A stretch of 64,000 nucleotides of DNA from NCBI RefSeq assembly GCF_013167955.1, contig NZ_BLWF01000004.1, positions 186,001 through 250,000 on the forward strand, read 5' to 3'. Below the pieces are notes generated by a model. That model was not told the DNA's origin. It saw nothing but the letters and a program-made list of their open reading frames with translations, and ran no database searches. Below, piece after piece: positions 1 through 64,000 of this stretch. The translations under genes and the position numbers were made by a program. Position 1 is the stretch's first letter, and each line of letters starts with the position of its first letter. This stretch comes from Thermanaeromonas sp. C210 (lineage in GTDB: Bacteria > Bacillota > DSM-521 > Neomoorellales > Neomoorellaceae).

Positions 1-623
1 AGGGCCTGGAAAAAGAAGGAATTAAAATAGCTAATATGCAGCCGGGTTCGACCACCGATTTGCTTTTTGTTTTTCTTCTGAGGCAGAAGGGGTTAAATGA
101 AGCCAAAATACTAGGCCGTACCGCCCGCATGAACCCGTCCAAGCAACTCTTAGCCTTGCAGACAGGCCAGGTAGACGCCATTTTTGTCCCCGAACACTTT
201 GCGACCATGGCCGGCAGTCTACCGGGCATGGGGGTGCTGGCCACAAGTCAAGAGATCTGGCCGGACATGCAGGGTAGCGTGCTCGTGGTCACCGAGAGGC
301 TGCTTAAAAAGGACCCCCAGGCGGTAGAAAAGCTTAAAGCCGTAAATGCTCGCGCTCTCGATTATATCAACCGGCATCCGGAAGAGGCTGCCAACATAGT
401 AGCCGCTCGCCTGAACGAATACCAGTCGGTGGTGAAGAACGAAATGGCTACCCCCGAAGCTTCCCTGGAGGTGACGCCGGAAATAGTACGTCAATCCATG
501 GCCAACCTGCGTTATACCCCGGACCTGGAACCGGGGGAAATCCAGAAGGTAATTGACCTAATGGAGTCCCTAGGCTATCTGAATACTCCGGTACGGGCAG
601 AAGACCTTTGGCCTAAATCATGA
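1..623 (+). CDS. ABC transporter substrate-binding protein, NitT/TauT/SsuA type (5' partial)
   Basis: This is the C-terminal part of a periplasmic-binding-type protein. The frame is open from base 3, upstream of the first ATG at 36, so the gene starts outside the window. The segment TGQVDAIFVPEHFA is typical of the hinge region of NMT1/TauA/SsuA proteins, where the bound ligand is enclosed, and the C-terminal helices include a predicted NRHPEEAANIVA segment. The stop overlaps the permease start by an ATGA junction (620-623), so the two are translationally coupled. The substrate cannot be told from the sequence: nitrate, sulfonate, pyrimidine precursors and riboflavin-like ligands are all handled by this family. 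No ATPase gene lies downstream, so it is presumably upstream of the window. Confidence 0.85.
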   Translation, partial: GLEKEGIKIANMQPGSTTDLLFVFLLRQKGLNEAKILGRTARMNPSKQLLALQTGQVDAIFVPEHFATMAGSLPGMGVLATSQEIWPDMQGSVLVVTERLLKKDPQAVEKLKAVNARALDYINRHPEEAANIVAARLNEYQSVVKNEMATPEASLEVTPEIVRQSMANLRYTPDLEPGEIQKVIDLMESLGYLNTPVRAEDLWPKS

Positions 624-1387
624 ACTGGGGAATGGTGAGCAAGATGCAATCATGGCCTAAGGCCTTAAACGGGTTGCCTTTGATATTGGTCGCCATAGCC
701 TGGGAAGCAGGCGGGCGTCTGGCCGACACCCCCCTTGTTCCCCCTTTGAGCAGCGTATTGAGGGCTTTAGGACAGATGCTTTTGCAAGGTATACTGGTTG
801 AGAACCTGGCCTTTTCCTTAACTCGGGTGGCATTGGGGTTTTTGGCAGGGAGTATTGTGGGGTTGTCCATGGGCATTTTGATGGGTTGGAGTGAATTTGC
901 CTATAGATTCTTTAGCCCGCTGTTCAGCCTCCTGTATCCTATTCCGACCCTGGGCTGGATGCCCCTCCTCATGCTCTGGGTTGGTTTAAACGAAACGCTG
1001 CCGGTGACCATAATTTTCATCTGCACCTTCATCCCCGTCCTGTACAACACCACAACCGGTATAAAGTCGGTAGACAGGCAGTATATCATCGCCGCCCGGA
1101 CCCTGGGAGCCCCGCCTCTCATGGTGCTGCGCAGAGTCGTGCTCCCCATGGCCCTGCCTCAAATCTTTACCGGCCTCCGTTTGGAAGCCGGGATGGCCTG
1201 GCGCACAGTAGCAGTCGCCGAGATGATAGCCATTCCTACCGGCATAGGTGCCCTGCTGATAAAGGCGGAAAGCCTTATTCGGGTGGACATAATCATGGCC
1301 TGCCTCCTCGTCATCGCCTGCATCAGCCTGGGTTGTGAAAAAATGTTCTGTTGGCTGGAAAACAAATTTACGTCAGGGTGGAGGTAA
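620..1387 (+). CDS. ABC transporter permease, TauC/SsuC type
   Basis: A 255-residue inner-membrane permease of the BPD_transp_1 family, partner of the preceding binding protein. Hydrophobic segments cover most of the length. The EAA-type loop that docks on the ATPase is visible near residues 155-180 (ARTLGAPPLMVLRRVVLPMA). PLFSLLYPIPTLGWMPLLMLW matches the conserved SsuC/TauC stretch 'P.P..A..P...LW'. The ATG overlaps the previous stop (ATGA). It is the last gene of its transcription unit here, since the next recognisable gene lies on the opposite strand. Family assignment is firm; substrate is unknown. Confidence 0.9.
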   Translation: MNWGMVSKMQSWPKALNGLPLILVAIAWEAGGRLADTPLVPPLSSVLRALGQMLLQGILVENLAFSLTRVALGFLAGSIVGLSMGILMGWSEFAYRFFSPLFSLLYPIPTLGWMPLLMLWVGLNETLPVTIIFICTFIPVLYNTTTGIKSVDRQYIIAARTLGAPPLMVLRRVVLPMALPQIFTGLRLEAGMAWRTVAVAEMIAIPTGIGALLIKAESLIRVDIIMACLLVIACISLGCEKMFCWLENKFTSGWR

Positions 1388-1596
1388 AGCCGAACGCGAA
1401 CCCCGGCTCTACCGCCCGCAGTCCCGAAACCACGGCCACGCCCTAGTTAAACCTAGGCCGGTCAGGCGCATTGTAGTGCTGGGGGCTATTATATTTATAT
1501 TATCAGGCGACGATCCACCTCAAGCCTGGCGCTGTTTCTGGCAGCCAGTGCGCCGCGTAGCCTCCAACTCGAAGACACCGGGGGTTCCTGTGAAGT
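1388..1596. other. gene-free stretch after the permease
   Basis: No convincing coding sequence is seen here. Open frames on both strands lack family features and mostly run across the adjacent terminator hairpin. An AT-rich patch lies near 1490-1503. It is the convergent 3' space between the ABC importer (+) and the methyltransferase (-). Confidence 0.5.
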
Positions 1597-1622
1597 AAAA
1601 AAGGCAGCCTTTGAAGGCTGCC
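1597..1622 (-). terminator. Rho-independent terminator of the methyltransferase unit
   Basis: A perfect 9-bp stem (GGCAGCCTT / AAGGCTGCC, 2-nt loop, 1603-1622) is followed on the minus strand by six T residues (1597-1602). The orientation fits termination of leftward transcription from the methyltransferase and possibly the whole AOR operon. Confidence 0.85.
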
Positions 1623-1736
1623 GATGTCGTGAGAAATTGCGGCCATTCCATGAGCCAAACCTCCTCCCCGGCAGTATCCCCTGCCGGGGCAGGTAGCCCG
1701 GCAGACCGGCTATTCCGGGAGGGCATTGAAGACCAC

Positions 1737-2453
1737 CTAATCCCGTGCAGGCGGCGTACCGTAAACCAGGTCGGCCCCCAGAAACTTGCGGCCCGCAAGC
1801 TTGCACGCTTCCAGCACGGAATAACTACCGGCTGCCGGGTCCAGCACCACATCCCCCGGGTTGGTCACCGCCTCTATCAGGCGCTTCTGTAAGCCTACCG
1901 GCTTGCAGTGGGGATGCGCGCCGACCACCCTTTCTTCCCACACGTCGGGAATATCATGAACCGCCCAAATACCTTTAGCCCGAATAGGCCTCTTCTGAAT
2001 GACCACCAGGTACTCGCACTGCCTTCGCGTCCGATACCCCATTCCCATCTTCTGCTTATTCCATACGATCATATCCACTACCTGCAAGTCCCGGGGAAGC
2101 CAACCGGAAACTCCCTCACAAAGGTGGAACTTATCTACCCAGAGAAACAGGTGGCCGCTGGGAATGAGGACCCTGCTTATCTCCTGGATAAATTCCCTTA
2201 TAGTTTCCTCGCTCATCTGGGGCAGCATAGAACGCCGCATACCCCTGCTTACGCCTTCGTTGCCGTAGGCCAACTTGTCGAGCACGCCCCGGTACTGCGG
2301 ATCAAGGAAGACACAGGGAACTGAACTGTCGTGAACGGCCCTTAAAAGTTCCCTGCCGTCGCACCGGTTCCGATAGTCATACCTGTAACTCTTGTCGCGC
2401 AAACCGTCAGTAAACGTTTCTGTACGCCTCGCGTTGGAAAAAACCAGAGACAC
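1737..2453 (-). CDS. DNA methyltransferase, N4/N6 (beta-class order)
   Basis: A SAM-dependent amino-methyltransferase acting on adenine N6 or cytosine N4 in DNA. The catalytic motif IV appears first, as LDPQYR (usually DPPY), at about residues 50-55. The SAM-binding motif I comes near the C-terminus ([16 protein letters not shown]), so the order is permuted as in beta-class enzymes. Start: GTG at 2453 has GGAGGG 9 nt upstream; an in-frame ATG at 2471 has no ribosome site. There is no restriction endonuclease or specificity gene beside it, so it looks like an orphan methylase. It follows AOR-2 by about 95 bp on the same strand and ends before a strong terminator. The P-to-Q change in motif IV is unusual but is seen in some family members. 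Confidence 0.8.
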
Positions 2454-2548
2454 CTGACCGTCACCCTCCATGGCAAAAGAGCCGGGGCGCGCGCATCCCC
2501 GTCAGCCTTCAACCCTTTTAATTTCAGCGGCAACCCGTATAGATACTG

Positions 2549-4444
2549 TTAATCATTTCTAGGCAGATCCTTGATCAGGTCCTCTAGACCAAGTTCTTTC
2601 AGGCGGGCCGGGGTGGGAATGCCTTCTTTGGTCCACCCGCCCAGGGTGTAGTATTCGTCCAGCATGGTATCGAGGTCAACGGTCAGGCCTTGGTAAAGGA
2701 GTTCTGCCTCCTGGGGAGAAACCCTTTCAATATCTTCAGGGTGAACGTATACATCTAAGGGTTCCTTTAAAAAGCGCGGCGGGAGGTAATCGTCTTTGCG
2801 GCCCAAACCGTGACGCACATTATACATCCGCTCCAGATTTACTATCCGCTGTCCGGCCAGTAAAATCTCTTCATCTTTAATAGGTATCCCTAAGGCCCGC
2901 AATCCCTTCGCCAGATCATAGGGAGACAAGGCATAAGTTTCGGTGAAACTAAATTTGCATATTCCTAAGGCATCCGCCAGGGCATTACAAGCCTCGGTAA
3001 AGCGGACCATGTGGGCCTTGAACTTCTCAGAAGTTACCTGCATGAGTTCGGGCCCGCACTCAGGCAACCACTCCTCGGCTACATCTGTTTTTCCGGCCAA
3101 ATCAATAATGGGCAAAGCATAAAGATGATCTGCTCCCCGATTACCAGTAGCATGGGCCAACCCGAAGGCTTTTAAAACCCGGCCTTCTTGGCGCGGGACC
3201 TCTACTCCCTTAACATGCAGCGCAAAATCACGGCTTGAACTCCCGAGCTTCATGCTAGCCCCTTTAACTCCCTCGGCAAGAAGCTCTCCCAGCCCTTCGC
3301 GGTAAGCTATATCCCTAATGAGTCCCAGGATAGTTTCCGGGTCCCCCCAGGCCAGGCTATATTTTTCCGCCTGCAGCAGCCCTTTTTCCCTGGCTTCCAT
3401 GGCAAAAGAAATAACCATACCGGTGGAAATAGTATCCAACCCCAGTTCGTTACATAATTTATTAGCATGGATGACCACTTCTATATTGTCATTCCACAAG
3501 TTGGAACCCAAGGCATTGGTGGTCTCGTACTCAGGCCCTTCCGCTTCCGGGGTCTTGAAGGGGCCTTCTGGAACACAAGTTATGCGTGAACATCTAATGG
3601 GGCAGGCAAAACAGCCCTGGGTGCGGACTGTGTAACGGGCTACAGCTTGAGCATCAATATTTTTACCGCCCGGGAACTGTCCCCAGCGGTGGTTCTTGGA
3701 AGGCATGTCGCCTATTTTGTTTTTCGAAGCAATCAGCACCACCGTGCCCCATTGGCGGTACGCCCGGCTACCGGGATGTTCGCGTACCCGGGCCATGGCC
3801 TCCCGCGCCGTGGCCACAAATGCAGGAGGAAAGGAAAGTTTCTGAGAGCCTTTTACCACCAAAGCCTTTAAGTTTTTGGAACCCATGACCGCCCCCATGC
3901 CGGTGCGGGCGGCAGCCCGGGCATAATCGTTAATAACGGCCGCAAAGTATACCAGATTTTCCCCGGCGGGCCCTATGGAAGCCACCCGGCTTCCCGGATA
4001 TCTCTGGCGAAGGATAGTTTCAGTTTCGGCGGTGGTTTTTCCCCACAGCTCCCCGGCCGGCAGGATGTCGATCTGCCCATCCAGGAGGGACAAGTATACC
4101 GGTTCAGACGCCTTACCGGTAATAACTACCAGATCATAGCCTGCTTTTCTCAATTCAGGACCGAAGAAGCCCGAACTGTTGCCATAACCATAGGCTCCCG
4201 TGGCCGGGGATTTGGCGGTGACAGTATAGCGAGCCCCACACGGCCAAGGAGTACCCGTAAAAGGGCCCACCGAAAAGATCAAAAGATTGCGGGGATCAAA
4301 GGGAGAAATGTCCGGACCTACGTGGTCATAAAGGATCCTCGCCGCTATCCCCCGGCTTCCCAAATACTTGCCAGTATATTCCTGGGGAACTTCTTCTACC
4401 CGGATTTGCCGGGTGGTAAGGTCTACCCATGCCATTTTTCCCAT
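2549..4444 (-). CDS. Aldehyde ferredoxin oxidoreductase 2 (tungsten/molybdopterin AOR family)
   Basis: A 631-residue AOR-family enzyme, normal length. Family members oxidise aldehydes to carboxylic acids, or reduce acids, with ferredoxin as partner, using a W-bis-pyranopterin and one [4Fe-4S] cluster. The cluster ligands are visible as C278-x2-C281-x3-C285 (CFACPIRC), with the fourth cysteine in DALGICKFSF toward the C-terminus. The N-terminal pterin-binding domain shows YTVTAKSPATGAYGYGNSSG and the helix GMGAVMGSKNLKAL (about 182-195). It follows a MoaD/ThiS-like gene by 22 bp. Its exact substrate cannot be read from sequence. It is distinct from the other AOR of this operon, so the two probably differ in substrate range. 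Confidence 0.92.
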   Translation of the reverse strand: MGKMAWVDLTTRQIRVEEVPQEYTGKYLGSRGIAARILYDHVGPDISPFDPRNLLIFSVGPFTGTPWPCGARYTVTAKSPATGAYGYGNSSGFFGPELRKAGYDLVVITGKASEPVYLSLLDGQIDILPAGELWGKTTAETETILRQRYPGSRVASIGPAGENLVYFAAVINDYARAAARTGMGAVMGSKNLKALVVKGSQKLSFPPAFVATAREAMARVREHPGSRAYRQWGTVVLIASKNKIGDMPSKNHRWGQFPGGKNIDAQAVARYTVRTQGCFACPIRCSRITCVPEGPFKTPEAEGPEYETTNALGSNLWNDNIEVVIHANKLCNELGLDTISTGMVISFAMEAREKGLLQAEKYSLAWGDPETILGLIRDIAYREGLGELLAEGVKGASMKLGSSSRDFALHVKGVEVPRQEGRVLKAFGLAHATGNRGADHLYALPIIDLAGKTDVAEEWLPECGPELMQVTSEKFKAHMVRFTEACNALADALGICKFSFTETYALSPYDLAKGLRALGIPIKDEEILLAGQRIVNLERMYNVRHGLGRKDDYLPPRFLKEPLDVYVHPEDIERVSPQEAELLYQGLTVDLDTMLDEYYTLGGWTKEGIPTPARLKELGLEDLIKDLPRND

Positions 4445-4466
4445 TATCCCAATCCCCTTCCTAAAA

Positions 4467-4694
4467 TTAGCCTCCCACTACGGCGTTGAAAATCTCCACC
4501 CTGTCCCCGTCTTCTACCAGAGTCCTATCCCATTCTTCCTGCGGAACCCGCCTGCCGTTTAAACTTAAGCCTAACACATTGGCTAAGGTGGGGTCCTGCA
4601 AGAAAGGAAATTGAGAGGACAGAAGTTTAAGCAATGAAGAAATGCTTTGCGGGGAGGGGATATCCAGCTTATATTTACCAGTCTTAAACAACAC
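4467..4694 (-). CDS. MoaD/ThiS-family sulfur-carrier protein (5' end apparently frameshifted)
   Basis: A small beta-grasp protein ending in the Gly-Gly tail (NAVVGG) that is thiocarboxylated in MoaD/ThiS carriers. It lies between a FAD oxidoreductase and an AOR, so a role in pterin dithiolene synthesis for the tungsten cofactor is likely. The annotated GTG at 4694 omits the first beta-strand. In frame upstream is a MoaD-like strand (VEVSFFGSWQ) without any usable start. An ideally placed GTG (4727-4729), 9 nt from a GGGAGG site (4738-4746), lies in another frame and would join it if the G4 run at 4724-4727 had one more G. It is either a natural frameshift or a base-call error. Confidence 0.8.
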   Translation of the reverse strand: MLFKTGKYKLDIPSPQSISSLLKLLSSQFPFLQDPTLANVLGLSLNGRRVPQEEWDRTLVEDGDRVEIFNAVVGG

Positions 4695-4770
4695 CTGCCA
4701 TGAACCGAAAAAAGAAACTTCTACCCCACTAAGGTAGCCCTCCCTTTATGACCTCTTAAATATAAACCCT

Positions 4771-6039
4771 TTAAGCCTCTCGGCACCAGGGGGCCACCTG
4801 GAGCCGGTAGGCGCTGAAATTATAGATTTTCCTCCCCAGCTCCCGCCGCAGGAAATGGGCCGGCTTTTGTTCGGCTATTAACCACCGGTAATGTCCTATG
4901 CTCCTTATATCCCCTACTATCACGGCTCCCACCAAGAATTCCTCGCGGAAAACCAGCTTGTGGTAATAACCCTCACGGTTTACCACCACCTCCTCCTCGT
5001 CCCCGTCCAGCGGCCGGACACGGCCCACCGATGCGGCCTGAAGGCCCAAAAAGGAAGCGGCGTTTACCCTCGTCCCCGGGCGGCAGGCTACGCGCTGCCC
5101 CGCCATGTTAAGACCTGCAGCCTCACCCTGAAATACGGCATTGGGCCACATGGCGTTAACACTGCCCTGCTGCCGGACGGGATCGTAAGCTTCGGCCACA
5201 TCCCCGGCTGCATAAATCCCCTCCCGGCTGGTCTCTTGATAGGGGTTCACTACTATCCCCTGGTTCACGTGCAGACCAGCTCCTTGAGCCAGCTCAAGGT
5301 TAGGACGTACACCTTTAGCTACTATGGCCAGCCTTGCAGCTATCTCTTGCCCGTCCTCTAAGTAAACGGCCTCTAATTCTCCTTCACCCTCATAAGCCCT
5401 AAGATCACAACCCAGCCTTATCGTTACGCCGGCGTCTGCCATACGTCTTTGGATAATGCCGGCCGCTCTTTCATCCAGCATCTGGGAAAGAACTTGGGGC
5501 GATTTAACTATTAGAGTTGCTTCCCCTCCCCGCCCTATTAGCGCCTCAGTAACCTTAAGACTCACCAGGCCACCGCCTACAACAACTACCGGCAACCCCG
5601 GCGTATCTTCGATCCTTTTCGCTACTTCTAAGGCGTCGGCCAAAGTTCGCATACCGGTAATCCCCCGCAAACCGCTACCCGGCACGGAAGGCAGTTGGGG
5701 CGAAGCCCCCGTAGCTAAGAGCAGGCGATCAAAGGTAAGCACAGCCCCCTTTTCTAAATAAGCCTCGTGGTTTGCCGGATCTATCTGCACCACCTTTTGC
5801 CCCAAAACAGCCTTGATCTGAAACTCCTCGTAAAAGCCCGGCGGCCGCATTAATATGTTTTCTGGCCTCGCCTTGCCGGCCAAGACATTGGTGATAAAAA
5901 TCCTGGAATAAGCCGGATAAGGCTCGTCGGAGACGATGGTGATCTCTCCCTTAGTGTCTATCTTCCGGATGGCTTCGGCCGCCGTCACCCCTGCCGCACT
6001 GTTGCCGATAATAAGGTACCGCATTCCTAACTCACTCAC
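4771..6039 (-). CDS. FAD-dependent NAD(P)H/pyridine-nucleotide oxidoreductase
   Basis: A 422-residue class of flavoprotein related to rubredoxin reductase and the NirB N-terminus. It has an N-terminal FAD Rossmann motif (YLIIGNSAAGVTAAEA), a second nucleotide motif (VVVVGGGLVSLKVTEAL, about 155-171) and the FAD-binding GIYAAGDVAEAYD near 285. It probably moves electrons between NAD(P)H and the AOR/ferredoxin partners of this operon. The GTG at 6039 overlaps the stop of AOR-1 by 8 nt; an ATG five codons later (6024) is an alternative start. No redox-active CxxC disulfide is seen. The electron acceptor is inferred from context only. Confidence 0.85.
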   Translation of the reverse strand: MSELGMRYLIIGNSAAGVTAAEAIRKIDTKGEITIVSDEPYPAYSRIFITNVLAGKARPENILMRPPGFYEEFQIKAVLGQKVVQIDPANHEAYLEKGAVLTFDRLLLATGASPQLPSVPGSGLRGITGMRTLADALEVAKRIEDTPGLPVVVVGGGLVSLKVTEALIGRGGEATLIVKSPQVLSQMLDERAAGIIQRRMADAGVTIRLGCDLRAYEGEGELEAVYLEDGQEIAARLAIVAKGVRPNLELAQGAGLHVNQGIVVNPYQETSREGIYAAGDVAEAYDPVRQQGSVNAMWPNAVFQGEAAGLNMAGQRVACRPGTRVNAASFLGLQAASVGRVRPLDGDEEEVVVNREGYYHKLVFREEFLVGAVIVGDIRSIGHYRWLIAEQKPAHFLRRELGRKIYNFSAYRLQVAPWCREA

Positions 6040-7978
6040 TTCGATCCGGCTTCATGTCTTCCCGGGAATAAATCAACTTTTCGCGTCCGATCCGGTCTAC
6101 AGCATCCTTGAGGTCCAATTCCTCCAGTTTCTTGATAGTCGGGTATCCAGTACGGGGATCCCAATTCCGCAGGTAATAATACTCCTCAAGCATAGGCTCC
6201 AGCCTACACACCAATCCTTTAGCCGCCGCAGAGGGGTTGGGCTCTTCCAGAAATCTACGGGGTAAAGTATCGTCTTTGCGGCTGATGCCGCACAAAACAT
6301 TGTAGCAGCGCTGGAGGTTGTATATCCTTTCCCCTATTTTCTTTAAACCCTGTACCTCTATCTCCAGCCCGGTAGCATAGCGGATGGCCCTGGCCATATC
6401 CTCCCAGTAAATCTCGGCCAGGACAAAAGTGCCTCCCGATTTGCAGTTTCCGGCGCTGTCTACCACTGCTGCAAAGTCTTCCCCATCCTTAACTAAAAAC
6501 CCTTTATGTTTGATACTGCGCGGGTCTGCCATATCCGGTAAGTATTCCTTACCATACCGGCGCTCCGCTTCGGCAGGATAACCGGTCTCGTCAATAGTGG
6601 GAAAACCCTTGAGGTGGTCGGCCCCGCGGTTGGAGGTAACATGGGCCAGGCCCATGGACTGCTGAGCCCTTCCGTCCTGGGCTGCTATCTCCTGGCCCTT
6701 CACATGCATGGCATAGTATTCTGCGCCGCGGCCTATCTTCTCGGCAGCCCTCTTTACTCCTTCGGCCAGGAGGTCCCCAAAGCCCTGGCGGTAAGCTATC
6801 ATGTTAAGGAGCTTAAAAACCGTTTCCATATTGCCCCAGGAAAGATCCATCCCCTCTACTTCGCCGTGGCTCAGTATCCCCTTTTCCCATAACTCCATAG
6901 CAAAGGAAATAGCCCGGCTGGCCGATATTACGTCCAGGCCCAATCTATCCGCCATATCGTTGGCCTTAAGGATCGAAGCAAGGTCCCGGTTTAATATATT
7001 AGCGCCGAAGCCGTTCAGGGTCTCGTATTCTACACTCCGGCAGGCAAGCCCCCGATACTCTCCTTCTTTTATCTTAAAAAGCTTGTCGCAGGCCACCGGA
7101 CAGGCGTAGCAGGCCAGGTGCTTCACAAAATGTTTTTTATGCAGAGACTCGGCATTTATGTCATCGGCCCACTCATAGGCCCCGTACTGGAAGTTTTTCG
7201 TGGGAAAGCGCCCTATCATGTTCATTATAGACACAATACCCGGGGTGCCGTATTTAGAAACAGCCGGATACACATCATTAGCCCGCAGCCGACGGTGAAA
7301 CTCTAAAGCCAGGTCGTGAAATTTGTCCGGTTCGGCAATGGCTATACCTTTAGTCCCCCGGACGGCCACGGCTTTGAGGTTTTTAGAGCCCATAACCGCA
7401 CCCATGCCGCTTCTGCCCAAAGAGCGCTGGGGAGTAACCTGGATGCAGGCGTAGCGCACCATATTCTCCCCGGCCGGACCGATACAGGCCACCTTAACAT
7501 CCGGGTCCTTCAGCTCATCGCGGAGGATTTCTTCCGTTTCTATGGTGTCCTTGCCCCACAGGTGGGTGGCATCCCGCAATTCCACCAGTTCATCTTCTAT
7601 ATACAGGTATACCGGCTGCGGTGCCCGGCCCCGGAAAACTAACATGTCATAGCCGGCAAATTTTAGCTCTGGGCCAAAGAACCCCCCGGCATTAGAATCT
7701 CCGTACATATTAGTCAAGGGAGATTTGGCAATCGCCTCTATCCGGCCGCTGTTAGGGATGAGGGTACCCACTAAAGGCCCCGTGGCAAAGATAAGGAGGT
7801 TCACCGGAGAAAGGGGATCTGCCTCCGGAGGCACTTCATCCCATAAGAAACGAATGCCGAAGCCGTTGCCTCCCAGATATTTTTCGGCCAGGCTTTCGGC
7901 CAAAGGGATTTTATCTATCTTCTGCCGGTTAAGGTCTACCCGCAGTATATTCCCGGTGTACCCCCGATACTTAAACAT
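6032..7978 (-). CDS. Aldehyde ferredoxin oxidoreductase 1 (tungsten/molybdopterin AOR family)
   Basis: A 648-residue AOR-family protein. The [4Fe-4S] ligands are C290-x2-C293-x3-C297 (CYACPVAC), plus a late cysteine in DSAGNCKSGG. Pterin-domain signatures are IEAIAKSPLTNMYGDSNAGG and GMGAVMGSKNLKAV. Its ATG overlaps the ferredoxin gene by 8 nt, so the ferredoxin-like protein is almost certainly its electron-transfer subunit, as in the AOR/FOR systems of Clostridia. It shares the overall fold and order with AOR-2, but the regions outside the motifs differ widely, which argues for old paralogues and against a recent duplication. The substrate is unknown. Confidence 0.93.
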   Translation of the reverse strand: MFKYRGYTGNILRVDLNRQKIDKIPLAESLAEKYLGGNGFGIRFLWDEVPPEADPLSPVNLLIFATGPLVGTLIPNSGRIEAIAKSPLTNMYGDSNAGGFFGPELKFAGYDMLVFRGRAPQPVYLYIEDELVELRDATHLWGKDTIETEEILRDELKDPDVKVACIGPAGENMVRYACIQVTPQRSLGRSGMGAVMGSKNLKAVAVRGTKGIAIAEPDKFHDLALEFHRRLRANDVYPAVSKYGTPGIVSIMNMIGRFPTKNFQYGAYEWADDINAESLHKKHFVKHLACYACPVACDKLFKIKEGEYRGLACRSVEYETLNGFGANILNRDLASILKANDMADRLGLDVISASRAISFAMELWEKGILSHGEVEGMDLSWGNMETVFKLLNMIAYRQGFGDLLAEGVKRAAEKIGRGAEYYAMHVKGQEIAAQDGRAQQSMGLAHVTSNRGADHLKGFPTIDETGYPAEAERRYGKEYLPDMADPRSIKHKGFLVKDGEDFAAVVDSAGNCKSGGTFVLAEIYWEDMARAIRYATGLEIEVQGLKKIGERIYNLQRCYNVLCGISRKDDTLPRRFLEEPNPSAAAKGLVCRLEPMLEEYYYLRNWDPRTGYPTIKKLEELDLKDAVDRIGREKLIYSREDMKPDRSE

Positions 7979-8459
7979 GTGTTTCTACCCCCCAGTTTTG
8001 AAGCAGGTGAAGCATATTTTGTGTAACCCGACGCCTTTTGGCCAGGACGACTTCAGGCCCCTTCACTAATTTAAGGGCTCCCGGGGCGCACACCTTGACG
8101 CATTCAGGATCCCCACCGCACAAATCGCACTTAAATGCCCGGCCCCTATGGGGATCAAAGGCTACTCCGCCCAGAGGGCAGGAGGCCACGCACATCTTAC
8201 ACCCCATGCACTTATTTGCATCTATCTCCCAAGCTCGTGTATGGGCATTGCGCTTTATGGCCTGGACCGGACATACCTCGGCACATATGGCTTTCTCACA
8301 CTGCTGGCAAGTGAAGGGTATATATAGGGCCTCCCTTTCGTATTTTAAGACCGAAATACAAGATTTGGTGGGCCATATGGCTTTCTCCCGTCGAAAAGAA
8401 CAAAAAGCCTCACATAGGCTGCAACCCGTACAAAGCTCCGGATTAACATCTAAGTACAC
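7971..8459 (-). CDS. 4Fe-4S ferredoxin-type electron-transfer subunit (HycB/CooF-like)
   Basis: A 162-residue polyferredoxin of the type that serves AORs, formate dehydrogenases and hydrogenases. Cysteine clusters: CTGCSLCEAFC (near 10-20), CQQCEKAICAEVC (near 51-63), CMGCKMCVASC (near 83-93) and CDLCGGDPECVKVC (near 110-123), enough for four [4Fe-4S] clusters. The coding end overlaps the start of AOR-1 by 8 nt. It most likely carries electrons from AOR to a soluble ferredoxin or to the FAD oxidoreductase of the operon. There is no signal peptide, so it is cytoplasmic. Confidence 0.9.
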   Translation of the reverse strand: MYLDVNPELCTGCSLCEAFCSFRREKAIWPTKSCISVLKYEREALYIPFTCQQCEKAICAEVCPVQAIKRNAHTRAWEIDANKCMGCKMCVASCPLGGVAFDPHRGRAFKCDLCGGDPECVKVCAPGALKLVKGPEVVLAKRRRVTQNMLHLLQNWGVETHV

Positions 8460-8494
8460 GGGCTCCTCCCCCCTCTTCTGTGTTTTTTAATCCT

Positions 8495-8803
8495 TTATCC
8501 TCCCGCTATCGCCGAAAGCAGAGCTATTTCCGCACCCGGTCCTATAAACTGCTGCCCCATCTCTTCTATATTCCCCTCCCCTCTGGTTAGGAGCTGCCCG
8601 TTAGCCAATATAAGCAAGCTAGGGTTCACCTTCCGTGGTTCCCGAAACAGCAGTTTACCCATTTCTTTCCCGTATCTTTGTATCAGAAGCTCCAGCAGCT
8701 CAGCCAAAGTTAGGCCCTCTTTCCCTTCCGGCAAGGGAAACCTCTCCGTGGTCTTTCCCGTTACCTCGGAAACCAGGTTATAGTATTTTAAGGTTATTTC
8801 CAT
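8495..8803 (-). CDS. MoaD/ThiS-family sulfur-carrier protein
   Basis: A 102-residue beta-grasp carrier starting MEITLKYYNLVSEVTG and ending LLSAIAGG, with the diglycine needed for adenylation and thiocarboxylation. Start chosen at ATG 8803 because AGGAGG sits 6 nt upstream; an in-frame extension to 8851 would add a lysine-rich run with no ribosome site. It is the first structural gene after the GntR regulator. With the second carrier near 4.5 kb, the operon has two, one near each AOR. Such AOR-linked carriers are usually taken as dedicated sulfur donors for tungstopterin assembly. That role is inferred. Confidence 0.85.
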   Translation of the reverse strand: MEITLKYYNLVSEVTGKTTERFPLPEGKEGLTLAELLELLIQRYGKEMGKLLFREPRKVNPSLLILANGQLLTRGEGNIEEMGQQFIGPGAEIALLSAIAGG

Positions 8804-8856
8804 CCACTGCCTCCTTTCCTTCTTCTTCTTCTTGCCTACTTTCCCGGTCACTTATC

Positions 8857-9591
8857 CTATCCCAGGGCTACCACCATTGCCAAGGAGGTTATCCCGGGGT
8901 TAAAGTATACACTGGCATAGCACGCCGGTTGGTCTTCTAAAGTCAGCCACTTTTCCTGCCACCACAATAGGGGTGTCTGCCCGTCGAGCTGAAAAATTTC
9001 CGCGGCGGGAGGATAAATCCGGGACTTCATCCGGATGATCATCTTCACCAGCTCTCCCTCACAGTAGTGCTCATAGAACTCCTTCAAAGTAGGGTGGGCC
9101 TCCCCTCCGGAAGGTAATTCCTTAAAGCGGTTACGGGGAATCTCGATCTCGGCCAGGATGGCCGGCCGCCCGTCCTGGTAATAGAGGCGATCAAATCTAA
9201 CAACTTCTTCTCCCTCTCCCAAGGCCAAGTACTTCCGGGCCTCCGCGGTTCCCGCAGTGAACGCCAGGTTCCTGTGCACCACCCGGGCCTCCTTGCCCTC
9301 CGCCCTTAAAAGCTCCAAAAAGTCGGTGCTTATATCCAGGCGGGCAGACAGATTCGCGATGGTAGGGTGGCAAAAATTCCCCTTCCCCTGCCTCTTAGTA
9401 ATCACTCCCAGCTGAACTAACGAATATAACGCCTCCCTTACCGTAGCCCTGCTGACCCCCATCCTGCGCGCCAGCTCTTCTTCTGCCGGTAATCGGTTGC
9501 CGGGGAACTTCCTTTCTTTAATCATATTAAAGAGTATCTCCGCCGCCTGACTGCGGAGGGTGCTGCGGTCAAGCTTCACGTTTAAACTCAT
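8857..9591 (-). CDS. GntR-family transcriptional regulator with UTRA-type effector domain
   Basis: A 244-residue regulator. The N-terminal winged helix-turn-helix (about 10-75) contains LPAEEELARRMGVSRATVREAL. The C-terminal two-thirds resembles the UTRA ligand-binding fold of HutC-type GntR proteins, with an ARKYLALGEGEEVVRFDRLYY segment. It is the promoter-proximal gene of the AOR operon, preceded by a good sigma-A promoter and a GTACGTAC palindrome, so autoregulation and control of the AOR genes are likely. The inducer is unknown; an aldehyde, an acid or a related metabolite would be the first guess. Confidence 0.88.
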   Translation of the reverse strand: MSLNVKLDRSTLRSQAAEILFNMIKERKFPGNRLPAEEELARRMGVSRATVREALYSLVQLGVITKRQGKGNFCHPTIANLSARLDISTDFLELLRAEGKEARVVHRNLAFTAGTAEARKYLALGEGEEVVRFDRLYYQDGRPAILAEIEIPRNRFKELPSGGEAHPTLKEFYEHYCEGELVKMIIRMKSRIYPPAAEIFQLDGQTPLLWWQEKWLTLEDQPACYASVYFNPGITSLAMVVALG

Positions 9592-9611
9592 AAGCCGTCC
9601 TCCATCTACTT

Positions 9612-9619
9612 GTACGTAC
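9612..9619. promoter_or_regulatory. candidate GntR operator GTACGTAC
   Basis: An 8-bp palindrome lies between the gntR -10 element and its start codon, inside the run TTGTACGTACGTC. GntR-family operators often have GT..AC half-sites. It is placed where a bound repressor would block elongation or initiation. The assignment rests on position and symmetry only. Confidence 0.35.
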
Positions 9620-9644
9620 GTCTATCAACGTCGTTTATGGATAT

Positions 9645-9673
9645 ATTCTACCTGAAGGTTAATTTTCCTTCAA
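9645..9673 (-). promoter_or_regulatory. sigma-A promoter of the gntR-AOR operon
   Basis: On the minus strand, -35 TTGAAG (9668-9673) and -10 TAGAAT (9645-9650) are 17 bp apart. A GAAGG..CCTTC inverted repeat overlaps the -35/spacer and could be a further regulator site. The start codon of gntR is about 55 bp downstream. Confidence 0.65.
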
Positions 9674-9818
9674 AACCCGCCGGAAAATTTATTAGGGGTT
9701 TACACGAAAGACTTCTTACGTGATATTTTATTGTTAAATTCACATAACTCTTAAAATACTAACCCGCATTTCTGTCCCGGTGGACTCCTCCTCTACATTT
9801 TTCTTTCAGCAATGTTGA

Positions 9819-9881
9819 TTGGCAACTTGCCAAGATAGAATGACTTCTCGACAGCCAAGGTGAACCTCTCCCGCCGAGAAG
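9819..9881 (-). other. structured intergenic segment of unknown class
   Basis: A perfect dyad TTGGCAACTTGCCAA (9819-9833) is followed by CTTCTCG (9844-9850) pairing with CGAGAAG (9875-9881). A small AGGT/ACCT hairpin lies inside. The flanks (GCCGGGCCCTAGGC) are also self-complementary. It could be the 3' end of the transpeptidase mRNA, part of the gntR leader, an operator or a small RNA. It does not match the riboswitch consensus sequences known to me. Confidence 0.4.
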
Positions 9882-9923
9882 CCGGGCCCTAGGCAACCAT
9901 ACCATCTGACAAGCAAGAAGCTT

Positions 9924-10616
9924 CTAATGTATATAGACCGGCGCTCCCTGGGGGATATGGTCGTAGATCCACTTCGCGTTTTCGGTGGCCAACCTCACAC
10001 AGCCGTGGGAGGCCGGGGTTCCCAGCCGGGCCGCCTCTGCTTCAATAATGTTCTGCTGCCGGTCCATGGGTACACTATGAAAGAGGTAAACACCCCAATC
10101 CTTAAAGGATACCCACCACCGGCCGCCTTGCTGGTACTTTTCACTGAAAAACCACTCCCCCCGGTTCTGGATAGCAAAAACCCCCGTAGGAGTAGGCTTG
10201 TCCGGGGTACCGGTGGAAGCGGGCCAGTCCTTGATTAAGTCCCCATCGTGGTAAATACGGACTCTTTGCTCTGCTATAATTACTTCAATCCAGTAACCCC
10301 GTGATGGGGGGACAAATACCTGGGAGGTACTACTTTTACTCGCCTGTGGGTTGGTGCTTTCACTTCCCGCCGGGTAGTTACCCCCGCCTGAGCCTGCCGC
10401 CGGCTGGATGACCTCACTTTCGTTTTGGGAGGCCGTAGTCCCCGGCTCCTGTTCCGCGTCGGCCACGTCTTTCTCCTGTTCTTCCCCGTGTTGTGCTCCC
10501 TGTTGCGCTACCTGCGCCCCGGCAATTTCGCGGCTTCCATTTCCCGCGACGGTAACTAAAATGATGCCCAAAAATATCGCCAGGATGCCCAACGAAAAAG
10601 TTATCACCTTGCGCAC
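9924..10616 (-). CDS. L,D-transpeptidase (YkuD domain), membrane-anchored
   Basis: A 230-residue cell-envelope enzyme. An N-terminal hydrophobic segment (about 5-25) anchors or exports it, followed by a low-complexity linker rich in Gln, Glu, Ser and Gly (about 30-100). The C-terminal YkuD domain ends with the catalytic SHGCVRL motif near residue 205. These enzymes form 3-3 crosslinks in peptidoglycan or modify cell-wall peptides. Start is GTG at 10616. No LysM domain is present. A terminator of the upstream lipoprotein gene separates the two units. Confidence 0.9.
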   Translation of the reverse strand: MRKVITFSLGILAIFLGIILVTVAGNGSREIAGAQVAQQGAQHGEEQEKDVADAEQEPGTTASQNESEVIQPAAGSGGGNYPAGSESTNPQASKSSTSQVFVPPSRGYWIEVIIAEQRVRIYHDGDLIKDWPASTGTPDKPTPTGVFAIQNRGEWFFSEKYQQGGRWWVSFKDWGVYLFHSVPMDRQQNIIEAEAARLGTPASHGCVRLATENAKWIYDHIPQGAPVYIH

Positions 10617-10714
10617 TATCGTTTCCCCCGAACTTCCGGCTCGGCATTTATTGTCTTTCTATGCAGTTATTCGCCGGATTTCGGGATTTCCCTGCAAAGC
10701 CGCAATAGGACCAT

Positions 10715-10752
10715 AAAAAAACCCCATTCCAGGCTTGACTGCCTGAGTGGGG
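10715..10752 (-). terminator. Rho-independent terminator after the lipoprotein gene
   Basis: Minus-strand stem CCCCACTCAGGC / GCCTGGAATGGGG (10722-10752, with one mismatch region) followed by seven T residues (10715-10721). It lies 20 bp past the stop of the lipoprotein gene. Confidence 0.85.
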
Positions 10753-10772
10753 CCCAATCCGTTTACCCTTCC

Positions 10773-11468
10773 CTAATCCATATAAAAGGAGTGGGTAAGC
10801 TTTATAAGTTCCACCTTGTCTTCGTCTTTCAGTGTTTCATTTACATAAGTACCGTCATCCTTGTTGAAATCAAAGATTAAGTAGGCGCCGTCTTCAACCT
10901 CAAACCATCCCTGCAGAGTACCTGACCCATGCCTGCTCTGCGGCTCCTTGTACAGGGTCCGGTATTTTGCCAGGACATCCTTGGCGCTGTCCCCCACTTT
11001 GGCCCCCAGGTTGGTTGCAAAAGAGGGGCTGTAGGCCACTATATCCAGAACTTTCCGGGTATCTTTCCCTATTACGATTTCTATTCCCGCATCATACTTC
11101 CATATGTATTGCCCCTCACCGTAATAACCTTCCTCTTCTACAACGATTTGTTGGTATCTGCTGCCCAAAATCCTCAGGACGTCCTCCGGGGTATCCCATA
11201 AATGGATACCTGCTATATTGGTCCTGGTATCGGCTTTATTTTCCTGCCCGGCAGGCGGACTGTGGACCGGCGTATCGGGACTCGAACCTGGATTCTCATT
11301 TGCATGGCCCCCAGGCTCCAGGCTCTCACTAAGGGAACCTTCCTGCGCCGTTTCCGTGTTCGCTGGAAGGGTGCTGCCCTTCACCTTCTCCCCCTCCCCG
11401 CGACCGCAGCCGGTAAACATTAGAGACACCACGACCATAAGCATCAGCAAAAGAATTCTCGGCCTCAC
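10773..11468 (-). CDS. Uncharacterised lipoprotein
   Basis: A secreted lipoprotein of unknown function. The lipobox LMFTGC follows a hydrophobic signal. A Ser/Glu/Pro-rich linker (about 25-85) leads to a globular C-terminal domain with two similar short stretches (GIHLWDTPEDVLRILG and GAKVGDSAKDVLAKY), which may be an internal repeat. Start chosen at GTG 11468: AAGGAG lies 9 nt upstream, and the longer frame to 11546 would begin inside the terminator of the neighbouring gene. It stands alone between two terminators. I do not recognise the family. Confidence 0.75.
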   Translation of the reverse strand: MRPRILLLMLMVVVSLMFTGCGRGEGEKVKGSTLPANTETAQEGSLSESLEPGGHANENPGSSPDTPVHSPPAGQENKADTRTNIAGIHLWDTPEDVLRILGSRYQQIVVEEEGYYGEGQYIWKYDAGIEIVIGKDTRKVLDIVAYSPSFATNLGAKVGDSAKDVLAKYRTLYKEPQSRHGSGTLQGWFEVEDGAYLIFDFNKDDGTYVNETLKDEDKVELIKLTHSFYMD

Positions 11469-11537
11469 CAGCACCAACTCCTTAAAATAATTTACATATC
11501 CCCTCGCAACCAGTTTAGCCCCCAGGCCCAGCCCACG

Positions 11538-11575
11538 AAAAGGCACCCCTTCCCTTGAGCAAGGTCAGGGGTGCC
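11538..11575 (-). terminator. Rho-independent terminator after the BusR-like gene
   Basis: A perfect 9-bp stem GGCACCCCT / AGGGGTGCC (11542-11550 with 11567-11575), then TTTT on the minus strand. It begins 5 bp past the regulator stop codon. Confidence 0.85.
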
Positions 11576-11579
11576 TGGG

Positions 11580-12272
11580 TTAGTTCACACAAGTATCTGT
11601 CCCACCCGGGTCAAAAAAAGAGCCGAAACCCTTATCTTCCACCAGTGTGCCGGCCACATAGGAAGATACCCTTTCTTTAACCTCGTCGGGTGCTACAATA
11701 ATCAACAGATCCCCCGCGCAAATCGGAGTCTCGGCCCCAGGGGAAAATATAATTCGGTTATCCCGCTGTATTCCCACCACTGTTGCCCCGGTGCGTGCCC
11801 TAAACTCCGAACTGGCTAAAGTCTTGCCCACCAGGGGAGAAGTGCTGGGGATGGAGATTTCGTGAATTTTTTGCAGGCGCATACTGGCTCTAAAGGTATA
11901 ATCCAGCAGCTCCTCCAGCAAGCGGTTGATCTCTGTTTCCAATTTGCTCTTTTCCCGCAAAAGGACGGATAACCTCTCCTGGATCTCCTGGAGGGCATGG
12001 TGTTCTCCAACCCGGGCCAGGTAGGCTTTGGCTGCTTCCCTGGACTTTACAACTACTCCAACGCCGGCTATAACCTGGACTACGCCCATTTCTTCCAGCA
12101 ACGATACAGCCCGGCGGATGGTTTCCGGCGACACGCTGTACCTTCCGGCTAAAGAGGACCGGCCCAGTACTTTTTCCCCTTCTTTGTATTCCCCCCTGGC
12201 AATACGGGCTGCCAAATCGCTAGCAATGGCTACGTAACGCGCAGAAGATGTCCAGCCTTGCCCCTGTTCCAT
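11580..12272 (-). CDS. BusR-like GntR regulator with RCK_C (TrkA-C) domain
   Basis: A cytoplasmic repressor-type protein of about 230 residues. It has an N-terminal GntR winged helix (GEKVLGRSSLAGRYSVSPET region), a central coiled coil rich in Glu, Leu and Arg (about 95-135) and a C-terminal RCK_C domain (ISIPSTSPLVGKTLASSEF to GDLLIIVAPDEVKERV). This architecture is that of BusR, which in Lactococcus and Streptococcus binds c-di-AMP through RCK_C and represses the glycine-betaine transporter. Here it lies next to an Opu-type osmolyte transporter. Start: ATG 12272 with AGGAG 9-10 nt upstream; a TTG at 12314 lacks a site. It has its own promoter. c-di-AMP binding is inferred from the family. 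Confidence 0.85.
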   Translation of the reverse strand: MEQGQGWTSSARYVAIASDLAARIARGEYKEGEKVLGRSSLAGRYSVSPETIRRAVSLLEEMGVVQVIAGVGVVVKSREAAKAYLARVGEHHALQEIQERLSVLLREKSKLETEINRLLEELLDYTFRASMRLQKIHEISIPSTSPLVGKTLASSEFRARTGATVVGIQRDNRIIFSPGAETPICAGDLLIIVAPDEVKERVSSYVAGTLVEDKGFGSFFDPGGTDTCVN

Positions 12273-12329
12273 AACCCTTGTCTCCTTTTCTTGGTGCAAG
12301 CATATTTCTTCCAAACATGGCTAACCACA

Positions 12330-12357
12330 ATTATACTCTATTATCTACAAAACACAA
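12330..12357 (-). promoter_or_regulatory. promoter of the BusR-like gene
   Basis: Minus strand -10 TATAAT (12330-12335) and weak -35 TTGTGT (12352-12357), 16 bp apart, about 60 bp upstream of the ATG. This suggests the regulator can be expressed apart from the transporter operon. Confidence 0.5.
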
Positions 12358-12418
12358 CGTTTAACAGAGCAGACCGGACAAAATCTCTTCGCCCACACCA
12401 CCCGGCGGGAACTAACCG

Positions 12419-13894
12419 TTACCATGGAGTCCAGCGTCCTACCAACCGGTCCAGCTCGGGCTGGGGATAAAACTCTTTAAAGATGCGATAATAATAAAGT
12501 TCTTCCTTGGAATGGAGGGTAACTCCCGAAGTGACCCGGCCCTCGGCAGCAAACTCCTCGTCGGATATCTTACCGGCGGCCATCTCGGCCATTAACTCCG
12601 CCGACCCAGCGCCTTGGCTGAATTCGTCTTTGCGCCGGTCAACTATCTCTGGAGGTAACTCGGCCCTGAAGGCCTCCCGCAAAATCCACTTTTCTACCCC
12701 ATCCCGGCTGATCTTCCATTCCACCGGCAAAGAAGCTGCCAGCTCTACCACCTTATAGTCCATAAAAGGTAAAATACTGGTTAGGCCATAGGCCGACGTC
12801 ATGCGGTCCGCCCGCTGCAGTCCCATAGTGTGGGCGCTTTCCAGCAATCTTTTCATTTCTTGCTGCTGCTCCTGTCGGGTTTTGTTCTTTAAATAATGAT
12901 AACCGCCAAAGAGTTCATCACCGCCTTCTCCCATGAGCACATAATCCAGTCCGTGCTGCCTTGCCAAGCGGGCGGCCAGGTAATTGGGTACTGCACTTCG
13001 TACTAGGGACCAATCGAAGGACTCGAGGTGGTAAATTACCCTGGGAAGAACATCTTCTACTTCTTTCCTGCCGTAAACATACTCGTGATGCTCCAGCCCA
13101 AGATTCTGGGCCATCAACCTCGCATATTCCAGGTCCAAGCTTCCCTCGTAACCGACGGCAATGCTCCGGATATCCGCACCCAAGCTCCGGGCTACAGCGG
13201 CTACAATGCTGCTGTCGAGGCCACCGCTGAGTAAAATACCGACTTTGCCCTTGGCAGGCAAACATCTAGCTACGGCTTCTCTTAGAACATCACGCAGGCG
13301 GGAACAGGCTTCCTGCCAAGAAAACGGTGTAGCCGCATTTCCTTCTTCACCTTCTTCAGGGTTAAAACGTACCAGGCCTTCCCGCGGGTGAAAATAGTGG
13401 CCGGGAGGGAAAACTCCTATCCCCTCGCACCTGTTGATCAGAGCTTTTATCTCGGAGGCGAAGTATAAGGCCTGGCCTTTCCGCCCCCAATAAAGGGGCT
13501 TTATGCCGAACCGGTCCCTGGCCACAAGGAATTCCCGGGTCGGCAAATCCATACAAAGGGCGAACATCCCCCTTAACCGGCAGGAAAACCGGGGGCCCTC
13601 CCCTCGGTACAGGGTGAGAAGTTCCTGGGCCCTTAATCGGCGGTCAAAGGAACCCCCGTTATCACAACACGATAATAGTCCATCCAGCGCGATTATCGCG
13701 TCCCCTGCAGCATAAAAATTATCTTCTTCACCGCTATGACCAGTAGACGCATAACCTACTGCCCTCGGGGGAAATTCTGAATTCCCCACGCGCTGCCCGG
13801 CAGGTCCCCGGTGTTTTATGGCCGCTAACATTTCTAAAGCTCTACCCGCACCGCATTCTCCGTAAACTGCCACCAGCCCGCTCAAGGGAATCAT
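12419..13894 (-). CDS. Asparagine synthase-like protein without the glutaminase cysteine
   Basis: A 491-residue AsnB-type protein. The N-terminal half resembles the class II glutamine amidotransferase fold, with IKHRGPAGQ and VARDRFGIKPLYWG. The C-terminal half is the ATP-pyrophosphatase synthase domain, with the PP-loop LLSGGLDSS (about 221-229) and EGGDELFGGY. Normal AsnB starts MCGI, with Cys as residue 1 of the mature enzyme. Here the N-terminus reads MIPLSGLVAVYG and no cysteine can be placed there, so glutamine hydrolysis should be absent. It may use ammonia, another amine, or make an amide other than asparagine. It lies 73 bp after the osmolyte-binding protein, in the same direction, so it may be an osmoadaptive amide synthase. 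That last point is speculation. Confidence 0.85.
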   Translation of the reverse strand: MIPLSGLVAVYGECGAGRALEMLAAIKHRGPAGQRVGNSEFPPRAVGYASTGHSGEEDNFYAAGDAIIALDGLLSCCDNGGSFDRRLRAQELLTLYRGEGPRFSCRLRGMFALCMDLPTREFLVARDRFGIKPLYWGRKGQALYFASEIKALINRCEGIGVFPPGHYFHPREGLVRFNPEEGEEGNAATPFSWQEACSRLRDVLREAVARCLPAKGKVGILLSGGLDSSIVAAVARSLGADIRSIAVGYEGSLDLEYARLMAQNLGLEHHEYVYGRKEVEDVLPRVIYHLESFDWSLVRSAVPNYLAARLARQHGLDYVLMGEGGDELFGGYHYLKNKTRQEQQQEMKRLLESAHTMGLQRADRMTSAYGLTSILPFMDYKVVELAASLPVEWKISRDGVEKWILREAFRAELPPEIVDRRKDEFSQGAGSAELMAEMAAGKISDEEFAAEGRVTSGVTLHSKEELYYYRIFKEFYPQPELDRLVGRWTPW

Positions 13895-13967
13895 CCTTCC
13901 TTCCCGTAAGTTATTCCTTTAAAAACCGGAGCCATTTCTCCCACCCGAGAATTACAAAAAAAAGGGG

Positions 13968-14948
13968 CTATCTATTTCTTCCTAATCTCTTTCCTTCGTT
14001 AATCACCCGCGCCAGGTCGCTAATGGTCTTAATGCCTAATGCTTCAGCGTCGGCCTTGCGCATCATGATGGTATAAGTGTTATCAAAGGGAGCGTAATCA
14101 AGCCAGACCAGGTGGTGCTTGGCAAGGTCTTCCTCCTTCACCCGGTTAAAACATTCTTCGGAATCCGTCAGGGGTTCCTCGTGCCCTAAGTGAACCAACC
14201 ATGCCGTGCCGGTGTACTCCCAGTAAACATCAATCTCCCCGGTGGTCAGCGCTTTGCGTACAACTTCTGAACCGGCCAGGCCAGTGTTATCCACGGCTTC
14301 AAATCCTGCATCAGTAAGGACCTGCAGGGTCATGGCCCCAAGGATCAGCTGTTCAGTGAACTCCTTGGAGCCCACCACAATCTTACCTTTCGTGGGCGCC
14401 GGGGCCTCTTCCTTTATGAGGCCCTTCTCCAATAGCCACTGCCTCGCCACCTCTTTGGGGTCCTTGTTTTCTACATCCACCTGGGCGTTCAGGTTTATCA
14501 TGGTCTCGGTATCAAGGAGGGGGCTAATCTTACCCAAAATTTCTTCCAGTTCCGGGTAGCGATCTATAACCTCCTTGCGCAACACCGGCGCAGGGTTGTA
14601 CACGGGGAAAAATTTCTTGTCGTCCTCCAGGTTAACCAGATTAAAGGCAGCTATGCGTCCGTCAGTGGCAAACCCCATGGCCGCAGCTACTTGACCATCT
14701 TTTAATGCGCCATAGGTAACACCCAAATCCATAATCTTAATGTCGTCAAATTCAAAGCCGTAAATTTTAAGTAACTCGGGTAGACCGTCGGGCCGAACCG
14801 AGAACTCGTGATCAGTAGCAAAACTCCACTTGTCAATGGACCCCGGGGCCTGCTGCCCCTGCCCCCCGCTGCATCCGGACAATGTTCCGAGTACAAGCAA
14901 TAGGGCCATTAGCCATATTATTCCATATCTTGACATTAGTCGTCTCAT
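13968..14948 (-). CDS. Osmoprotectant ABC transporter substrate-binding protein, circularly permuted
   Basis: A 326-residue lipoprotein (lipobox LSGC near residue 26) of the OpuCC/OsmF family. Its halves are swapped. Residues ~40-178 (SFATDHEFSVRPDGLP ... VDVENKDPKEVARQWL) correspond to the C-terminal half of ordinary members. A short linker (EEAPAPT) follows, then residues ~188-326 (IVVGSKEFTEQLILGAM ... GIKTISDLARVINEG) correspond to the N-terminal half. Joined end to end, the permuted termini restore the normal order. Permutations between subfamilies of betaine-binding proteins (ProX versus OpuAC) are known. It follows two permeases and the ATPase in the operon. Likely ligands are glycine betaine, carnitine or choline. 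Confidence 0.88.
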   Translation of the reverse strand: MRRLMSRYGIIWLMALLLVLGTLSGCSGGQGQQAPGSIDKWSFATDHEFSVRPDGLPELLKIYGFEFDDIKIMDLGVTYGALKDGQVAAAMGFATDGRIAAFNLVNLEDDKKFFPVYNPAPVLRKEVIDRYPELEEILGKISPLLDTETMINLNAQVDVENKDPKEVARQWLLEKGLIKEEAPAPTKGKIVVGSKEFTEQLILGAMTLQVLTDAGFEAVDNTGLAGSEVVRKALTTGEIDVYWEYTGTAWLVHLGHEEPLTDSEECFNRVKEEDLAKHHLVWLDYAPFDNTYTIMMRKADAEALGIKTISDLARVINEGKRLGRNR

Positions 14949-15062
14949 TAATAATTACCCCCCTTAAAGATCGGTACTTCCGAAGCATTCCCCATGCCGG
15001 CGTGCTGGCGCCGAAGGACCAAGGATCTGCTTTATGGGTAAAGAGAAATAGCTCCGGCCCCC

Positions 15063-15791
15063 TTACGTGGAAGCCCTAACCTTATCTTCCACCATACCCA
15101 GGAGATGATCACAAAGCATGGCCAGAAGGGCACTTAAAATACAACCCGTCAGCAGTAACTGAAGTCTGCGTACCACAATTCCGGTTACTATAAGGTGCCC
15201 AAACCCACCGGCTCCAATGAAGGTAGCCAGCGTGGCCGTTCCCACATTTACGACTACTGCCGTGCGGATACCAGCCATAATAATAGGGAAGGCCAAAGGT
15301 AGCTCAATGCGGAGCAGGACACGCCAGGGACGCATACCCATCCCCACGGCGGCCTCCCGAACTCCTTCCGGTACACTCATGATGCCGGCGTACGTATTGC
15401 GCAGGATGGGCAAAAGGGAGTAGAGCCAGAGGGCAAAGAGGGCTGTGTTAAATCCCAGACCCAACACGGTAAAGGACAGAGCGATAACCGCAATACTGGG
15501 AATTGTTTGCCCTATATTCACCAGGTTCTCCAGGACCAGGCCCAGAAGGCGCAGCCGAGGCCGGCTAATAAGGATACCAAGGGGCAACGCCGTAGCCGTC
15601 GCCAGAAGGGAAGATATGACAACCATGCTTACGTGCTGTACAGCCAGGACGGCGAGGTGATCATAGGTGAGCACACGGGCGGCCATGGCGCTCCCAGGAT
15701 TTTCCACAAAGTACACGGCTGCAGCAACACAGCCCCCTACGAACAGCAGGGGTGGCAACAACTTTCGAACCCAAGACAGCTTAAGACCCAT
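15063..15791 (-). CDS. Osmoprotectant ABC transporter permease (OpuCB/OpuCD type)
   Basis: A 242-residue membrane permease with about six hydrophobic segments. The coupling loop is visible as VREAAVGMGMRPWRVLLRIELP (near 140-162) and the family stretch GGFGHLIVTGI near 195. It is the second permease of the operon; the other starts at 17553. Its start overlaps the end of the ATPase gene by 11 nt, so the two are co-translated. OpuC systems normally use two different permeases, which fits. Confidence 0.9.
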   Translation of the reverse strand: MGLKLSWVRKLLPPLLFVGGCVAAAVYFVENPGSAMAARVLTYDHLAVLAVQHVSMVVISSLLATATALPLGILISRPRLRLLGLVLENLVNIGQTIPSIAVIALSFTVLGLGFNTALFALWLYSLLPILRNTYAGIMSVPEGVREAAVGMGMRPWRVLLRIELPLAFPIIMAGIRTAVVVNVGTATLATFIGAGGFGHLIVTGIVVRRLQLLLTGCILSALLAMLCDHLLGMVEDKVRAST

Positions 15792-16893
15792 TTTCCTTCA
15801 TCAACTCCAAGAGATAGCCAAAGGTAATGACTCCTTGAAATTCCTTATTCCGGTTTAAAACTACTACATAACGCTCGCCGTAATTTAACATCGTGGAAAG
15901 GGCGTCGTAAAGGGTTGCATCCTCATCGGCCACGCTTTCCAGCGGATTTATGAGGTCCTTGAGGGCAGCCTGCCTGTTCTGGCGCAACAGTTCCTCCCTG
16001 TTGACAACCCCCTTGGGGCGGTTCAAGCCGTCCACTATAACGATTACCGGTAAGTTACCACCCTGTAGAATCTTTTTAGCTTCATCAAGGGAACAATTGG
16101 TTTGGGCCACGGGCACATCCTGCCGGGCCACATCCCCTGCTTTGACCAGGTGTAGCCTTTTCAGGGCACGATTGTGGCCGACCAGGGCTGCTACAAAGTC
16201 ATCTGCCGGTGCGCTCAGGAGCCGGTCCGGCGTATCATACTGCACCAGCTCGCCAGCCCGCATAACAGCAATCCTGTCACCCATTTTTATAGCTTCGTCT
16301 ATATCGTGGGTCACAAAGATGACAGTTTTATGCATTTTTTTTTGCAGGGAAAGAAATTCGTTCTGCAAGTGGGCCCTGGTAATGGGGTCTACCGCGCCGA
16401 AGGGCTCATCCATAAGCAATATGGGAGGATCGGCCGCCAATGCCCTGGCCACGCCTACCCGCTGTCGTTGCCCACCGCTTAAGTCCGCAGGTTTACGGTG
16501 CCGGTATACGGCAGGATCTAGCCCCACCAATTCCAGTAGCACGTCTACCCGCTGTTGTATTTTATCCGCCGCCCAACCCTTTTCCCTGGGCACAGTAGCA
16601 ATATTCTCGGCAATGGTCATGTGAGGGAACAGCCCTATTTCCTGAATAACGTAGCCAATATCTTGACGCAATTTAATGGGGTCCACGGCGGTCACATCCT
16701 GGCCGTTCACATATATCTTCCCTTCAGTAGGCTCAATCAACCGGTTGATCATTTTCATAGTAGTAGTTTTACCGCAACCGGAAGGACCTACCAGTACACA
16801 TATTTCTCCTTCCCCGACTTCCATACTCAAATTTTTTACCGCCGGAACTTTTTGACGGGGAAACACCTTAGTAACACCTTCAAGCCTGATCAA
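15781..16893 (-). CDS. Osmoprotectant ABC transporter ATPase with CBS domains (OpuCA type)
   Basis: A 370-residue ATPase. Walker A GPSGCGKTT (about 37-45), Q-loop VIQEIGLFPHMT, signature LSGGQRQRVGVARAL and Walker B ILLMDEPFGAVDP are all present. The C-terminal part (about 250-365) contains two CBS-type repeats (GGNLPVIVIVDGLNRPKGVV; GERYVVVLNRNKEFQGVITF), which sense ionic strength or nucleotides in OpuA/OpuC. Gene order permease-ATPase-permease-binding protein matches opuC-type loci. Gating by ionic strength or c-di-AMP on the CBS domains is known for relatives only. Confidence 0.93.
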   Translation of the reverse strand: MIRLEGVTKVFPRQKVPAVKNLSMEVGEGEICVLVGPSGCGKTTTMKMINRLIEPTEGKIYVNGQDVTAVDPIKLRQDIGYVIQEIGLFPHMTIAENIATVPREKGWAADKIQQRVDVLLELVGLDPAVYRHRKPADLSGGQRQRVGVARALAADPPILLMDEPFGAVDPITRAHLQNEFLSLQKKMHKTVIFVTHDIDEAIKMGDRIAVMRAGELVQYDTPDRLLSAPADDFVAALVGHNRALKRLHLVKAGDVARQDVPVAQTNCSLDEAKKILQGGNLPVIVIVDGLNRPKGVVNREELLRQNRQAALKDLINPLESVADEDATLYDALSTMLNYGERYVVVLNRNKEFQGVITFGYLLELMKENGS

Positions 16894-16932
16894 TCCCGTC
16901 CTCCCTCCTTCAAGCCTCTGGGGCCGTCTCCT

Positions 16933-17553
16933 TTAGCGGCGGGCCCGGCTTTCCGCTCGTTTCAGTAAGCCGTCGGCAAGTACGGCTAATACAGAGACAC
17001 AAAGGGCTCCCAGCAGAACAAGCTGCAGATTCCATTGGGAAATACCCCGGAAGATAAATTCACCTAACCCGCCGGCCCCAATATAAGAAGCGATTGCCGC
17101 AATCCCGACGATCATGACCACTGCGGTACGTATACCGGCCAGAATTACAGGCCAGGCCAGGGGAAGTTTTATGCGGCGTAAAATAGTAGTTTCCCTCATT
17201 CCCATGCCCTTCGCCGCCTCAATTATTGCCGGTTCGATTCCCTGGATACCTGCGTACGTGTTGCGCACAATGGGTAAAAGAGAGTAGAGGATTAGAGTGG
17301 CCACTCCCGTCTTGTAACCAATGCCAAACACCGGCAGTAAAAGGCCTAGCATGGCCAGACTGGGTATGGTCATAACGACCTGACAAAAGTACAGGACGGG
17401 GCCCGCCAGAAAGCGCCAATAAGTAATCATTACCCCCAGCGCCACCCCGACTATAACAGCAATACACACTGCCACAAGAACAATTAAGACATGTTCGCCC
17501 GTGGATTCCAGGATGTTATTCCACCGGCTGATGACTAATGACCAGAAACTCAT
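16933..17553 (-). CDS. Osmoprotectant ABC transporter permease, first gene of the operon
   Basis: About 206 residues, starting MSFWSLVISRWNNILEST at ATG 17553, with a purine-rich GGGGGAG about 11 nt upstream. The frame extends to 17625 through promoter sequence and is not expected to be translated. The coupling loop IEAAKGMGMRETTILRRIKLP and the segment GAGGLGEFIFRGI are typical of OpuCB/OpuCD. It is promoter-proximal and precedes the ATPase by about 40 bp. Confidence 0.88.
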   Translation of the reverse strand: MSFWSLVISRWNNILESTGEHVLIVLVAVCIAVIVGVALGVMITYWRFLAGPVLYFCQVVMTIPSLAMLGLLLPVFGIGYKTGVATLILYSLLPIVRNTYAGIQGIEPAIIEAAKGMGMRETTILRRIKLPLAWPVILAGIRTAVVMIVGIAAIASYIGAGGLGEFIFRGISQWNLQLVLLGALCVSVLAVLADGLLKRAESRARR

Positions 17554-17584
17554 GCCATCACCGTCTCCCCCAAAATAAAAAAGC

Positions 17585-17603
17585 CCTATAGTTATTCTAT
17601 AGG
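17585..17603. promoter_or_regulatory. palindrome over the -10 of the osmolyte operon
   Basis: A perfect inverted repeat CCTATAG-n5-CTATAGG covers the -10 element and its flanks. It is a good candidate operator, possibly for the neighbouring BusR-like protein. No operator consensus was available to test it. Confidence 0.5.
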
Positions 17604-17622
17604 AATTCGCACCGGGATGCAA
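17594..17622 (-). promoter_or_regulatory. sigma-A promoter of the osmolyte transporter operon
   Basis: Minus strand -35 TTGCAT (17617-17622) and -10 TAGAAT (17594-17599) with an exact 17-bp spacer, about 40 bp upstream of the first permease start. Dyads overlap both elements. Confidence 0.7.
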
Positions 17623-17634
17623 CAACTTATTGCA
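17618..17634. promoter_or_regulatory. palindrome over the -35 of the osmolyte operon
   Basis: Inverted repeat TGCAA-n7-TTGCA overlaps the -35 hexamer. With the CTATAG dyad on the -10 it gives two candidate operators about 32 bp apart, centre to centre, close to three helical turns. Confidence 0.4.
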
Positions 17635-17727
17635 TTTAATTAAGATGCCGGCAAATCGTTTGTGAGAGTACTTTAGATGAGAAACTTTAGCACGCCTTTA
17701 TCGCCTTCGCCGGATTGCCGGCAAAGG

Positions 17728-18759
17728 TTATACGTTTTTGAGAATAGAACAATTTACATCTTGTAAAGTTCCGCACCCTGTTAACCGCATAGCTGCCTGC
17801 AATTCGCTGGCCATATCTAGAAGTTTTTTATGGACACCTTCAGCCCCACCTCCGCACGCAGCTATGCACAACGGACGGCCCACCAATACCGCCTCGGCCC
17901 CTAGAGCAAGCATTTTCAGGACATCCACCCCTGTACGTATGCCTCCATCGGCTAGAATGGCTATCTTCCCCTTAACTTTGCCGGCAATCCCCGGTAGGGC
18001 TTCAGCAGTCCCCAAAGTATGGTCCAGGGCGCGTCCCCCATGGTTGGAGACTACAATGGCTGCTGCCCCGCCCTCTACTGCCGCTTCGGCATCCGCTACC
18101 GTCATTATGCCCTTTAAAATTACCGGTAAAGAGGTAGCCCGCACAATTTCTCTTATATCCGCCACACTCTTGGGTTCAACCAGCTGACCCGCCCTCACCA
18201 TATTGATAAACCCTGCTGCATCTACATCGATACCCACAGCCGTGGCTCCTGCTTCTTCCGCCTGCCGTATTAAGGCGATAATCTCTTTGTTCGCTCTCGG
18301 TTTAATAACGGGAATACCCCAACCCCCGGCTTCGCGTACGGCAATAAGGCCCGCCTTAAAAACCTCTGGGTCCGGCGCATCGCCCGTCATGGCTAGGGTC
18401 CCCGCCAGTTTGGCACCCTGGACCATAGCCCTAGCCAGGTCAGTCTCTTTCATGCGACCTCCAAAATTTACTTTAGTACCGGTCACCGGGGCAGCCAGTA
18501 TGGGAAAGGGTAGACTGCAACCTAAAAATTTCAGACAAGTATCTTGCTCTTTTTTATCATGCAAAACTCTTAAATTTACTTTCCATCCCTTCAAAGCTTC
18601 GATATTGCGGCGGAAGGCCTCTCCCGTTCCTACGCCGCCCATGCCGGGCACACCAGTAGGGCAACGGCGTCCGTCGCATACGGGACAAACGCTGCAGATG
18701 CCTTTTAAAATCTCGAAGGCCTTCCGCTTAATCTTTTTTTCCATCTCTTCGTCGGGCAC
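17728..18759 (-). CDS. FMN-dependent alpha-hydroxy-acid dehydrogenase/oxidase
   Basis: A 343-residue TIM-barrel flavoenzyme of the lactate oxidase/glycolate oxidase family. The catalytic His lies in VVSNHGGRALDHT and the FMN phosphate site in ILADGGIRTGVDVLKMLALGA with VGRPLC. The N-terminus carries a cysteine-rich segment (CSVCPVCDGRRC, about 22-33) that may bind metal or an Fe-S cluster; it is not in classical oxidases. It oxidises an L-2-hydroxy acid to a keto acid, probably with a non-oxygen acceptor in this anaerobe. GTG 18759 or ATG 18744 may be the start. It is a single gene, divergent in function from its neighbours. Confidence 0.85.
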   Translation of the reverse strand: MPDEEMEKKIKRKAFEILKGICSVCPVCDGRRCPTGVPGMGGVGTGEAFRRNIEALKGWKVNLRVLHDKKEQDTCLKFLGCSLPFPILAAPVTGTKVNFGGRMKETDLARAMVQGAKLAGTLAMTGDAPDPEVFKAGLIAVREAGGWGIPVIKPRANKEIIALIRQAEEAGATAVGIDVDAAGFINMVRAGQLVEPKSVADIREIVRATSLPVILKGIMTVADAEAAVEGGAAAIVVSNHGGRALDHTLGTAEALPGIAGKVKGKIAILADGGIRTGVDVLKMLALGAEAVLVGRPLCIAACGGGAEGVHKKLLDMASELQAAMRLTGCGTLQDVNCSILKNV

Positions 18760-18807
18760 CCCCTTTAGGCCGCTCTTCTAAAATCGTAAAAACATTGGGC
18801 TTGAGCG

Positions 18808-18839
18808 CCACCCATGAAAAATCCCACCTATGAAAAACC
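18808..18839. repeat. tandem direct repeat, about 16 bp x 2
   Basis: Two adjacent near-identical units, differing at about three positions, each with the core ATGAAAAA. IS21-type elements carry comparable repeats at their ends, so this may be the outer end of a decayed element. Confidence 0.45.
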
Positions 18840-18848
18840 GCAACCCTG
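18830..18848 (-). repeat. inverted repeat arm, left (CAGGGTTGCGGTTTT)
   Basis: Read on the minus strand this arm is CAGGGTTGCGGTTTTTCAT. It matches the plus-strand arm at 19735-19754 with one inserted base. Together they bracket about 0.9 kb that includes the IS110-type pseudogene. Confidence 0.55.
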
Positions 18849-19004
18849 ATTTTAGGTGATTTAGGCTGCAGGAGAAGGTATTCCTGTAATCCTTTGCTCT
18901 TCTTCTACGAGAGACGTAATTTTTTGCGGTAGAGCAGCCCGGTCAACTTTACGATAACGCCCTTTTGTGCATGCGGCGTATCTTCTTCTGCCTTAAGTCT
19001 TCCT

Positions 19005-19600
19005 TAGAGGTAGCGATACCCCGTGTTCTTGGTCAGCAGGGCCTAGATGATGGTGAGTAGCTTCCTTGCCGCTGCTATGATAGCGATCTTATGGCCTTTG
19101 CGCTTCTTAAGCCTTAAGTAGAAGTCCCGCAGAGCACCGGGCCTAACCGCCGTCTGGGCAACCTGAATGAGGATCCAGCGCAGCATACTCCGACCAGCCT
19201 TGGTGATGTGTCCGGTTTACCTGATCTTGCCCGATTGGTGCACCGAAGGAACCAGACCGGAAAAACTAGCAAACTTCTTCGCCCCGGAAAAGCGCTTGAT
19301 ATCGCCTATCTCGGCCAGGATGGTCAAGGCGGCTATGGCGTCTATACCAGTAGGCCTAGAGGGATGTTCATCCCAGGTAGAACAGTAGCTCTTAGGTTCC
19401 GCTCTTTCTCAATGGTCGCAATTTCCGCCTCCAAGACTTCAAGGATTTTAAGGTTCGAGGTGAGGACTATTTTCTCTACCTCCGGAAGTTCCTCAAGCTC
19501 ACTCCTGGAGGAACTTCCTGCCCTTTACTCCGAACAGGTCGCTTACCTGCCGACTTATGGCGTGCCTGGCCAGAACCGCGTGGATCCTATTCTTAATACC
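19005..19600 (-). pseudogene. IS110-family transposase remnant
   Basis: Minus-strand translation gives the C-terminal Transposase_20 region of an IS110-type enzyme: DIKRFSGAKKFASFSGLVPS, GHITKAGRSMLRWILIQVA and ALLTKNTGYRYL. Two in-frame stop codons interrupt it (after HQSGKIR and after RKLLTII). A frameshift near 19500 separates the upstream part (IKNRIHAVLARHAI ... GRKFLQE) from the rest. The N-terminal catalytic half is missing. It is clearly inactive. Confidence 0.85.
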
Positions 19601-19734
19601 CTCTAGCCCACTTGGGCGAGTCGAGGGGCGGCCAAACAGTTTGTCGGGCTTTTGATTGCCAATAGCGCTCAACGACTGCCCTGCCTGCGCCCCGCCTTTG
19701 CTTTGATCCCCCAAGCCCTAATTGTTTAATCCGC

Positions 19735-19754
19735 CAGGGTTGCGGTTTTATCAT
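19735..19754 (+). repeat. inverted repeat arm, right
   Basis: Plus strand CAGGGTTGCGGTTTTATCAT, the partner of the minus-strand arm at 18830-18848. The two arms define a possible decayed element of about 925 bp. IS110 elements normally lack such long terminal repeats, so the arms may belong to another element. Confidence 0.5.
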
Positions 19755-20071
19755 GCCAACAGTTAAATTTCTCGCCACTTTCGTCGGGTTCCACTTCTTT
19801 TGCTTGCATGGTAGTATTTCCGGGAGGGCTAAGTGTGTTAATGATTCGCCATGGAGCCTGGAATTCCTTCGATATTGTAACAACCAAAAATCGAAGCCTG
19901 GTGGATTTCGCTTATGTTCGTGTTAATTAATTCTTAACCCCGTCTTTTACAAAGTTTGTAATTGGCCCATACCCAACCGTAATGGAGAACACAAATTTTG
20001 GCAACATGTGTGGTGCCGCAACGCTTCCTTCAGATAAAACCTTTTCTAATTCCCCGGAGTAGCTGAAGAAA

Positions 20072-20124
20072 GGTAAAACCCCAGCCTTACTTGTACAGGT
20101 AGCCAGTAAGGGTGAGGTTTTACC
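20072..20124 (-). terminator. long hairpin, possible terminator of the binding-protein gene
   Basis: GGTAAAACC and GGTTTTACC form the base of a stem, followed by matched AGTAAGG/CCTTACT segments around a loop of about 13 nt. On the minus strand it is followed by TTTCTTC. It lies about 65 bp past the stop of the Liv-type binding protein. The long near-perfect stem could also be a repeated palindromic element. Confidence 0.5.
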
Positions 20125-20189
20125 TACAATTTTACCTCATTATTTCAAAAGGGATTATAGTACGCAGAAGGAGCCAAATTTGAGCCTTC

Positions 20190-21386
20190 TTATTCAACGA
20201 GCACCGTCTTGCCATCCACCACTCTAACCAGATACATCTGCACCTCACTCTGGCCCTTTTCATTGAACTTAATCCGGCTGGCTATTCCGTTAAAATCGAG
20301 GCTGCGCAATGCCGGCACCAGGTCTTTAGGATCGTCGCTTCCTTTAGCTACCTTAACAGCTTCCGCAATCGTATAGATTCCGTCGAAACCTCTTACTCCT
20401 TCTTGCACTCCAAGCCACGGATAATTGGCCTTAGTCCAGCTTTCCAAAAAGACTCTAGCTCGCTCAGGGTTTGCGGTCTTGTCGGGTATCCACGGGACAG
20501 AATGCTGTACTGACCATACCCCTTCAGCCGCTTCTTTTCCTGCCAATTCAATAAGGGCGTCTGAAAAATTGCTGCCGCCGATGGAAATTATGTTCTGAGG
20601 TAATTTAAGTTCTCTAACTTGCTTAACAACTAGAGCAATTTGGCTTATCTCGCTATTAATAAAGATAGTGTCGGCACCCGAATCCCTAATCTTAGTAAGT
20701 TGGGCATAAAATTCTGTCACTTCCTCCCCCACATATTCAACTGAAACCACTTCACCACCCAGTTCCTTAATTATGGTAGAATATGCTTCTACGCCACCGC
20801 GTCCCCAATCGTTGTTAACCGCAATGAAAGCTGCCCTACGAATATCGATGTTCTTAAACAAAGTATCTTTAATCCCTTCCGCCTCCTGCACGCTGGTTGC
20901 GGCAATTCTGAATACCATTTTGTACCCTTGCTCTGTTATTTTGGGAGAGCTTGACGTTTCTACCACTATAGGTATTCCAGCCTTTTCTACAATGGGTAAG
21001 ACGGCCAGCGTAGGAGAGCTACCCCAGCAACCCATTATTACGTTAACTCTGTCACCCGTGATGAGTTTCTGGGCAGCGTTAACGGCGTCGGCGGGGTCGT
21101 TCTTGGAATCATACACTACTAGCTCAATTGGTCGCCCTAATACGCCTCCTTCCGCATTAATGTTGTCAACGGCTATTTCGGCTCCCCAGAGCACATTTTG
21201 ACCAGATTGGGCTACGGGACCTGATAGGGGTTGTATTACGCCCACTCGCAGGGGTGCGGCCGAAAAACTTTCTTTCTCGCCTGTAACCTGTCCCGAATCC
21301 TGCCTATTAGTTTCACCTCCGCAGCCTGTTACCGCTAACATCAGGACTAACACACCCACCATTAACCCCAGAACTCGCCTAGCCAA
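20190..21386 (-). CDS. Branched-chain amino-acid-type ABC substrate-binding lipoprotein (LivK-like)
   Basis: A lipoprotein of about 398 residues in the Peripla_BP_6 (LivJ/LivK) family. The lipobox AVTGC is followed by a linker and the mature domain starting LRVGVIQPLSGPVAQSG, then ELVVYDSKNDPADAVNAA and the hinge region. Start chosen at TTG 21386 because GGGAGG lies 8 nt upstream; the first in-frame start at 21407 lacks spacing. The transport partners livH, livM and livG are absent here and only a broken livF remains upstream, so the gene may be a stranded relic or serve another transporter. The ligand could be an amino acid, an amide or urea. Confidence 0.85.
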   Translation of the reverse strand: MARRVLGLMVGVLVLMLAVTGCGGETNRQDSGQVTGEKESFSAAPLRVGVIQPLSGPVAQSGQNVLWGAEIAVDNINAEGGVLGRPIELVVYDSKNDPADAVNAAQKLITGDRVNVIMGCWGSSPTLAVLPIVEKAGIPIVVETSSSPKITEQGYKMVFRIAATSVQEAEGIKDTLFKNIDIRRAAFIAVNNDWGRGGVEAYSTIIKELGGEVVSVEYVGEEVTEFYAQLTKIRDSGADTIFINSEISQIALVVKQVRELKLPQNIISIGGSNFSDALIELAGKEAAEGVWSVQHSVPWIPDKTANPERARVFLESWTKANYPWLGVQEGVRGFDGIYTIAEAVKVAKGSDDPKDLVPALRSLDFNGIASRIKFNEKGQSEVQMYLVRVVDGKTVLVE

Positions 21387-21501
21387 CTTTTTCGCCTCCC
21401 TTCTCAAGGTTTGTAGTATTTTTGGGGGAACTAAGTAATTTCCTTGTTTACTGCACTAGAACCGATTCATGAGTTGCCCTGTTATCCCATAGCGCAAATT
21501 T

Positions 21502-21981
21502 TCAGTTCGCAACCCCAAGGTAAACCTTTTTCACTCTACTATCCACTATCAAATCTTTGGCCCGTCCCTCCAACACCACCTCCCCATTCTGAATCAAGTA
21601 TCCCCTATCGGCAATTTGCAAAGCTATATTAGCGTTTTGTTCTACCAGTAAGATACTTATACCTTCTCTTTTCAAAGACAAGATGGCCTCCGCGATGCGC
21701 TGGACCATAATAGGTGCTAGACCTAAGGAAGGCTCGTCGAGGAGTAGCAACTTGGGTCTAGCCATCAAGGCTCTTCCTATAGCTAACATTTGCTGTTCTC
21801 CTCCACTTAAAGTCCCAGCTTTCTGTTTCCATCTCTCTTTAAGGACTGGAAACAGTTTGAAAACTTTCTCTATCTGTTCCTGCACTATGGTACGGTCTTG
21901 GACACTAAATGCGCCAATTTCAAGATTCTCCAGTACGGTCATACGAGGAAAAACTCGTCTTCCCTCGGGAGATAAACCGGC
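21502..21981 (-). pseudogene. livF: livF (branched-chain amino acid ABC ATPase), 5' part removed by an IS
   Basis: The remaining frame reads in from the IS junction as AGLSPEGRRVFPRMTVLENL and continues through the signature LSGGEQQMLAIGRAL and Walker B KLLLLDEPSLGLAP to a normal C-terminus. Intact LivF proteins have about 235 residues; the Walker A half is gone. The IS256-type left end abuts codon AGL at about 21980. The missing N-terminal sequence is not found on the far side of the IS block, so a deletion also occurred. An ATG at 21942 could in theory start a 146-residue fragment, but it could not bind ATP. Confidence 0.9.
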
Positions 21982-22025
21982 GTTGTCCCAAAAATCGTGG
22001 AAAATGAAGGTGGCGGTCCCTCAAT

Positions 22026-22045
22026 CCTCTGTGATATAACAGAGG
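22026..22045. promoter_or_regulatory. hairpin upstream of the IS256-type transposase
   Basis: Inverted repeat CCTCTGT-n6-ACAGAGG within the left end, 36 bp before the transposase ATG. It may protect the gene from outside transcription by sequestering RNA, as in other IS. The ribosome site AAAGGAGG follows. Confidence 0.4.
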
Positions 22046-22080
22046 TGGACAATCCATACAAAAGGAGGTAACCGCCACCA

Positions 22081-23304
22081 ATGCCAGTATATCACAAGTC
22101 AAAAGAAAACCCAATATCCTCCGGAGGCTTTCCTAACTTACCTGACCATGTACAAGTATCCTTAAGGGAGATCATAGGTAAAGCCAAGGAAGGGCTCTTA
22201 GCCCTTTCCGTTGCCGTAGGCTTGGATGTGGTTCAATCCATGATGGAGGCCGAAGTAACTGAGATAGCGGGACCCAAAGGAAAGCACAATCCGGAGCGCA
22301 CAGCTAGACGTCATGGGAGCGAGAAAGGTAGCGTGGTGTTAGGGGGGCGAAAGGTGGCGATCCGGCGTCCCCGGGTGCGCGCCATAAACGGCAGAGAAGT
22401 AAAACTTAAAACCTATGAAGCCTTCCAGGATGAAAGGTTCATAACTGAGACAGTTCTAGAGCATATACTTTACGGGTTATCCATAAGGCACTATAAGCAT
22501 AGCCTTGAACCCATAGGAGAAGAATTACCTGTTCATGGGACTTCCAAGAGCACCATAAGCCGGCGATTTATCTACGCTACCCGTAAGGCCTTAGAGGAGC
22601 TGCTAAGCAGGCCTTTGGGAGACAAACGTTTCTTGGTTCTGGTAATTGATGGGGTTGTGTTTGCCGGGCATACAGTGGTAGCTGCTTTAGGCATCACTGA
22701 CAAAGGCGAAAAAGAGGTCTTGGGCTTATGGGAAGGGGCTACAGAGAATGCTGCAGTCTGTAGGTCTCTTCTTACCAACCTTGTAGAACGCGGCCTAAAG
22801 GTGGAAGAGGGTATACTGGTGGTCATAGACGGCTCCAAAGCTTTAAGGGCGGCGGTTAAAGAAGTTTTTGGTAATCGGGCCGTAGTACAGAGGTGCCAGG
22901 TGCATAAGAAGCGGAACGTCTTAGAACACCTGCCCAAAGGAGCCCAAGAATGGGTGGGTAAGAAGCTAGAGCAAGCCTGGTCAGAAAAGGATTATCATAA
23001 GGCTTTAACGGAACTAAATAGGCTAGCTGATGCCCTTGAAGATAAGTACCCTGGGGCAGCGAGGAGCCTGCGGGAGGGATTAGAGGAGACGCTGACCGTT
23101 ACCCGTCTAGGTCTACCCGAAACCCTGTGGAAAACTTTACGGTCAACGAATGTAATAGAGACGGCCTTTGACAAGGTCAGGGTTGTTACCCGGAACGTAA
23201 AGAGGTGGCGAAATGGGATGCAGGTTTTGCGCTGGGCTGCAGCTGGACTGCTTCAGGCCGAGAAGGGCCTGACTTTATCAGATGAGAATCTAGAAGTCGC
23301 ATAA
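22081..23304 (+). CDS. IS256 (Mutator-type) transposase
   Basis: A 407-residue transposase of normal length and intact frame. DDE residues sit in VLVIDGVVF (first Asp), VVIDGSKALR (second Asp) and RSTNVIETAFDKVR (Glu). The segment CQVHKKRNVLEHLP is the typical C/D-H-x..-K signature after the second Asp. It has a strong AAAGGAGGT ribosome site 11 nt before the ATG. The protein may be active, but its right end is interrupted by another IS, so transposition of the element should be impaired. Confidence 0.95.
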   Translation: MPVYHKSKENPISSGGFPNLPDHVQVSLREIIGKAKEGLLALSVAVGLDVVQSMMEAEVTEIAGPKGKHNPERTARRHGSEKGSVVLGGRKVAIRRPRVRAINGREVKLKTYEAFQDERFITETVLEHILYGLSIRHYKHSLEPIGEELPVHGTSKSTISRRFIYATRKALEELLSRPLGDKRFLVLVIDGVVFAGHTVVAALGITDKGEKEVLGLWEGATENAAVCRSLLTNLVERGLKVEEGILVVIDGSKALRAAVKEVFGNRAVVQRCQVHKKRNVLEHLPKGAQEWVGKKLEQAWSEKDYHKALTELNRLADALEDKYPGAARSLREGLEETLTVTRLGLPETLWKTLRSTNVIETAFDKVRVVTRNVKRWRNGMQVLRWAAAGLLQAEKGLTLSDENLEVA

Positions 23305-23336
23305 AATCTAGGAAGATAGAAACCAAGGCGTGCATT

Positions 23337-23346
23337 TTGCCACTAC
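23337..23346. repeat. 10-bp direct repeat, left copy (TTGCCACTAC)
   Basis: An exact copy is found at 25055-25064. It is read as the target-site duplication of the nested IS. It contains the complement of the TAG stop codon of that element's transposase. Confidence 0.65.
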
Positions 23347-24992
23347 GCCTGGCCCTGCCAGCGAGAAGCAAACTCTTCTACACGAGTGATATTGGCAGGG
23401 GGAGCGATTCGCATCAGGCGCAGGATCTTTTTGCTTAACTCTGTACCCTTGGTCTTAATAAAGAAGGTTTCTCCTTCGATTTCCACCTCGGCAAAGTTGA
23501 GGGAGTTTAACGCTTCCCGGATCTCTACCGGCGAGGCGTTTTCTCCAGCTTGCCGGAGCTTGGATTCCAGGGTGCGTTCGAGAAGAAAGGCCAGGAAACA
23601 GATTACAAAGTGCCCCTTAATCCGCCTTTCGGTCCAATGGAAAACCGGTCGTACTTCCAGGGTGCTTTTCATGACGCGGAAGGATTCTTCAATCCGCCAC
23701 AGGTTGTGGTAAGCATCCAGAATGTCTTTGGCGCTCATCTCTTTCTCGTTGGTCTGGATGCCGTAGTAGCCGTCAAATTGTTGGTCCCAGTTAATTGCTT
23801 CTTCGTCCAGCACCCAGGTGCCGGTACAATCTACTTCTTTGAGGTATTTCTTGCCGCCGCGTTTATTGCTGGCCCGGATTTTAGCCTTGCTTTCTAAAAG
23901 GCTTTGGGCCTTCTCGATTAACCTTTCCCGGTCGGACCGGTCTTTCTCCGCCCGCCGGCTGGAGTAGGTGACGATCAGTTTTTCGGGTAATTGGTATTTT
24001 TCTCCTTCAGCGGTGAACTCGTTTATGTATTCGATAACCTTGTAGCGAAGGACTTCTCCTTCTTCGTCGTCCTTGATCTCCTGATAGCCGTCTTCGTCCA
24101 GGATCATATCGGTAATCTCTTTCTTCATCTTCTTAATGCGGGCGGCAAAAATGTAGCTGTAGTTACGTTCTACTATGCGCTTTAAATTGAGCTTGCTGTT
24201 AATCCCCCGGTCCGCCACGATAATTACCCGGCGCAGGCCAAAACGTTTTTCCAGCTTTTCTAAGGCTGCTTCCAGGGTTTTACCGTCAAAGGTATTGCCG
24301 GGGAAAAGCTCATAGCCTATGGGCCGACCTTCGCAATCAATAAGTAAACCCAGTACCACCTGGACTTCGTTGTACTTGCCGTCTTTACTGAAGCCAAAAT
24401 CTCGTAAAGTATCGGCTTTGACGCTGGCAAAGGAAAAGGTCGTTACGTCGTAAAATACCACATCTACTTTCATGTTGAAAAGGTGGCGGTTCTTCCGGAA
24501 CATCTCTTCTTCCAGCAATTCTTTGTGCTCACTGAGTAAATCCAGGGAGCGATAGAGGTGGTTCAAAGCCACGTCGGGCAAACTGGCATAACGTTGCTGG
24601 TGGTTGTAGGTGCCCAGTTTGCTCCTGGGCTCAAGGAGGTGCTGGACGACCATCAGAAAACTCGCGTCACTTAAGCTGAATTGGACCTTGTGTTTGGCAC
24701 TAATCTCTTTCAGCAGTTCGGGTAGTTCAAATTGGTTCCAGATCTTCCGGTAGACCACATAACCCCAGTTCTTGATCTGCGCCTCAGAGAAGTTCGCTAA
24801 ACTGGTCACCTCCCTGGCCTTGGACAATTCTAAAAGGCGCTTTCCCAATCTTTGAAAGCTGGGGTTGTTTTCAATCTCATCCAGGCGGCCGAGATTTAAA
24901 AGGACCTTGTGTTTGACAACACCGTTTTCCCGGTAAGACCGAACCAACTGAACGTACTGGTGGTCCCTAGATTTAGTTATCTTGATGAACAT
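23343..24992 (-). CDS. IS4/IS1634-type transposase (DDE)
   Basis: A 549-residue transposase of the DDE_Tnp_1/IS1634 type. The N-terminal region contains LVRSYRENGVVKHKVLLNLG. The catalytic core shows VVFYDVTTFSF (first Asp), VIIVADRGINSK (second Asp) and the YREK-like segment YHNLWRIEESFRVMKSTLEVRPVF with the Glu. The frame is intact. Its TAG stop codon lies within the 10-bp direct repeat that flanks the element, so it is supplied by the target sequence. Confidence 0.93.
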   Translation of the reverse strand: MFIKITKSRDHQYVQLVRSYRENGVVKHKVLLNLGRLDEIENNPSFQRLGKRLLELSKAREVTSLANFSEAQIKNWGYVVYRKIWNQFELPELLKEISAKHKVQFSLSDASFLMVVQHLLEPRSKLGTYNHQQRYASLPDVALNHLYRSLDLLSEHKELLEEEMFRKNRHLFNMKVDVVFYDVTTFSFASVKADTLRDFGFSKDGKYNEVQVVLGLLIDCEGRPIGYELFPGNTFDGKTLEAALEKLEKRFGLRRVIIVADRGINSKLNLKRIVERNYSYIFAARIKKMKKEITDMILDEDGYQEIKDDEEGEVLRYKVIEYINEFTAEGEKYQLPEKLIVTYSSRRAEKDRSDRERLIEKAQSLLESKAKIRASNKRGGKKYLKEVDCTGTWVLDEEAINWDQQFDGYYGIQTNEKEMSAKDILDAYHNLWRIEESFRVMKSTLEVRPVFHWTERRIKGHFVICFLAFLLERTLESKLRQAGENASPVEIREALNSLNFAEVEIEGETFFIKTKGTELSKKILRLMRIAPPANITRVEEFASRWQGQA

Positions 24993-25054
24993 GTTTTTAT
25001 GATACCACTATTTACACCTATTGTCTAGCTATATAACCATTATTACCGCTAATG
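23347..25054 (-). mobile_element. nested IS4/IS1634-type element
   Basis: Bounded by exact 10-bp direct repeats TTGCCACTAC (23337-23346 and 25055-25064), giving an element of 1708 bp. It sits in the right end of the IS256-type element. Terminal inverted repeats were not obvious to the eye. The 10-bp duplication fits the IS4 supergroup, where duplications of about 10 bp or longer are known. Confidence 0.65.
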
Positions 25055-25064
25055 TTGCCACTAC
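25055..25064. repeat. 10-bp direct repeat, right copy (TTGCCACTAC)
   Basis: Partner of 23337-23346. Joining the flanks without the nested IS gives a continuous candidate right end for the IS256-type element. Confidence 0.6.
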
Positions 25065-25090
25065 ACTTTTCGCTTTCTGACCGGCTTTGA

Positions 25091-25312
25091 GCCCGCAAAC
25101 CTAGATTTTATGCGGGTCCCCGTTTCGAAAACGAGTTGTAACTGATAAAGTCAGGATATTCTACGCCTAAAAACTAACCTCCTCCCCGACTCCCTTTTAA
25201 ATGATGCCGGAGACGGTTATTCTAAAAACTGGGAGGATTTTATGGCCCCTCGCCGAAATATAAAAGTCGGCTTCCGATAATGCCCAAATTTTTTTCAAGA
25301 GGTGATCAGTTA
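25091..25312. other. leader region of the DUF2148 gene
   Basis: No gene. A TTTCGAAA-centred palindrome lies near 25110-25125 and a GCCGA..TCGGC inverted repeat near 25253-25272, just upstream of the ribosome site. No clear promoter could be chosen. Confidence 0.4.
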
Positions 25313-25831
25313 ATGCCCAACATTATGTATACCGCTGCCGAACTTATGGCGGTAGCCGCCCGTACGGCTCCCAAGGCGGCCGGCAAGGACTTTGTGGTCT
25401 TAGAAATCCTGCAAGGAGACCAGTTGCAGAAGCTGGCCGATGCCATGGTTGACTACGGGCGTCAGACTAATCGCAAGAATTTCGACCGGGACGGGGAAAA
25501 TGTAAGACGTTCCGAAGCAGTCCTGCTGATAGGGTTAAAAAACGCCCAAAAGGCCGGATTGGACTGTGGCGCTTGCGGAGAGCCTCGGTGCGCAGAGCTG
25601 AAGGATTTACAGCCGGGCCCGGAGTTTGCCGGCCCTATATGCGCCTGGCGTCTCCTGGACTTAGGCATCGCCATAGGCTCGGCGGTCAAGACGGCCAGCA
25701 TCCTCAATATTGACAATCGCATTATGTATCGCATTGGGGTCCTGGCCAGGCGTCTGGGCCTCATCGATGCGGACATGGCAGTGGGCATACCCCTCTCGGC
25801 TACCGGCAAAAACATTTATTTCGACCGTTAA
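25313..25831 (+). CDS. DUF2148 ferredoxin domain-containing protein
   Basis: About 172 residues of the DUF2148 family, which is common in anaerobic bacteria and archaea. Conserved cysteines are grouped in LDCGACGEPRC, with one more in AGPICAWRLLDLG, and could bind a [4Fe-4S] cluster. Start chosen at ATG 25313 behind AGAGGTGAT; a possible earlier start at 25280 has no site. It is a single gene ending at a strong hairpin. The biochemical role is unknown. Confidence 0.85.
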   Translation: MPNIMYTAAELMAVAARTAPKAAGKDFVVLEILQGDQLQKLADAMVDYGRQTNRKNFDRDGENVRRSEAVLLIGLKNAQKAGLDCGACGEPRCAELKDLQPGPEFAGPICAWRLLDLGIAIGSAVKTASILNIDNRIMYRIGVLARRLGLIDADMAVGIPLSATGKNIYFDR

Positions 25832-25836
25832 ACGTA

Positions 25837-25863
25837 AAGGTCCCTCACCATTTGAGGGACCTT
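25837..25863. terminator. bidirectional terminator between convergent genes
   Basis: A perfect 11-bp stem (AAGGTCCCTCA / TGAGGGACCTT, short loop). It lies 6 bp after the DUF2148 stop and 2 bp before the phosphoesterase stop on the other strand. U-runs are short on both sides. Confidence 0.7.
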
Positions 25864-25864
25864 G

Positions 25865-26545
25865 TTAGTTTAGCTGCGCCGGCCGGAAGGCCAGGTGGTC
25901 TCCCGACACCAAATGAAATTCCATTCCCCAGTGGTTTCCCTCCAGGGCTCTTAGGCGGTCCTGGCCGTGGAGATGGGCGTAATAACAACGTTGGACGCCA
26001 TACTCCCGCATGAGGTCCACGAAGGCAGAAGGCTCGCCCGTAAGAGCCGGGGGAAAATGCAGCATTACAATTATGGGTTCGGTTCCCTGCCTTATTCTGG
26101 CCAGCTCCTGCAGGGCCCTTTCCAGCCGCAGGGTTTCCCTCCGGTAAACCCTCTCATCGGTTTCCGGATTAAAAAGGGGGTGCCCCGGCACCAGCCATCC
26201 GCGGGTACCGCAGATGGCCAACCCTTCCACCACTTCGGGTTTCAAGAGGTCGAAATCCGCGTCTAGAATGGCAGCCCGCATCTTCCTTTCGGTTTGCCAC
26301 CAGTAATCGTGGTTGCCCTTAAGAATCCTCTTGCGGCCGGGCAAGCTCTTTAAAAGCTGTAAGTGGGGAAGGGCTTCCTCCAGGCGCATGGCCCAGCTGA
26401 GATCTCCCAGCAGGTAAACGGTATCCTGCGGTCGAACGGCTTTCTTCCATTCCTCCACTATTCTATGCTCGTGATGATCCCATTCCGGTCCGAAAAGGGA
26501 CATGTCGCGACCCAGATGGAGATCGCCTAGGGCAAAAAGGGCCAT
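25865..26545 (-). CDS. Calcineurin-like metallophosphoesterase
   Basis: A 226-residue metal-dependent phosphoesterase. The five family motifs are all present in order: GDLHLG (7-12), GDLSWA (near 47), GNHDYW (near 76), HFPP (near 163) and AHLHG (near 190). It is cytoplasmic, with no signal peptide. It lies 2 bp after the isocitrate dehydrogenase stop, so the two are probably co-transcribed, though no functional link is known. The substrate is unknown. Confidence 0.9.
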   Translation of the reverse strand: MALFALGDLHLGRDMSLFGPEWDHHEHRIVEEWKKAVRPQDTVYLLGDLSWAMRLEEALPHLQLLKSLPGRKRILKGNHDYWWQTERKMRAAILDADFDLLKPEVVEGLAICGTRGWLVPGHPLFNPETDERVYRRETLRLERALQELARIRQGTEPIIVMLHFPPALTGEPSAFVDLMREYGVQRCYYAHLHGQDRLRALEGNHWGMEFHLVSGDHLAFRPAQLN

Positions 26546-26547
26546 TT

Positions 26548-27564
26548 TTATCCTCCCGTGCTCTGTTCCAGCCTCCGCACAATGGCCTCCGCCATCTCCT
26601 GGGTTCCTGCCGTCCCGCCCAGGTCGTAGGTTAAATATTTGCCTTCCAGCAAAACCTCGTTGACGGCCTGCCGGACCCGCGCGGCAGGTTCATCCTCACC
26701 TAGGTGCTCCAGCATCATAACTCCGGAAAGGATAGTAGCCAGAGGATTAACCTTGTTCTGCCCGGCGTACTTCGGCGCGCTGCCGTGGATGGGCTCAAAA
26801 ACCGCAGCCGCCTCCCCCAGGTTGGCTCCGGGAGCTACCCCCAGGCCGCCCACTAGGCCGGCGCAGAGGTCGGAAAGGATGTCGCCGTACAGGTTGGGCA
26901 ATACCAGCACATCGTACTGTTCCGGCTTCTGTACCAGTTGCATGCTGAGATTATCCACAATCCGGTCGTCGGCTTCGATTTCAGGATAATCCTTGGCCAC
27001 TTCGTAAAAGCAGTGCAGGAAAAGACCGTCGGTGAGTTTCAAAATATTGGCCTTGTGACCCGCGGTGACCCGTCGGCGGCCTTTCTTCCGCGCATACTCA
27101 AAGGCCGCCCGGGCTATCCTTTCCGAGCCCTTGCGGGTAATGATCTTGATACTCTCCGCCGCATCCTCGCCTACCGTATGTTCCACCCCGGCGTAAAGGT
27201 CTTCGGTATTCTCTCGGAAGATTACCAGGTCGATGTTCTGGTACCGGGAAGGTACGTTGGGTAAATTCTTAACCGGCCGAACGTTGGCGTAAAGGTCCAG
27301 TTCCTTGCGCAGGGCCACATTGACGCTGCGAAATCCGGTGCCTACAGGAGTGGTAATGGGTCCTTTAAGGGCCACCCTGTTCCGCCTGATGGATTCCAGC
27401 ACTTCCCCGGGCAGAACGCTGCCGTATTTCTTAAGGGCGGATTCACCTGCCTCCACCACTTCCCACTCGAGCTCGGCCCCGCTGGCCTCCAGGACCCGCC
27501 GCGCGGCCGCGGTCACTTCCGGGCCGGTACCATCCCCCGGTATCAACGTTACTACATGCCGCAA
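26548..27564 (-). CDS. Isocitrate/isopropylmalate dehydrogenase family, probable NAD-dependent isocitrate dehydrogenase
   Basis: About 338 residues, beta-decarboxylating dehydrogenase. It shows [11 protein letters not shown], the substrate loop [40 protein letters not shown], the metal-binding [19 protein letters not shown] and the cofactor loop [13 protein letters not shown]. The Ser in GFRSVN and [10 protein letters not shown] favour isocitrate over isopropylmalate. HGSAPKYAG suggests NAD use. Start: TTG 27564 has GGAGGTGG 8 nt upstream; the ATG at 27591 has no site. In anaerobes it supplies 2-oxoglutarate for glutamate. Homoisocitrate dehydrogenase is an alternative. Confidence 0.85.
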
Positions 27565-28025
27565 ATTCTGCCACCTCCGCCTCGGAAACAATTACGCCTC
27601 TTATTATACGCAATTTAGTTTCCTTGAGCTAGCCTTCTCTGTGGCAGTTTTGACCTATTTTGAGCAATACACGCTTCCACTACTTCGGGGGTAAGTAACG
27701 AGGTATCCCCAATTTTCATTCCAGGCCTGCTTGGCTTCTGCTCGCTCCAAAAACCCTCGCGGGCCAAACTAGCGCTCGGCTCAAGGCTCCGGCAGGCTTC
27801 CCGGCAAATTCGACCTCCTCTCTCAGTTGCCGGCCGCAGGTTTCTCATGGCCTCGGGCCTGCCTCCGCCTTTCGCCAAGCTTAAGTTTGGCTACCGCGAA
27901 GGCTTGCTCGCTCGCTTGAAGCCTAAGCAGGCCACCCCAGCGAAAACCGGAGATAACTCATGGTAAATAATGATTGCTACCTTTTCCCGCCAGAGTTACA
28001 ATAAACCAGGAGGCGGTATTTACTC
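27565..28025. other. divergent intergenic region with hairpins
   Basis: 461 bp between divergent genes. It contains a -10-like TATAAT on the minus strand (27603-27608) for the dehydrogenase, and three stable hairpins: CCGGCAA..TTGCCGG (27801-27833), GCCAA..TTGGC (27874-27891) and AGGCTT..AAGCCT (27900-27924). A minus-strand frame at 27615-27878 has no family features. No known riboswitch was recognised. Confidence 0.5.
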
Positions 28026-29702
28026 ATGCTGATCGGCTTAGACATGGGCGGCACCCATACTGATGCCGTCCTTATCTCTGAAGGCGAGGTTGTGGAGCAC
28101 GTAAAGGTCCTTACCGATCCCGCCGACTTTTTGGCTTCCATCGAGCAGGCCCTAAACACCCTTCTGAAGCACAGGGACCCTGCAGCCATACGGCGCATAA
28201 ACTTGAGCACCACCGTGTGCACCAACGCCATTGTGGAAGGGAAAACAGAACCCGTGGGCCTGCTCCTTATACCCGGTCCGGGACTTAACCCCTCTTTTTT
28301 GACCTGCGCAAAAGTGACTGTAATCCTCCAGGGCAGCATTGACCACCGGGGCCGGGAGACCAGCCCCCTCAAGCGTGAGGAACTGGAGTCGGCCAGGCGG
28401 CAGTTCCAGGACAACGGTATCCGCTGCCTGGCAGCGGTGGGAAAATTCTCCGTCCGCAACCCGGCCCATGAATTGGAGATAGCGCACCTTTTGGAAGGAA
28501 GCTATGATTTTATCACCTTGGGCCACCGGTTGTCGGGCCGCTTAGCCTTCCCCCGGCGGGTGTACACTGCGTACCTGAACAGCTCCGTCTGGCGGGTCTA
28601 CAGCCGATTTGCCGGGGCAGTCCGGTCTTATGTGGAAAGCAAGGGTTTGAAGATAGAACCCTTTATTCTCAAGGCGGACGGGGGTACCTTGACTTTAGCC
28701 AGCGCGGTGAATACTCCCGTGGAAACCATCCTTTCCGGACCGGCGGCCAGCATCATGGGTGCTTTGGCGCTGGCACCGGTTGAAGACGATTTCGTCATTC
28801 TGGACATCGGCGGCACCACTACGGATATTGCCTTCTGCGCTGGCGGCGTCCCCCTTTTTGAACCCCAGGGCATACGCCTGGGGCCTTATCCCACCCTGGT
28901 GCGGTCCTTTTTCGTTCATTCAGTAGGGCTGGGCGGGGATAGCTCCATTAGAATAGTAGACGGGCGTATGGCCATCGGTCCCCAGCGTCAGGGCCCTCCG
29001 GCTGCCCTGGGCGGTCCCGCTCCCACCCCTACCGACGCCCTCATCACACTCGGCCTGCTGCAACTGGGGGATCGAGGGCGGGCAGAGAGGGCTATAGAAA
29101 GTCTGGGTAAACCGGTGGGCTTATCCATTAGGGAAACGGCTCAAAGTGCCCTCGACGAATTTACCGCAGGTATCGCCCGGACTGTAAACCAGCTTCTTCA
29201 CTACCTGAACAGCCGACCTGTGTATACGATCCGGGAAGTTCTGACCGAAAGGAAGCTGGAGCCGCGCCGGGTGATTGCCGTAGGGGCCCCCGCTCCCCTC
29301 TTAAAGCCCTTCCTGGAAAAAGCCTCCGGCCTGCCGGTAGAAGTGCCTTCCCTCGCAGGGGTAGCCAATGCCGTAGGCGCGGCTTTAAGCCACCCCACGG
29401 CGACCCTGGCCCTTTTCGCGGATACGGAGAGGGGTGTCCTGACGGCTCCCGAGATAGGATGGCAGGAAAGAATTGACCGCTCTTTTTCCCTGGAGCAGGC
29501 GCGGCGGCGGGCCTTTGCTTTGCTGGAGCAGCGCCTTAGAGAATTGGGGTACACCGGAGGCGTTCCTGAGCTGGAAGTAATAGAGGAACAGGCCTTCAAT
29601 ATGGTGCGCGGGTTTTACACCGTCGGCAGAAATATACGCCTCAAGGTCCAGAACAGGCCGTCTCTCATCGGGCTGAAAGGGGGAACCTACGACCATGCTT
29701 AA
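28026..29702 (+). CDS. Hydantoinase/oxoprolinase-family protein (HyuA-like)
   Basis: A 558-residue member of the HyuA/oxoprolinase family, shorter than the usual 650-700. The N-terminal ASKHA ATP-binding motif is MLIGLDMGGTHTDAVL, the second phosphate motif FVILDIGGTTTDIAFCAGG (about 256-274), and a conserved TVCTNAI sits near 60. These proteins use ATP to open cyclic amides (hydantoins, 5-oxoproline) or activate carbonyls (acetone carboxylase). Start ATG with AGGAGG 13 nt upstream. The stop overlaps the next gene by 8 nt, so it is translated with a histone-deacetylase-like hydrolase. No HyuB partner is present. The substrate is unknown. Confidence 0.85.
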   Translation: MLIGLDMGGTHTDAVLISEGEVVEHVKVLTDPADFLASIEQALNTLLKHRDPAAIRRINLSTTVCTNAIVEGKTEPVGLLLIPGPGLNPSFLTCAKVTVILQGSIDHRGRETSPLKREELESARRQFQDNGIRCLAAVGKFSVRNPAHELEIAHLLEGSYDFITLGHRLSGRLAFPRRVYTAYLNSSVWRVYSRFAGAVRSYVESKGLKIEPFILKADGGTLTLASAVNTPVETILSGPAASIMGALALAPVEDDFVILDIGGTTTDIAFCAGGVPLFEPQGIRLGPYPTLVRSFFVHSVGLGGDSSIRIVDGRMAIGPQRQGPPAALGGPAPTPTDALITLGLLQLGDRGRAERAIESLGKPVGLSIRETAQSALDEFTAGIARTVNQLLHYLNSRPVYTIREVLTERKLEPRRVIAVGAPAPLLKPFLEKASGLPVEVPSLAGVANAVGAALSHPTATLALFADTERGVLTAPEIGWQERIDRSFSLEQARRRAFALLEQRLRELGYTGGVPELEVIEEQAFNMVRGFYTVGRNIRLKVQNRPSLIGLKGGTYDHA

Positions 29703-31008
29703 AGCTGCCCGCCGCGTGGGACTGGTGTTCTTCCCGGCCTACGACTGGGCCATCTCCCCTACCCACCCGGAGCGGGAGGAGCGGCTCCTCTATACCCAGG
29801 ACCAGGTCTGGGAAGAGGGAGTTTTAGATATCGAAGGCATTACCGAATACCGCCCGCGGCTGGCCGACATTAAGGACGTCGAGCGGGTCCACATCTGCGT
29901 GCCCGACGTTAGGAGCCGGGCCGGTGAATCAGATCTCATTGCCGCCGGCGGGGCTCTGGTGGCGGCCGACGCCGTCCTCCAGGGGGAGGTAGACCGGGCC
30001 TTTGCCATAGTGCGTCCCCCCGGCCACCATGCCCAGCGCATTGTCTACGGCAACCGCGGCTTCTGCAATATCAACATTGAAGCCATTATGATCGAATACA
30101 TCCGCCAGAGGTACGGTCCCAAGCGCATCGCCATTGTAGATACCGATTGCCACCACGGCGACGGTACCCAGGACATTTACTGGCACGATAAGGACACCCT
30201 CTATATCTCCATTCATCAGGACGGCCGCACCCTCTACCCGGGCACCGGTTTTTTGCCCGAGTTCGGCGGTCCCAATGCCTGCGGGTACACCCTGAATCTC
30301 CCCCTACCCCCGCAAACCGGGGAGGAGGGATTCCTCTACGCCCTGGAAAACCTGATCCTCCCTGTGCTCAACGATTTCCGGCCCGACCTGATTATCAACT
30401 CGGCGGGGCAAGACAACCACTACACGGATCCCATTACCAATATGCGTTTTTCCGCCCGAGGTTACGCCAGGCTTACCGAACTCTTGCAGCCCCACATCGC
30501 GGTTCTGGAAGGGGGCTACTCCATCGAAGGCGCCCTCCCCTATGTCAACCTGGGGATCATCCTGGCCCTGGCGGGGCTGGATTATACTTACGTCCGGGAA
30601 CCCGATTACACCCCGGCTAAAGTATCCCAGCCCCAGGAAATTACCGACTATATTGCCCACCTGTGCCGGGAAACTTATGCAGCCTGGCAGCAGCGGGAGG
30701 AAATACGGGCGCAGACCACACGGGGGAAAAAAGAAATCACCCGCCAGCGCCGCGTCTACTACGACACCGAAGGGCTGCTGGAGATCCAAAAGGAGACCAC
30801 CTTGGTCTGTGAAGAGTGTGCCGGCCTGACCTGGATAGATTCCCGCTGTTCAGAGCGGGGCGAGCATATTTTGGCCGTCTTTATTCCCCGGGATGCCTGC
30901 CCTCGCTGCCGGCAGGAAGGGGAAAAGCTTTTCCGGCAGGCTGACCGGCGGAGCTATACCCGAGTATACCTCCAGGACCGGCCGCGGGATATTCTGGTTA
31001 GAGAGTAA
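29695..31008 (+). CDS. Histone-deacetylase-family amidohydrolase with C-terminal zinc-ribbon-like tail
   Basis: A 437-residue zinc amidohydrolase of the arginase/deacetylase superfamily (acetylpolyamine amidohydrolase/AcuC type). PPGHH (about 108-112) gives the catalytic His pair, DTDCHHGDG (149-157) the Asp and His zinc ligands, and SAGQDNHYTDP (about 236-246) the third ligand. GGYSIEGALPY holds the late Gly motif. Ordinary members end near residue 330. This one has an extra tail with two Cys pairs (CEEC and CPRC), probably a zinc ribbon. It overlaps the HyuA-like gene by 8 nt. It likely removes an acyl group from a small amide. The two may form one degradation or salvage route. Confidence 0.87.
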   Translation: MLKAARRVGLVFFPAYDWAISPTHPEREERLLYTQDQVWEEGVLDIEGITEYRPRLADIKDVERVHICVPDVRSRAGESDLIAAGGALVAADAVLQGEVDRAFAIVRPPGHHAQRIVYGNRGFCNINIEAIMIEYIRQRYGPKRIAIVDTDCHHGDGTQDIYWHDKDTLYISIHQDGRTLYPGTGFLPEFGGPNACGYTLNLPLPPQTGEEGFLYALENLILPVLNDFRPDLIINSAGQDNHYTDPITNMRFSARGYARLTELLQPHIAVLEGGYSIEGALPYVNLGIILALAGLDYTYVREPDYTPAKVSQPQEITDYIAHLCRETYAAWQQREEIRAQTTRGKKEITRQRRVYYDTEGLLEIQKETTLVCEECAGLTWIDSRCSERGEHILAVFIPRDACPRCRQEGEKLFRQADRRSYTRVYLQDRPRDILVRE

Positions 31009-31400
31009 GGGGAGGGCGCAAGTCGCCCGTCCTGCTGGAGCTGCATATCCCCATTTTTTGCTGGGGAGGCCTGCCTGGGCTTGCAAGCCAGGTTCTTTCC
31101 CTGAGCGATAATCAAACCTGAGCTTCCCTCAAAAGCAAAAGCGGGGTTGAGGATAGCGAAGCCCAAGGCCGGCCCTATCGGCAAGGATGCCGCATGCATC
31201 CGGGGACCCCGCTCTTACTGCTTTTAGTGCAGGGCAAGTCCTGCCCGCGAGGGAGACTTGCGTGAGGAAAAGCCAGGCAAGCCCAGGTCCAAGAACTGGG
31301 CATAACTCAGCTGCTGGTGAGGCAACCACGCAAAGGAGGGCCAAGTAAGGCTGGTAGCAAAAATAGGGGTGCTCCAGGTGTTGGAAGCCCTGGCTTCTTT
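31009..31400. other. convergent gene-free region with long-range RNA-like structure
   Basis: 392 bp between the deacetylase-like gene (+) and yraN (-). It contains a nested structure: AAAAGCA (31131-31137) with TGCTTTT (31219-31225), AGCGGGGT (31140-31147) with ACCCCGCT (31206-31213), an inner GGATGC/GCATCC hairpin (31185-31201), then GGGCA/TGCCC (31232-31246) and GCCCAG/CTGGGC (31281-31301). No protein frame with family features was found. It resembles a structured RNA or a large intrinsic structure of unknown class. Confidence 0.5.
31131..31301. ncRNA. candidate structured RNA, class and strand unknown
   Basis: Within 171 nt there are five well-paired stems with 5-8 bp, including a two-part long-range stem that encloses an 80-nt subdomain. 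The density of exact pairings is well above what the neighbouring sequence shows. There is no U-rich end inside it. I could not match it to RNase P, tmRNA, 6S RNA, SRP RNA or a known riboswitch. Expression and strand are not shown by the sequence. Confidence 0.35.
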
Positions 31401-31763
31401 CTAAAAGGCGCCCCGCACCAGCTCTATTCTCTCCACCCCTCCCCTTTTATCCAGCCATACGGCTACTACATCAAAGCGGCAGGGAAGGCCGGCCAGGCCC
31501 TTCTGTTGCAGATAGTAGGCCGCCAGCCGGCGCAAGCGGTGCTGTTTGCGCCAGTCTACCGATTCCTGGGGAGTTCCCAGTAAGTTCGAGGAGCGGGTCC
31601 TGACCTCTACGAAAACTATTTCCCCGCCCTCCTCGGCCACTATATCCAGCTCACCCAGGCCGCAGCGGAAGTTCCTCTCCCGCAGGCGAAAGCCTTTCTC
31701 CTGCAGAAAGGCGGCCGCCGCTTCCTCCCCCTGCCGACCTATGCGCTTCCTTTCCAGCGTCAT
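31401..31763 (-). CDS. yraN: UPF0102 family protein YraN (predicted endonuclease fold)
   Basis: A 120-residue protein of the UPF0102/YraN family, with a restriction-endonuclease-like fold. The conserved motifs are RQGEEAAAAFLQEKGF, RNFRCGLGELDIVAEE and IVFVEVRTRS, which hold the E, D and ExK-type positions. In many Firmicutes yraN follows rnhB directly. Here the eleven nuo genes lie between them. It is probably the last gene of the leftward block. Its role is thought to be in DNA processing, but this is not established. Confidence 0.9.
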   Translation of the reverse strand: MTLERKRIGRQGEEAAAAFLQEKGFRLRERNFRCGLGELDIVAEEGGEIVFVEVRTRSSNLLGTPQESVDWRKQHRLRRLAAYYLQQKGLAGLPCRFDVVAVWLDKRGGVERIELVRGAF

Positions 31764-31840
31764 TAAGAACAGCCCCCAACTGTTCCCGGCGTACTTTGCC
31801 TGCCGCCCCGGAATGTGCGTCAGGCCTCCGACCCAACGCC

Positions 31841-33271
31841 TCAGTGCCCGAGAAAAGCCATGGCGGAATTAAAAGCGTAACTGGTAAGGGGTGTTGGATA
31901 GAGGCCGAAGAAAAATAGCACGGCCAGGGATAGCACGAGAGCCACCTGCATTCCCAGGGGCACCTGTATAACCGGGCTTCCGGTCGGGGGTTCACCAAAA
32001 TACATGGCTTTGACTACTTGTAGATAGTAATAGACGGAAACCATGCTCATCAAAACGGCCAGAATGGCCAGCCAGATATATCCCCGGCCGATCACGGCCA
32101 TAAACAGGTAGAATTTGCTCACAAACCCCGCCAGGGGCGGTATGCCGGCCAGGGAAAGGAGGGAAAAAAGCAGAACGGCTGCCAGCAAGGGCGAACGCCT
32201 GGCCAGACCTGCATAATCCCCGATCTCATCGCTTCCCTGGACATTGTAGAAGGCTGTAGCGGCCATGAAGGCTGCCATATTAGCAAAAACATAGAGCATG
32301 GAATGGTACAGGATAGCGCCCACCCCCAGTACGGAGAAGGCTACCACGCCCAGGAGCAAGTAGCCTGCCTGAGAAATACTGGAATAAGCCAGCAGCCTTT
32401 TGATATTCTTCTGGGGAATGGCCACCAAATTGCCCATGACCATGCTTAAGACAGACAGGGCCACGATTAATTCCGCCCAGAGGCCGTGAGTTTGGGGCAG
32501 AGCCCCAAAGAAGATGCGCAAGAAGGCCGCAAAACCTGCAGCTTTAGAGGCTACCGACAAAAAACCGGTAATGGGGGTAGGCGCTCCTTCGTATACATCG
32601 GGCGCCCACATATGAAAGGGTACCGCCGCCATCTTAAAGGCAAAGCCCGCCAGGACAAAGATGATACCCACTCCCAACAGAGGTCTTACGCCTTCCCTGG
32701 TTATGACTGAGCTTATCTCCCTTATAACCGTACTGCCCGTAGCCCCGTAAATTAGGCTGAGCCCGTAAAGGAGAATGGCCGAAGACATTGCTCCCAGGAT
32801 GATATACTTAATACCCGCTTCGGCGGATTTCATATCCCCCTTGCGATAAGCGACCAGGATGCAGAGGGAAATGGTCATCAACTCTAGTCCCAGGTACAGG
32901 GTAATCAATTCTCCGGCGGAGGCCAGAAGCATCATGCCCAGGGTAGCCAGGACCAGTAAGGCATAGAACTCCCCTTCGCCGCGCGGCAACCGGCCGATAT
33001 AGTCAAAGGAGGCAATACACGTCAGCACCGCCGCCGCAAGAAAGAGGATTTTAAAGTAGGTTCCCAGGGGATCGATAATGTATCCGTTCAAGACGACTCC
33101 CTGGGCCTCCCGCAGAGCCCAGGCCACGGCCGCAATTCCTATTAAGCCGGCTGTAGTCAGGTAAGCCAATCCCCTTTTCTCCTGCCCCGGCACCAAAAGC
33201 CCCAGCACCAGCAGCCCTAATCCCAAGGCGGCCGTCAAAAGTTCCACGCTCAAAAGCTGCCAGACACCCAC
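31841..33271 (-). CDS. nuoN: NADH-quinone oxidoreductase subunit N
   Basis: An antiporter-like proton-pumping subunit of complex I, about 476 residues with some 14 hydrophobic segments. LGLELMTISLCILVAYRKGD and KMAAVPFHMWAPDVYEGAPT are family hallmarks. Start chosen at GTG 33271, which shares one base with the nuoM stop (CTAGTG) behind GGGGGG; the longer frame to 33565 lies inside nuoM and is not translated. It is the last nuo gene. Confidence 0.93.
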   Translation of the reverse strand: MGVWQLLSVELLTAALGLGLLVLGLLVPGQEKRGLAYLTTAGLIGIAAVAWALREAQGVVLNGYIIDPLGTYFKILFLAAAVLTCIASFDYIGRLPRGEGEFYALLVLATLGMMLLASAGELITLYLGLELMTISLCILVAYRKGDMKSAEAGIKYIILGAMSSAILLYGLSLIYGATGSTVIREISSVITREGVRPLLGVGIIFVLAGFAFKMAAVPFHMWAPDVYEGAPTPITGFLSVASKAAGFAAFLRIFFGALPQTHGLWAELIVALSVLSMVMGNLVAIPQKNIKRLLAYSSISQAGYLLLGVVAFSVLGVGAILYHSMLYVFANMAAFMAATAFYNVQGSDEIGDYAGLARRSPLLAAVLLFSLLSLAGIPPLAGFVSKFYLFMAVIGRGYIWLAILAVLMSMVSVYYYLQVVKAMYFGEPPTGSPVIQVPLGMQVALVLSLAVLFFFGLYPTPLTSYAFNSAMAFLGH

Positions 33272-34800
33272 TAGAAAATCCCCCCTACGGCCTTTGCGGC
33301 CTCGATCTTGGCTACCAGCGGGGCTACCCCGGTATGAATGAGGTCCACCATAAGGGAGGGAAACAGGCCGAAAAGAACGAGCACCGAGCACAGCACCACA
33401 ATGGGGACCAGCTCCACTCCCCGGGCATCTTCCAGACAGTCCCACTCGGATTTGCGCGGTCCAAAAAAGGTTTTCTGCACGACCCGCAGGACATAAGTGG
33501 CGGTAATGACAATGCCCAGGATGGCTAAAATGGCTAGGACCCGGTAGCTTAAGAGGCCACCCCACAGCGCCTGTTCCCGGGTAAAGGCCCCTAAGAAAAT
33601 CAAGAACTCGGCCACGAAGTTATTCAGCCCGGGCAATCCCAGGGAAGCCAGGCCGCCGATCAGGAAACCGGCAGCCACCCGCGGCATCTGATGGGCCAGC
33701 CCGCCAAAGCGGGCGATCTCCCGGGTATGGGCTTTATGGTAGATATTCCCCACCAGAGCGAAGAAGAGGGCCGTCATGATGCCATGGGCGAACATCTGGG
33801 TTACGGCTCCGCTCAAGCTTAAAGTGTTAAGAGCAGCTATCCCCAATAGCACATAACCCATGTGGCTCACGCTGCTGTAGCCGATGACGAACTTTAAATC
33901 CTTCTGGACCATGGCTATCATGGCTCCATAGACCACATTCACGATGCAGAGAACGGCGATAAGGGGAGCCCAAAACTTGGCCCCTTCCGGGAAGAAGAAA
34001 ACTCCCACCCGGATTAAGCCGTAGGCCCCCAATTTCATCAACACCCCGGCGTGGAGCATACTTACGGCCGTAGGCGCTGCCACGTGGCCGTCGGGGGACC
34101 ACAGGTGCAGGGGCCAGATGGGCACCAGCACCCCGAAGCCGATGAGCATGAGGAAGAAGATAAACTTCTGGAAGCCTACATCATACCGGACGGTAGCCAG
34201 CGTCTGGATATCAAAGGTTAGGTAGCCCAACTGGTTGGAGGCGTATAGGAAAAGGGCAATAATGCCTATCAGGGCAAAGGCGCTGCCTACCAGGAGATAC
34301 AGGGTGAGCTTCATGGCCGCGTACTCTTTTCGGGTGCTTCCCCATATACCGATTAAGAGATACATGGGGATCACCGCTACTTCAAAAAAGAGATAGAAGA
34401 AAAAGAGGTCCCTGGTCATGAACACCCCGAAGACACCAGTTACCAGCATCAGGAGGAAAATGAAGAACTCCTTGATGCGGTTGGTCATATCCCAGGAGGC
34501 AAAAACGCCGGTAAATATTACTATGGCCGTAAGCAACACCATGGGCAGGCTCATTCCATCCACGCCCACAGAATAATTGATGCCGAAGGCCGGCACCCAC
34601 GTCCTATCTTCCAGAAACTGTAACCCGCCTGCCCCCTGGTCGTAGGCAATGTATGCATAAACCGACAGCGCCAGGGCGACAAAGGTAGCGACGGCGGCGG
34701 TGATCTTTATGAGCAACTGCTCCCTTTCCGGTATTAACAATATGAGGATAAGCCCTATTACCGGCGCCAGAAGAATGGAAGTCAAAAGCGGGAAACTCAT
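33271..34800 (-). CDS. nuoM: NADH-quinone oxidoreductase subunit M
   Basis: A 509-residue antiporter-like membrane subunit. The conserved loop LMLIGFGVLVPIWPLHLWSPDGHVAAPTAV and the helix IAMVQKDLKFVIGYSSVSHMGYVLLG mark NuoM, with the buried Lys and Glu used for proton pumping. The ATG overlaps the nuoL stop (ATGA). It works in the distal arm of complex I. Confidence 0.95.
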   Translation of the reverse strand: MSFPLLTSILLAPVIGLILILLIPEREQLLIKITAAVATFVALALSVYAYIAYDQGAGGLQFLEDRTWVPAFGINYSVGVDGMSLPMVLLTAIVIFTGVFASWDMTNRIKEFFIFLLMLVTGVFGVFMTRDLFFFYLFFEVAVIPMYLLIGIWGSTRKEYAAMKLTLYLLVGSAFALIGIIALFLYASNQLGYLTFDIQTLATVRYDVGFQKFIFFLMLIGFGVLVPIWPLHLWSPDGHVAAPTAVSMLHAGVLMKLGAYGLIRVGVFFFPEGAKFWAPLIAVLCIVNVVYGAMIAMVQKDLKFVIGYSSVSHMGYVLLGIAALNTLSLSGAVTQMFAHGIMTALFFALVGNIYHKAHTREIARFGGLAHQMPRVAAGFLIGGLASLGLPGLNNFVAEFLIFLGAFTREQALWGGLLSYRVLAILAILGIVITATYVLRVVQKTFFGPRKSEWDCLEDARGVELVPIVVLCSVLVLFGLFPSLMVDLIHTGVAPLVAKIEAAKAVGGIF

Positions 34801-36680
34801 CTTATCCCTCCTATCACCGGCGCTGCCGCCCAGATTACCAGGACCACTACCGCTGCAAAAATCACCAGGGCATAAACCGGCAAGCTGCCGCTCTGCAGGT
34901 AACGCAATTTACGTCCCGACCAGCGCACCAGGTCTCCCACGCCGTCAAAAATCCGGTCTACCACGTTACGGTCGTGCCAGTTAAAGGCCTCGGCCAATCC
35001 CAGTACCACCCGCCGGAAAAACCAGAGGTAAGCCTCATCCACATAGTACTTATTATATACCACCGTATAGATCCCCTTCCACCGCTGGGCCAGGGCCTCA
35101 TGAGATACGGCCTCCCGTCCGTAGATGAGCCACGCTAGATAGATCCCTAGGAGGGCCACCAGGGTAGAAGTGAACATTATCATATAGTTGGGTTCCACAT
35201 GGTGGGGTTCCCCGAAGTATACCCACGAGCTGAACCCGTCCTGAACAAAAGGAGCGCCGATAAATCCTCCCACCACGGACAGGGCGGCGAGAACGATGAG
35301 GGGAAGGGTCATGGTCCACGGTGACTCGTGGCCGTGGAGACCCGCCCGCCGGCGTCCGAAGAAGGCCACAAAGATGAGGCGGAACATATAAAAGGCCGTC
35401 AGGAAAGCCACTACCGTCCCCAGAAGGTAGAGGCCGGTATAGCCGTGGCTGTAGGCGGCCAGCAGAATTTCGTCCTTACTCCAGAAACCCGCTAAGGGTG
35501 GAATCCCTGCGAGGGCCAACGCGCCTATAATAAAGGTTCCGGCCGTGATTTTCATATCCTTTGCCAAGCCGCCCATACGGAAAATATCCTGCTCGTTTAG
35601 GGCGTGGATGACGCTGCCGGCGCCCAGAAAGAGCAGGGCCTTAAAGAAGGCATGGGTGGTCAAGTGAAACATACCGGCCGTCATGCTGCCCACACCCATG
35701 GCCATGACCATGTAGCCCAGCTGGCTGATGGTGGAGTAAGCCAGGATCCGCTTTATATCCCGCTGGACCACCCCGATGGTGGCCGCGAAGAGGGCCGTAA
35801 AGCCGCCCACGTAGGCAATGATTAGCATCACTGAGGGCAGGCCGGCAAAGAGGACGAAAGCCCGCGCAAGGAGGTAAACACCGGCCGCCACCATGGTGGC
35901 TGCGTGGATCAAGGCACTCACAGGGGTAGGGCCTTCCATGGCGTCCGGCAGCCAGACGTGCAAGGGAAACTGGGCGGACTTACCTATCGGCCCGATAAAT
36001 ACTAGGGTAGCCGCCAGGGCCAGTAACCCTAAGTTGGAGGCCTGGGGGATGCCTTCCGCCAGCTCCCGGAAATTAAAGGTGCCGAACATAAGAAAGAGGA
36101 AGAAGAATCCCAGCATAAACCCGAAATCCGCCACGCGGTTGGTTACGAAGGCCTTTAAGCTGGCCCGGGCTGCCTCAGGCTTGTGAAAGTAAAATCCTAT
36201 GAGTAAGTAGGAGCACAGGCCCACCAGTTCCCAGAAGAAAAACATCATGAAGAAGTTGTTGGCCACTACCAGTCCCAGCATGGAGGCGCTGAAAAGGGAG
36301 AGATAGCTGAAGAAAACGCTGAAGCCGGGATCCCCATGCATATATCCCACCGAATAGATCTCTACCAGCAGGGCCACCAGGGTCACCACCACCAGCATGA
36401 CGGCGGTGAGGGGATCTAGCAAAATCCCAGCCTCAATCTTAAGCAGCCATCCCCGGGGCCCGGGAATAGCCAGCCAGTTGAGGGCCCTTTCCACCGGTTG
36501 CTCCATGGTGACCCCCGCCTGGAGTACCTCCACGAGAATCCCTACGGACAACACAAAGGAAGCAGCAATGGCTGCTATTCCCACGAGGGCGCTCAGTAGC
36601 TTCAGGCGGCGGGTGAGAAAAACGATGACCGGAAAGGCCAGGGCCGGGAAAAGGGGCACTAACCAGGCGTACTCCATCAT
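34797..36680 (-). CDS. nuoL: NADH-quinone oxidoreductase subunit L
   Basis: A 627-residue antiporter-like subunit at the tip of the membrane arm. The signature GPIGKSAQFPLHVWLPDAMEGPTPVSALIHAATMVAAG and QRDIKRILAYSTISQLGYMV are clear. The long C-terminal lateral helix region is present (about 540-627). It overlaps nuoM by 4 nt and follows nuoK by 34 bp. Confidence 0.95.
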   Translation of the reverse strand: MMEYAWLVPLFPALAFPVIVFLTRRLKLLSALVGIAAIAASFVLSVGILVEVLQAGVTMEQPVERALNWLAIPGPRGWLLKIEAGILLDPLTAVMLVVVTLVALLVEIYSVGYMHGDPGFSVFFSYLSLFSASMLGLVVANNFFMMFFFWELVGLCSYLLIGFYFHKPEAARASLKAFVTNRVADFGFMLGFFFLFLMFGTFNFRELAEGIPQASNLGLLALAATLVFIGPIGKSAQFPLHVWLPDAMEGPTPVSALIHAATMVAAGVYLLARAFVLFAGLPSVMLIIAYVGGFTALFAATIGVVQRDIKRILAYSTISQLGYMVMAMGVGSMTAGMFHLTTHAFFKALLFLGAGSVIHALNEQDIFRMGGLAKDMKITAGTFIIGALALAGIPPLAGFWSKDEILLAAYSHGYTGLYLLGTVVAFLTAFYMFRLIFVAFFGRRRAGLHGHESPWTMTLPLIVLAALSVVGGFIGAPFVQDGFSSWVYFGEPHHVEPNYMIMFTSTLVALLGIYLAWLIYGREAVSHEALAQRWKGIYTVVYNKYYVDEAYLWFFRRVVLGLAEAFNWHDRNVVDRIFDGVGDLVRWSGRKLRYLQSGSLPVYALVIFAAVVVLVIWAAAPVIGGIR

Positions 36681-36714
36681 GGCTCTTCTATCACCTGCCC
36701 TTTGACGAGTTGTT

Positions 36715-37023
36715 TTACCACTTCAACCAGTCAGCTTCTTCCACATCGGTGGCCAGCCGCCGCCGGTACAGGTTGATGACAATGGCCAGCCCCACGGCCA
36801 CCTCGGCGGCCGCCACTACAATCACAAAGAGGGCAAAAACCTGGCCCGTCACCTCACCGGGGTTGAGAAACCGGTTAAAGGCCACCAAATTGATGTTCAC
36901 GGCGTTCAGCATAAGCTCAATGCCCATCAGCACGGCCACCGCATTTCTCTTGGCCAGGGCACCGAAAAGGCCCACGACGAACAAAAGGCCGGCCAGGGCT
37001 AAATAATGGCTCAGGGTAATCAT
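36715..37023 (-). CDS. nuoK: NADH-quinone oxidoreductase subunit K
   Basis: A 102-residue subunit with three membrane segments. The conserved buried Glu lies in [18 protein letters not shown] and the second in [14 protein letters not shown]. It overlaps nuoJ by 4 nt (ATGA). Length is normal. Confidence 0.95.
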
Positions 37024-37511
37024 TTTTCCCCTTTCTCCTCTCTTGCCAGCAGGATGGCGCCGATTATGCCCACCAACAGCAGTACGGCCGCTACCTCAAA
37101 GGGGAGCACATAGGACCCCAGAAAAGCTTCGGCGATGGCTCCCACGGTATTCTCCGGCCAGGTACCGGGGTCCCCATGCCAGGGGCTACGGCCGAGGGCG
37201 AGGACCACCAAGATGAACAGAGCTAGGGAAACCACACCCGCGGCCACATGATAACTATTGAAGGGATTGCTCTGGCGTATGTGGCCCCTCCTGGTGAGCA
37301 TAACACCGAAGATAAGGAGGATGGCCACGGCGCCCGCGTACACCAGTACCTGTACCGCGGCCAGGAATTCGGCTTCCAGCAAAATATAGAGGCCGGCGAC
37401 GCCTATAAAGGTCAACACCAGATAAAGGGCGCTGTGTACGATATTGGGAAGCAACACCACGGCTACCGCCGAGCCCACCGTCAAGGCTGCCAGCAGCCAG
37501 AATACTGCCAC
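37020..37511 (-). CDS. nuoJ: NADH-quinone oxidoreductase subunit J
   Basis: A 163-residue membrane subunit with five hydrophobic segments. The stretch [30 protein letters not shown] is the family hallmark, with the pi-bulge Gly/Tyr region. It follows nuoI by about 27 bp and precedes nuoK with an overlap. Confidence 0.93.
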
Positions 37512-37538
37512 GCTCCTCCACTCCCTCCTACCGCCTGC

Positions 37539-37952
37539 TTATTTCTCATCCACTTCCTGCTTCGAAGCCCCGCCCTTATCTTCAAATAAAACATGAATGG
37601 TATCCTCAAAGCGGTAACATGCCAGTTCGAAGTCGGTCTTAAAATGCAGGGCGTCGCTGGGGCAGCTCTCTACGCAAAGGCCGCAAAAGAGGCACTGACC
37701 CAACTTCATGGTAAATTTGCTGAGGTGACGTTTCTTATCTTCCCCCCGTCGCGTCTGGACGCTAATTACGTGGTTGGGACAGGCATTGGCACAGACCTCG
37801 CATCCCCTACATTTGTCACTTTCCAGCACGAAGGAACCGTGGGAACGCGGTGGTAAATTCGGGCGTCTCTCCGGATATTGTTCGGTAATGGCCTTGCCGA
37901 AGGCCAAATGCCAGGTGACCTGCAGACCCTTTATAAGACCTTGTCCGAACAC
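37539..37952 (-). CDS. nuoI: NADH-quinone oxidoreductase subunit I (2x[4Fe-4S])
   Basis: The ferredoxin-like subunit that links to NuoB, with two clusters: CRGCEVCANACP and CLFCGLCVESCP, about 35 residues apart. The last cluster in the chain reduces the quinone-proximal N2 centre. Start chosen at GTG 37952 (VFGQGLIKGLQVTW), since GGGGAGG lies 8 nt upstream and this gives a 2-bp gap to nuoH; the longer frame to 37979 would overlap nuoH. Confidence 0.92.
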   Translation of the reverse strand: MFGQGLIKGLQVTWHLAFGKAITEQYPERRPNLPPRSHGSFVLESDKCRGCEVCANACPNHVISVQTRRGEDKKRHLSKFTMKLGQCLFCGLCVESCPSDALHFKTDFELACYRFEDTIHVLFEDKGGASKQEVDEK

Positions 37953-37954
37953 CC

Positions 37955-38989
37955 TTACCACCTCCCCGGAGACAGCCACTGGTAAACTTTAATACCCACA
38001 CCGGTCACCAGAATATTGACCAGGGACAGGGGGAGGAGAAATTTCCAATTGAGTTTTAACAAGTGATCGATACGTATGCGGGGGAAGGTCCACCGAACCC
38101 ACATGAAAAGTAAAATCATGATATACAACTTAATAATGAACCAGAGCCACGACGGCAGCCACGGACCCTGCCATCCTCCGAGGAACAGGGTTACGGCCAG
38201 GGCCGAAACACTCACCAGATTAGCGTACTCGGACAAATAAAAGAGGGCATAACGCATGGCCGCATACTCCACATAGGGCCCGGCGATAATTTCCTGTTCC
38301 CCTTCTACTAGATCAAAGGGTCCGCGGTTAACCTCCGCGTTGGCCGCAATGAAGTAAATTAAGAAGGCCACCGGCTGCCAAAAGATAAACCACACATCCT
38401 TCTGGGCTGCCACAATATCGGAAGTCTTCAGGGAGCCGACGAGCATCACCACGCCCAGAATGGAAAAGACCAGAGGAATCTCATAGCTCACCATCTGGGC
38501 TACCGCCCGCATGGCTCCCAGGAGGGCATATTTATTGTTGGCCGCCCAACCCCCCATGAGGATGGCAATGGTGGTGGTAGAGGACACGGCCAGAAAATAA
38601 AACACCCCAATGTTCAGATCGGCAGCAATAAGTCCCCGTCCAAAGGGAATCACCGCATAGAGCAGGACGGCCGGGATAAAGATGGCTATGGGGGCCACTA
38701 TGAATACCCACTTGTCCACATGCCGGGGAATGATATCCTCTTTCCCCAGGAATTTAAGGGCATCGGCCACCGATTGCAGCAACCCACGGGGACCAACCCG
38801 ATTGGGACCGAGGCGCTGCTGCATATAAGCGCTGATCTTGCGCTCGAGATAAATAAGATAAATCACATTCAGAAAGACAAAGGCCAGGATCCCTACCAGG
38901 TAGATAATCCCCGTCAGGAGGCTGTTCAACCACGGAGGGAGACCCCACGTATTTAACCACGCTGCTACGAGATTTCCTCCTCCAGCCAT
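37955..38989 (-). CDS. nuoH: NADH-quinone oxidoreductase subunit H
   Basis: A 344-residue membrane subunit that forms part of the quinone chamber. Family motifs include [30 protein letters not shown] and [22 protein letters not shown]. It has eight or so hydrophobic segments. It follows nuoD by 36 bp. A lipophilic quinone is thus expected as acceptor. Confidence 0.95.
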
Positions 38990-39025
38990 ACCTCCACTCC
39001 CCTATAGGATAAAACTCATTTTCAC

Positions 39026-40138
39026 TTAGCGATCTACCTCGCCCAGTACGATATCGATGGAAGCAAGGGTAGCCACCGCATCCTGAACGGTGCCCCCGGC
39101 AGCCATCAACGGGAAGGCCCCCAGGTTTACAAAGGAAGGGCTGTGGATGTGCAACCTATATGGCTTGGACGACCCGTCGCTCACCACATAGAAACCCAAA
39201 ATACCCTTAGCCCCCTCGATCTGGTGGTAAACTTCGCCCTCCGGCGGCTTGATTACCCTGGGAACCTTGGCCAAAACAGGCCCTTCCGGCAAGTCTCGTA
39301 AGGCCTGGGCAATAATCCTGGCACTCTGTTCTATCTCTAACAGGCGGATTACAAACCGGTCGTAGGCATCGCCGTTGTTCAAGGTGGGAACGTCAAATTC
39401 AAAGCGGTCGTAAATCCCGTAGGGCTGGACCTTCCGCAGGTCGAAGGGCAAGCCGCAGGCCCTCAAATTGGGACCGGTAACACCGTAGGCCAGCGCCGTC
39501 TCCAAATCTATCTTTCCCACTCCCCGGCACCGCGCCTGAAAGATCTCATTCCCCGTCACCAGCCCGTTAATCTCCTCCAGACCACGGGGAAGCTCCTTCA
39601 AAAAGCTCTGTAAAGCCGGGATAAATTCCGGCGGGATGTCGGCGGCTACACCCCCGATACGCATATAGCTTAAAGTCAGGCGGGAGCCGCAGGTCATTTC
39701 GAAAAGATCAAGGATCTTCTCCCGGTCCCGGAAAGGGGGAAACCACGCCGTCCAGCCGCTCAAATCCAGGGCCATGGACGCCACCATAACGTAGTGGCTT
39801 GCTATCCGGGAGAGCTCGGCCATGATGACCCGCAGGTACTCGGCCCTCTCCGGAACCTGAATTTCCAAGAGTTTTTCCACGGCCTGCACATATCCCAGGT
39901 TATTAAGCATAGCGGCCAGATAATCGAGGCGATCCGTATAGGGAATAAACTGGGTATAGGTACGATCTTCGGCCAGCTTTTCCAGGCCGCGATGGAGATA
40001 ACCCACCACGTTCCGGACTCCTACTACCGTCTCGCCGTCTAGGGTGAGCACGGCCCGGTAAACCCCGTGGGTACTGGGGTGCTGCGGGCCCATATTGAGC
40101 GTTATTTCTTCGGTCGTAAGCTGGGCGGAAGCCTTCAC
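39026..40138 (-). CDS. nuoD: NADH-quinone oxidoreductase subunit D
   Basis: A 370-residue subunit of the quinone-binding module, related to [NiFe]-hydrogenase large subunits. It shows [25 protein letters not shown], the [12 protein letters not shown] loop and the late [16 protein letters not shown]. The hydrogenase nickel cysteines are absent, as in true NuoD. Start GTG overlaps the nuoC stop (GTGA). It is a separate gene from nuoC, unlike the fused NuoCD of enteric bacteria. Confidence 0.95.
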
Positions 40139-40584
40139 TGAGTGCTCACCTCCTCCCGAGTTACCCGGAAATCTTTACGCAGGGGATGTCCCTCAAAATC
40201 GTCCGGACAGAGGATGCGCCTTAAATCGGGATGTCCGGTAAAGATAATCCCCAACAGGTCATAAGCTTCGCGCTCTTGTACGTCCGCAGCCGGCCAGACC
40301 CCAGCCAGCGATGGGACACGGGGGTTCGCCCGAGGCAGTTCTACCTTTACCCGCAGCATCTTTCCCTGGGGCACGGCCATCAAATGGTATACCAAAACTA
40401 ACCGCTCTTTAGCGGGCTCATCGACCCCCGTAAGGTCCGACAGGAAGTTGAAACCGTATTCTTTTTTCAGGGCTATCATCACTTCCATTAGCCGTTCCAC
40501 CGGTACCTTTAACACTGGCATATCGCGCCCCTGCCCCGCCTCTACGCCCGGAAAACGCCTCTCCAGATCCGTCCAGTCCCTCAT
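40135..40584 (-). CDS. nuoC: NADH-quinone oxidoreductase subunit C
   Basis: A 149-residue hydrophilic subunit (complex I 30 kDa family). The signature [36 protein letters not shown] near the C-terminus is diagnostic. It overlaps nuoB and nuoD by 4 nt on each side, so it is tightly coupled. Confidence 0.94.
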
Positions 40585-41087
40585 TTTTCCCTCACCAGCG
40601 CTACCTTGGGATTTACCACTTTATCCCTTAGTTTGAGAAGGCCGTTAATCAGGGCTTCCGGCCGCGGAGGACAACCGGGAACGTACACATCTACCGGCAC
40701 GAGGGTATCGACCCCCGGAACCACATTGTAAGAGTCCACAAAGGGACCCCCGCTGATGGAGCAGCTCCCCATAGCCACCACCCACTTGGGAGCCGGCATT
40801 TGATCGTAAAGCCGTCGCAGTAAAGGTGCCATTTTCTTGGTAACAGTGCCGGCCACGATCATCAAATCCGCCTGGCGGGGAGAGGGACGGAATACCTCGT
40901 ACCCGAAGCGGGCTATATCGTACCGCGCCCCACCGGCGGCCATCATCTCAATGGCGCAGCACGCCAACCCAAAGGTTAGAGGCCAAAAGGAGTGGGCCCG
41001 ACAATAGTTGAGCAACTTTTCCACAGAAGCCAGCAGCACATTAGGCGGCGTCTCCACCTCAGGGGGTTTTAGCCTTACTACCTCCAC
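40581..41087 (-). CDS. nuoB: NADH-quinone oxidoreductase subunit B (cluster N2)
   Basis: About 168 residues holding cluster N2, the last electron carrier before quinone. Ligand cysteines: the adjacent pair in [17 protein letters not shown], then [10 protein letters not shown] and [11 protein letters not shown]. Start chosen at GTG 41087 ([11 protein letters not shown]), behind GGAGGGAG and overlapping the nuoA end; an upstream frame to 41171 falls inside nuoA. Confidence 0.93.
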
Positions 41088-41491
41088 TCCAGGGCTCCCT
41101 CCTTCCAGGCATACCACAGACCCAGAACTAGAATACCTATAAAAATAATCATCTCCGCGAAGGCAAACCAACCTAGAACTTTGAATTTTACGGCCCAGGG
41201 ATACAAGAATACCGTCTCCACGTCAAACAAAAGAAAAATGAGGGCGTACAGGAAGTAGCTGATCTTAAACTGGACCCATGTGGGCCCCTGGGTTTCCAGA
41301 CCGCACTCATAGGTTTCTCCTTTAGCCCCTGTGGCCGGCCTCTTGGGCCTTACCAACCAGTTGGCCGCAATGGCCCCCACGGCCACCCCTATGGCTCCCA
41401 ACAAAAATACAGCCACAATGACATATTGATATAGTATTTTTGAACACCTCCCCCAAAAAATTAGCAACCCTTCATCCGTACACCTTCCCAC
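41078..41491 (-). CDS. nuoA: NADH-quinone oxidoreductase subunit A (start codon uncertain)
   Basis: A small membrane subunit with three hydrophobic segments and the family motif [39 protein letters not shown]. It is the first nuo gene. Start is unclear. The region before [14 protein letters not shown] has no ATG/GTG/TTG at the right distance from the strong GGAGGTG site (41445-41451). An ATA (41435-41437) sits 7-9 nt past that site, exactly where NuoA normally begins. GTG 41491 would add an odd 18-residue leader running through the ribosome site. The listed coordinate uses GTG 41491; the functional start may be 41437. Confidence 0.88.
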
Positions 41492-41528
41492 GTTCTATTC
41501 TATTCGCCAAGGGTAACGCGATTCCTGC

Positions 41529-42134
41529 CTACCTTACCCCTTTCAGCCTAAAGCTATGGCGATGAATGGGAGTCGGTCCAAGGGCTGCCAGGGCCGCTCG
41601 ATGCTCACGGGTGGGGTAGCCTTTATGCCGGCCAAACCCGTAGCCGGGAAAAACTCTATCGTAGTCTTCCATAAGTTTATCCCGCGCCACTTTGGCTAGA
41701 ATGGCCGCGGCAGCTATGGAAGCGCTCAGGTTGTCCCCGGCGATGAGGGGGGTCTGGGGAATATTAATGCCCGGCAGATAAAAGGCGTCCACTAGGATAT
41801 GCTCCGGAGTAATGGCTAGTCCGGCCACCGCCCGCTGCATGGCCAGACGCGAGGCCACAGCAATGTTCAGGCAGTCGATTTCGAGAACCGAAGCCCAGCC
41901 AACGGCCCAGGCCAAACTCTTTTCCATAATTTGCACCGCCAGCCTCTTGCGCCGGCCGGGCGAAAGTTTCTTAGAATCGACCAGCTCAGCCAAGTAAAAA
42001 CCGGGGGGCAGAATCACAGCACCTGCCGCTACGGGCCCGGCCAGGGGACCCCGCCCCACCTCGTCCACCCCGGCTATATAACGGATACCCCGCGCAGCCA
42101 ACTGCTCCTCCAAGCGGTAAAGCTCCCGACCCAT
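41529..42134 (-). CDS. rnhB: Ribonuclease HII
   Basis: About 201 residues. It removes RNA from RNA-DNA hybrids and single ribonucleotides from DNA. The conserved YIAGVDEVGRGPLAGPV (Asp, Glu), DSKKLSPGRRKRL and the C-terminal FGRHKGYPTREH motifs are present. Start at ATG 42134 behind AGGTGG; a GTG at 42146 is an alternative. Its stop lies about 37 bp before the nuo operon, so nuo may be co-transcribed with it. Confidence 0.93.
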   Translation of the reverse strand: MGRELYRLEEQLAARGIRYIAGVDEVGRGPLAGPVAAGAVILPPGFYLAELVDSKKLSPGRRKRLAVQIMEKSLAWAVGWASVLEIDCLNIAVASRLAMQRAVAGLAITPEHILVDAFYLPGINIPQTPLIAGDNLSASIAAAAILAKVARDKLMEDYDRVFPGYGFGRHKGYPTREHRAALAALGPTPIHRHSFRLKGVR

Positions 42135-42146
42135 ACCCCCGCCCAC

Positions 42147-42815
42147 CTACTTTAGATTAGCATCTGTTAATCCGTGTTTCAAGGCGTAAACCGCTGCCTG
42201 TGTGCGGTCCTGGACGCCTATCTTGCGAAAGATCCGTGTTAAGTGGTTTTTTACGGTTTTCTCGCTGATGAACAAACGGCTGGCGATTTGCCGGTTGGAA
42301 GCCCCCCGGCCTACGTAAGCCAGGATCTCCTTTTCACGGGGCGTTAGAGGTACTCTTCCCTCACCTTCCTTCTGTCCGTCGGCCTGAGCTAAGAACCGCA
42401 GCACCTTTTTAGTAATACCCGGGTGAATCACCTGGATGCCTTCCGCCACCTGCAACACGGCATTCAAGAGACCCTCGGCGCTTACGTCCTTAAGGATATA
42501 ACCGGACACGCCCGCCTTTAGCAATTCCACGATATATTCTTCGTGGTCGTGAATGGTAAGGGCGATTACATGCGCCTGCGGCACCTCCCGGCGGATTATC
42601 TTGGTAGCCTCGATGCCGTTTAAAACAGGCAAGTTTATGTCCATCAGAACAATCCGTGGGCGCAGGACCCGGGCCAGCTCTACGGCCTTCTGACCGTCCT
42701 CCGCTTCCCCTACCACCGCCAGGCGCGGGTCCAGGGACAGAATTTTACGTATCCCCTCCCGCATCAGAGGATGATCGTCGGCAATGAGAACCGTGATCTT
42801 GTTCTCCGCGTTCAC
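42147..42815 (-). CDS. NarL/FixJ-family response regulator
   Basis: About 222 residues. The receiver domain has the acidic pair in IADDHPLMREGIRK, the phosphorylated Asp59 in VLMDINLPVLNG, and the conserved Lys in GYILKDVSAEGLL. The LuxR-type DNA-binding helix is LTPREKEILAYVGRGASNRQIASRLFISEKTVKNHL. Start chosen at GTG 42815, 7 nt past GGAGGG; an ATG two codons earlier is too close to the site. No histidine kinase is nearby, so it is an orphan. It lies between rbgA and rnhB, just upstream of nuo. Confidence 0.9.
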   Translation of the reverse strand: MNAENKITVLIADDHPLMREGIRKILSLDPRLAVVGEAEDGQKAVELARVLRPRIVLMDINLPVLNGIEATKIIRREVPQAHVIALTIHDHEEYIVELLKAGVSGYILKDVSAEGLLNAVLQVAEGIQVIHPGITKKVLRFLAQADGQKEGEGRVPLTPREKEILAYVGRGASNRQIASRLFISEKTVKNHLTRIFRKIGVQDRTQAAVYALKHGLTDANLK

Positions 42816-42849
42816 ACCCATGCCCTCCCCCGTAAAAGCCCCTCGACGG

Positions 42850-43683
42850 CTAACTCCTATCCGCGCTACCCAAGTCCCCCGGGAGCTCCAGGGTAGCCTT
42901 GCCCAGGTCACCCCGCCGAAATTCCCGGAGGAAAAAAAGGGCCGCCCTTTCCAGGTCCACTCCTCCTCCGGGCAGCAGGAATCCCCGCTTGCGTCCTACT
43001 ATCTCCAGTACCGCCTCCACGGGTTCATCTCCCTTGAGGCCGTAAGTTGTGCTGGGAAGAAAGAGATTATTTTCCCTCAAGGCCTTGAGCAACTCCCCCA
43101 CCGCCTCTTCCGGGCGGACAATATCCGGCGGAAAGCAACCCACGGCCGTAAGAAGGGCAGCGGTTCGGGCCTCCCGGTGCGGCGGGGCGAAAACTCCGGG
43201 AGTATCCAGCAGTTCCCATCCATCCCCCTGGCGGACCCACTGGGGACCCCGGGTTATACCGGGACGGTCACCTGTGCGAGTTGCTGCCCTGCCGACCAGG
43301 CGGTTGATTAGGGATGATTTACCCACGTTGGGTATTCCCACTATCACAGCCCTTAAGGGCCCCCGCCTGCCCTGTCGGCTCAACCTTTCCTTTTTCTTGC
43401 GGGCCATCTCCCCCAACAGGGAACGCAATCTCCCCACGCCCCGACCTTCCCGGGAATTGACGGCTACGGCCGGAATCCCTTGTTCCTTATAGTGTTCCAG
43501 CCACTCCTGGGTAGCCGCGGGCAAGGCCAGATCCGCCTTATTTAATACCCGGATAAGTCCCTTGGTGCCCAAAAACTCCTCGATGCCCCGGCACCTGCTA
43601 GAGGCGGGCAGGCGGGCTTCTACAACCTCCACCACCACATCGACTAGTTTTAAATAGGGCTGGATGTTTAGGAGTGGGTTCAC
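42850..43683 (-). CDS. rbgA: Ribosome biogenesis GTPase RbgA (YlqF)
   Basis: A 277-residue circularly permuted GTPase for late 50S assembly. The order of motifs is G4 (VLNKADLALP), then G1 (GIPNVGKSSLINRLVG), G2 (RPGITRG) and G3 (DTPGVFAP), as in YlqF/RbgA. The C-terminal ANTAR-like RNA-binding part is present. It follows lepB by about 12 bp. Confidence 0.93.
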   Translation of the reverse strand: MNPLLNIQPYLKLVDVVVEVVEARLPASSRCRGIEEFLGTKGLIRVLNKADLALPAATQEWLEHYKEQGIPAVAVNSREGRGVGRLRSLLGEMARKKKERLSRQGRRGPLRAVIVGIPNVGKSSLINRLVGRAATRTGDRPGITRGPQWVRQGDGWELLDTPGVFAPPHREARTAALLTAVGCFPPDIVRPEEAVGELLKALRENNLFLPSTTYGLKGDEPVEAVLEIVGRKRGFLLPGGGVDLERAALFFLREFRRGDLGKATLELPGDLGSADRS

Positions 43684-43695
43684 GGCCTCACCCGC

Positions 43696-44232
43696 TCACC
43701 TGATTAGCCCCAGCCGGCTCAAGGGCCAATAAATGAATGCGGCTTTACCTATCACAAACCTGCGTTCCAGCGGCCCCCAAACGCGGCTGTCTGAGCTGAT
43801 ATTCCGATTATCGCCCATCACGAAATAACTGTCCGCCGGAACTTTAATAGGCCCGAAATCGCTGTGGACCACCCCGGGAGGTAGATAACTCTCGTTCAGA
43901 GGCTGGCCATTAACATAAATTTTGTTATCGTGGGCCTCTATCGTGTCTCCGCCCACGGCAATAACCCGCTTCACATAGTCCCGGTTAGGCTCCAAGGGAT
44001 ACCGAAAAACCACCACGTCTCCCCGCTGGGGTTCGCTAAAACGGTAGACCAGGCGGTTAACCAGTATGCGGTCCCCGGGGTAGAGGGTAGGCTCCATGGA
44101 GCCGGAAGGGATCCAGAAGGGAGTAATCAAAAAGGCCCTAATTATCATAGCCAGAACCGCCGCTATTACCAGGGCTTGCAACAGCTCGGTAAGAAAAGAC
44201 CCCTTCTTTTCCTCTTTTTCGATAACATCCAT
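43696..44232 (-). CDS. lepB: Signal peptidase I
   Basis: About 178 residues. One N-terminal membrane helix (about 12-32) is followed by the catalytic Ser in PSGSMEPTLYPGD (about residue 45) and the Lys in RDYVKRVIA (about residue 88). The late GDNRNISSDSRVWG (box D) is clear. It cleaves signal peptides on the outer face. Start at ATG 44232, behind GGGAGG. Confidence 0.93.
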   Translation of the reverse strand: MDVIEKEEKKGSFLTELLQALVIAAVLAMIIRAFLITPFWIPSGSMEPTLYPGDRILVNRLVYRFSEPQRGDVVVFRYPLEPNRDYVKRVIAVGGDTIEAHDNKIYVNGQPLNESYLPPGVVHSDFGPIKVPADSYFVMGDNRNISSDSRVWGPLERRFVIGKAAFIYWPLSRLGLIR

Positions 44233-44259
44233 AGCCCGGTTTAGCCTCCCTAAAGTCAA

Positions 44260-44289
44260 ACAAGGGGCTGTTTTCGACCAACCCCTTGT
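44260..44289 (-). terminator. hairpin between rplS and lepB, possible weak terminator
   Basis: A perfect 8-bp stem ACAAGGGG / CCCCTTGT with a 14-nt loop, followed on the minus strand by TTGACTTT. The U-run is weak, so partial attenuation is more likely than full termination. Confidence 0.45.
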
Positions 44290-44298
44290 CCTTCGGCT

Positions 44299-44643
44299 CT
44301 ACTGCTTCTCACCCCGGATGCGGGCCGCCTTGCCCACACGCTCCCGCAGGTAGTACAGCTTGGCACGCCTCACTTCACCTCTGCGCACCACTTCAATACG
44401 CTCGATGCGGGGAGAGTGCAAAAGGAAAATCCTTTCTACGGCAACGCCGTAGGAAACGCGCCGGACGGTAAAAGTTTCCTGAGATCCCTTACCCCTCCGG
44501 CTGATAACCACCCCTTCAAAAACCTGGATACGTTCGCGGTTGCCCTCAATGACTTTAAGATGCACCCGGACGGTATCCCCGGGTTTAAAGGAGGGGATGT
44601 CCTGTCTCATCTGGTCCTTTTCCAGGGTCTCCATTATGTTCAT
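44299..44643 (-). CDS. rplS: 50S ribosomal protein L19
   Basis: A 114-residue L19. [39 protein letters not shown] and the Arg-rich C-terminus ([18 protein letters not shown]) are typical. It lies after trmD, as in most bacteria. Confidence 0.95.
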
Positions 44644-44679
44644 GGGTTACCCCCCTTTCCTGTTGCAAACCGAGTCATA

Positions 44680-45426
44680 TTATACCATTTTTCCCTTTTC
44701 CTTCACACATTCATCCAGCAGGCGCCGATCTTCTTCGGTCAGCGGTGCCTTTTCAAGGAGATCGGGCCTCCTGAGCAGCGTGCGCTCGAGGGCCTTTTTC
44801 CGGCGCCAGATCCTTATTTTCTCATGGTCCCCCGATAAGAGAACCTCCGGAACTTCTAGACCGCGAAAAGAGCGGGGCCTGGTATATTGGGGGTATTCCA
44901 AGATGCCCCAGGTGAAGGAGTCTTCCCAAGGGCCTTCCTCCGCACCGACCGCCCCTGGCAATAGCCTGGCAACGGCATCGATTATAACCATGGCCGGCAG
45001 CTCTCCTCCGGTCAGGATGTAGTCCCCGATGGAAACCTCCCGGGTAACCAAATGGGTGCGTATTCTTTCATCCACACCTTCGTAATGGCCGCAGAGGAGA
45101 ACCAGCCAGTCTTCCCGTGATAGTTCCACCGCCAGGGCCTGGTTGAAAACCTCTCCCTGGGGGGAAAGGAGAATAATGGGGGGACGCCGGGCGGCCCCTC
45201 CCAGCAAGAACTCCACCGCCCGAAAAACCGGCTCGGGCTTTAAAATCATGCCCGGTCCGCCGCCGTACGGATAATCATCCACCCGACGGTGTTTATCTTG
45301 AGAGAAATCCCGGATGTCCACCAGGTTCACAGTTAGCAGACCCTTTTCCCGGGCCCTCTTTATAATGCTCGCATCGAGGGGCCCGCTAAACATTTCAGGA
45401 AAAAGGGTTAAGACATCTATTCGCAC
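44680..45426 (-). CDS. trmD: tRNA (guanine-N1)-methyltransferase
   Basis: A 248-residue SPOUT enzyme that forms m1G37 in tRNA. It contains [13 protein letters not shown], the trefoil knot segments [13 protein letters not shown] and [27 protein letters not shown], and the late [14 protein letters not shown]. It lies 14 bp after rimM. Confidence 0.95.
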
Positions 45427-45440
45427 CCCTTCAGGTCCCC

Positions 45441-45947
45441 CTAATCTAGCAGGCCGGGTATGGGCTTCACTCTGATTATCCCCTGCTCCACATCTATTTC
45501 CCGGACTACCTCCTTAACCGCCGGGATAAGGACTTCCCCGGCCTCCGGGGTGACGACGACAAACACATCATTAGCCCCCGTCTGCTGCACGTCCCGCAGT
45601 TCTCCCAACAATTCACCTTCCTCCGTATATACCCGGCACCCAACCAGTTGAAAGATGTAGTACCGGCCCGGTGGTAAGGGTTCCACTTCCCAGGGTTCTA
45701 CCTCCAGGATGGCCCCACGCAATTTTTCGGCCGACGTAAGGTCCTGTATTTCAGCAAACTGGACGATCACGCTTTTCCCGTGCTGCCTGGACCGGGCAAC
45801 GGTTAGACAAGTATCGCCCTGAGCAAGGAAAAGCCTGGTTCCCGGCCGATAGCGCTCCGGAAAATCCGTCCAGGGCCAGACCTTCACTTCCCCCCGATGA
45901 CCATGGGTGGAAACCACTTTACCCACCGCTATGCGTTTTTTCTCCAT
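45441..45947 (-). CDS. rimM: Ribosome maturation factor RimM
   Basis: A 168-residue 30S assembly factor. The N-terminal [26 protein letters not shown] and the PRC-barrel region [27 protein letters not shown] are diagnostic. It sits between khpA and trmD in the usual operon. Confidence 0.93.
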
Positions 45948-45952
45948 GGGGG

Positions 45953-46180
45953 CTATATAATCTCCACCACCACGCGCTTGCCCTCACGGGCGGCCGCTGC
46001 CTTAACTACGGTGCGAATGGCCCGGGCGATGCGGCCCTGCTTGCCGATCACCTTTCCCATATCAGCCGGCGCTACCCTCAGCTCTAGAATGACCGACTTC
46101 TCTCCTTCGATCTGGGTAACTCTAACCTCGTCGGGATGATCTACCAAAGCTCTCGCCAGGGTTTCTACCAGCTCCTTCAC
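45953..46180 (-). CDS. khpA: KH-domain RNA-binding protein KhpA
   Basis: A 75-residue single-KH-domain protein. The GxxG loop is [16 protein letters not shown]. It binds RNA, usually with KhpB/Jag, and affects cell size in relatives. It lies between rpsP and rimM, as in many Firmicutes. Confidence 0.92.
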
Positions 46181-46202
46181 AGCTGCCCTACCCCCTTACT
46201 AG

Positions 46203-46475
46203 CTACTTGGCTTCTTTCGCCGCCATGAACTTCTCCCAAACCCCTGCCTTTTTTAGAAGCGCCCGGGCCGTCTCGGAAGGTTGAGCCCCTACCTTCAACC
46301 ACCGCAAGGCCTTTTCCTCGTCGATGGAAATTTCCTCCGGCTGCCGCACGGGATTATAGTAACCCAGCTCTTCAATAACCCGGCCATCCCTCGGAGAACG
46401 GGAATCGGCTACTACCAGGCGGTAAAAGGGAGCCTTCTTAGCGCCCATCCTCTTTAGCCTAATGCGCGTCGCCAA
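46203..46475 (-). CDS. rpsP: 30S ribosomal protein S16
   Basis: About 90 residues with the family start [31 protein letters not shown]. The true start is TTG 46475, 11 nt past a GGAGGTG site; the GTG at 46487 lies inside that site. It follows ffh by about 40 bp. Confidence 0.93.
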
Positions 46476-46514
46476 TCTTATTTTCACCTCCTTTCCAAGG
46501 TTTCGCGGGAATAT

Positions 46515-47858
46515 CTACCCCGGCGGAAACTTTACCTTAACCTTGCCCTTCTTACCTCCGGCCAGGTCGCCCAAATGTTGCATCAACCTCCGGGCTTCGT
46601 CGAATTGCCGCAGTAACCGGTTCACCTCCTGGACCGTCGTCCCGCTACCGGCAGCTATACGCCTCCTGCGGCTGGCATTGATGATACCCGGATTTCGGCG
46701 CTCCTCCGGCGTCATGGACTGGATGATGGCCTCTATATGCACGATCTCCTTGGGATCCACCTGAAGGCCCTTCAAATGCTTCCAGGGGCCCGTGCCGGGC
46801 AAGAGTCCTAATAGCTCATCCAGGGGGCCCACTTTCTGCACCTGTTTGAGCTGCCGCAAGAAATCCTCCAAGGTAAAATCCTGTTGACGCAACTTCCGCT
46901 GAAACTCCAGGGCCTCGTCCCGGTCGATGGCAGCCTGGGCCTTCTCTATAATGGTGAGGACATCGCCCATGCCTAAAATTCTGGAAGCTATCCGGTCGGG
47001 GTGGAAAGCCTCCAGGGCATCGGGCCTCTCCCCTACCCCGATAAATTTAATCGGGCACCCGGTGACGGCCCGGACGGACAACGCCGCACCGCCCCGGGTG
47101 TCCCCATCCAGCTTGGTCAGGATGACCCCCGTCAATCCCAGCTGCCGGTGGAAAGCCTCGGCCACCCGCACCGCATCCTGTCCGGTCATGGCATCCAGCA
47201 CCAGCAGGATCTCATGGGGCCGAGCGGCTTCCTTCATGGCTCCCAGTTCGGCCATCATCTCTTCATTGATATGCAGGCGACCTGCCGTATCAACAATCAC
47301 GGGATCGTGACCCAAACGGCTGGCCTCCTCCAGGGCCAGGCGAACTATACGAACCGGACTCTTTTCCTGCTCCGAGCTAAAAACAGGCAGCTTTAACTGC
47401 TCCCCCAGCACCTGGAGCTGCCTGATGGCCGCCGGGCGGTAAACGTCCGCCGCCACGAGGAGGGGGCGCCGGCCTTGCTTCTGGCAATAATAAGCCACCT
47501 TGGCCGCGGTGGTAGTCTTGCCCGCTCCCTGGAGTCCCACCAGCATTATCACCGTAGGGGGATGACCCGTCCACTTAATTTTAGTTTCCCCGCCGCCCAT
47601 TAAGGCGGTCAATTCCTCATAAACTATCTTGACCACCTGCTGGCCGGGAGTCAGGCTTTGCTGAACCTCCTGGCCTACGGCTCGCTCTTTCACCCTGGCG
47701 AGAAAATCCTTGACGACCTTGAAGTTAACATCTGCCTCCAGCAGGGCCAGTCTTATTTCCCGCAGGGCCTCATTTACATCGGATTCGGTTAGTTTGCCTT
47801 TCCCTTTAAGTTTTCTTAACGTGTTCTGTAGTTTCTCCGCCAACGAACTAAACAGCAC
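46515..47858 (-). CDS. ffh: Signal recognition particle protein
   Basis: About 447 residues. The N domain is followed by the GTPase domain with VGLQGAGKTTTAAKVA, DTAGRLHIN and LTKLDGDTRGGAALSV. The M domain is methionine-poor but has the SRP-RNA-binding GSGTTVQEVNRLLRQFDEARRLM. It delivers nascent membrane proteins with FtsY. Start at GTG 47858 (VLFSSLAEKLQ), which overlaps ylxM by 11 nt; a more upstream ATG at 47888 is less likely. Confidence 0.94.
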   Translation of the reverse strand: MLFSSLAEKLQNTLRKLKGKGKLTESDVNEALREIRLALLEADVNFKVVKDFLARVKERAVGQEVQQSLTPGQQVVKIVYEELTALMGGGETKIKWTGHPPTVIMLVGLQGAGKTTTAAKVAYYCQKQGRRPLLVAADVYRPAAIRQLQVLGEQLKLPVFSSEQEKSPVRIVRLALEEASRLGHDPVIVDTAGRLHINEEMMAELGAMKEAARPHEILLVLDAMTGQDAVRVAEAFHRQLGLTGVILTKLDGDTRGGAALSVRAVTGCPIKFIGVGERPDALEAFHPDRIASRILGMGDVLTIIEKAQAAIDRDEALEFQRKLRQQDFTLEDFLRQLKQVQKVGPLDELLGLLPGTGPWKHLKGLQVDPKEIVHIEAIIQSMTPEERRNPGIINASRRRRIAAGSGTTVQEVNRLLRQFDEARRLMQHLGDLAGGKKGKVKVKFPPG

Positions 47859-48246
47859 CCTGGCGACCCCCTTGCCCTCTGCCGTCACCCACAGGCCACT
47901 CCAGAAGTTGTTCCAGTTGTTGCAGGGCCTTATCGAACTCCTGCCAGCACCTGCTCTCCTTAAAGGCCGACAATCGGCGGGCTACTTCCTCCAGTTTTTC
48001 CCTTTCCTTCGAGTATCGCTCCAAATACCCCAGGCGGGCTTCGTAATCCTCCAGGGCCTTCTCCGCCCGCTGCAGCCCGTCATAAACGGCTTGACGGCTT
48101 ACCTGGCATAAGGCCGCAATCTCGCCCAGGGAGAGATCATGATGATAATGCAGCTCCAGCCACTGGCGCTGCTTGGGTGTAAGCAGGGGGCCGTAAAAAT
48201 CATACAAACGGCCGATGCGCGTCATGCGGTCCAAAATGTTGGCCAT
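47848..48246 (-). CDS. ylxM: YlxM-family DNA-binding protein (SRP operon regulator)
   Basis: About 132 residues of the sigma-70 region 4-like family UPF0122. LYDFYGPLLTPKQRQWLELHYHHDLSLGEIAALCQVSRQAVYDGLQRAEKALEDYE is the family hallmark. It is followed by a coiled coil. It usually precedes ffh and may regulate it. The ATG at 48246 lies only about 9 nt past a consensus -10, so the mRNA may be nearly leaderless; ATG 48225 is an alternative without a ribosome site. Frames to 48273 overlap the promoter. Confidence 0.9.
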   Translation of the reverse strand: MANILDRMTRIGRLYDFYGPLLTPKQRQWLELHYHHDLSLGEIAALCQVSRQAVYDGLQRAEKALEDYEARLGYLERYSKEREKLEEVARRLSAFKESRCWQEFDKALQQLEQLLEWPVGDGRGQGGRQGAV

Positions 48247-48255
48247 CGGTTTAAG

Positions 48256-48284
48256 ATTATAACCCCTCGTCACAGGTCTGTCAA
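48256..48284 (-). promoter_or_regulatory. consensus sigma-A promoter of the ylxM-ffh operon
   Basis: Minus-strand TTGACA (48279-48284) and TATAAT (48256-48261), both perfect, with an exact 17-bp spacer. The predicted start is about 48250, four or so bases before the ylxM ATG. It probably drives ylxM, ffh, rpsP, khpA, rimM, trmD and rplS. Confidence 0.9.
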
Positions 48285-48300
48285 GGATTTTACTTTGACA
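48279..48300. repeat. inverted repeat TGTCAA/TTGACA at the promoter
   Basis: TGTCAA and TTGACA flank a 10-bp spacer. One arm is the -35 hexamer itself; the other overlaps the mtaD stop region. Two opposed -35-like elements or an operator are possible readings. Confidence 0.4.
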
Positions 48301-49591
48301 GCCCTTGTAAAGCCCTTATCCGCTGGTTAGTTTCCCTATAAATGCGCTCTTCATCTAAAGTTTTCAACTGGCCCCCGGCCATAAGAATGCGGCCGTTGAC
48401 GATCACGGTGTCCACATCGCTGCCGCGGGCCGAGTACACGACATGGGCTACGAGGTCGTTGGCCGGCTGCCAGTGGGGCTGCCGGGTATTAAGGAGGATG
48501 ACATCGGCCTTCTTCCCCGCTTCCAGGGTCCCGATCTCCTTTTCCAGACCCAGCGCCCGGGCTCCGTTAATGGTAGCCAGGGCCAAGGCTTCCTCTGCCC
48601 TCAAAACATTAGGATCGCCGGAAATACCCTTGGCCAGAAGGGCTGCCGTGCGGGTTTCTTCCAGCAGGTCGAGGTTGTTGTTGCTCGCCGCGCCGTCGGT
48701 ACCAATGCCTACCGTGACTCCCGCAGCTAGCATGGCAGCTATCGGAGCCACGCCGCTGGCCAGCTTTAAATTGCTCTCCGGGCAGTGGGCCACCCCCACC
48801 TTTTTCTCCGCCAGGATGGCGATCTCTTCTTCCGTCAAGTGCACGCAGTGGGCGGCGAGGGTAGGTAGATCGAACAGGCCCAGGCCGGCCACATGGGCCA
48901 CCGGCGGCGAACCGTAAGCGGACCGGATTTCCTCGACTTCCTGCCGCGTTTCGGCCAGGTGGATATGTAAACCCACCCCCAACTTTGCCGCCGCCTCGAC
49001 CACTTTCCGGAGGTAATCCGGCGGACACGTGTAGGGGGCATGGGGACCGAGCATGATGGTTATGCGTCCGTCTCCGGCCCCGTGCCATTCCCGCACCAGG
49101 CTTTCGGCCGCCCGGAGCCTCTCTTCTCCCCCGCCACCCAGCCCGATCAGGCCCTGGCTTAAGCAGGCACGTACCCCGGCTTCCTCTGCGGCCCGGGCCA
49201 CCACATCCATGTGAAAATACATATCGGCAAAGGTAGTAGTCCCCGAACGGATCATTTCGGCCAGGGCCAGTTGGGTACCCCAGTAGATATCCTCCCGGTC
49301 GAGCTTGTTCTCCACGGGCCAGATTTTCTCTTCCAACCACTGGCGCAAGGGCAAATCATCGGCGTAACCCCGAAAGAGGGTCATGGCCGCATGGGTATGG
49401 ATGTTAACCAGTCCGGGCAAGGCCACTTTGCCCTCCGCCCTTATAATTTCCCCCTCCTCCCAGCCGGAAGGCAGCCCTTCCTCCCGCCCCACATAGGCTA
49501 ACCGGTCACCCGCTATGGCTATGGCCCCCTTATCGATTACGGGACCTTTTACGGGCACAATAGAGCACCCTTTGATGAGGAGTTTTTTCAT
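48290..49591 (-). CDS. mtaD: 5-methylthioadenosine/S-adenosylhomocysteine deaminase
   Basis: A 433-residue amidohydrolase. Metal ligands are in GLVNIHTHAAMTLFRG (HxH), the later GLHIHLAETRQEVEE and HCVHLTEEE, and GIGTDGAASNNNLDLLEE. This set is typical of MtaD/SAH deaminase in Clostridia, which replaces MTA/SAH nucleosidase. Start at ATG with AAGGAG 9 nt upstream. It lies between ftsY and ylxM. Related cytosine or guanine deaminases are less likely. Confidence 0.85.
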   Translation of the reverse strand: MKKLLIKGCSIVPVKGPVIDKGAIAIAGDRLAYVGREEGLPSGWEEGEIIRAEGKVALPGLVNIHTHAAMTLFRGYADDLPLRQWLEEKIWPVENKLDREDIYWGTQLALAEMIRSGTTTFADMYFHMDVVARAAEEAGVRACLSQGLIGLGGGGEERLRAAESLVREWHGAGDGRITIMLGPHAPYTCPPDYLRKVVEAAAKLGVGLHIHLAETRQEVEEIRSAYGSPPVAHVAGLGLFDLPTLAAHCVHLTEEEIAILAEKKVGVAHCPESNLKLASGVAPIAAMLAAGVTVGIGTDGAASNNNLDLLEETRTAALLAKGISGDPNVLRAEEALALATINGARALGLEKEIGTLEAGKKADVILLNTRQPHWQPANDLVAHVVYSARGSDVDTVIVNGRILMAGGQLKTLDEERIYRETNQRIRALQGLSK

Positions 49592-49656
49592 GCCCTGCTC
49601 TCCTTTCTTGCAAGCTTCCCGGCCCCTTCGCCGGCAGGGTCAGGGCTCCACCCGGA

Positions 49657-50571
49657 TTAACCGCCGAACAAGGCCAGGGCAAATTCCCGCGGTCTAAATT
49701 CTTCCAGGTCCTCAGGCCCCTCGCCCAGGCCCACCAGCTTGACGGGAATTTTCAACTCGTGGGCAATGGCCAGTACTACTCCGCCTTTGGCCGTCCCGTC
49801 CAACTTGGTCAGCACAATACCCGTAACCCCGACTGCCTCATGGAAGAGGCGGGCCTGGGAAAGGGCATTCTGGCCGGTGGTGGCATCCAGTACCAGCAAC
49901 ACTTCGTGGGGCGCTCCCGGGTGCTCCCTCCCGATGACGCGCCGGATTTTCTTCAGCTCTTCCATCAAGTTCGCTTTCGTCTGGAGGCGACCGGCCGTGT
50001 CCACCAACACCACATCAGCCTTGCGGCTGCGGGCCGCCTGGAGGGCATCGAAAACTACCGCGCCGGGGTCCGCCCCGGGCTGGTGGCTTATCAGCTCTGT
50101 CCCCGTCCGCTGGGCCCAAACGGCCAGCTGATCGGCCGCTGCCGCCCGGAAGGTATCGGCCGCAGCCAAGATAACCCGGCTTCCCTTCTGCCGGAAGCGG
50201 TAGGCCAGCTTGCCAATGGTAGTGGTTTTACCTGTCCCGTTAACCCCTACCATGAGTATGACGGTAGGAGGAGAAGGGGCCAGTTGCAAGCCGGCCGCTT
50301 CATTTTCCATCAGTCTTACCACGTCTTCCTGCAAAATGGAACCGAGGGCCGACGGATCGCTAATGTTTTCTTTCCTCGCCCGCTGCCGCAATCCCTCCAC
50401 TAGCTCCAGGGTAGTGGTTACCCCTACGTCGGCCGTAAGCAGAATTTCTTCCAGCTCCTCAAAAAATTCCTCGTCCAGCCCTTTCTTCCCTGTAAAAAGG
50501 TTTTCCAGGCGGCCGGCCAGGTTTTCCCTAGTTTTGGCTAAGCTCTGTTTCAACTTTTTTAGCAGGTTCAA
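49657..50571 (-). CDS. ftsY: Signal recognition particle receptor FtsY
   Basis: A 304-residue NG-domain receptor without the long acidic A domain. GTPase motifs are [33 protein letters not shown] and [17 protein letters not shown]. It docks SRP at the membrane. The frame starts with TTG at 50571 behind GGGGAGG. It follows smc by about 20 bp. Confidence 0.95.
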
Positions 50572-50592
50572 GGTGCAGAACTTACCTCCCCT

Positions 50593-53500
50593 TTAAGCCG
50601 AAATCTGCTCCATACGTACGGAGACTAACCGCGACACACCTTCTTCTTCCATGGTTACCCCGTAAAGCACATCGGCAGCCTCCATGGTTCCTTGCCGGTG
50701 GGAGACCACTATAAATTGAGTATGGTCGGCAAAGGAGCGCAAGAGCCGGGCAAAGCGCGAAACATTGGCGTCGTCCAGGGCGGTATCAATTTCATCGAAG
50801 ATGCAAAAGGCCCGCGGCCTCACCTTAAGCAGGGCAAAGATAAAAGCGAGAGCCGTCAACGCCTTTTCGCCTCCGGAGAGCAGACCCAGGTGTTGCAATT
50901 TTTTGCCCGGCGGCCTGGCCATTATCTCCACTCCGGCCTGCAGGATATTGTCTTCCCCGGTCAGCACCAGTTCGGCGGAGCCGCCACCGAAAAGCTCACT
51001 AAAAACGGAGGCAAAGGCCTCCTGTACGGCCTGAAGGGTAGTCTCCAACTTTTGGGCCATAAAAGCGTCGATTTCCTGCAGGGCTCTCTGAAGGGTGTCC
51101 CTCCCGCCCTCCAGGTCGGCCACCTCGGTGCCCAGCTCCCGATATCGGCGGCACACCCTCTCGTATTCATGAATGACCCCGGGATTCACTTCTCCTAATT
51201 TCTCTATCTCTGCCTTCAGTCTGGCCTTTGCTTCGCCGGCCCTCTTGATTAAATGGGGCCGGGGCCGGGCCACCCTATCCTGCCAATTCCGCCCGTAGAG
51301 GGCAGTCAACTCCCGGTAGCCATGTTCCAGGGCCGCTTCCAGCCGGGCCAGGCTGATCTCTTCCCGCTGTAACTTGCTGGCGAGGGACCTGAGCTGCCGG
51401 GAAACCTCTTCCCTGCGGGCCAGCAGCCGGGCCTGTTCCTCCTGCGCCTTACGCACCGCCTCCTCCTGTTCGCGTAGCAACGCTGCCAGCCGGGCGCAAG
51501 CCCCGGACAGCTCTCCTACGGTTTTTTCGAGGTCTTGTTGCCGTTCCTCTAAGCTCCGGCCAGCCCTCCGATCTTCCTCCCGCCGGACCTGGAGCTCTTC
51601 AGCCCTGCGCGCCAGACTTTCTAGCCGCCTAACTAAAGAGGTGAGATGGGCCTCCAGCTCCCTGGCCGTTACCCTTAATGTTTCCCACCGGCTGCGGGTT
51701 CCTGCTAGCTCCTGCTGGTGCTGCCGCAGGGTTTCTTCAACCCTGGCCAACTCCTCCTGCCTGGAATCTAATTCCCCTTGCAGCTCCTTCTGCCTGGCAT
51801 CGAGGGCCGTAAAGCGGTCCTCCAAAGTTTTTTCCCTCTCAGCGGCTTCTCGGGTCCAGAGGGCCAGCCCGTCCAGTTCCCTCCGCTTGCTCTTTATTTT
51901 CTCTTCCAGGCTCCTGCATTCCTCCTCGCCATCACTTAGTTTTTGCATAAGGAGGTGAATTTTGCCGCCCAGCCCGTCGATTTCCCGTTCTACCCGGGCT
52001 AGCCGACGCTGGCTTTCTTCCAGGGCAGAGGCCTTTTCCTTCTCCTCTTGCCTTAAGGAGGTTAGCTCTGCCTCCACTTCTTCCAATTCCTGTTCCCAGC
52101 GCCTGATTTCCGCCGCCTGCCAGAAAATACCCCTGCGTTTATGGGAGGACCCTCCTGTGATGGGTCCCTGGGGATGGATCAAATCCCCGTCTAAGGTGAC
52201 CAGCCGCAAGGGATTCTTCAAACGAGGCGCCAGGGTCAGGGCCTTCTTCAGCTCCCTTACCATAATAGTCTGCCCCAAAAGGTACTGGACGGCGGGCTGC
52301 AAGTCCGGAGCATACTGGACCAGATCCGAAGCCACTCCCAGCACGCCGTCCTCCTGCAGAATCCACCTGAACATCACGGGCAGAGGGCGTCCCGTCAGCC
52401 ATTCTAGAGGCAGGAAGGTCGCCCTTCCCCGCCTGGTCTCCTTCAAGAACTTGATGGCTTCTTCGGCGTCCCGTGCCGTGCGGACCAGGATATTCTGGGC
52501 AGCCGCTCCGAGGGCAACGTCCAGGGCCCTTTCGAGGCCGGCAGGAACGGCTATTTTCTCGGCCACCACCCCTATGATTCCCGCCTTTAGTCGGCCCTCC
52601 TCGGCGGCCGCGAGAACCGCCTTCACACCTTCGCCGAAGGCTCCCCGCTCCCCTTGAGCTTGGCGCAGAACCTCTAGATGGGCAAGGGCCTTATGACGCC
52701 GCTCCTCCCCGGCCCTTATACGATGTCTTAATCCCCTGAGTTCCCCTTCGCACCAGGCCACTTCGCCGGCCAGACTATGTTTTTCTGTTTCCAGGGCCTC
52801 GAGGCCGGCTTCTAAGGCCTTTAGTTCCTGGCGCCAGGCCGCCCTTTGGGCCTCCAGCCGCTGGTGGCGGCATTCCAGTTCTTTTAACTCGTTTTCCCTG
52901 GACCCTACATCGCGCTGTTCCAGACTGCGGCGCTCGTCCAGCCTGGCCCTCTCATCCCTGAGGGCGGCCATGCCCTCTTCTAGTCGGCGCAGTTCCTGGC
53001 GGAGCCGCGCGATCCCTTCCACCTCTCTATCCTTCTGAACCTCAAGTTCCCTTATCGTGCCTTCTAGACGGGATATCTCCCCCTGTAAATCCCCTTCCTC
53101 CCGGCCGATATCTTCCAGGCGCTGCCTGGTTCTCTCCTGCTCTCCGGACAGGGCCGCGTATTCCTCCTCCAAAGAGGCAATTTCTCGGGTATACTCCTCC
53201 AGCCTGCCGACCAGTGTGGTCAGCTTTTCCTGCAGCAACCTCTGTTCTCCCCGGGATTGCTCCAGCCGGGCGGTCATTTCCTGGAGTTCCCGCTCGAGGG
53301 AATGCTTCCGCGCCAGGGCTTCATCCACCTCACCGCCCTTACCCTCCAGAGCCGCGGTTATTCTTTCTTCTTCCCGGTAGAGGCCGGCGAGTTTTTGGCT
53401 CCAAAGTTCTTTCCGCCGAGAGCTTTCATCCCGCTGAGCTGCCAGATCTCTTAATTCGGCCGCTTGTTGGATAAGTTCCACCAGCTGGAGGGCCTGTAGC

Positions 53501-54153
53501 AGCTTGAGGTACTTCCTGGCGCGCTTGGCCTCCTCTTCCAGGGGGTCCAACTGCGACCGGAGTTCTTGCAGAATGTCTCTTAAACGCATCAGATTCCCTT
53601 CGGTTTCCGCAAGCTTCTTCAACACCTGTTCCTTGCGCCAGCGGTACCGACTGATACCGGCCACTTCTTCTAAGAAGGCGCGCCTTTCTTCTGGGTGGGC
53701 CGTGAGGATTTCTTCCAGCTTCCCCTGACCTATAATGGCAAACTTTTCCTTGCCCGCTCCTGTATCCAGGAATAATTCCTGGATATCCCGGAGCCGGCAC
53801 GGAGTTTTATTGATCTTGTACTCGCTCTCTCCGGAACGTGTAAGGCGTCGTGTAACGGCAACTTCTGGGAAGTCAAGGGGGAGACCGCCGTCGCCGTTAT
53901 CCAGGGTGAGGGTGACCTCGGCCAGGCCCACCGGCCGGCGCTTTTCGCTGCCGGCAAAAATAACGTCTTCCATATGGGCTCCCCGGAGCACCCTGGCGCT
54001 CTGCTCGCCCAGTACCCAAGCGATGGCATCCACGATATTGCTTTTCCCGCTGCCGTTGGGACCCACAATACAAGTAATCCCGGGCCCGAAATCCAATCGG
54101 GTCCTGTCTACGAAGGTCTTAAAACCCTGCATCTCTAAGGTCTTAAGAAACAA
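50593..54153 (-). CDS. smc: Chromosome segregation protein SMC
   Basis: About 1186 residues, normal for bacterial SMC. Walker A is CIVGPNGSGKSNIVDAIAWVLGEQSAR near the N-terminus. Two long coiled coils flank the hinge (about 500-660, with DVALGAAAQNILVRT). The C-terminal signature LLSGGEKALTALAFIFALLK and Walker B FCIFDEIDTALDD close the ATPase head. It condenses DNA with ScpA/ScpB. Start: TTG 54153 (FLKTLEMQGFKTF) is 9 nt past GGAGGT, which is the standard SMC N-terminus; the ATG at 54171 overlaps the ribosome site. A terminator lies just upstream. Confidence 0.95.
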   Translation of the reverse strand: MFLKTLEMQGFKTFVDRTRLDFGPGITCIVGPNGSGKSNIVDAIAWVLGEQSARVLRGAHMEDVIFAGSEKRRPVGLAEVTLTLDNGDGGLPLDFPEVAVTRRLTRSGESEYKINKTPCRLRDIQELFLDTGAGKEKFAIIGQGKLEEILTAHPEERRAFLEEVAGISRYRWRKEQVLKKLAETEGNLMRLRDILQELRSQLDPLEEEAKRARKYLKLLQALQLVELIQQAAELRDLAAQRDESSRRKELWSQKLAGLYREEERITAALEGKGGEVDEALARKHSLERELQEMTARLEQSRGEQRLLQEKLTTLVGRLEEYTREIASLEEEYAALSGEQERTRQRLEDIGREEGDLQGEISRLEGTIRELEVQKDREVEGIARLRQELRRLEEGMAALRDERARLDERRSLEQRDVGSRENELKELECRHQRLEAQRAAWRQELKALEAGLEALETEKHSLAGEVAWCEGELRGLRHRIRAGEERRHKALAHLEVLRQAQGERGAFGEGVKAVLAAAEEGRLKAGIIGVVAEKIAVPAGLERALDVALGAAAQNILVRTARDAEEAIKFLKETRRGRATFLPLEWLTGRPLPVMFRWILQEDGVLGVASDLVQYAPDLQPAVQYLLGQTIMVRELKKALTLAPRLKNPLRLVTLDGDLIHPQGPITGGSSHKRRGIFWQAAEIRRWEQELEEVEAELTSLRQEEKEKASALEESQRRLARVEREIDGLGGKIHLLMQKLSDGEEECRSLEEKIKSKRRELDGLALWTREAAEREKTLEDRFTALDARQKELQGELDSRQEELARVEETLRQHQQELAGTRSRWETLRVTARELEAHLTSLVRRLESLARRAEELQVRREEDRRAGRSLEERQQDLEKTVGELSGACARLAALLREQEEAVRKAQEEQARLLARREEVSRQLRSLASKLQREEISLARLEAALEHGYRELTALYGRNWQDRVARPRPHLIKRAGEAKARLKAEIEKLGEVNPGVIHEYERVCRRYRELGTEVADLEGGRDTLQRALQEIDAFMAQKLETTLQAVQEAFASVFSELFGGGSAELVLTGEDNILQAGVEIMARPPGKKLQHLGLLSGGEKALTALAFIFALLKVRPRAFCIFDEIDTALDDANVSRFARLLRSFADHTQFIVVSHRQGTMEAADVLYGVTMEEEGVSRLVSVRMEQISA

Positions 54154-54171
54154 AGGCACCTTTACCTCCAT

Positions 54172-54200
54172 AAAAGAAACTGCTCCTCTTTAGAGCAGTT
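54172..54200 (-). terminator. Rho-independent terminator after spoVS
   Basis: An 8-bp stem AACTGCTC / GAGCAGTT with a 7-nt loop, then TCTTTT on the minus strand. It lies 43 bp past the spoVS stop and 18 bp before the smc start, so smc needs read-through or an internal promoter. Confidence 0.75.
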
Positions 54201-54243
54201 CCCTTTCTGCTGCTAGATGCTATTAATTTTACACCTACTTTGG

Positions 54244-54504
54244 CTACCTCGGTTCCACGATAAATCTTATGGCCGTCCGCGTTTCGCCGTCAATATTGAT
54301 TTCGGTAAAGGCAGGTATCATCACCAGATCGATCCCGTTGGGGGCGATGAAACCGCGGGCTATGGCAATAGCCTTTACGGCTTGGTTCACCGCACCCGCG
54401 CCTACCGCCTGGATCTCGGCTCTACCGTACTGGCGGAAGACGGCTGCCAGGGCACCTGCTACGGCCTTGGGGTTAGATTGAGCCGATACCTTTAGTACCT
54501 CCAT
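54244..54504 (-). CDS. spoVS: Stage V sporulation protein S
   Basis: An 86-residue SpoVS, full length. VLKVSAQSNPKAVAGALAAVFRQYGRAEIQAVGAGAVNQAVKAIAIARGF is highly typical. In spore formers it acts in late sporulation and spore coat assembly. It indicates a sporulating lineage, although SpoVS also occurs in some non-spore formers. It stands alone between rnc and smc. Confidence 0.95.
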   Translation of the reverse strand: MEVLKVSAQSNPKAVAGALAAVFRQYGRAEIQAVGAGAVNQAVKAIAIARGFIAPNGIDLVMIPAFTEINIDGETRTAIRFIVEPR

Positions 54505-54611
54505 GGTCCTCCTCCCTTGACTGGCGTTCTGTGTTCTCCATGCGATTAGGTTCTTTTACTCCTGTAAGCATTTCTCTAAAAAGTTATTAAAATATTATTT
54601 CGACGTAGGAG

Positions 54612-55370
54612 TTACAAATCCTTCCTTGGATCATGGTAATCAGCAAGGAGGAGGGATATCTCTTCCCCAGCCTGAAGCCTAGATAAGGCAGCCCGGGCAG
54701 CCTCTTGTTCCGCCTCTTTTTTGCTCCGGCCTTCGCCCGTTGCCAGGAGCTTGGTCCGGTAGAACACTCCTGCCCTGAATTGCTTGGCGTGGTCTGGTCC
54801 CCACTGGTCCAGGATTTTATAGTTTACGTTCTCCGTTCCTCTCTTTTGAACCCATTCTTGCAGTCTGGTTTTGAAGTCCACAACCCTACGGCCGTCCAGT
54901 TCCTTAATCCTTTCCCCGAACAACCGCCGCACCAGCCTTTTAACCTCCGGCAAGCCAACAGAAAGATACAGGCTCCCTATCACCGCTTCCAGGGCGTCGG
55001 CCAAGTTGGAAGGCCGGTGGCGGCCGCCGCCTTGTTCTTCCCCGTGGCCCAGCAAGAGAAATTCTCCCAGCCCCAGCACCTCAGCGGTCCGGGCCAGGCT
55101 GGCCTCGCAGACCAGAGCGGCCCGTAGACGGGTCAGATCTCCTTCCGGTAAGGAGGGGAACTCCTGGAACAAATATTCCGCCACGGCCAGGCCTAAAACA
55201 GCGTCGCCTAAAAATTCCAGGCGCTGGTTATGGGCCGGAAGATTATGTTCAAAGGCATAAGTAGGATGGGTTAGGGCCAAGTCTAGTAATTCCAGATCCC
55301 GTACCTGCAGGCCCAGCTTGTGCACAAGAAGCTCCAGTTTGCGGCGTCTGTCGGCGTCCATTTGCGCCAC
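54612..55370 (-). CDS. rnc: Ribonuclease III
   Basis: A 252-residue RNase III. The catalytic motif NQRLEFLGDAVLGLAVAEYLF is near residue 43, followed by the double-stranded RNA-binding domain (DFKTRLQEWVQKRGTENVNYK to GEGRSKKEAEQEAARAAL). It processes rRNA and structured mRNA. It lies 14 bp after fabF and ends the fab unit. Confidence 0.95.
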   Translation of the reverse strand: MAQMDADRRRKLELLVHKLGLQVRDLELLDLALTHPTYAFEHNLPAHNQRLEFLGDAVLGLAVAEYLFQEFPSLPEGDLTRLRAALVCEASLARTAEVLGLGEFLLLGHGEEQGGGRHRPSNLADALEAVIGSLYLSVGLPEVKRLVRRLFGERIKELDGRRVVDFKTRLQEWVQKRGTENVNYKILDQWGPDHAKQFRAGVFYRTKLLATGEGRSKKEAEQEAARAALSRLQAGEEISLLLADYHDPRKDL

Positions 55371-55383
55371 CTCGAAGGTTGGT

Positions 55384-56625
55384 TTACCCCTCCACTCGTT
55401 TCAACAAAACAACAGCGTTGTGGCCGCCGAAGCCAAAGGAGTTCGAGAGGGCGGCCCTCACCTCCCGCTGCCGTGCATGATTAGGCACGTAATCCAGGTC
55501 GCAGTCGGGGTCGGGATCCTCGTAATTGATGGTAGGGGGAATAATGCCCTCGTAAATGGTCAAGGCAGTGGCCACCAGTTCTACAGCCCCGGCGGCCCCC
55601 AACAGATGACCTACCATGGACTTAATAGAACTCACCGCCAGCCTATAAGCATGGTCGCCGAAAACCTTCTTGATGGCTTGGGTCTCAATACGGTCGTTGA
55701 GTTCCGTAGAAGTCCCATGGGCGTTAATGTAATCCACGTCCTCGGGCTGCAAATCCCCATCCGCCAGCGCCAGGGCCATGGCCCTGGCCGCCCCTTCCCC
55801 CTCCGGATCGGGGGCCGTTATATGGTAGGCGTCGGCCGTACAACCATATCCCGCCACCTCGGCGTAAATTCTTGCTCCGCGCGCCCGGGCATGTTCCAGG
55901 GTTTCCAGTATTAGGACTCCTGCCCCTTCCCCCAGGACGAAACCATCCCTCTGGCGGTCGAAAGGGCGGCTGGCCGCCTGGGGGGCCTCATTGCGGGTAG
56001 ACAAGGCTTTCATGGCGCTAAAACCCGCCAGGGCCAGAGGAGTTACGCTCGCCTCGCTCCCCCCGGTTATCACTACCTCCGCCTCGCCCCTCTGCAAGAC
56101 CCGCAGGGCTTCTCCCACGGCATTGGTCCCCGATGCGCATGCGGTATTGACGGTGAAATTAGTTCCCCGGGCGCCCAAGTGAATGGCAATCTGCCCGGCT
56201 GCCATATTGGCTATCATCATGGGTACGAAAAAGGGACTGATGCGGCCGGGGCCCTTTTCCAGCAGGATACGGCTCTGATCCTCAAAAGTCTCCATGCCGC
56301 CGATGCCCGTGGCGAAAACTACCCCCACCCGCCAGGGGTCGACATGCTTTATATCCAGCCCGGCGTCCTGCCAAGCCATTTTGGCGGCCGCCACCGCGTA
56401 TTGACTGTAGCGGTCCATGCGTTTAGCCTCTTTGCGGTCCAGGAAGGCGCCGGGGTCAAACCCGCGCACTTCGGCAGCAAAACGGGTGGGCATCTCGTCG
56501 GCATTAAAGCGGGTGATGGGACCGATGCCCGACACGCCGGCCTTAAGGGCCTGCCAGAAGCTCTCCTTATCGTTACCGACCGGGGAAATCACACCCAGGC
56601 CGGTGATAACTACCCGTTTGCGCAA
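55384..56625 (-). CDS. fabF: 3-oxoacyl-[ACP] synthase II
   Basis: About 413 residues. The catalytic Cys is in [16 protein letters not shown], the His in [14 protein letters not shown] and the second His in [17 protein letters not shown]. It elongates acyl-ACP in type II fatty acid synthesis. Start is TTG 56625 ([16 protein letters not shown]) behind GAGGGAG. The upstream ATG at 56697 would begin inside the acpP-fabF hairpin. Confidence 0.95.
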
Positions 56626-56657
56626 AGGCTCTCCCTCGACTTTCCCACAGAAGATTT

Positions 56658-56692
56658 GTTGCTGCAGGGAGATAACTCCGCCCTGCAGCAAC
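56658..56692. other. perfect 12-bp hairpin between acpP and fabF
   Basis: GTTGCTGCAGGG and CCCTGCAGCAAC flank an 11-nt loop. No U-run follows on the minus strand. It may protect the acpP 3' end or reduce transcription into fabF, so that acyl carrier protein is made in excess. Confidence 0.7.
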
Positions 56693-56700
56693 TTCAAACG

Positions 56701-56934
56701 CTACTTGGTATGTTCTTTAATATATTCCACTGCGGCCCTTATGGTAGTAAGCTTTTCGGCATCCTCATCGGGGATCTCGATATCGAACTCCTCTTCCAGG
56801 GCCATGATGAGTTCCACAATATCCAGGGAATCCGCATTGAGATCCTCGAAGGAAGTGTCCATGCTGATCTCCTCTTCCTCCACTCCCAATTGCTCGGCCA
56901 CGATGCTCCTGACTTTGTTAAAAATGTTGTCCAC
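56701..56934 (-). CDS. acpP: Acyl carrier protein
   Basis: A 77-residue ACP. The phosphopantetheine Ser is in [33 protein letters not shown]. It is acidic, as usual. It lies between fabG and fabF. Confidence 0.97.
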
Positions 56935-56976
56935 TTACCTCACCTCCTTCCCGGTCCTGTCGAGGCCTTAAGAAAT

Positions 56977-57720
56977 CTATATGGTCAGCCCGCCATCCAC
57001 CACGATAACCTGCCCGGTGATATAGCGGGCGGCAGGCGAAGCCAAAAAGACTACAACATCCGCCACTTCCTCCGGGGAACCGGGCCGGCCCAGGGGAATA
57101 CGCTCCAAGAAGGACCGGCGACTTTCCTCCGGCAGCCCATCGGTCATATCGGTGCTAATAAAGCCGGGGGCCACAGCATTGACCAGAATGCCGCGGGATG
57201 CGACCTCTTTGGCCAGAGACTTGGTCAGACCTATAATCCCGGCCTTGGCCGCCGCATAATTGGCTTGCCCCACATTGCCCGTCAAACCTACCACCGAAGT
57301 AAGGTTGATAATGCGCCCTCCCTTCTGGCGCAGCATGGGTCTTAAGGCCGCCTGGCAGCAGAAGAAGACCCCCGTCAGATTGGTATGTAGGACGGCTTCC
57401 CACTCTTCCTCGCTCATGCGCAGGGAGAGATTGTCTCGGGTGATGCCCGCATTATTTACCAGAATATCCACCCGTCCAAAGGCTTCGAGGGCTCCCTCCA
57501 CCAGGGCCCGGGCCGTTTCCGGCCGGGAAACATCCCCTTGCCATGCCAGGGCTGCACCCCCCTGCCCCTGAATGAGGGCCACCACCTCGCGGGCCTCCCT
57601 TTCGCGGTTAAGATAATTGACAACTACCTTGGCCCCGGCTCTGGCCAAGGCCAACGCTGTAGCCCGCCCGATGCCCCGCGAGCCCCCTGTTACGACGGCC
57701 ACCTGTCCCGCCAACACCAT
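56977..57720 (-). CDS. fabG: 3-oxoacyl-[ACP] reductase
   Basis: A 247-residue SDR enzyme. Cofactor motif [26 protein letters not shown], active-site Ser in [11 protein letters not shown] and YAAAK (Tyr, Lys). It uses NADPH. The stop of fabD lies 1 bp upstream. Confidence 0.96.
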
Positions 57721-57721
57721 T

Positions 57722-58663
57722 TTACATGCCCTCCTGCAGGAGTGCCAGGGTCTTGTTCAAGGTGTCAGGATCTTCAACTCGCGTCACCGTTACCTGGGAA
57801 GCGATCCGGCGGATCAGGCCGTTCAAGACGCTACCGGGACCTACTTCCACAAAAAACCGATAGCCGTCCTGCACCAACCTCTGTATGGATTCTTCCCAGC
57901 GGACGGGTCGAGCTACCTGCTCCACCAGCCCGGCACGTATCTCCCCGGCATCCTTAATATAATCCGCGCTGACATTCGCTACAACGGGGATCTGGGGATC
58001 CGCCACGTCCACCTCCGACAACACGTTTCTTAATCCCTCGGCAGCCGGCCGCATGAGGGAAGAATGGAAGGGCCCGCTTACATTGAGGGGAACCACCCTC
58101 CTCGCCCCGGCCTCCCTGGCCAATTCTCCCGCCTCCTTCAATCCTTCCTTATCCCCGGCAATGACCACCTGCCCCGGGGCATTGAAATTAGCCGGTTCCA
58201 CCACCCCCGCCTCTACCCGGCGGCAAATCTCCTCCACCTGGGCGGCACCAAGGCCCAGGATAGCCGCCATGCCGCCCCTGCCGTATTCACAGGCTGCGGC
58301 CATCAGCTCTCCCCGCCGAGCCACCACCCGCAAGGCATCGGCAAAGCTAAGGCTGCCGGCCGCCACCAAGGCCGCATATTCCCCCAGGCTGTGCCCGGCA
58401 GCGGCCGCAGGCTTTACTCCTTGTTCTAGAAGAACCCGGAGGCACGCTACTTCTACCGCCAGGAGGGCAGGCTGGGTGATCTCGGTGCGGGCCAGATCTT
58501 CCTCCGGCCCCTGAAAGCAAAGCCGAGTTATAGGCCGGCCCAAAACTGTATCGGCCTCGGCCAGGGTAGCTGCGGCCACGGCAAATTTTTCCGCCAGTTC
58601 CCGCCCCATTCCCACGTATTGGGAACCCTGGCCGGGAAAGACGAATACCGGTCCTTTCCGCAC
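57722..58663 (-). CDS. fabD: Malonyl-CoA:ACP transacylase
   Basis: A 313-residue enzyme. [19 protein letters not shown], the nucleophile Ser in [16 protein letters not shown], and the His in [18 protein letters not shown] are visible. It loads malonyl onto ACP. It follows fabK by 12 bp. Confidence 0.96.
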
Positions 58664-58675
58664 GGTTTCACCCCC

Positions 58676-59620
58676 TCACAGCCCGGCCAATTTCCCCAGA
58701 CGGGCCATTACTTCCTCGGCCTCGGCCATTACCTCTTCCAGGATGGCCTTGGCCGGCTTGATCTCTTTTACCAGGGCGGCAATCTGGCCTGCCATAACGG
58801 AACCGTACTCCACATCGCCTTCCACTGCCGCCGCCCTAAGTTTACCGGCCCCCAATTTATCCATCTCTTCCCAGCTGCCACCCCGGGCAGCTAGCTCCTC
58901 GAACTGGCGGGCCAGCTTATTGCGCAAAATGCGCACGTAATGATCCCGGGCGCCCGTAACTACCGTATCGCGATCCCCTGCTTTAAGGATGGCCTCCTTG
59001 TAGTTAGGATGCACCGTACACTCCGAAGCGCAGATAAAGCGGGTGCCCATCTGGACTCCTGCGGCCCCCAGGGCCAGAGCGGCGGCCACACCACGGCCGT
59101 CGGCAATGCCACCGGCAGCAATAACCGGGATGTTAACGGCATCTACAATCTGGGGGACCAGGGCCATAGTGGTAATTTCGCCGATATGGCCTCCACACTC
59201 CATACCCTCGGCGATAAGGGCATCCACTCCCAAGCGCTCCAGGCGCTTAGCCAGAGCTACCGAGGCCACCACCGGGATTACCTTAATGCCAGCCTCCTTA
59301 AGGCGAGGAAGGTGCTTGCCAGGATTCCCGGCTCCCGTGGTTACCACCGGCACCTTTTCTTCCACTACCAGGTCCACCAGTTCTTCTATGTAAGGAGACA
59401 TGTAATAAAGGTTAATACCAAAGGGGCGGTCGGTGCGTTCCTTTACTTTGTGAATTTCCCGGCGAACCAATTCGGGAGGGGCATTTCCGGCCCCGATGAT
59501 TCCTAGACCCCCGGCCGCCGAGACCGCGGCGGCCAGTTCGCCTGTAGCCACCCAGGCCATGCCGCCCTGCAAGATGGGGTAAGGGATCTGCAGTAGTTCG
59601 CATAAAGGGGTACGCCACAT
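58676..59620 (-). CDS. fabK: Enoyl-[ACP] reductase II (FMN)
   Basis: About 314 residues of the 2-nitropropane dioxygenase/FabK family. LQIPYPILQGGMAWVATGELAAAVSAAGGLGIIGAG and IAAGGIADGRGVAAALALGAAGVQMGTRF hold the FMN phosphate site. In this fab cluster it is the only enoyl reductase seen, in place of FabI. Start at ATG 59620; the frame continues to 59674 into fabH. Confidence 0.93.
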   Translation of the reverse strand: MWRTPLCELLQIPYPILQGGMAWVATGELAAAVSAAGGLGIIGAGNAPPELVRREIHKVKERTDRPFGINLYYMSPYIEELVDLVVEEKVPVVTTGAGNPGKHLPRLKEAGIKVIPVVASVALAKRLERLGVDALIAEGMECGGHIGEITTMALVPQIVDAVNIPVIAAGGIADGRGVAAALALGAAGVQMGTRFICASECTVHPNYKEAILKAGDRDTVVTGARDHYVRILRNKLARQFEELAARGGSWEEMDKLGAGKLRAAAVEGDVEYGSVMAGQIAALVKEIKPAKAILEEVMAEAEEVMARLGKLAGL

Positions 59621-59637
59621 GCTGCTCTTTCCTCTCC

Positions 59638-60639
59638 CTAGTCCATACTCCATTTGACGACGGCTGCGCCCCACGTTAGGCCTGCGCCGAAGGATACCAG
59701 CACCAGGTTATCTCCTTTTTGCAGCCTGCCCTCCCGCCGGGCCTCATCCAGGGCGACCGGAACCGAGGCGCTGGACATATTGCCATACCGGTCTAGATTG
59801 ACATAAGCTTTTTCCGGGGATAATCCCAGGCGTTTAAGGGCTGCCTCCACAATGCGGATGTTGGCCTGGTGGGGGATTAAAAGGTCCACATCTTCTTTCT
59901 GCAGCCCCGCCCTTTCCAGGGCTGCGAGGGCGGCCTCGCCCAGGATCCGAACGGCAAACTTGAAAACTTCACGTCCCTGCATGTGAATGGTGTGGAGCTT
60001 CCGGTCCACCGTGTCCCGGGAGGCCGGTAACCGCGACCCGCCGGCCGGCATAACCAGCAGCGGACCCCCACTGCCGTCGGCGCCCAGGTAAAGGGAGAGA
60101 ATCCCTTCCCCCGGAGGAACGGGAGCCAATACCACCGCACCCGCCCCATCGCCGAAGAGAACGCAGGTGTTACGATCCTCCCAGTTAAGGATCTTGGTGA
60201 GCAGGTCGACTCCCACAACCAAGACTTTTTCATAAGTGCCGCTGCATATGAACTGCTGGCCTACCCCCAGGGCATAGAGAAAACCCGTGCACCCTGCTGC
60301 AAGGTCGAAGGCCGCCGCCCCTTTGGCCCCCAAACGCTCCTGCACCAGGCAGGCAGTGGAAGGAAAAAGGGTGTCGGGGGTAACCGTAGCCACAATGATG
60401 AGGTCGATTTCCTCCGGTGCCACCCCCGAGTTGGCGAGGGCCTCCCGAGCTGCCTCCACGCTAAGGTCGGAAGCGGCTACGTCTTCGCCGGCCACCCGAC
60501 GTTCGCGAATACCCGTACGTGTGCGGATCCATTCGTCGCTCGTGTCCACCATTCTCTCTAGATCGAAATTGGTCAATACCCTGTCCGGTAAAGCAGAACC
60601 CGTTCCTATGATACCGGCATATCTGCTTTGAGCTGGCAA
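59638..60639 (-). CDS. fabH: 3-oxoacyl-[ACP] synthase III
   Basis: A 333-residue initiating enzyme. Catalytic Cys in DLAAGCTGFLYALG, His in LLIPHQANIRIVEAA and Asn in YGNMSSASVPVALDE. It starts chains from acyl-CoA and malonyl-ACP. The TTG start at 60639 overlaps plsX by 34 bp and has AAGGTGG upstream. Confidence 0.95.
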   Translation of the reverse strand: MPAQSRYAGIIGTGSALPDRVLTNFDLERMVDTSDEWIRTRTGIRERRVAGEDVAASDLSVEAAREALANSGVAPEEIDLIIVATVTPDTLFPSTACLVQERLGAKGAAAFDLAAGCTGFLYALGVGQQFICSGTYEKVLVVGVDLLTKILNWEDRNTCVLFGDGAGAVVLAPVPPGEGILSLYLGADGSGGPLLVMPAGGSRLPASRDTVDRKLHTIHMQGREVFKFAVRILGEAALAALERAGLQKEDVDLLIPHQANIRIVEAALKRLGLSPEKAYVNLDRYGNMSSASVPVALDEARREGRLQKGDNLVLVSFGAGLTWGAAVVKWSMD

Positions 60640-61643
60640 TTCTCCACCTTCTTTCTAGAGTTAAGGCCGGGCAGGTGGCCGAGGTTCTCTACCAACTTTT
60701 CCTGAATGCAACGTACAGCCACTTTAATGGCGTTTTTGATGGCCCGTTCATCGGAACTACCGTGACAAATGATGCTTATCCCCTGCACCCCTAAAAGAGG
60801 AGCGCCACCGTACTCGGCATAATCCACCTCTTGTTTGAGGCGGCGCAGAGCGGGCAGCATGAGGGCCGCTCCTAGGCGGGCCCTAAAATTGCGCCTTACC
60901 TCTTCCTGGATTTTGGCGAAAATGGACAGGGCCAGGCCCTCGCCGAATTTCAGGAGGACGTTGCCGGTAAAACCGTCACAGACGTAGACGTCGGCTACTC
61001 CTCGGGGCAGATCCCTGCTCTCCACATTGCCTACGAAATTGAGGGAGGAATTCCTCAACAACTCATAAGTTTGGAGGACGAGCTCGTTGCCCTTACCGGC
61101 CTCCACACCCACATTGATAAGGCCCACTCGCGGAGAGGGAACTCCCAGGATCTTATGGGCATACAAGCTCCCCATCTGGGCGAACTCATAAAGGTGGTCA
61201 GGCCGGCAGTCTACATTGGCCCCGGCATCCAGGAGGAGTTTGGGGCCTTCCAGGGTGGGTAGAAAAGTGGCAATGGCCGGCCGCTGGATGTTGCCGCTGC
61301 GGCCCAAGATGAGAAGGGCGGCGGCCATCTGAGCTCCCGTGCTGCCCGCCGACACCACGGCCTGGGCCCGGCCTTCCCTCACCAGACGCGTGGCCAGGAC
61401 GATGGAAGCTTCCTTCTTCCGGCGCACGGCCAAGGCGGGCTGCTCGTCCATGGTAATAACCTGGTCCGTATGTACGATTTCCACTTTCCCTCCGGGAGGA
61501 CCGTGCTCCAGCTCCTTCTCGATGGCCCGGGAATCACCTACCAGAATAACCTCCGCCCAACCTTCCCGAGCAGCGGCCACCGCACCGCGGACAACGGCTC
61601 CCGGCGCATGGTCCCCGCCCATGGCGTCTACGGCGATCTTCAA
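60606..61643 (-). CDS. plsX: Phosphate acyltransferase
   Basis: A 345-residue enzyme that makes acyl-phosphate from acyl-ACP for phospholipid synthesis. MKIAVDAMGGDHAPGAVVRGA, ASIVLATRLVREGRAQAVVSAGSTGAQMAAALL and VCDGFTGNVLLKFGEG are diagnostic. The ATG overlaps fapR by 4 nt. Confidence 0.96.
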   Translation of the reverse strand: MKIAVDAMGGDHAPGAVVRGAVAAAREGWAEVILVGDSRAIEKELEHGPPGGKVEIVHTDQVITMDEQPALAVRRKKEASIVLATRLVREGRAQAVVSAGSTGAQMAAALLILGRSGNIQRPAIATFLPTLEGPKLLLDAGANVDCRPDHLYEFAQMGSLYAHKILGVPSPRVGLINVGVEAGKGNELVLQTYELLRNSSLNFVGNVESRDLPRGVADVYVCDGFTGNVLLKFGEGLALSIFAKIQEEVRRNFRARLGAALMLPALRRLKQEVDYAEYGGAPLLGVQGISIICHGSSDERAIKNAIKVAVRCIQEKLVENLGHLPGLNSRKKVENCQLKADMPVS

Positions 61644-62242
61644 GGGTTGCCTCCTCCCTGCTTTTGGTCGTCGACATCAGGAGCTATAATGACGAATTGG
61701 CCTTTAAAAACGATCTCCGTACCTACACGGGAATGGACCGAAACCAAATAAGTACAACCCCGCTGGACCTTCACCATGGCCCTGGCGATAACCTTTTCGC
61801 CTTCATAAACCGGGCGGCGGTAGCGCACCCGGGCGCTGCTGGTCAGCACCATTTCCCTACCAACGGTGGCCAGGGCCAGGGAGTTGGCCTGGGCAAAGAG
61901 GTAATATCCCCGGCAGGCACCACCGGGCCTTAACAACATTTCCGGACGGACCTCCAGAAAAGAAATGCCAAGCTTTCCCGGCTGCAATTCTACCAGCTCA
62001 CCCACCAGCTCTTCCGCCGTAACCCCCCGCATGTGGGCGCGGGCCTCCTGGGCGAGCATCATAATCCGCTCCCGGACCTCCGGAATCCCCAGGGCCAGTC
62101 TATCCAGGCGAATGGTGGGAATGCTAACTTTAAACCGTGCCGCCAATTCCTCGTCGGTGGCGAAGGGCTGCTCTTTAAGGTAGCGCAAGAGAGCCTTTTG
62201 GCGCTCCTCTTTTCTGCTATGATTCCGGGCCACCGGAAACAC
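61640..62242 (-). CDS. fapR: Fatty acid/phospholipid biosynthesis repressor FapR
   Basis: A 200-residue repressor sensing malonyl-CoA. The N-terminal DeoR-type helix-turn-helix contains ATDEELAARFKVSIPTIRLDRLALGIPEVRERI. The C-terminal half is a hot-dog fold (ARVRYRRPVYEGEKVIARAMV ... FKGQFVII). It heads the fapR-plsX-fab cluster, as in Bacillus. The start, probably GTG 62242, has only a weak ribosome site. A putative operator is at its promoter. Confidence 0.93.
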   Translation of the reverse strand: MFPVARNHSRKEERQKALLRYLKEQPFATDEELAARFKVSIPTIRLDRLALGIPEVRERIMMLAQEARAHMRGVTAEELVGELVELQPGKLGISFLEVRPEMLLRPGGACRGYYLFAQANSLALATVGREMVLTSSARVRYRRPVYEGEKVIARAMVKVQRGCTYLVSVHSRVGTEIVFKGQFVIIAPDVDDQKQGGGNP

Positions 62243-62266
62243 CCCAAGGTTATTTTGGTACCACGT

Positions 62267-62284
62267 ATTATTACCAGACTATAG
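62267..62284. promoter_or_regulatory. candidate FapR operator
   Basis: The left half ATTATTACC matches the FapR half-site ATTAGTACC in 8 of 9 bases. The right half is much less conserved. The site lies over the predicted transcription start. FapR often represses its own gene from there, so it is plausible. Confidence 0.35.
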
Positions 62285-62288
62285 TATT

Positions 62289-62317
62289 AGTATAAGCATC
62301 TTGGCATTCTTATGCAA
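62289..62317 (-). promoter_or_regulatory. sigma-A promoter of the fapR-plsX-fab operon
   Basis: Minus strand -35 TTGCAT (62312-62317) and -10 TATACT (62289-62294), spacer 17 bp, about 45 bp upstream of fapR. Confidence 0.7.
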
Positions 62318-62318
62318 C

Positions 62319-62347
62319 CAAAAAATAAACCGGCTCCGGGCCGGTTT
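62319..62347 (-). terminator. Rho-independent terminator after the rubrerythrin-like gene
   Basis: Stem AAACCGGC / GCCGGTTT (62327-62346) with a loop of a few bases, then TATTTTTT on the minus strand. It ends the oxygen-defence unit and stands next to the fapR promoter. Confidence 0.8.
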
Positions 62348-62450
62348 TGCTCCTTTCCAAGCTTACCCAGTATGCGCTTAACGAGACAGTCAACGTATCT
62401 CCCTATCTCTACTCCCCCAATGTATTGGGCCGGATTTCGGATGATCCCTT

Positions 62451-62924
62451 TTAGGGCTGTACCTCCTCCAGGGCGCTATGCAGCTCGCACAGGTGGCGCC
62501 TTTCCTGGCGTAACAACTCGTCAATCAGGGAAGTTTCGGTCAAGGACACGAGATTCTTTAAGCCGCTGAAAAAGAGTAGGGCTTCCTTTTCCAATTGGAT
62601 GGCAAAATTCAGGGCTTCTTTATCACTGCCAATCTGCCCCGCCAGAGCCTCGGGTTGTATATCCTTAGGAAAAATATTACTATCCACCAGAGCCTGCATG
62701 TAGGCCTCATACTCTCCCGGGTAGGACTCCGGCGGATCGTAAGGAGCTGCCGTGGAGGCCAGCTCATCAAAATCCCGTATATGCCGGGCTTCCTCTAAGG
62801 CCAAACGCTCGAAAAGCCTGCGGACCTTGTCGTCCCGGGCGCCGTCGGCCATGGCCTGATAAAAGGCCCGCCCCTTTTCCTCCATAGCCCGGGCAAAGGC
62901 AAATACTTCACTGGCGCGGAACAT
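62451..62924 (-). CDS. Rubrerythrin-like ferritin-family protein (no rubredoxin domain)
   Basis: A 157-residue four-helix diiron protein. The carboxylate/His ligands appear as AMEEKGRAFYQAMAD, RLALEEARHIRDFDELA, AIQLEKEALLFFSGLK and LLRQERRHLCELHSALEEV, each with the E or ExxH pattern. It has no C-terminal rubredoxin domain. A separate small rubredoxin-like gene sits just upstream, so the two may function as a pair. It probably detoxifies peroxide. Confidence 0.87.
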   Translation of the reverse strand: MFRASEVFAFARAMEEKGRAFYQAMADGARDDKVRRLFERLALEEARHIRDFDELASTAAPYDPPESYPGEYEAYMQALVDSNIFPKDIQPEALAGQIGSDKEALNFAIQLEKEALLFFSGLKNLVSLTETSLIDELLRQERRHLCELHSALEEVQP

Positions 62925-62972
62925 AAGCCACCTCTTTTGCGGTATGATATTGGTCCCCTTACCCAGCCAGGA

Positions 62973-63113
62973 CTACGAGGCTCCACCCCCGCACTCGGGT
63001 ATATAGCAGTTGGCATCCACGAAACTGCAGGCCGACCGACAGGAAGGACATTTTTCCGGAGGGACTTCGCCTTCAAAGGCATAGCCGCACACAGAACACC
63101 GCCACTTGTTCAT
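62973..63113 (-). CDS. Small rubredoxin-like protein
   Basis: A 46-residue protein starting MNKWRCSVCGYAFEGEVPP. The pairs CSVC and CPSC make a rubredoxin/rubrerythrin-type iron or zinc site, and two further cysteines occur in ANCYIPECGGG. GGGAGG lies 10 nt before ATG 63113. It is located between rubredoxin and the rubrerythrin-like gene on the same strand. It is a likely electron donor or metal-binding partner. Confidence 0.8.
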   Translation of the reverse strand: MNKWRCSVCGYAFEGEVPPEKCPSCRSACSFVDANCYIPECGGGAS

Positions 63114-63130
63114 AATTTATGTACCTCCCT

Positions 63131-63292
63131 TTAGGCTTCGGGCTCAAACATTTCTTTGTCGGCACTGCAGAGGGGACAGACCCACTCTTCCGGTAAGTCG
63201 CTGAAGGGTGTTCCCGCAGGGATGCCGTTTTCCGGGTCTCCTTGACTGGGATTGTAGACGTACCCGCATACCGTGCAGATATATTTTTCCAT
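63131..63292 (-). CDS. Rubredoxin
   Basis: A 53-residue rubredoxin with [20 protein letters not shown] and [15 protein letters not shown], four Cys ligands for one iron, and the usual aromatic residues. It donates electrons to desulfoferrodoxin or rubrerythrin. It lies between the small rubredoxin-like gene and desulfoferrodoxin. Confidence 0.95.
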
Positions 63293-63329
63293 GCTCTTAC
63301 TCCTTCCTGAAGCGATTATCGATATTTAC

Positions 63330-63710
63330 TTAATCCCCCTTCCAGAGACCGTGCAGGTTGCAATAGGCTCGGGCCGTGGCGTCCCCGGTAGCTCCATAAA
63401 AAACTGCCTCGGGAGGATCGCCGGGCGCCAGTTGCTGCCGCCATACCCGGCCACCGGCCCTGAGCTCGATCCACTCTATGTAATGCTTGTCCTCCATCGG
63501 ATGGGGGACACTGCCCACGGTAACTTTGAGACCGCCGTCAACCCAGGTAACCACGGGGACATGCTTTTCCTTGCTGGCATCTACGGTGTTCTCGCCCATT
63601 AACTCCATGGGCTTACCGCAGCAGACCAGAGTCCCGACACCGGTATGCAGGACCTCGACCATATTGCCGCAAACGCTGCACCTGTAAACCTGGCCTATTG
63701 CCGTCATCAT
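63330..63710 (-). CDS. dfx: Desulfoferrodoxin (superoxide reductase, 2Fe type)
   Basis: A 126-residue two-domain protein. The N-terminal desulforedoxin domain has [12 protein letters not shown] and [11 protein letters not shown]. The C-terminal neelaredoxin domain has the His ligands in KEKHVPVV and [17 protein letters not shown], and [12 protein letters not shown] with the Cys axial ligand. The Glu of the EKHVP motif is present. It reduces superoxide to peroxide without releasing oxygen. Start: ATG 63710 with AAGGAG 5-9 nt upstream. It is the first gene of the oxygen-defence unit. Confidence 0.95.
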
Positions 63711-64000
63711 TAACGCTCCTTCAGTAAAGATTATTATTGGCAGTAATTATTCGTCGTGGCCGACCTATTTCCTGCCGGCCGAAAAAATTTTTACGGCCAG
63801 TGGAGATATTCCCCAGCACCTCTAACTTGTCCCCTGCGCCCTGTTTTTACGTGGATTATCTTAGGTCGTAACCTGAGCTACTTGAGCAGACCGGGAGAGC
63901 AAACCGGTCTAAATTACGCAACAGGGCCCGGGCTAAAGAAAGCCCGGGCCTGGCCCTAAGAATCATCGGTCAGACGAAACGAAGCCCCGGATACACCGCG
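63711..64000. other. upstream region of desulfoferrodoxin, right edge of window
   Basis: 290 bp without a supported gene. An AT-rich stretch (63730-63750) lies at the likely desulfoferrodoxin promoter. A perfect 10-bp stem GGCCCGGGCT / AGCCCGGGCC (63925-63950) probably belongs to the gene beyond the window edge. Confidence 0.4.

Follow-up and report, generated by a model that had tools for sequence, protein, structure and literature searches.

The gene at positions 13968-14948 of the window (the whole 64,000-nucleotide stretch of DNA analysed here) raises the question of how a substrate-binding protein came to carry the two halves of its fold in exchanged order, and whether this happened once or many times. 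The first-pass annotation placed the gene correctly without stating its strand, which we found to be the minus strand. Read from 14948 to 13968, the open reading frame (ORF) encodes 326 amino acids without interruption; the plus strand over the same interval contains 12 stops. From the ORF, profile matches and alignments with relatives in the PDB, we identified the product as a permuted substrate-binding lipoprotein of the OpuC/OsmF type. It begins with a signal peptide recognised from its sequence (aa 1-26; 14871-14948, minus strand) with the lipobox LSGC, in which G25 and C26 are invariant in 19 of 19 aligned permuted homologues.

The Pfam profile OpuAC (PF04069) matched the protein with an E value of 8e-64 and 216 bits (curated cut-off, 21.2), in two stretches whose order is swapped. 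Profile positions 114-255 align with aa 40-172, within a C-terminal half that here takes first place (aa 40-180; 14409-14831, minus strand), and profile positions 2-113 align downstream in the same ORF, with the N-terminal half in second place (aa 189-318; 13995-14384, minus strand). A linker (aa 179-189, KEEAPAPTKGK; 14382-14414, minus strand) bridges the former C- and N-termini, and the chain ends in a new C-terminal tail (aa 319-326; 13971-13994, minus strand) at the point where a normal member runs on into its C-half. Positions 4-136 of the NCBIfam OsmF profile align with aa 189-320, while residues 136-275 and 7-134 of AfProX align with aa 39-179 and with the downstream half, respectively. 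These alignments confirmed the original assignment of aa ~40-178 to the C-terminal half and of aa ~188-326 to the N-terminal half, and the protein does not contain the same half twice. Its halves thus run C-N, unlike the N-C order of the OpuC/OsmF-type family, so that it departs from the family order and would work as a family member with a rearranged chain; the C-N arrangement is far beyond chance. With the whole fold present once, rotated, and its old ends joined, the protein meets the criterion for a natural circular permutant. Against the NCBIfam OsmF equivalog (NF049931) it scored 201.5 bits, short of the 400 bits set as the curated threshold; permuted binding proteins of this kind come out divided, or with scores that are too low, in profile searches and annotation pipelines.

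A gene of this form could in principle be an artefact of assembly or a frameshift that fused two normal genes, a concern raised by the metagenome bins among the relatives (many of these are metagenome-assembled genomes). However, independent assemblies contain the same rotated gene, at identities as low as 51%, and the single-contig genome G275 contains two copies of the permuted gene, each in a permuted operon. Single-contig genomes with permuted genes were also found in the OpuA branch (G076, G114 and G134). The frame is open, and a search for leftover half genes beside permuted genes found none. A frameshift or assembly join of two normal genes is therefore ruled out by the independent assemblies and single-contig genomes, and we give the artefact reading practically no credence.

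To place the break within the fold, we used an AlphaFold2 model of the window protein built with 19 permuted homologues (pLDDT 91.7, pTM 0.83). The only full-length matches to this model in the PDB were to B. subtilis OpuAC (2B4L; Foldseek ranks 1-4), with which VIA-align superimposed 242-247 residues at Z 17-18. The relatives closest to it by sequence, which are of the OpuBC/OsmF type, matched the model over ~148 residues, or one half only, whereas a normal-order homologue used as a control (L131) matched OsmF, OpuBC and AfProX over their full length (E 2e-33). The protein therefore has an OpuC-branch sequence in an OpuAC-like chain order. The initial proposal of a complete fold in swapped order within the OpuC-type branch is upheld by the profiles, by alignment with PDB entries, by the predicted structure and by the relatives. 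The proposed position of the break inside lobe 2 was also borne out, as it falls in the stretch equivalent to lobe D2 of EgtU (residues 341-432; PMC9732360), and the predicted model agrees. The two-lobed clamp is predicted to fold normally, with lobe 1 now continuous and lobe 2 assembled from both chain ends, which would put the lipid anchor on lobe 2.

Residues of the aromatic cage have been described for AfProX and EgtU (PMC9732360). The AfProX cage residues Y63, Y111, Y190 and Y214 correspond to Y245, Y292, F93 (a Tyr to Phe change) and Y117 of the window protein, in which N290 lies at the base of the cage. R52, K195 and T248 correspond to AfProX R149, K13 and T66, which we take to be ligand-partner residues. 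R52, F93 and Y117 lie in the C-half, and K195, Y245, T248, N290 and Y292 in the N-half. Judged by alignment and without binding data, the ligand residues for which a counterpart could be assigned are retained.

The gene is the last on the minus strand in an intact operon of the OpuC type, with the ATPase and two permeases expected for the family. Upstream of it are a BPD_transp_1 permease (here PermY, 15063-15791), an OpuCA-like ATPase with two CBS domains (15781-16893) and a second BPD_transp_1 permease (here PermW, 16933-17625). This gene order is alike for permuted and normal genes, with the exception of L045, where the binding protein comes first. Compared with the closest relative, L037, dN/dS was 0.036 for the C-half and 0.029 for the N-half, so that strong purifying selection acts on each. 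The product would be a lipid-anchored binding protein of an OpuC-type ABC importer of the betaine, choline or carnitine type, with binding inferred. It could instead be a decaying or non-binding remnant, given the lack of functional data and the existence of a permuted subclade of 14 members without adjacent transporter genes. However, the clade of the window protein has an intact operon with dN/dS ~0.03 and has conserved both the lipobox and the ligand residues that were mapped, so we consider a remnant highly improbable. While no binding or transport data are available, we are confident that the gene encodes a functional quaternary-amine/osmolyte-binding protein whose fold is recurrently circularly permuted.

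Several features of the surroundings of permuted genes were recorded separately. Directly downstream of the gene in the window is an asparagine-synthase-like gene (12419-13894, minus strand); a gene of this type also adjoins the permuted gene in L008/L037 and L009 and is nearby in L040 and L041. In the transporter-less subclade (L182:5360-8151 and L135:7354-10103, also L175, L177 and L187), the permuted gene is part of a conserved trio, between genes for a 249-aa membrane protein with no Pfam match and a PAP2-superfamily protein. The whole permuted operon of G275 is present in two adjacent copies (L136:7136-14596, minus strand), in which the transporter proteins are identical in the trimmed alignment and the binding proteins have diverged.

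The swap is not a one-off but recurs many times at the same site. All proteins were rotated to one order before trees were built. A binding-protein tree of 92 OpuC-type proteins (39 permuted, 53 normal) required 8 order changes (7-8 in bootstraps), 5 of them forced because the branches concerned have good support, and the hypothesis that all permuted proteins form one clade was rejected (p=1.1e-4). When the halves of a 49-protein subset were treed separately, the N-half gave 10 changes and the C-half 7, with 6 forced in each. The tree of the neighbouring transporter genes, which contains no rotated sequence, gave 7 changes, all forced, and rejected one permuted clade with p=6e-33. Chain order has thus switched about 8 times among the OpuC-type relatives; the clade of the window protein itself has 13 members, all permuted. 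Swapping of halves between lineages was rejected as the source of this mixing, as the N-half and C-half trees agree, and so was transfer of the binding-protein gene alone, as the binding-protein tree itself requires ~8 switches. In every permuted protein tested, from the OpuC and OpuA branches, the break falls at PF04069 positions 112-121. Permutation among glycine-betaine-binding proteins has been reported from structures 2B4L, 1R9L and 1SW1 (PMC2395249), so that permutation between betaine-binding subfamilies was, as first remarked for this locus, already known. In open-access papers we came across no account of repeated switching inside a single branch, nor of a permuted and normal pair in the same genus; subscription journals were not covered.

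The closest natural comparison was provided by such a pair from one genus, the permuted L046 (genome G450) and the normal L189 (genome G454). Upstream of the two genes, in the promoter region, 106 of 120 bases are identical, the signal-peptide sequences are near-identical and a recognisable downstream terminator is common to both, so that the core is rotated between shared ends. A promoter and terminator scan gave nothing above chance. The transporter genes of the pair are 85-89% identical and the halves of the binding proteins 78-81%. L046 also shares the junction GFIGDDP..MG.G.PVVVGSK and the tail GVPAP with the permuted L171, from which it is separated in the transporter tree, and some switches may therefore represent one event that was transferred or recombined. 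For this pair, transfer or recombination remains possible, given that the core is less alike than the transporter genes and that the junction resembles that of L171.

Both observations would also fit a single ancient permutation in which gene conversion or recombination from normal-order relatives overwrote both halves. However, the N-half, C-half and transporter trees independently yield the same sister pairs, and L046 has 84-88% aa identity to the gene of a congener but only 73-76% to the normal paralogue of its own genome. The position of the L045 binding-protein gene at the opposite end of its operon and the same recurrence in the OpuA branch also speak against a single permutation, which we regard as unlikely. 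We rate no higher a history in which the permuted order is old in the group and proteins returned to the normal order on many occasions. When gains and reversals cost the same, the tree gave 8 gains and no reversals, and the more distant OpuC-type relatives that were found all have the normal order; only when a gain was weighted at least three times a reversal did 1 gain and 13 reversals become cheapest. Because the cheapest history depends on this weighting, the direction of change is unsettled. Restoration of the normal order would still imply recurrent switching, and the number of order switches is large under either direction.

Recurrent switching is also seen in the sister OpuA branch, where both orders are present among 119 genomes surveyed from the phylum; the OpuA-type protein beside L043, for example, has the normal order. 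A tree of 48 OpuA-type sequences (13 permuted) required 7 order changes, 5 of them forced. Removal of two long branches left the count the same, and one permuted clade was rejected (p=6e-5).

The first-pass annotation favoured a tandem duplication with loss of both outer halves as the origin of the permutation and proposed a search for tandem-fused intermediates in related genomes. In the OpuC branch this search was negative, with no fused N-C-N-C or C-N-C arrangement among 113 ORFs. In the OpuA branch it was positive: an 868-aa ORF of G085 (L258:4262-6865, plus strand; the same ORF as L237) encodes an OpuA-type permease followed in frame by a tandem C-N-C-N, the middle of which is a complete normal-order domain. 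In addition, a related clade (L053 and L170) has separate normal binding-protein genes in tandem at the operon end, where the permuted gene lies. Along this route a gene would first be duplicated, in frame or in tandem, and the leading N-half and trailing C-half would then be lost. A tandem-duplication origin is an inference, although parts of the path exist in the L053/L170 tandems and the L258 fusion.

Other unusual ORFs came to light in these searches. A 642-aa candidate for a fusion proved by Pfam to be a kinase fusion (L169:3-1928, plus strand; G419 contig 190), in which a serine/threonine kinase domain and a hydrophobic stretch precede a complete normal-order OpuC-type binding domain; the product is possibly an osmolyte-sensing kinase. 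A 655-aa ORF of Actinomadura physcomitrii (L103:4528-6492, plus strand) has a recognisable OpuAC C-half only (profile 107-256, aa 504-648). Three Hormoscilla loci (L069, L087 and L089) contain two neighbouring normal-order OpuC-type genes, and L069 and L089 also have a degraded C-half fragment upstream.

Why the break should always fall at this site may lie in the internal symmetry of the fold. Binding proteins are thought to derive from a duplicated half-size precursor (PMC9815098). Both halves of the model have the same strand and helix order, and a profile comparison of the halves gave a weak in-register match (HH probability 10%, p 0.003). Similarity this weak does not prove at the sequence level that the halves are repeats. 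By inference, the break corresponds through pseudo-symmetry to the place of the normal chain ends, such that an order swap would keep both units intact and exchange which lobe is continuous. The swap may recur because the fold consists of two look-alike beta-alpha units in tandem whose order hardly matters. More broadly, we lean, by no great distance, towards the view that the PF04069 fold is made of two units that are interchangeable and can stand in either order with almost neutral effect, and that bacteria repeatedly flip it in place, within genera, by tandem duplication at the operon end and always at the pseudo-symmetric site, in the OpuC branch as well as in the OpuA branch. If this is true, circular permutation would be, for the PF04069 family, a recurrent and ongoing mode of evolution and not a rare accident.

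To our knowledge, natural permutations have usually been inferred as single old events, without a close unpermuted relative that shows their origin. Here there are many switches at one site, some of them within a genus, and a fused stage in a sister branch. With matched natural pairs it becomes possible to test directly whether permutation proceeds by duplication, what it costs to move the chain ends and what part two-unit symmetry plays. In biosensor design, binding proteins are routinely permuted, and the permuted proteins described here offer natural templates for this.

Among known systems, the nearest in sequence are the OpuC/OsmF-type proteins (PF04069, cluster F-III: AfProX, B. subtilis OpuBC/OpuCC, E. 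coli OsmF/YehZ and EgtUC), which share with the window protein the sequence family of both halves, the aromatic-cage and carboxylate ligand residues and the operon partners. They differ from it in having N-C order with chain ends in lobe 1, whereas the window protein has C-N order with ends in lobe 2. TpMglB-2 of Treponema pallidum, a glucose-binding protein that still binds its ligand (PMC4990184), is likewise a natural circularly permuted binding protein. However, it has a Type I fold with another break, it is described as one subclass, and the part that moved is poorly similar in sequence. B. subtilis OpuAC (2B4L), which is permuted relative to the ProX proteins (PMC2395249), has the same C-N chain order as the window protein, a match of topology and not of sequence membership, as it belongs to the OpuA branch and is only ~15% identical. 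Because the OpuA branch has its own normal-order members in related genomes, the same topology arose separately in the two branches.
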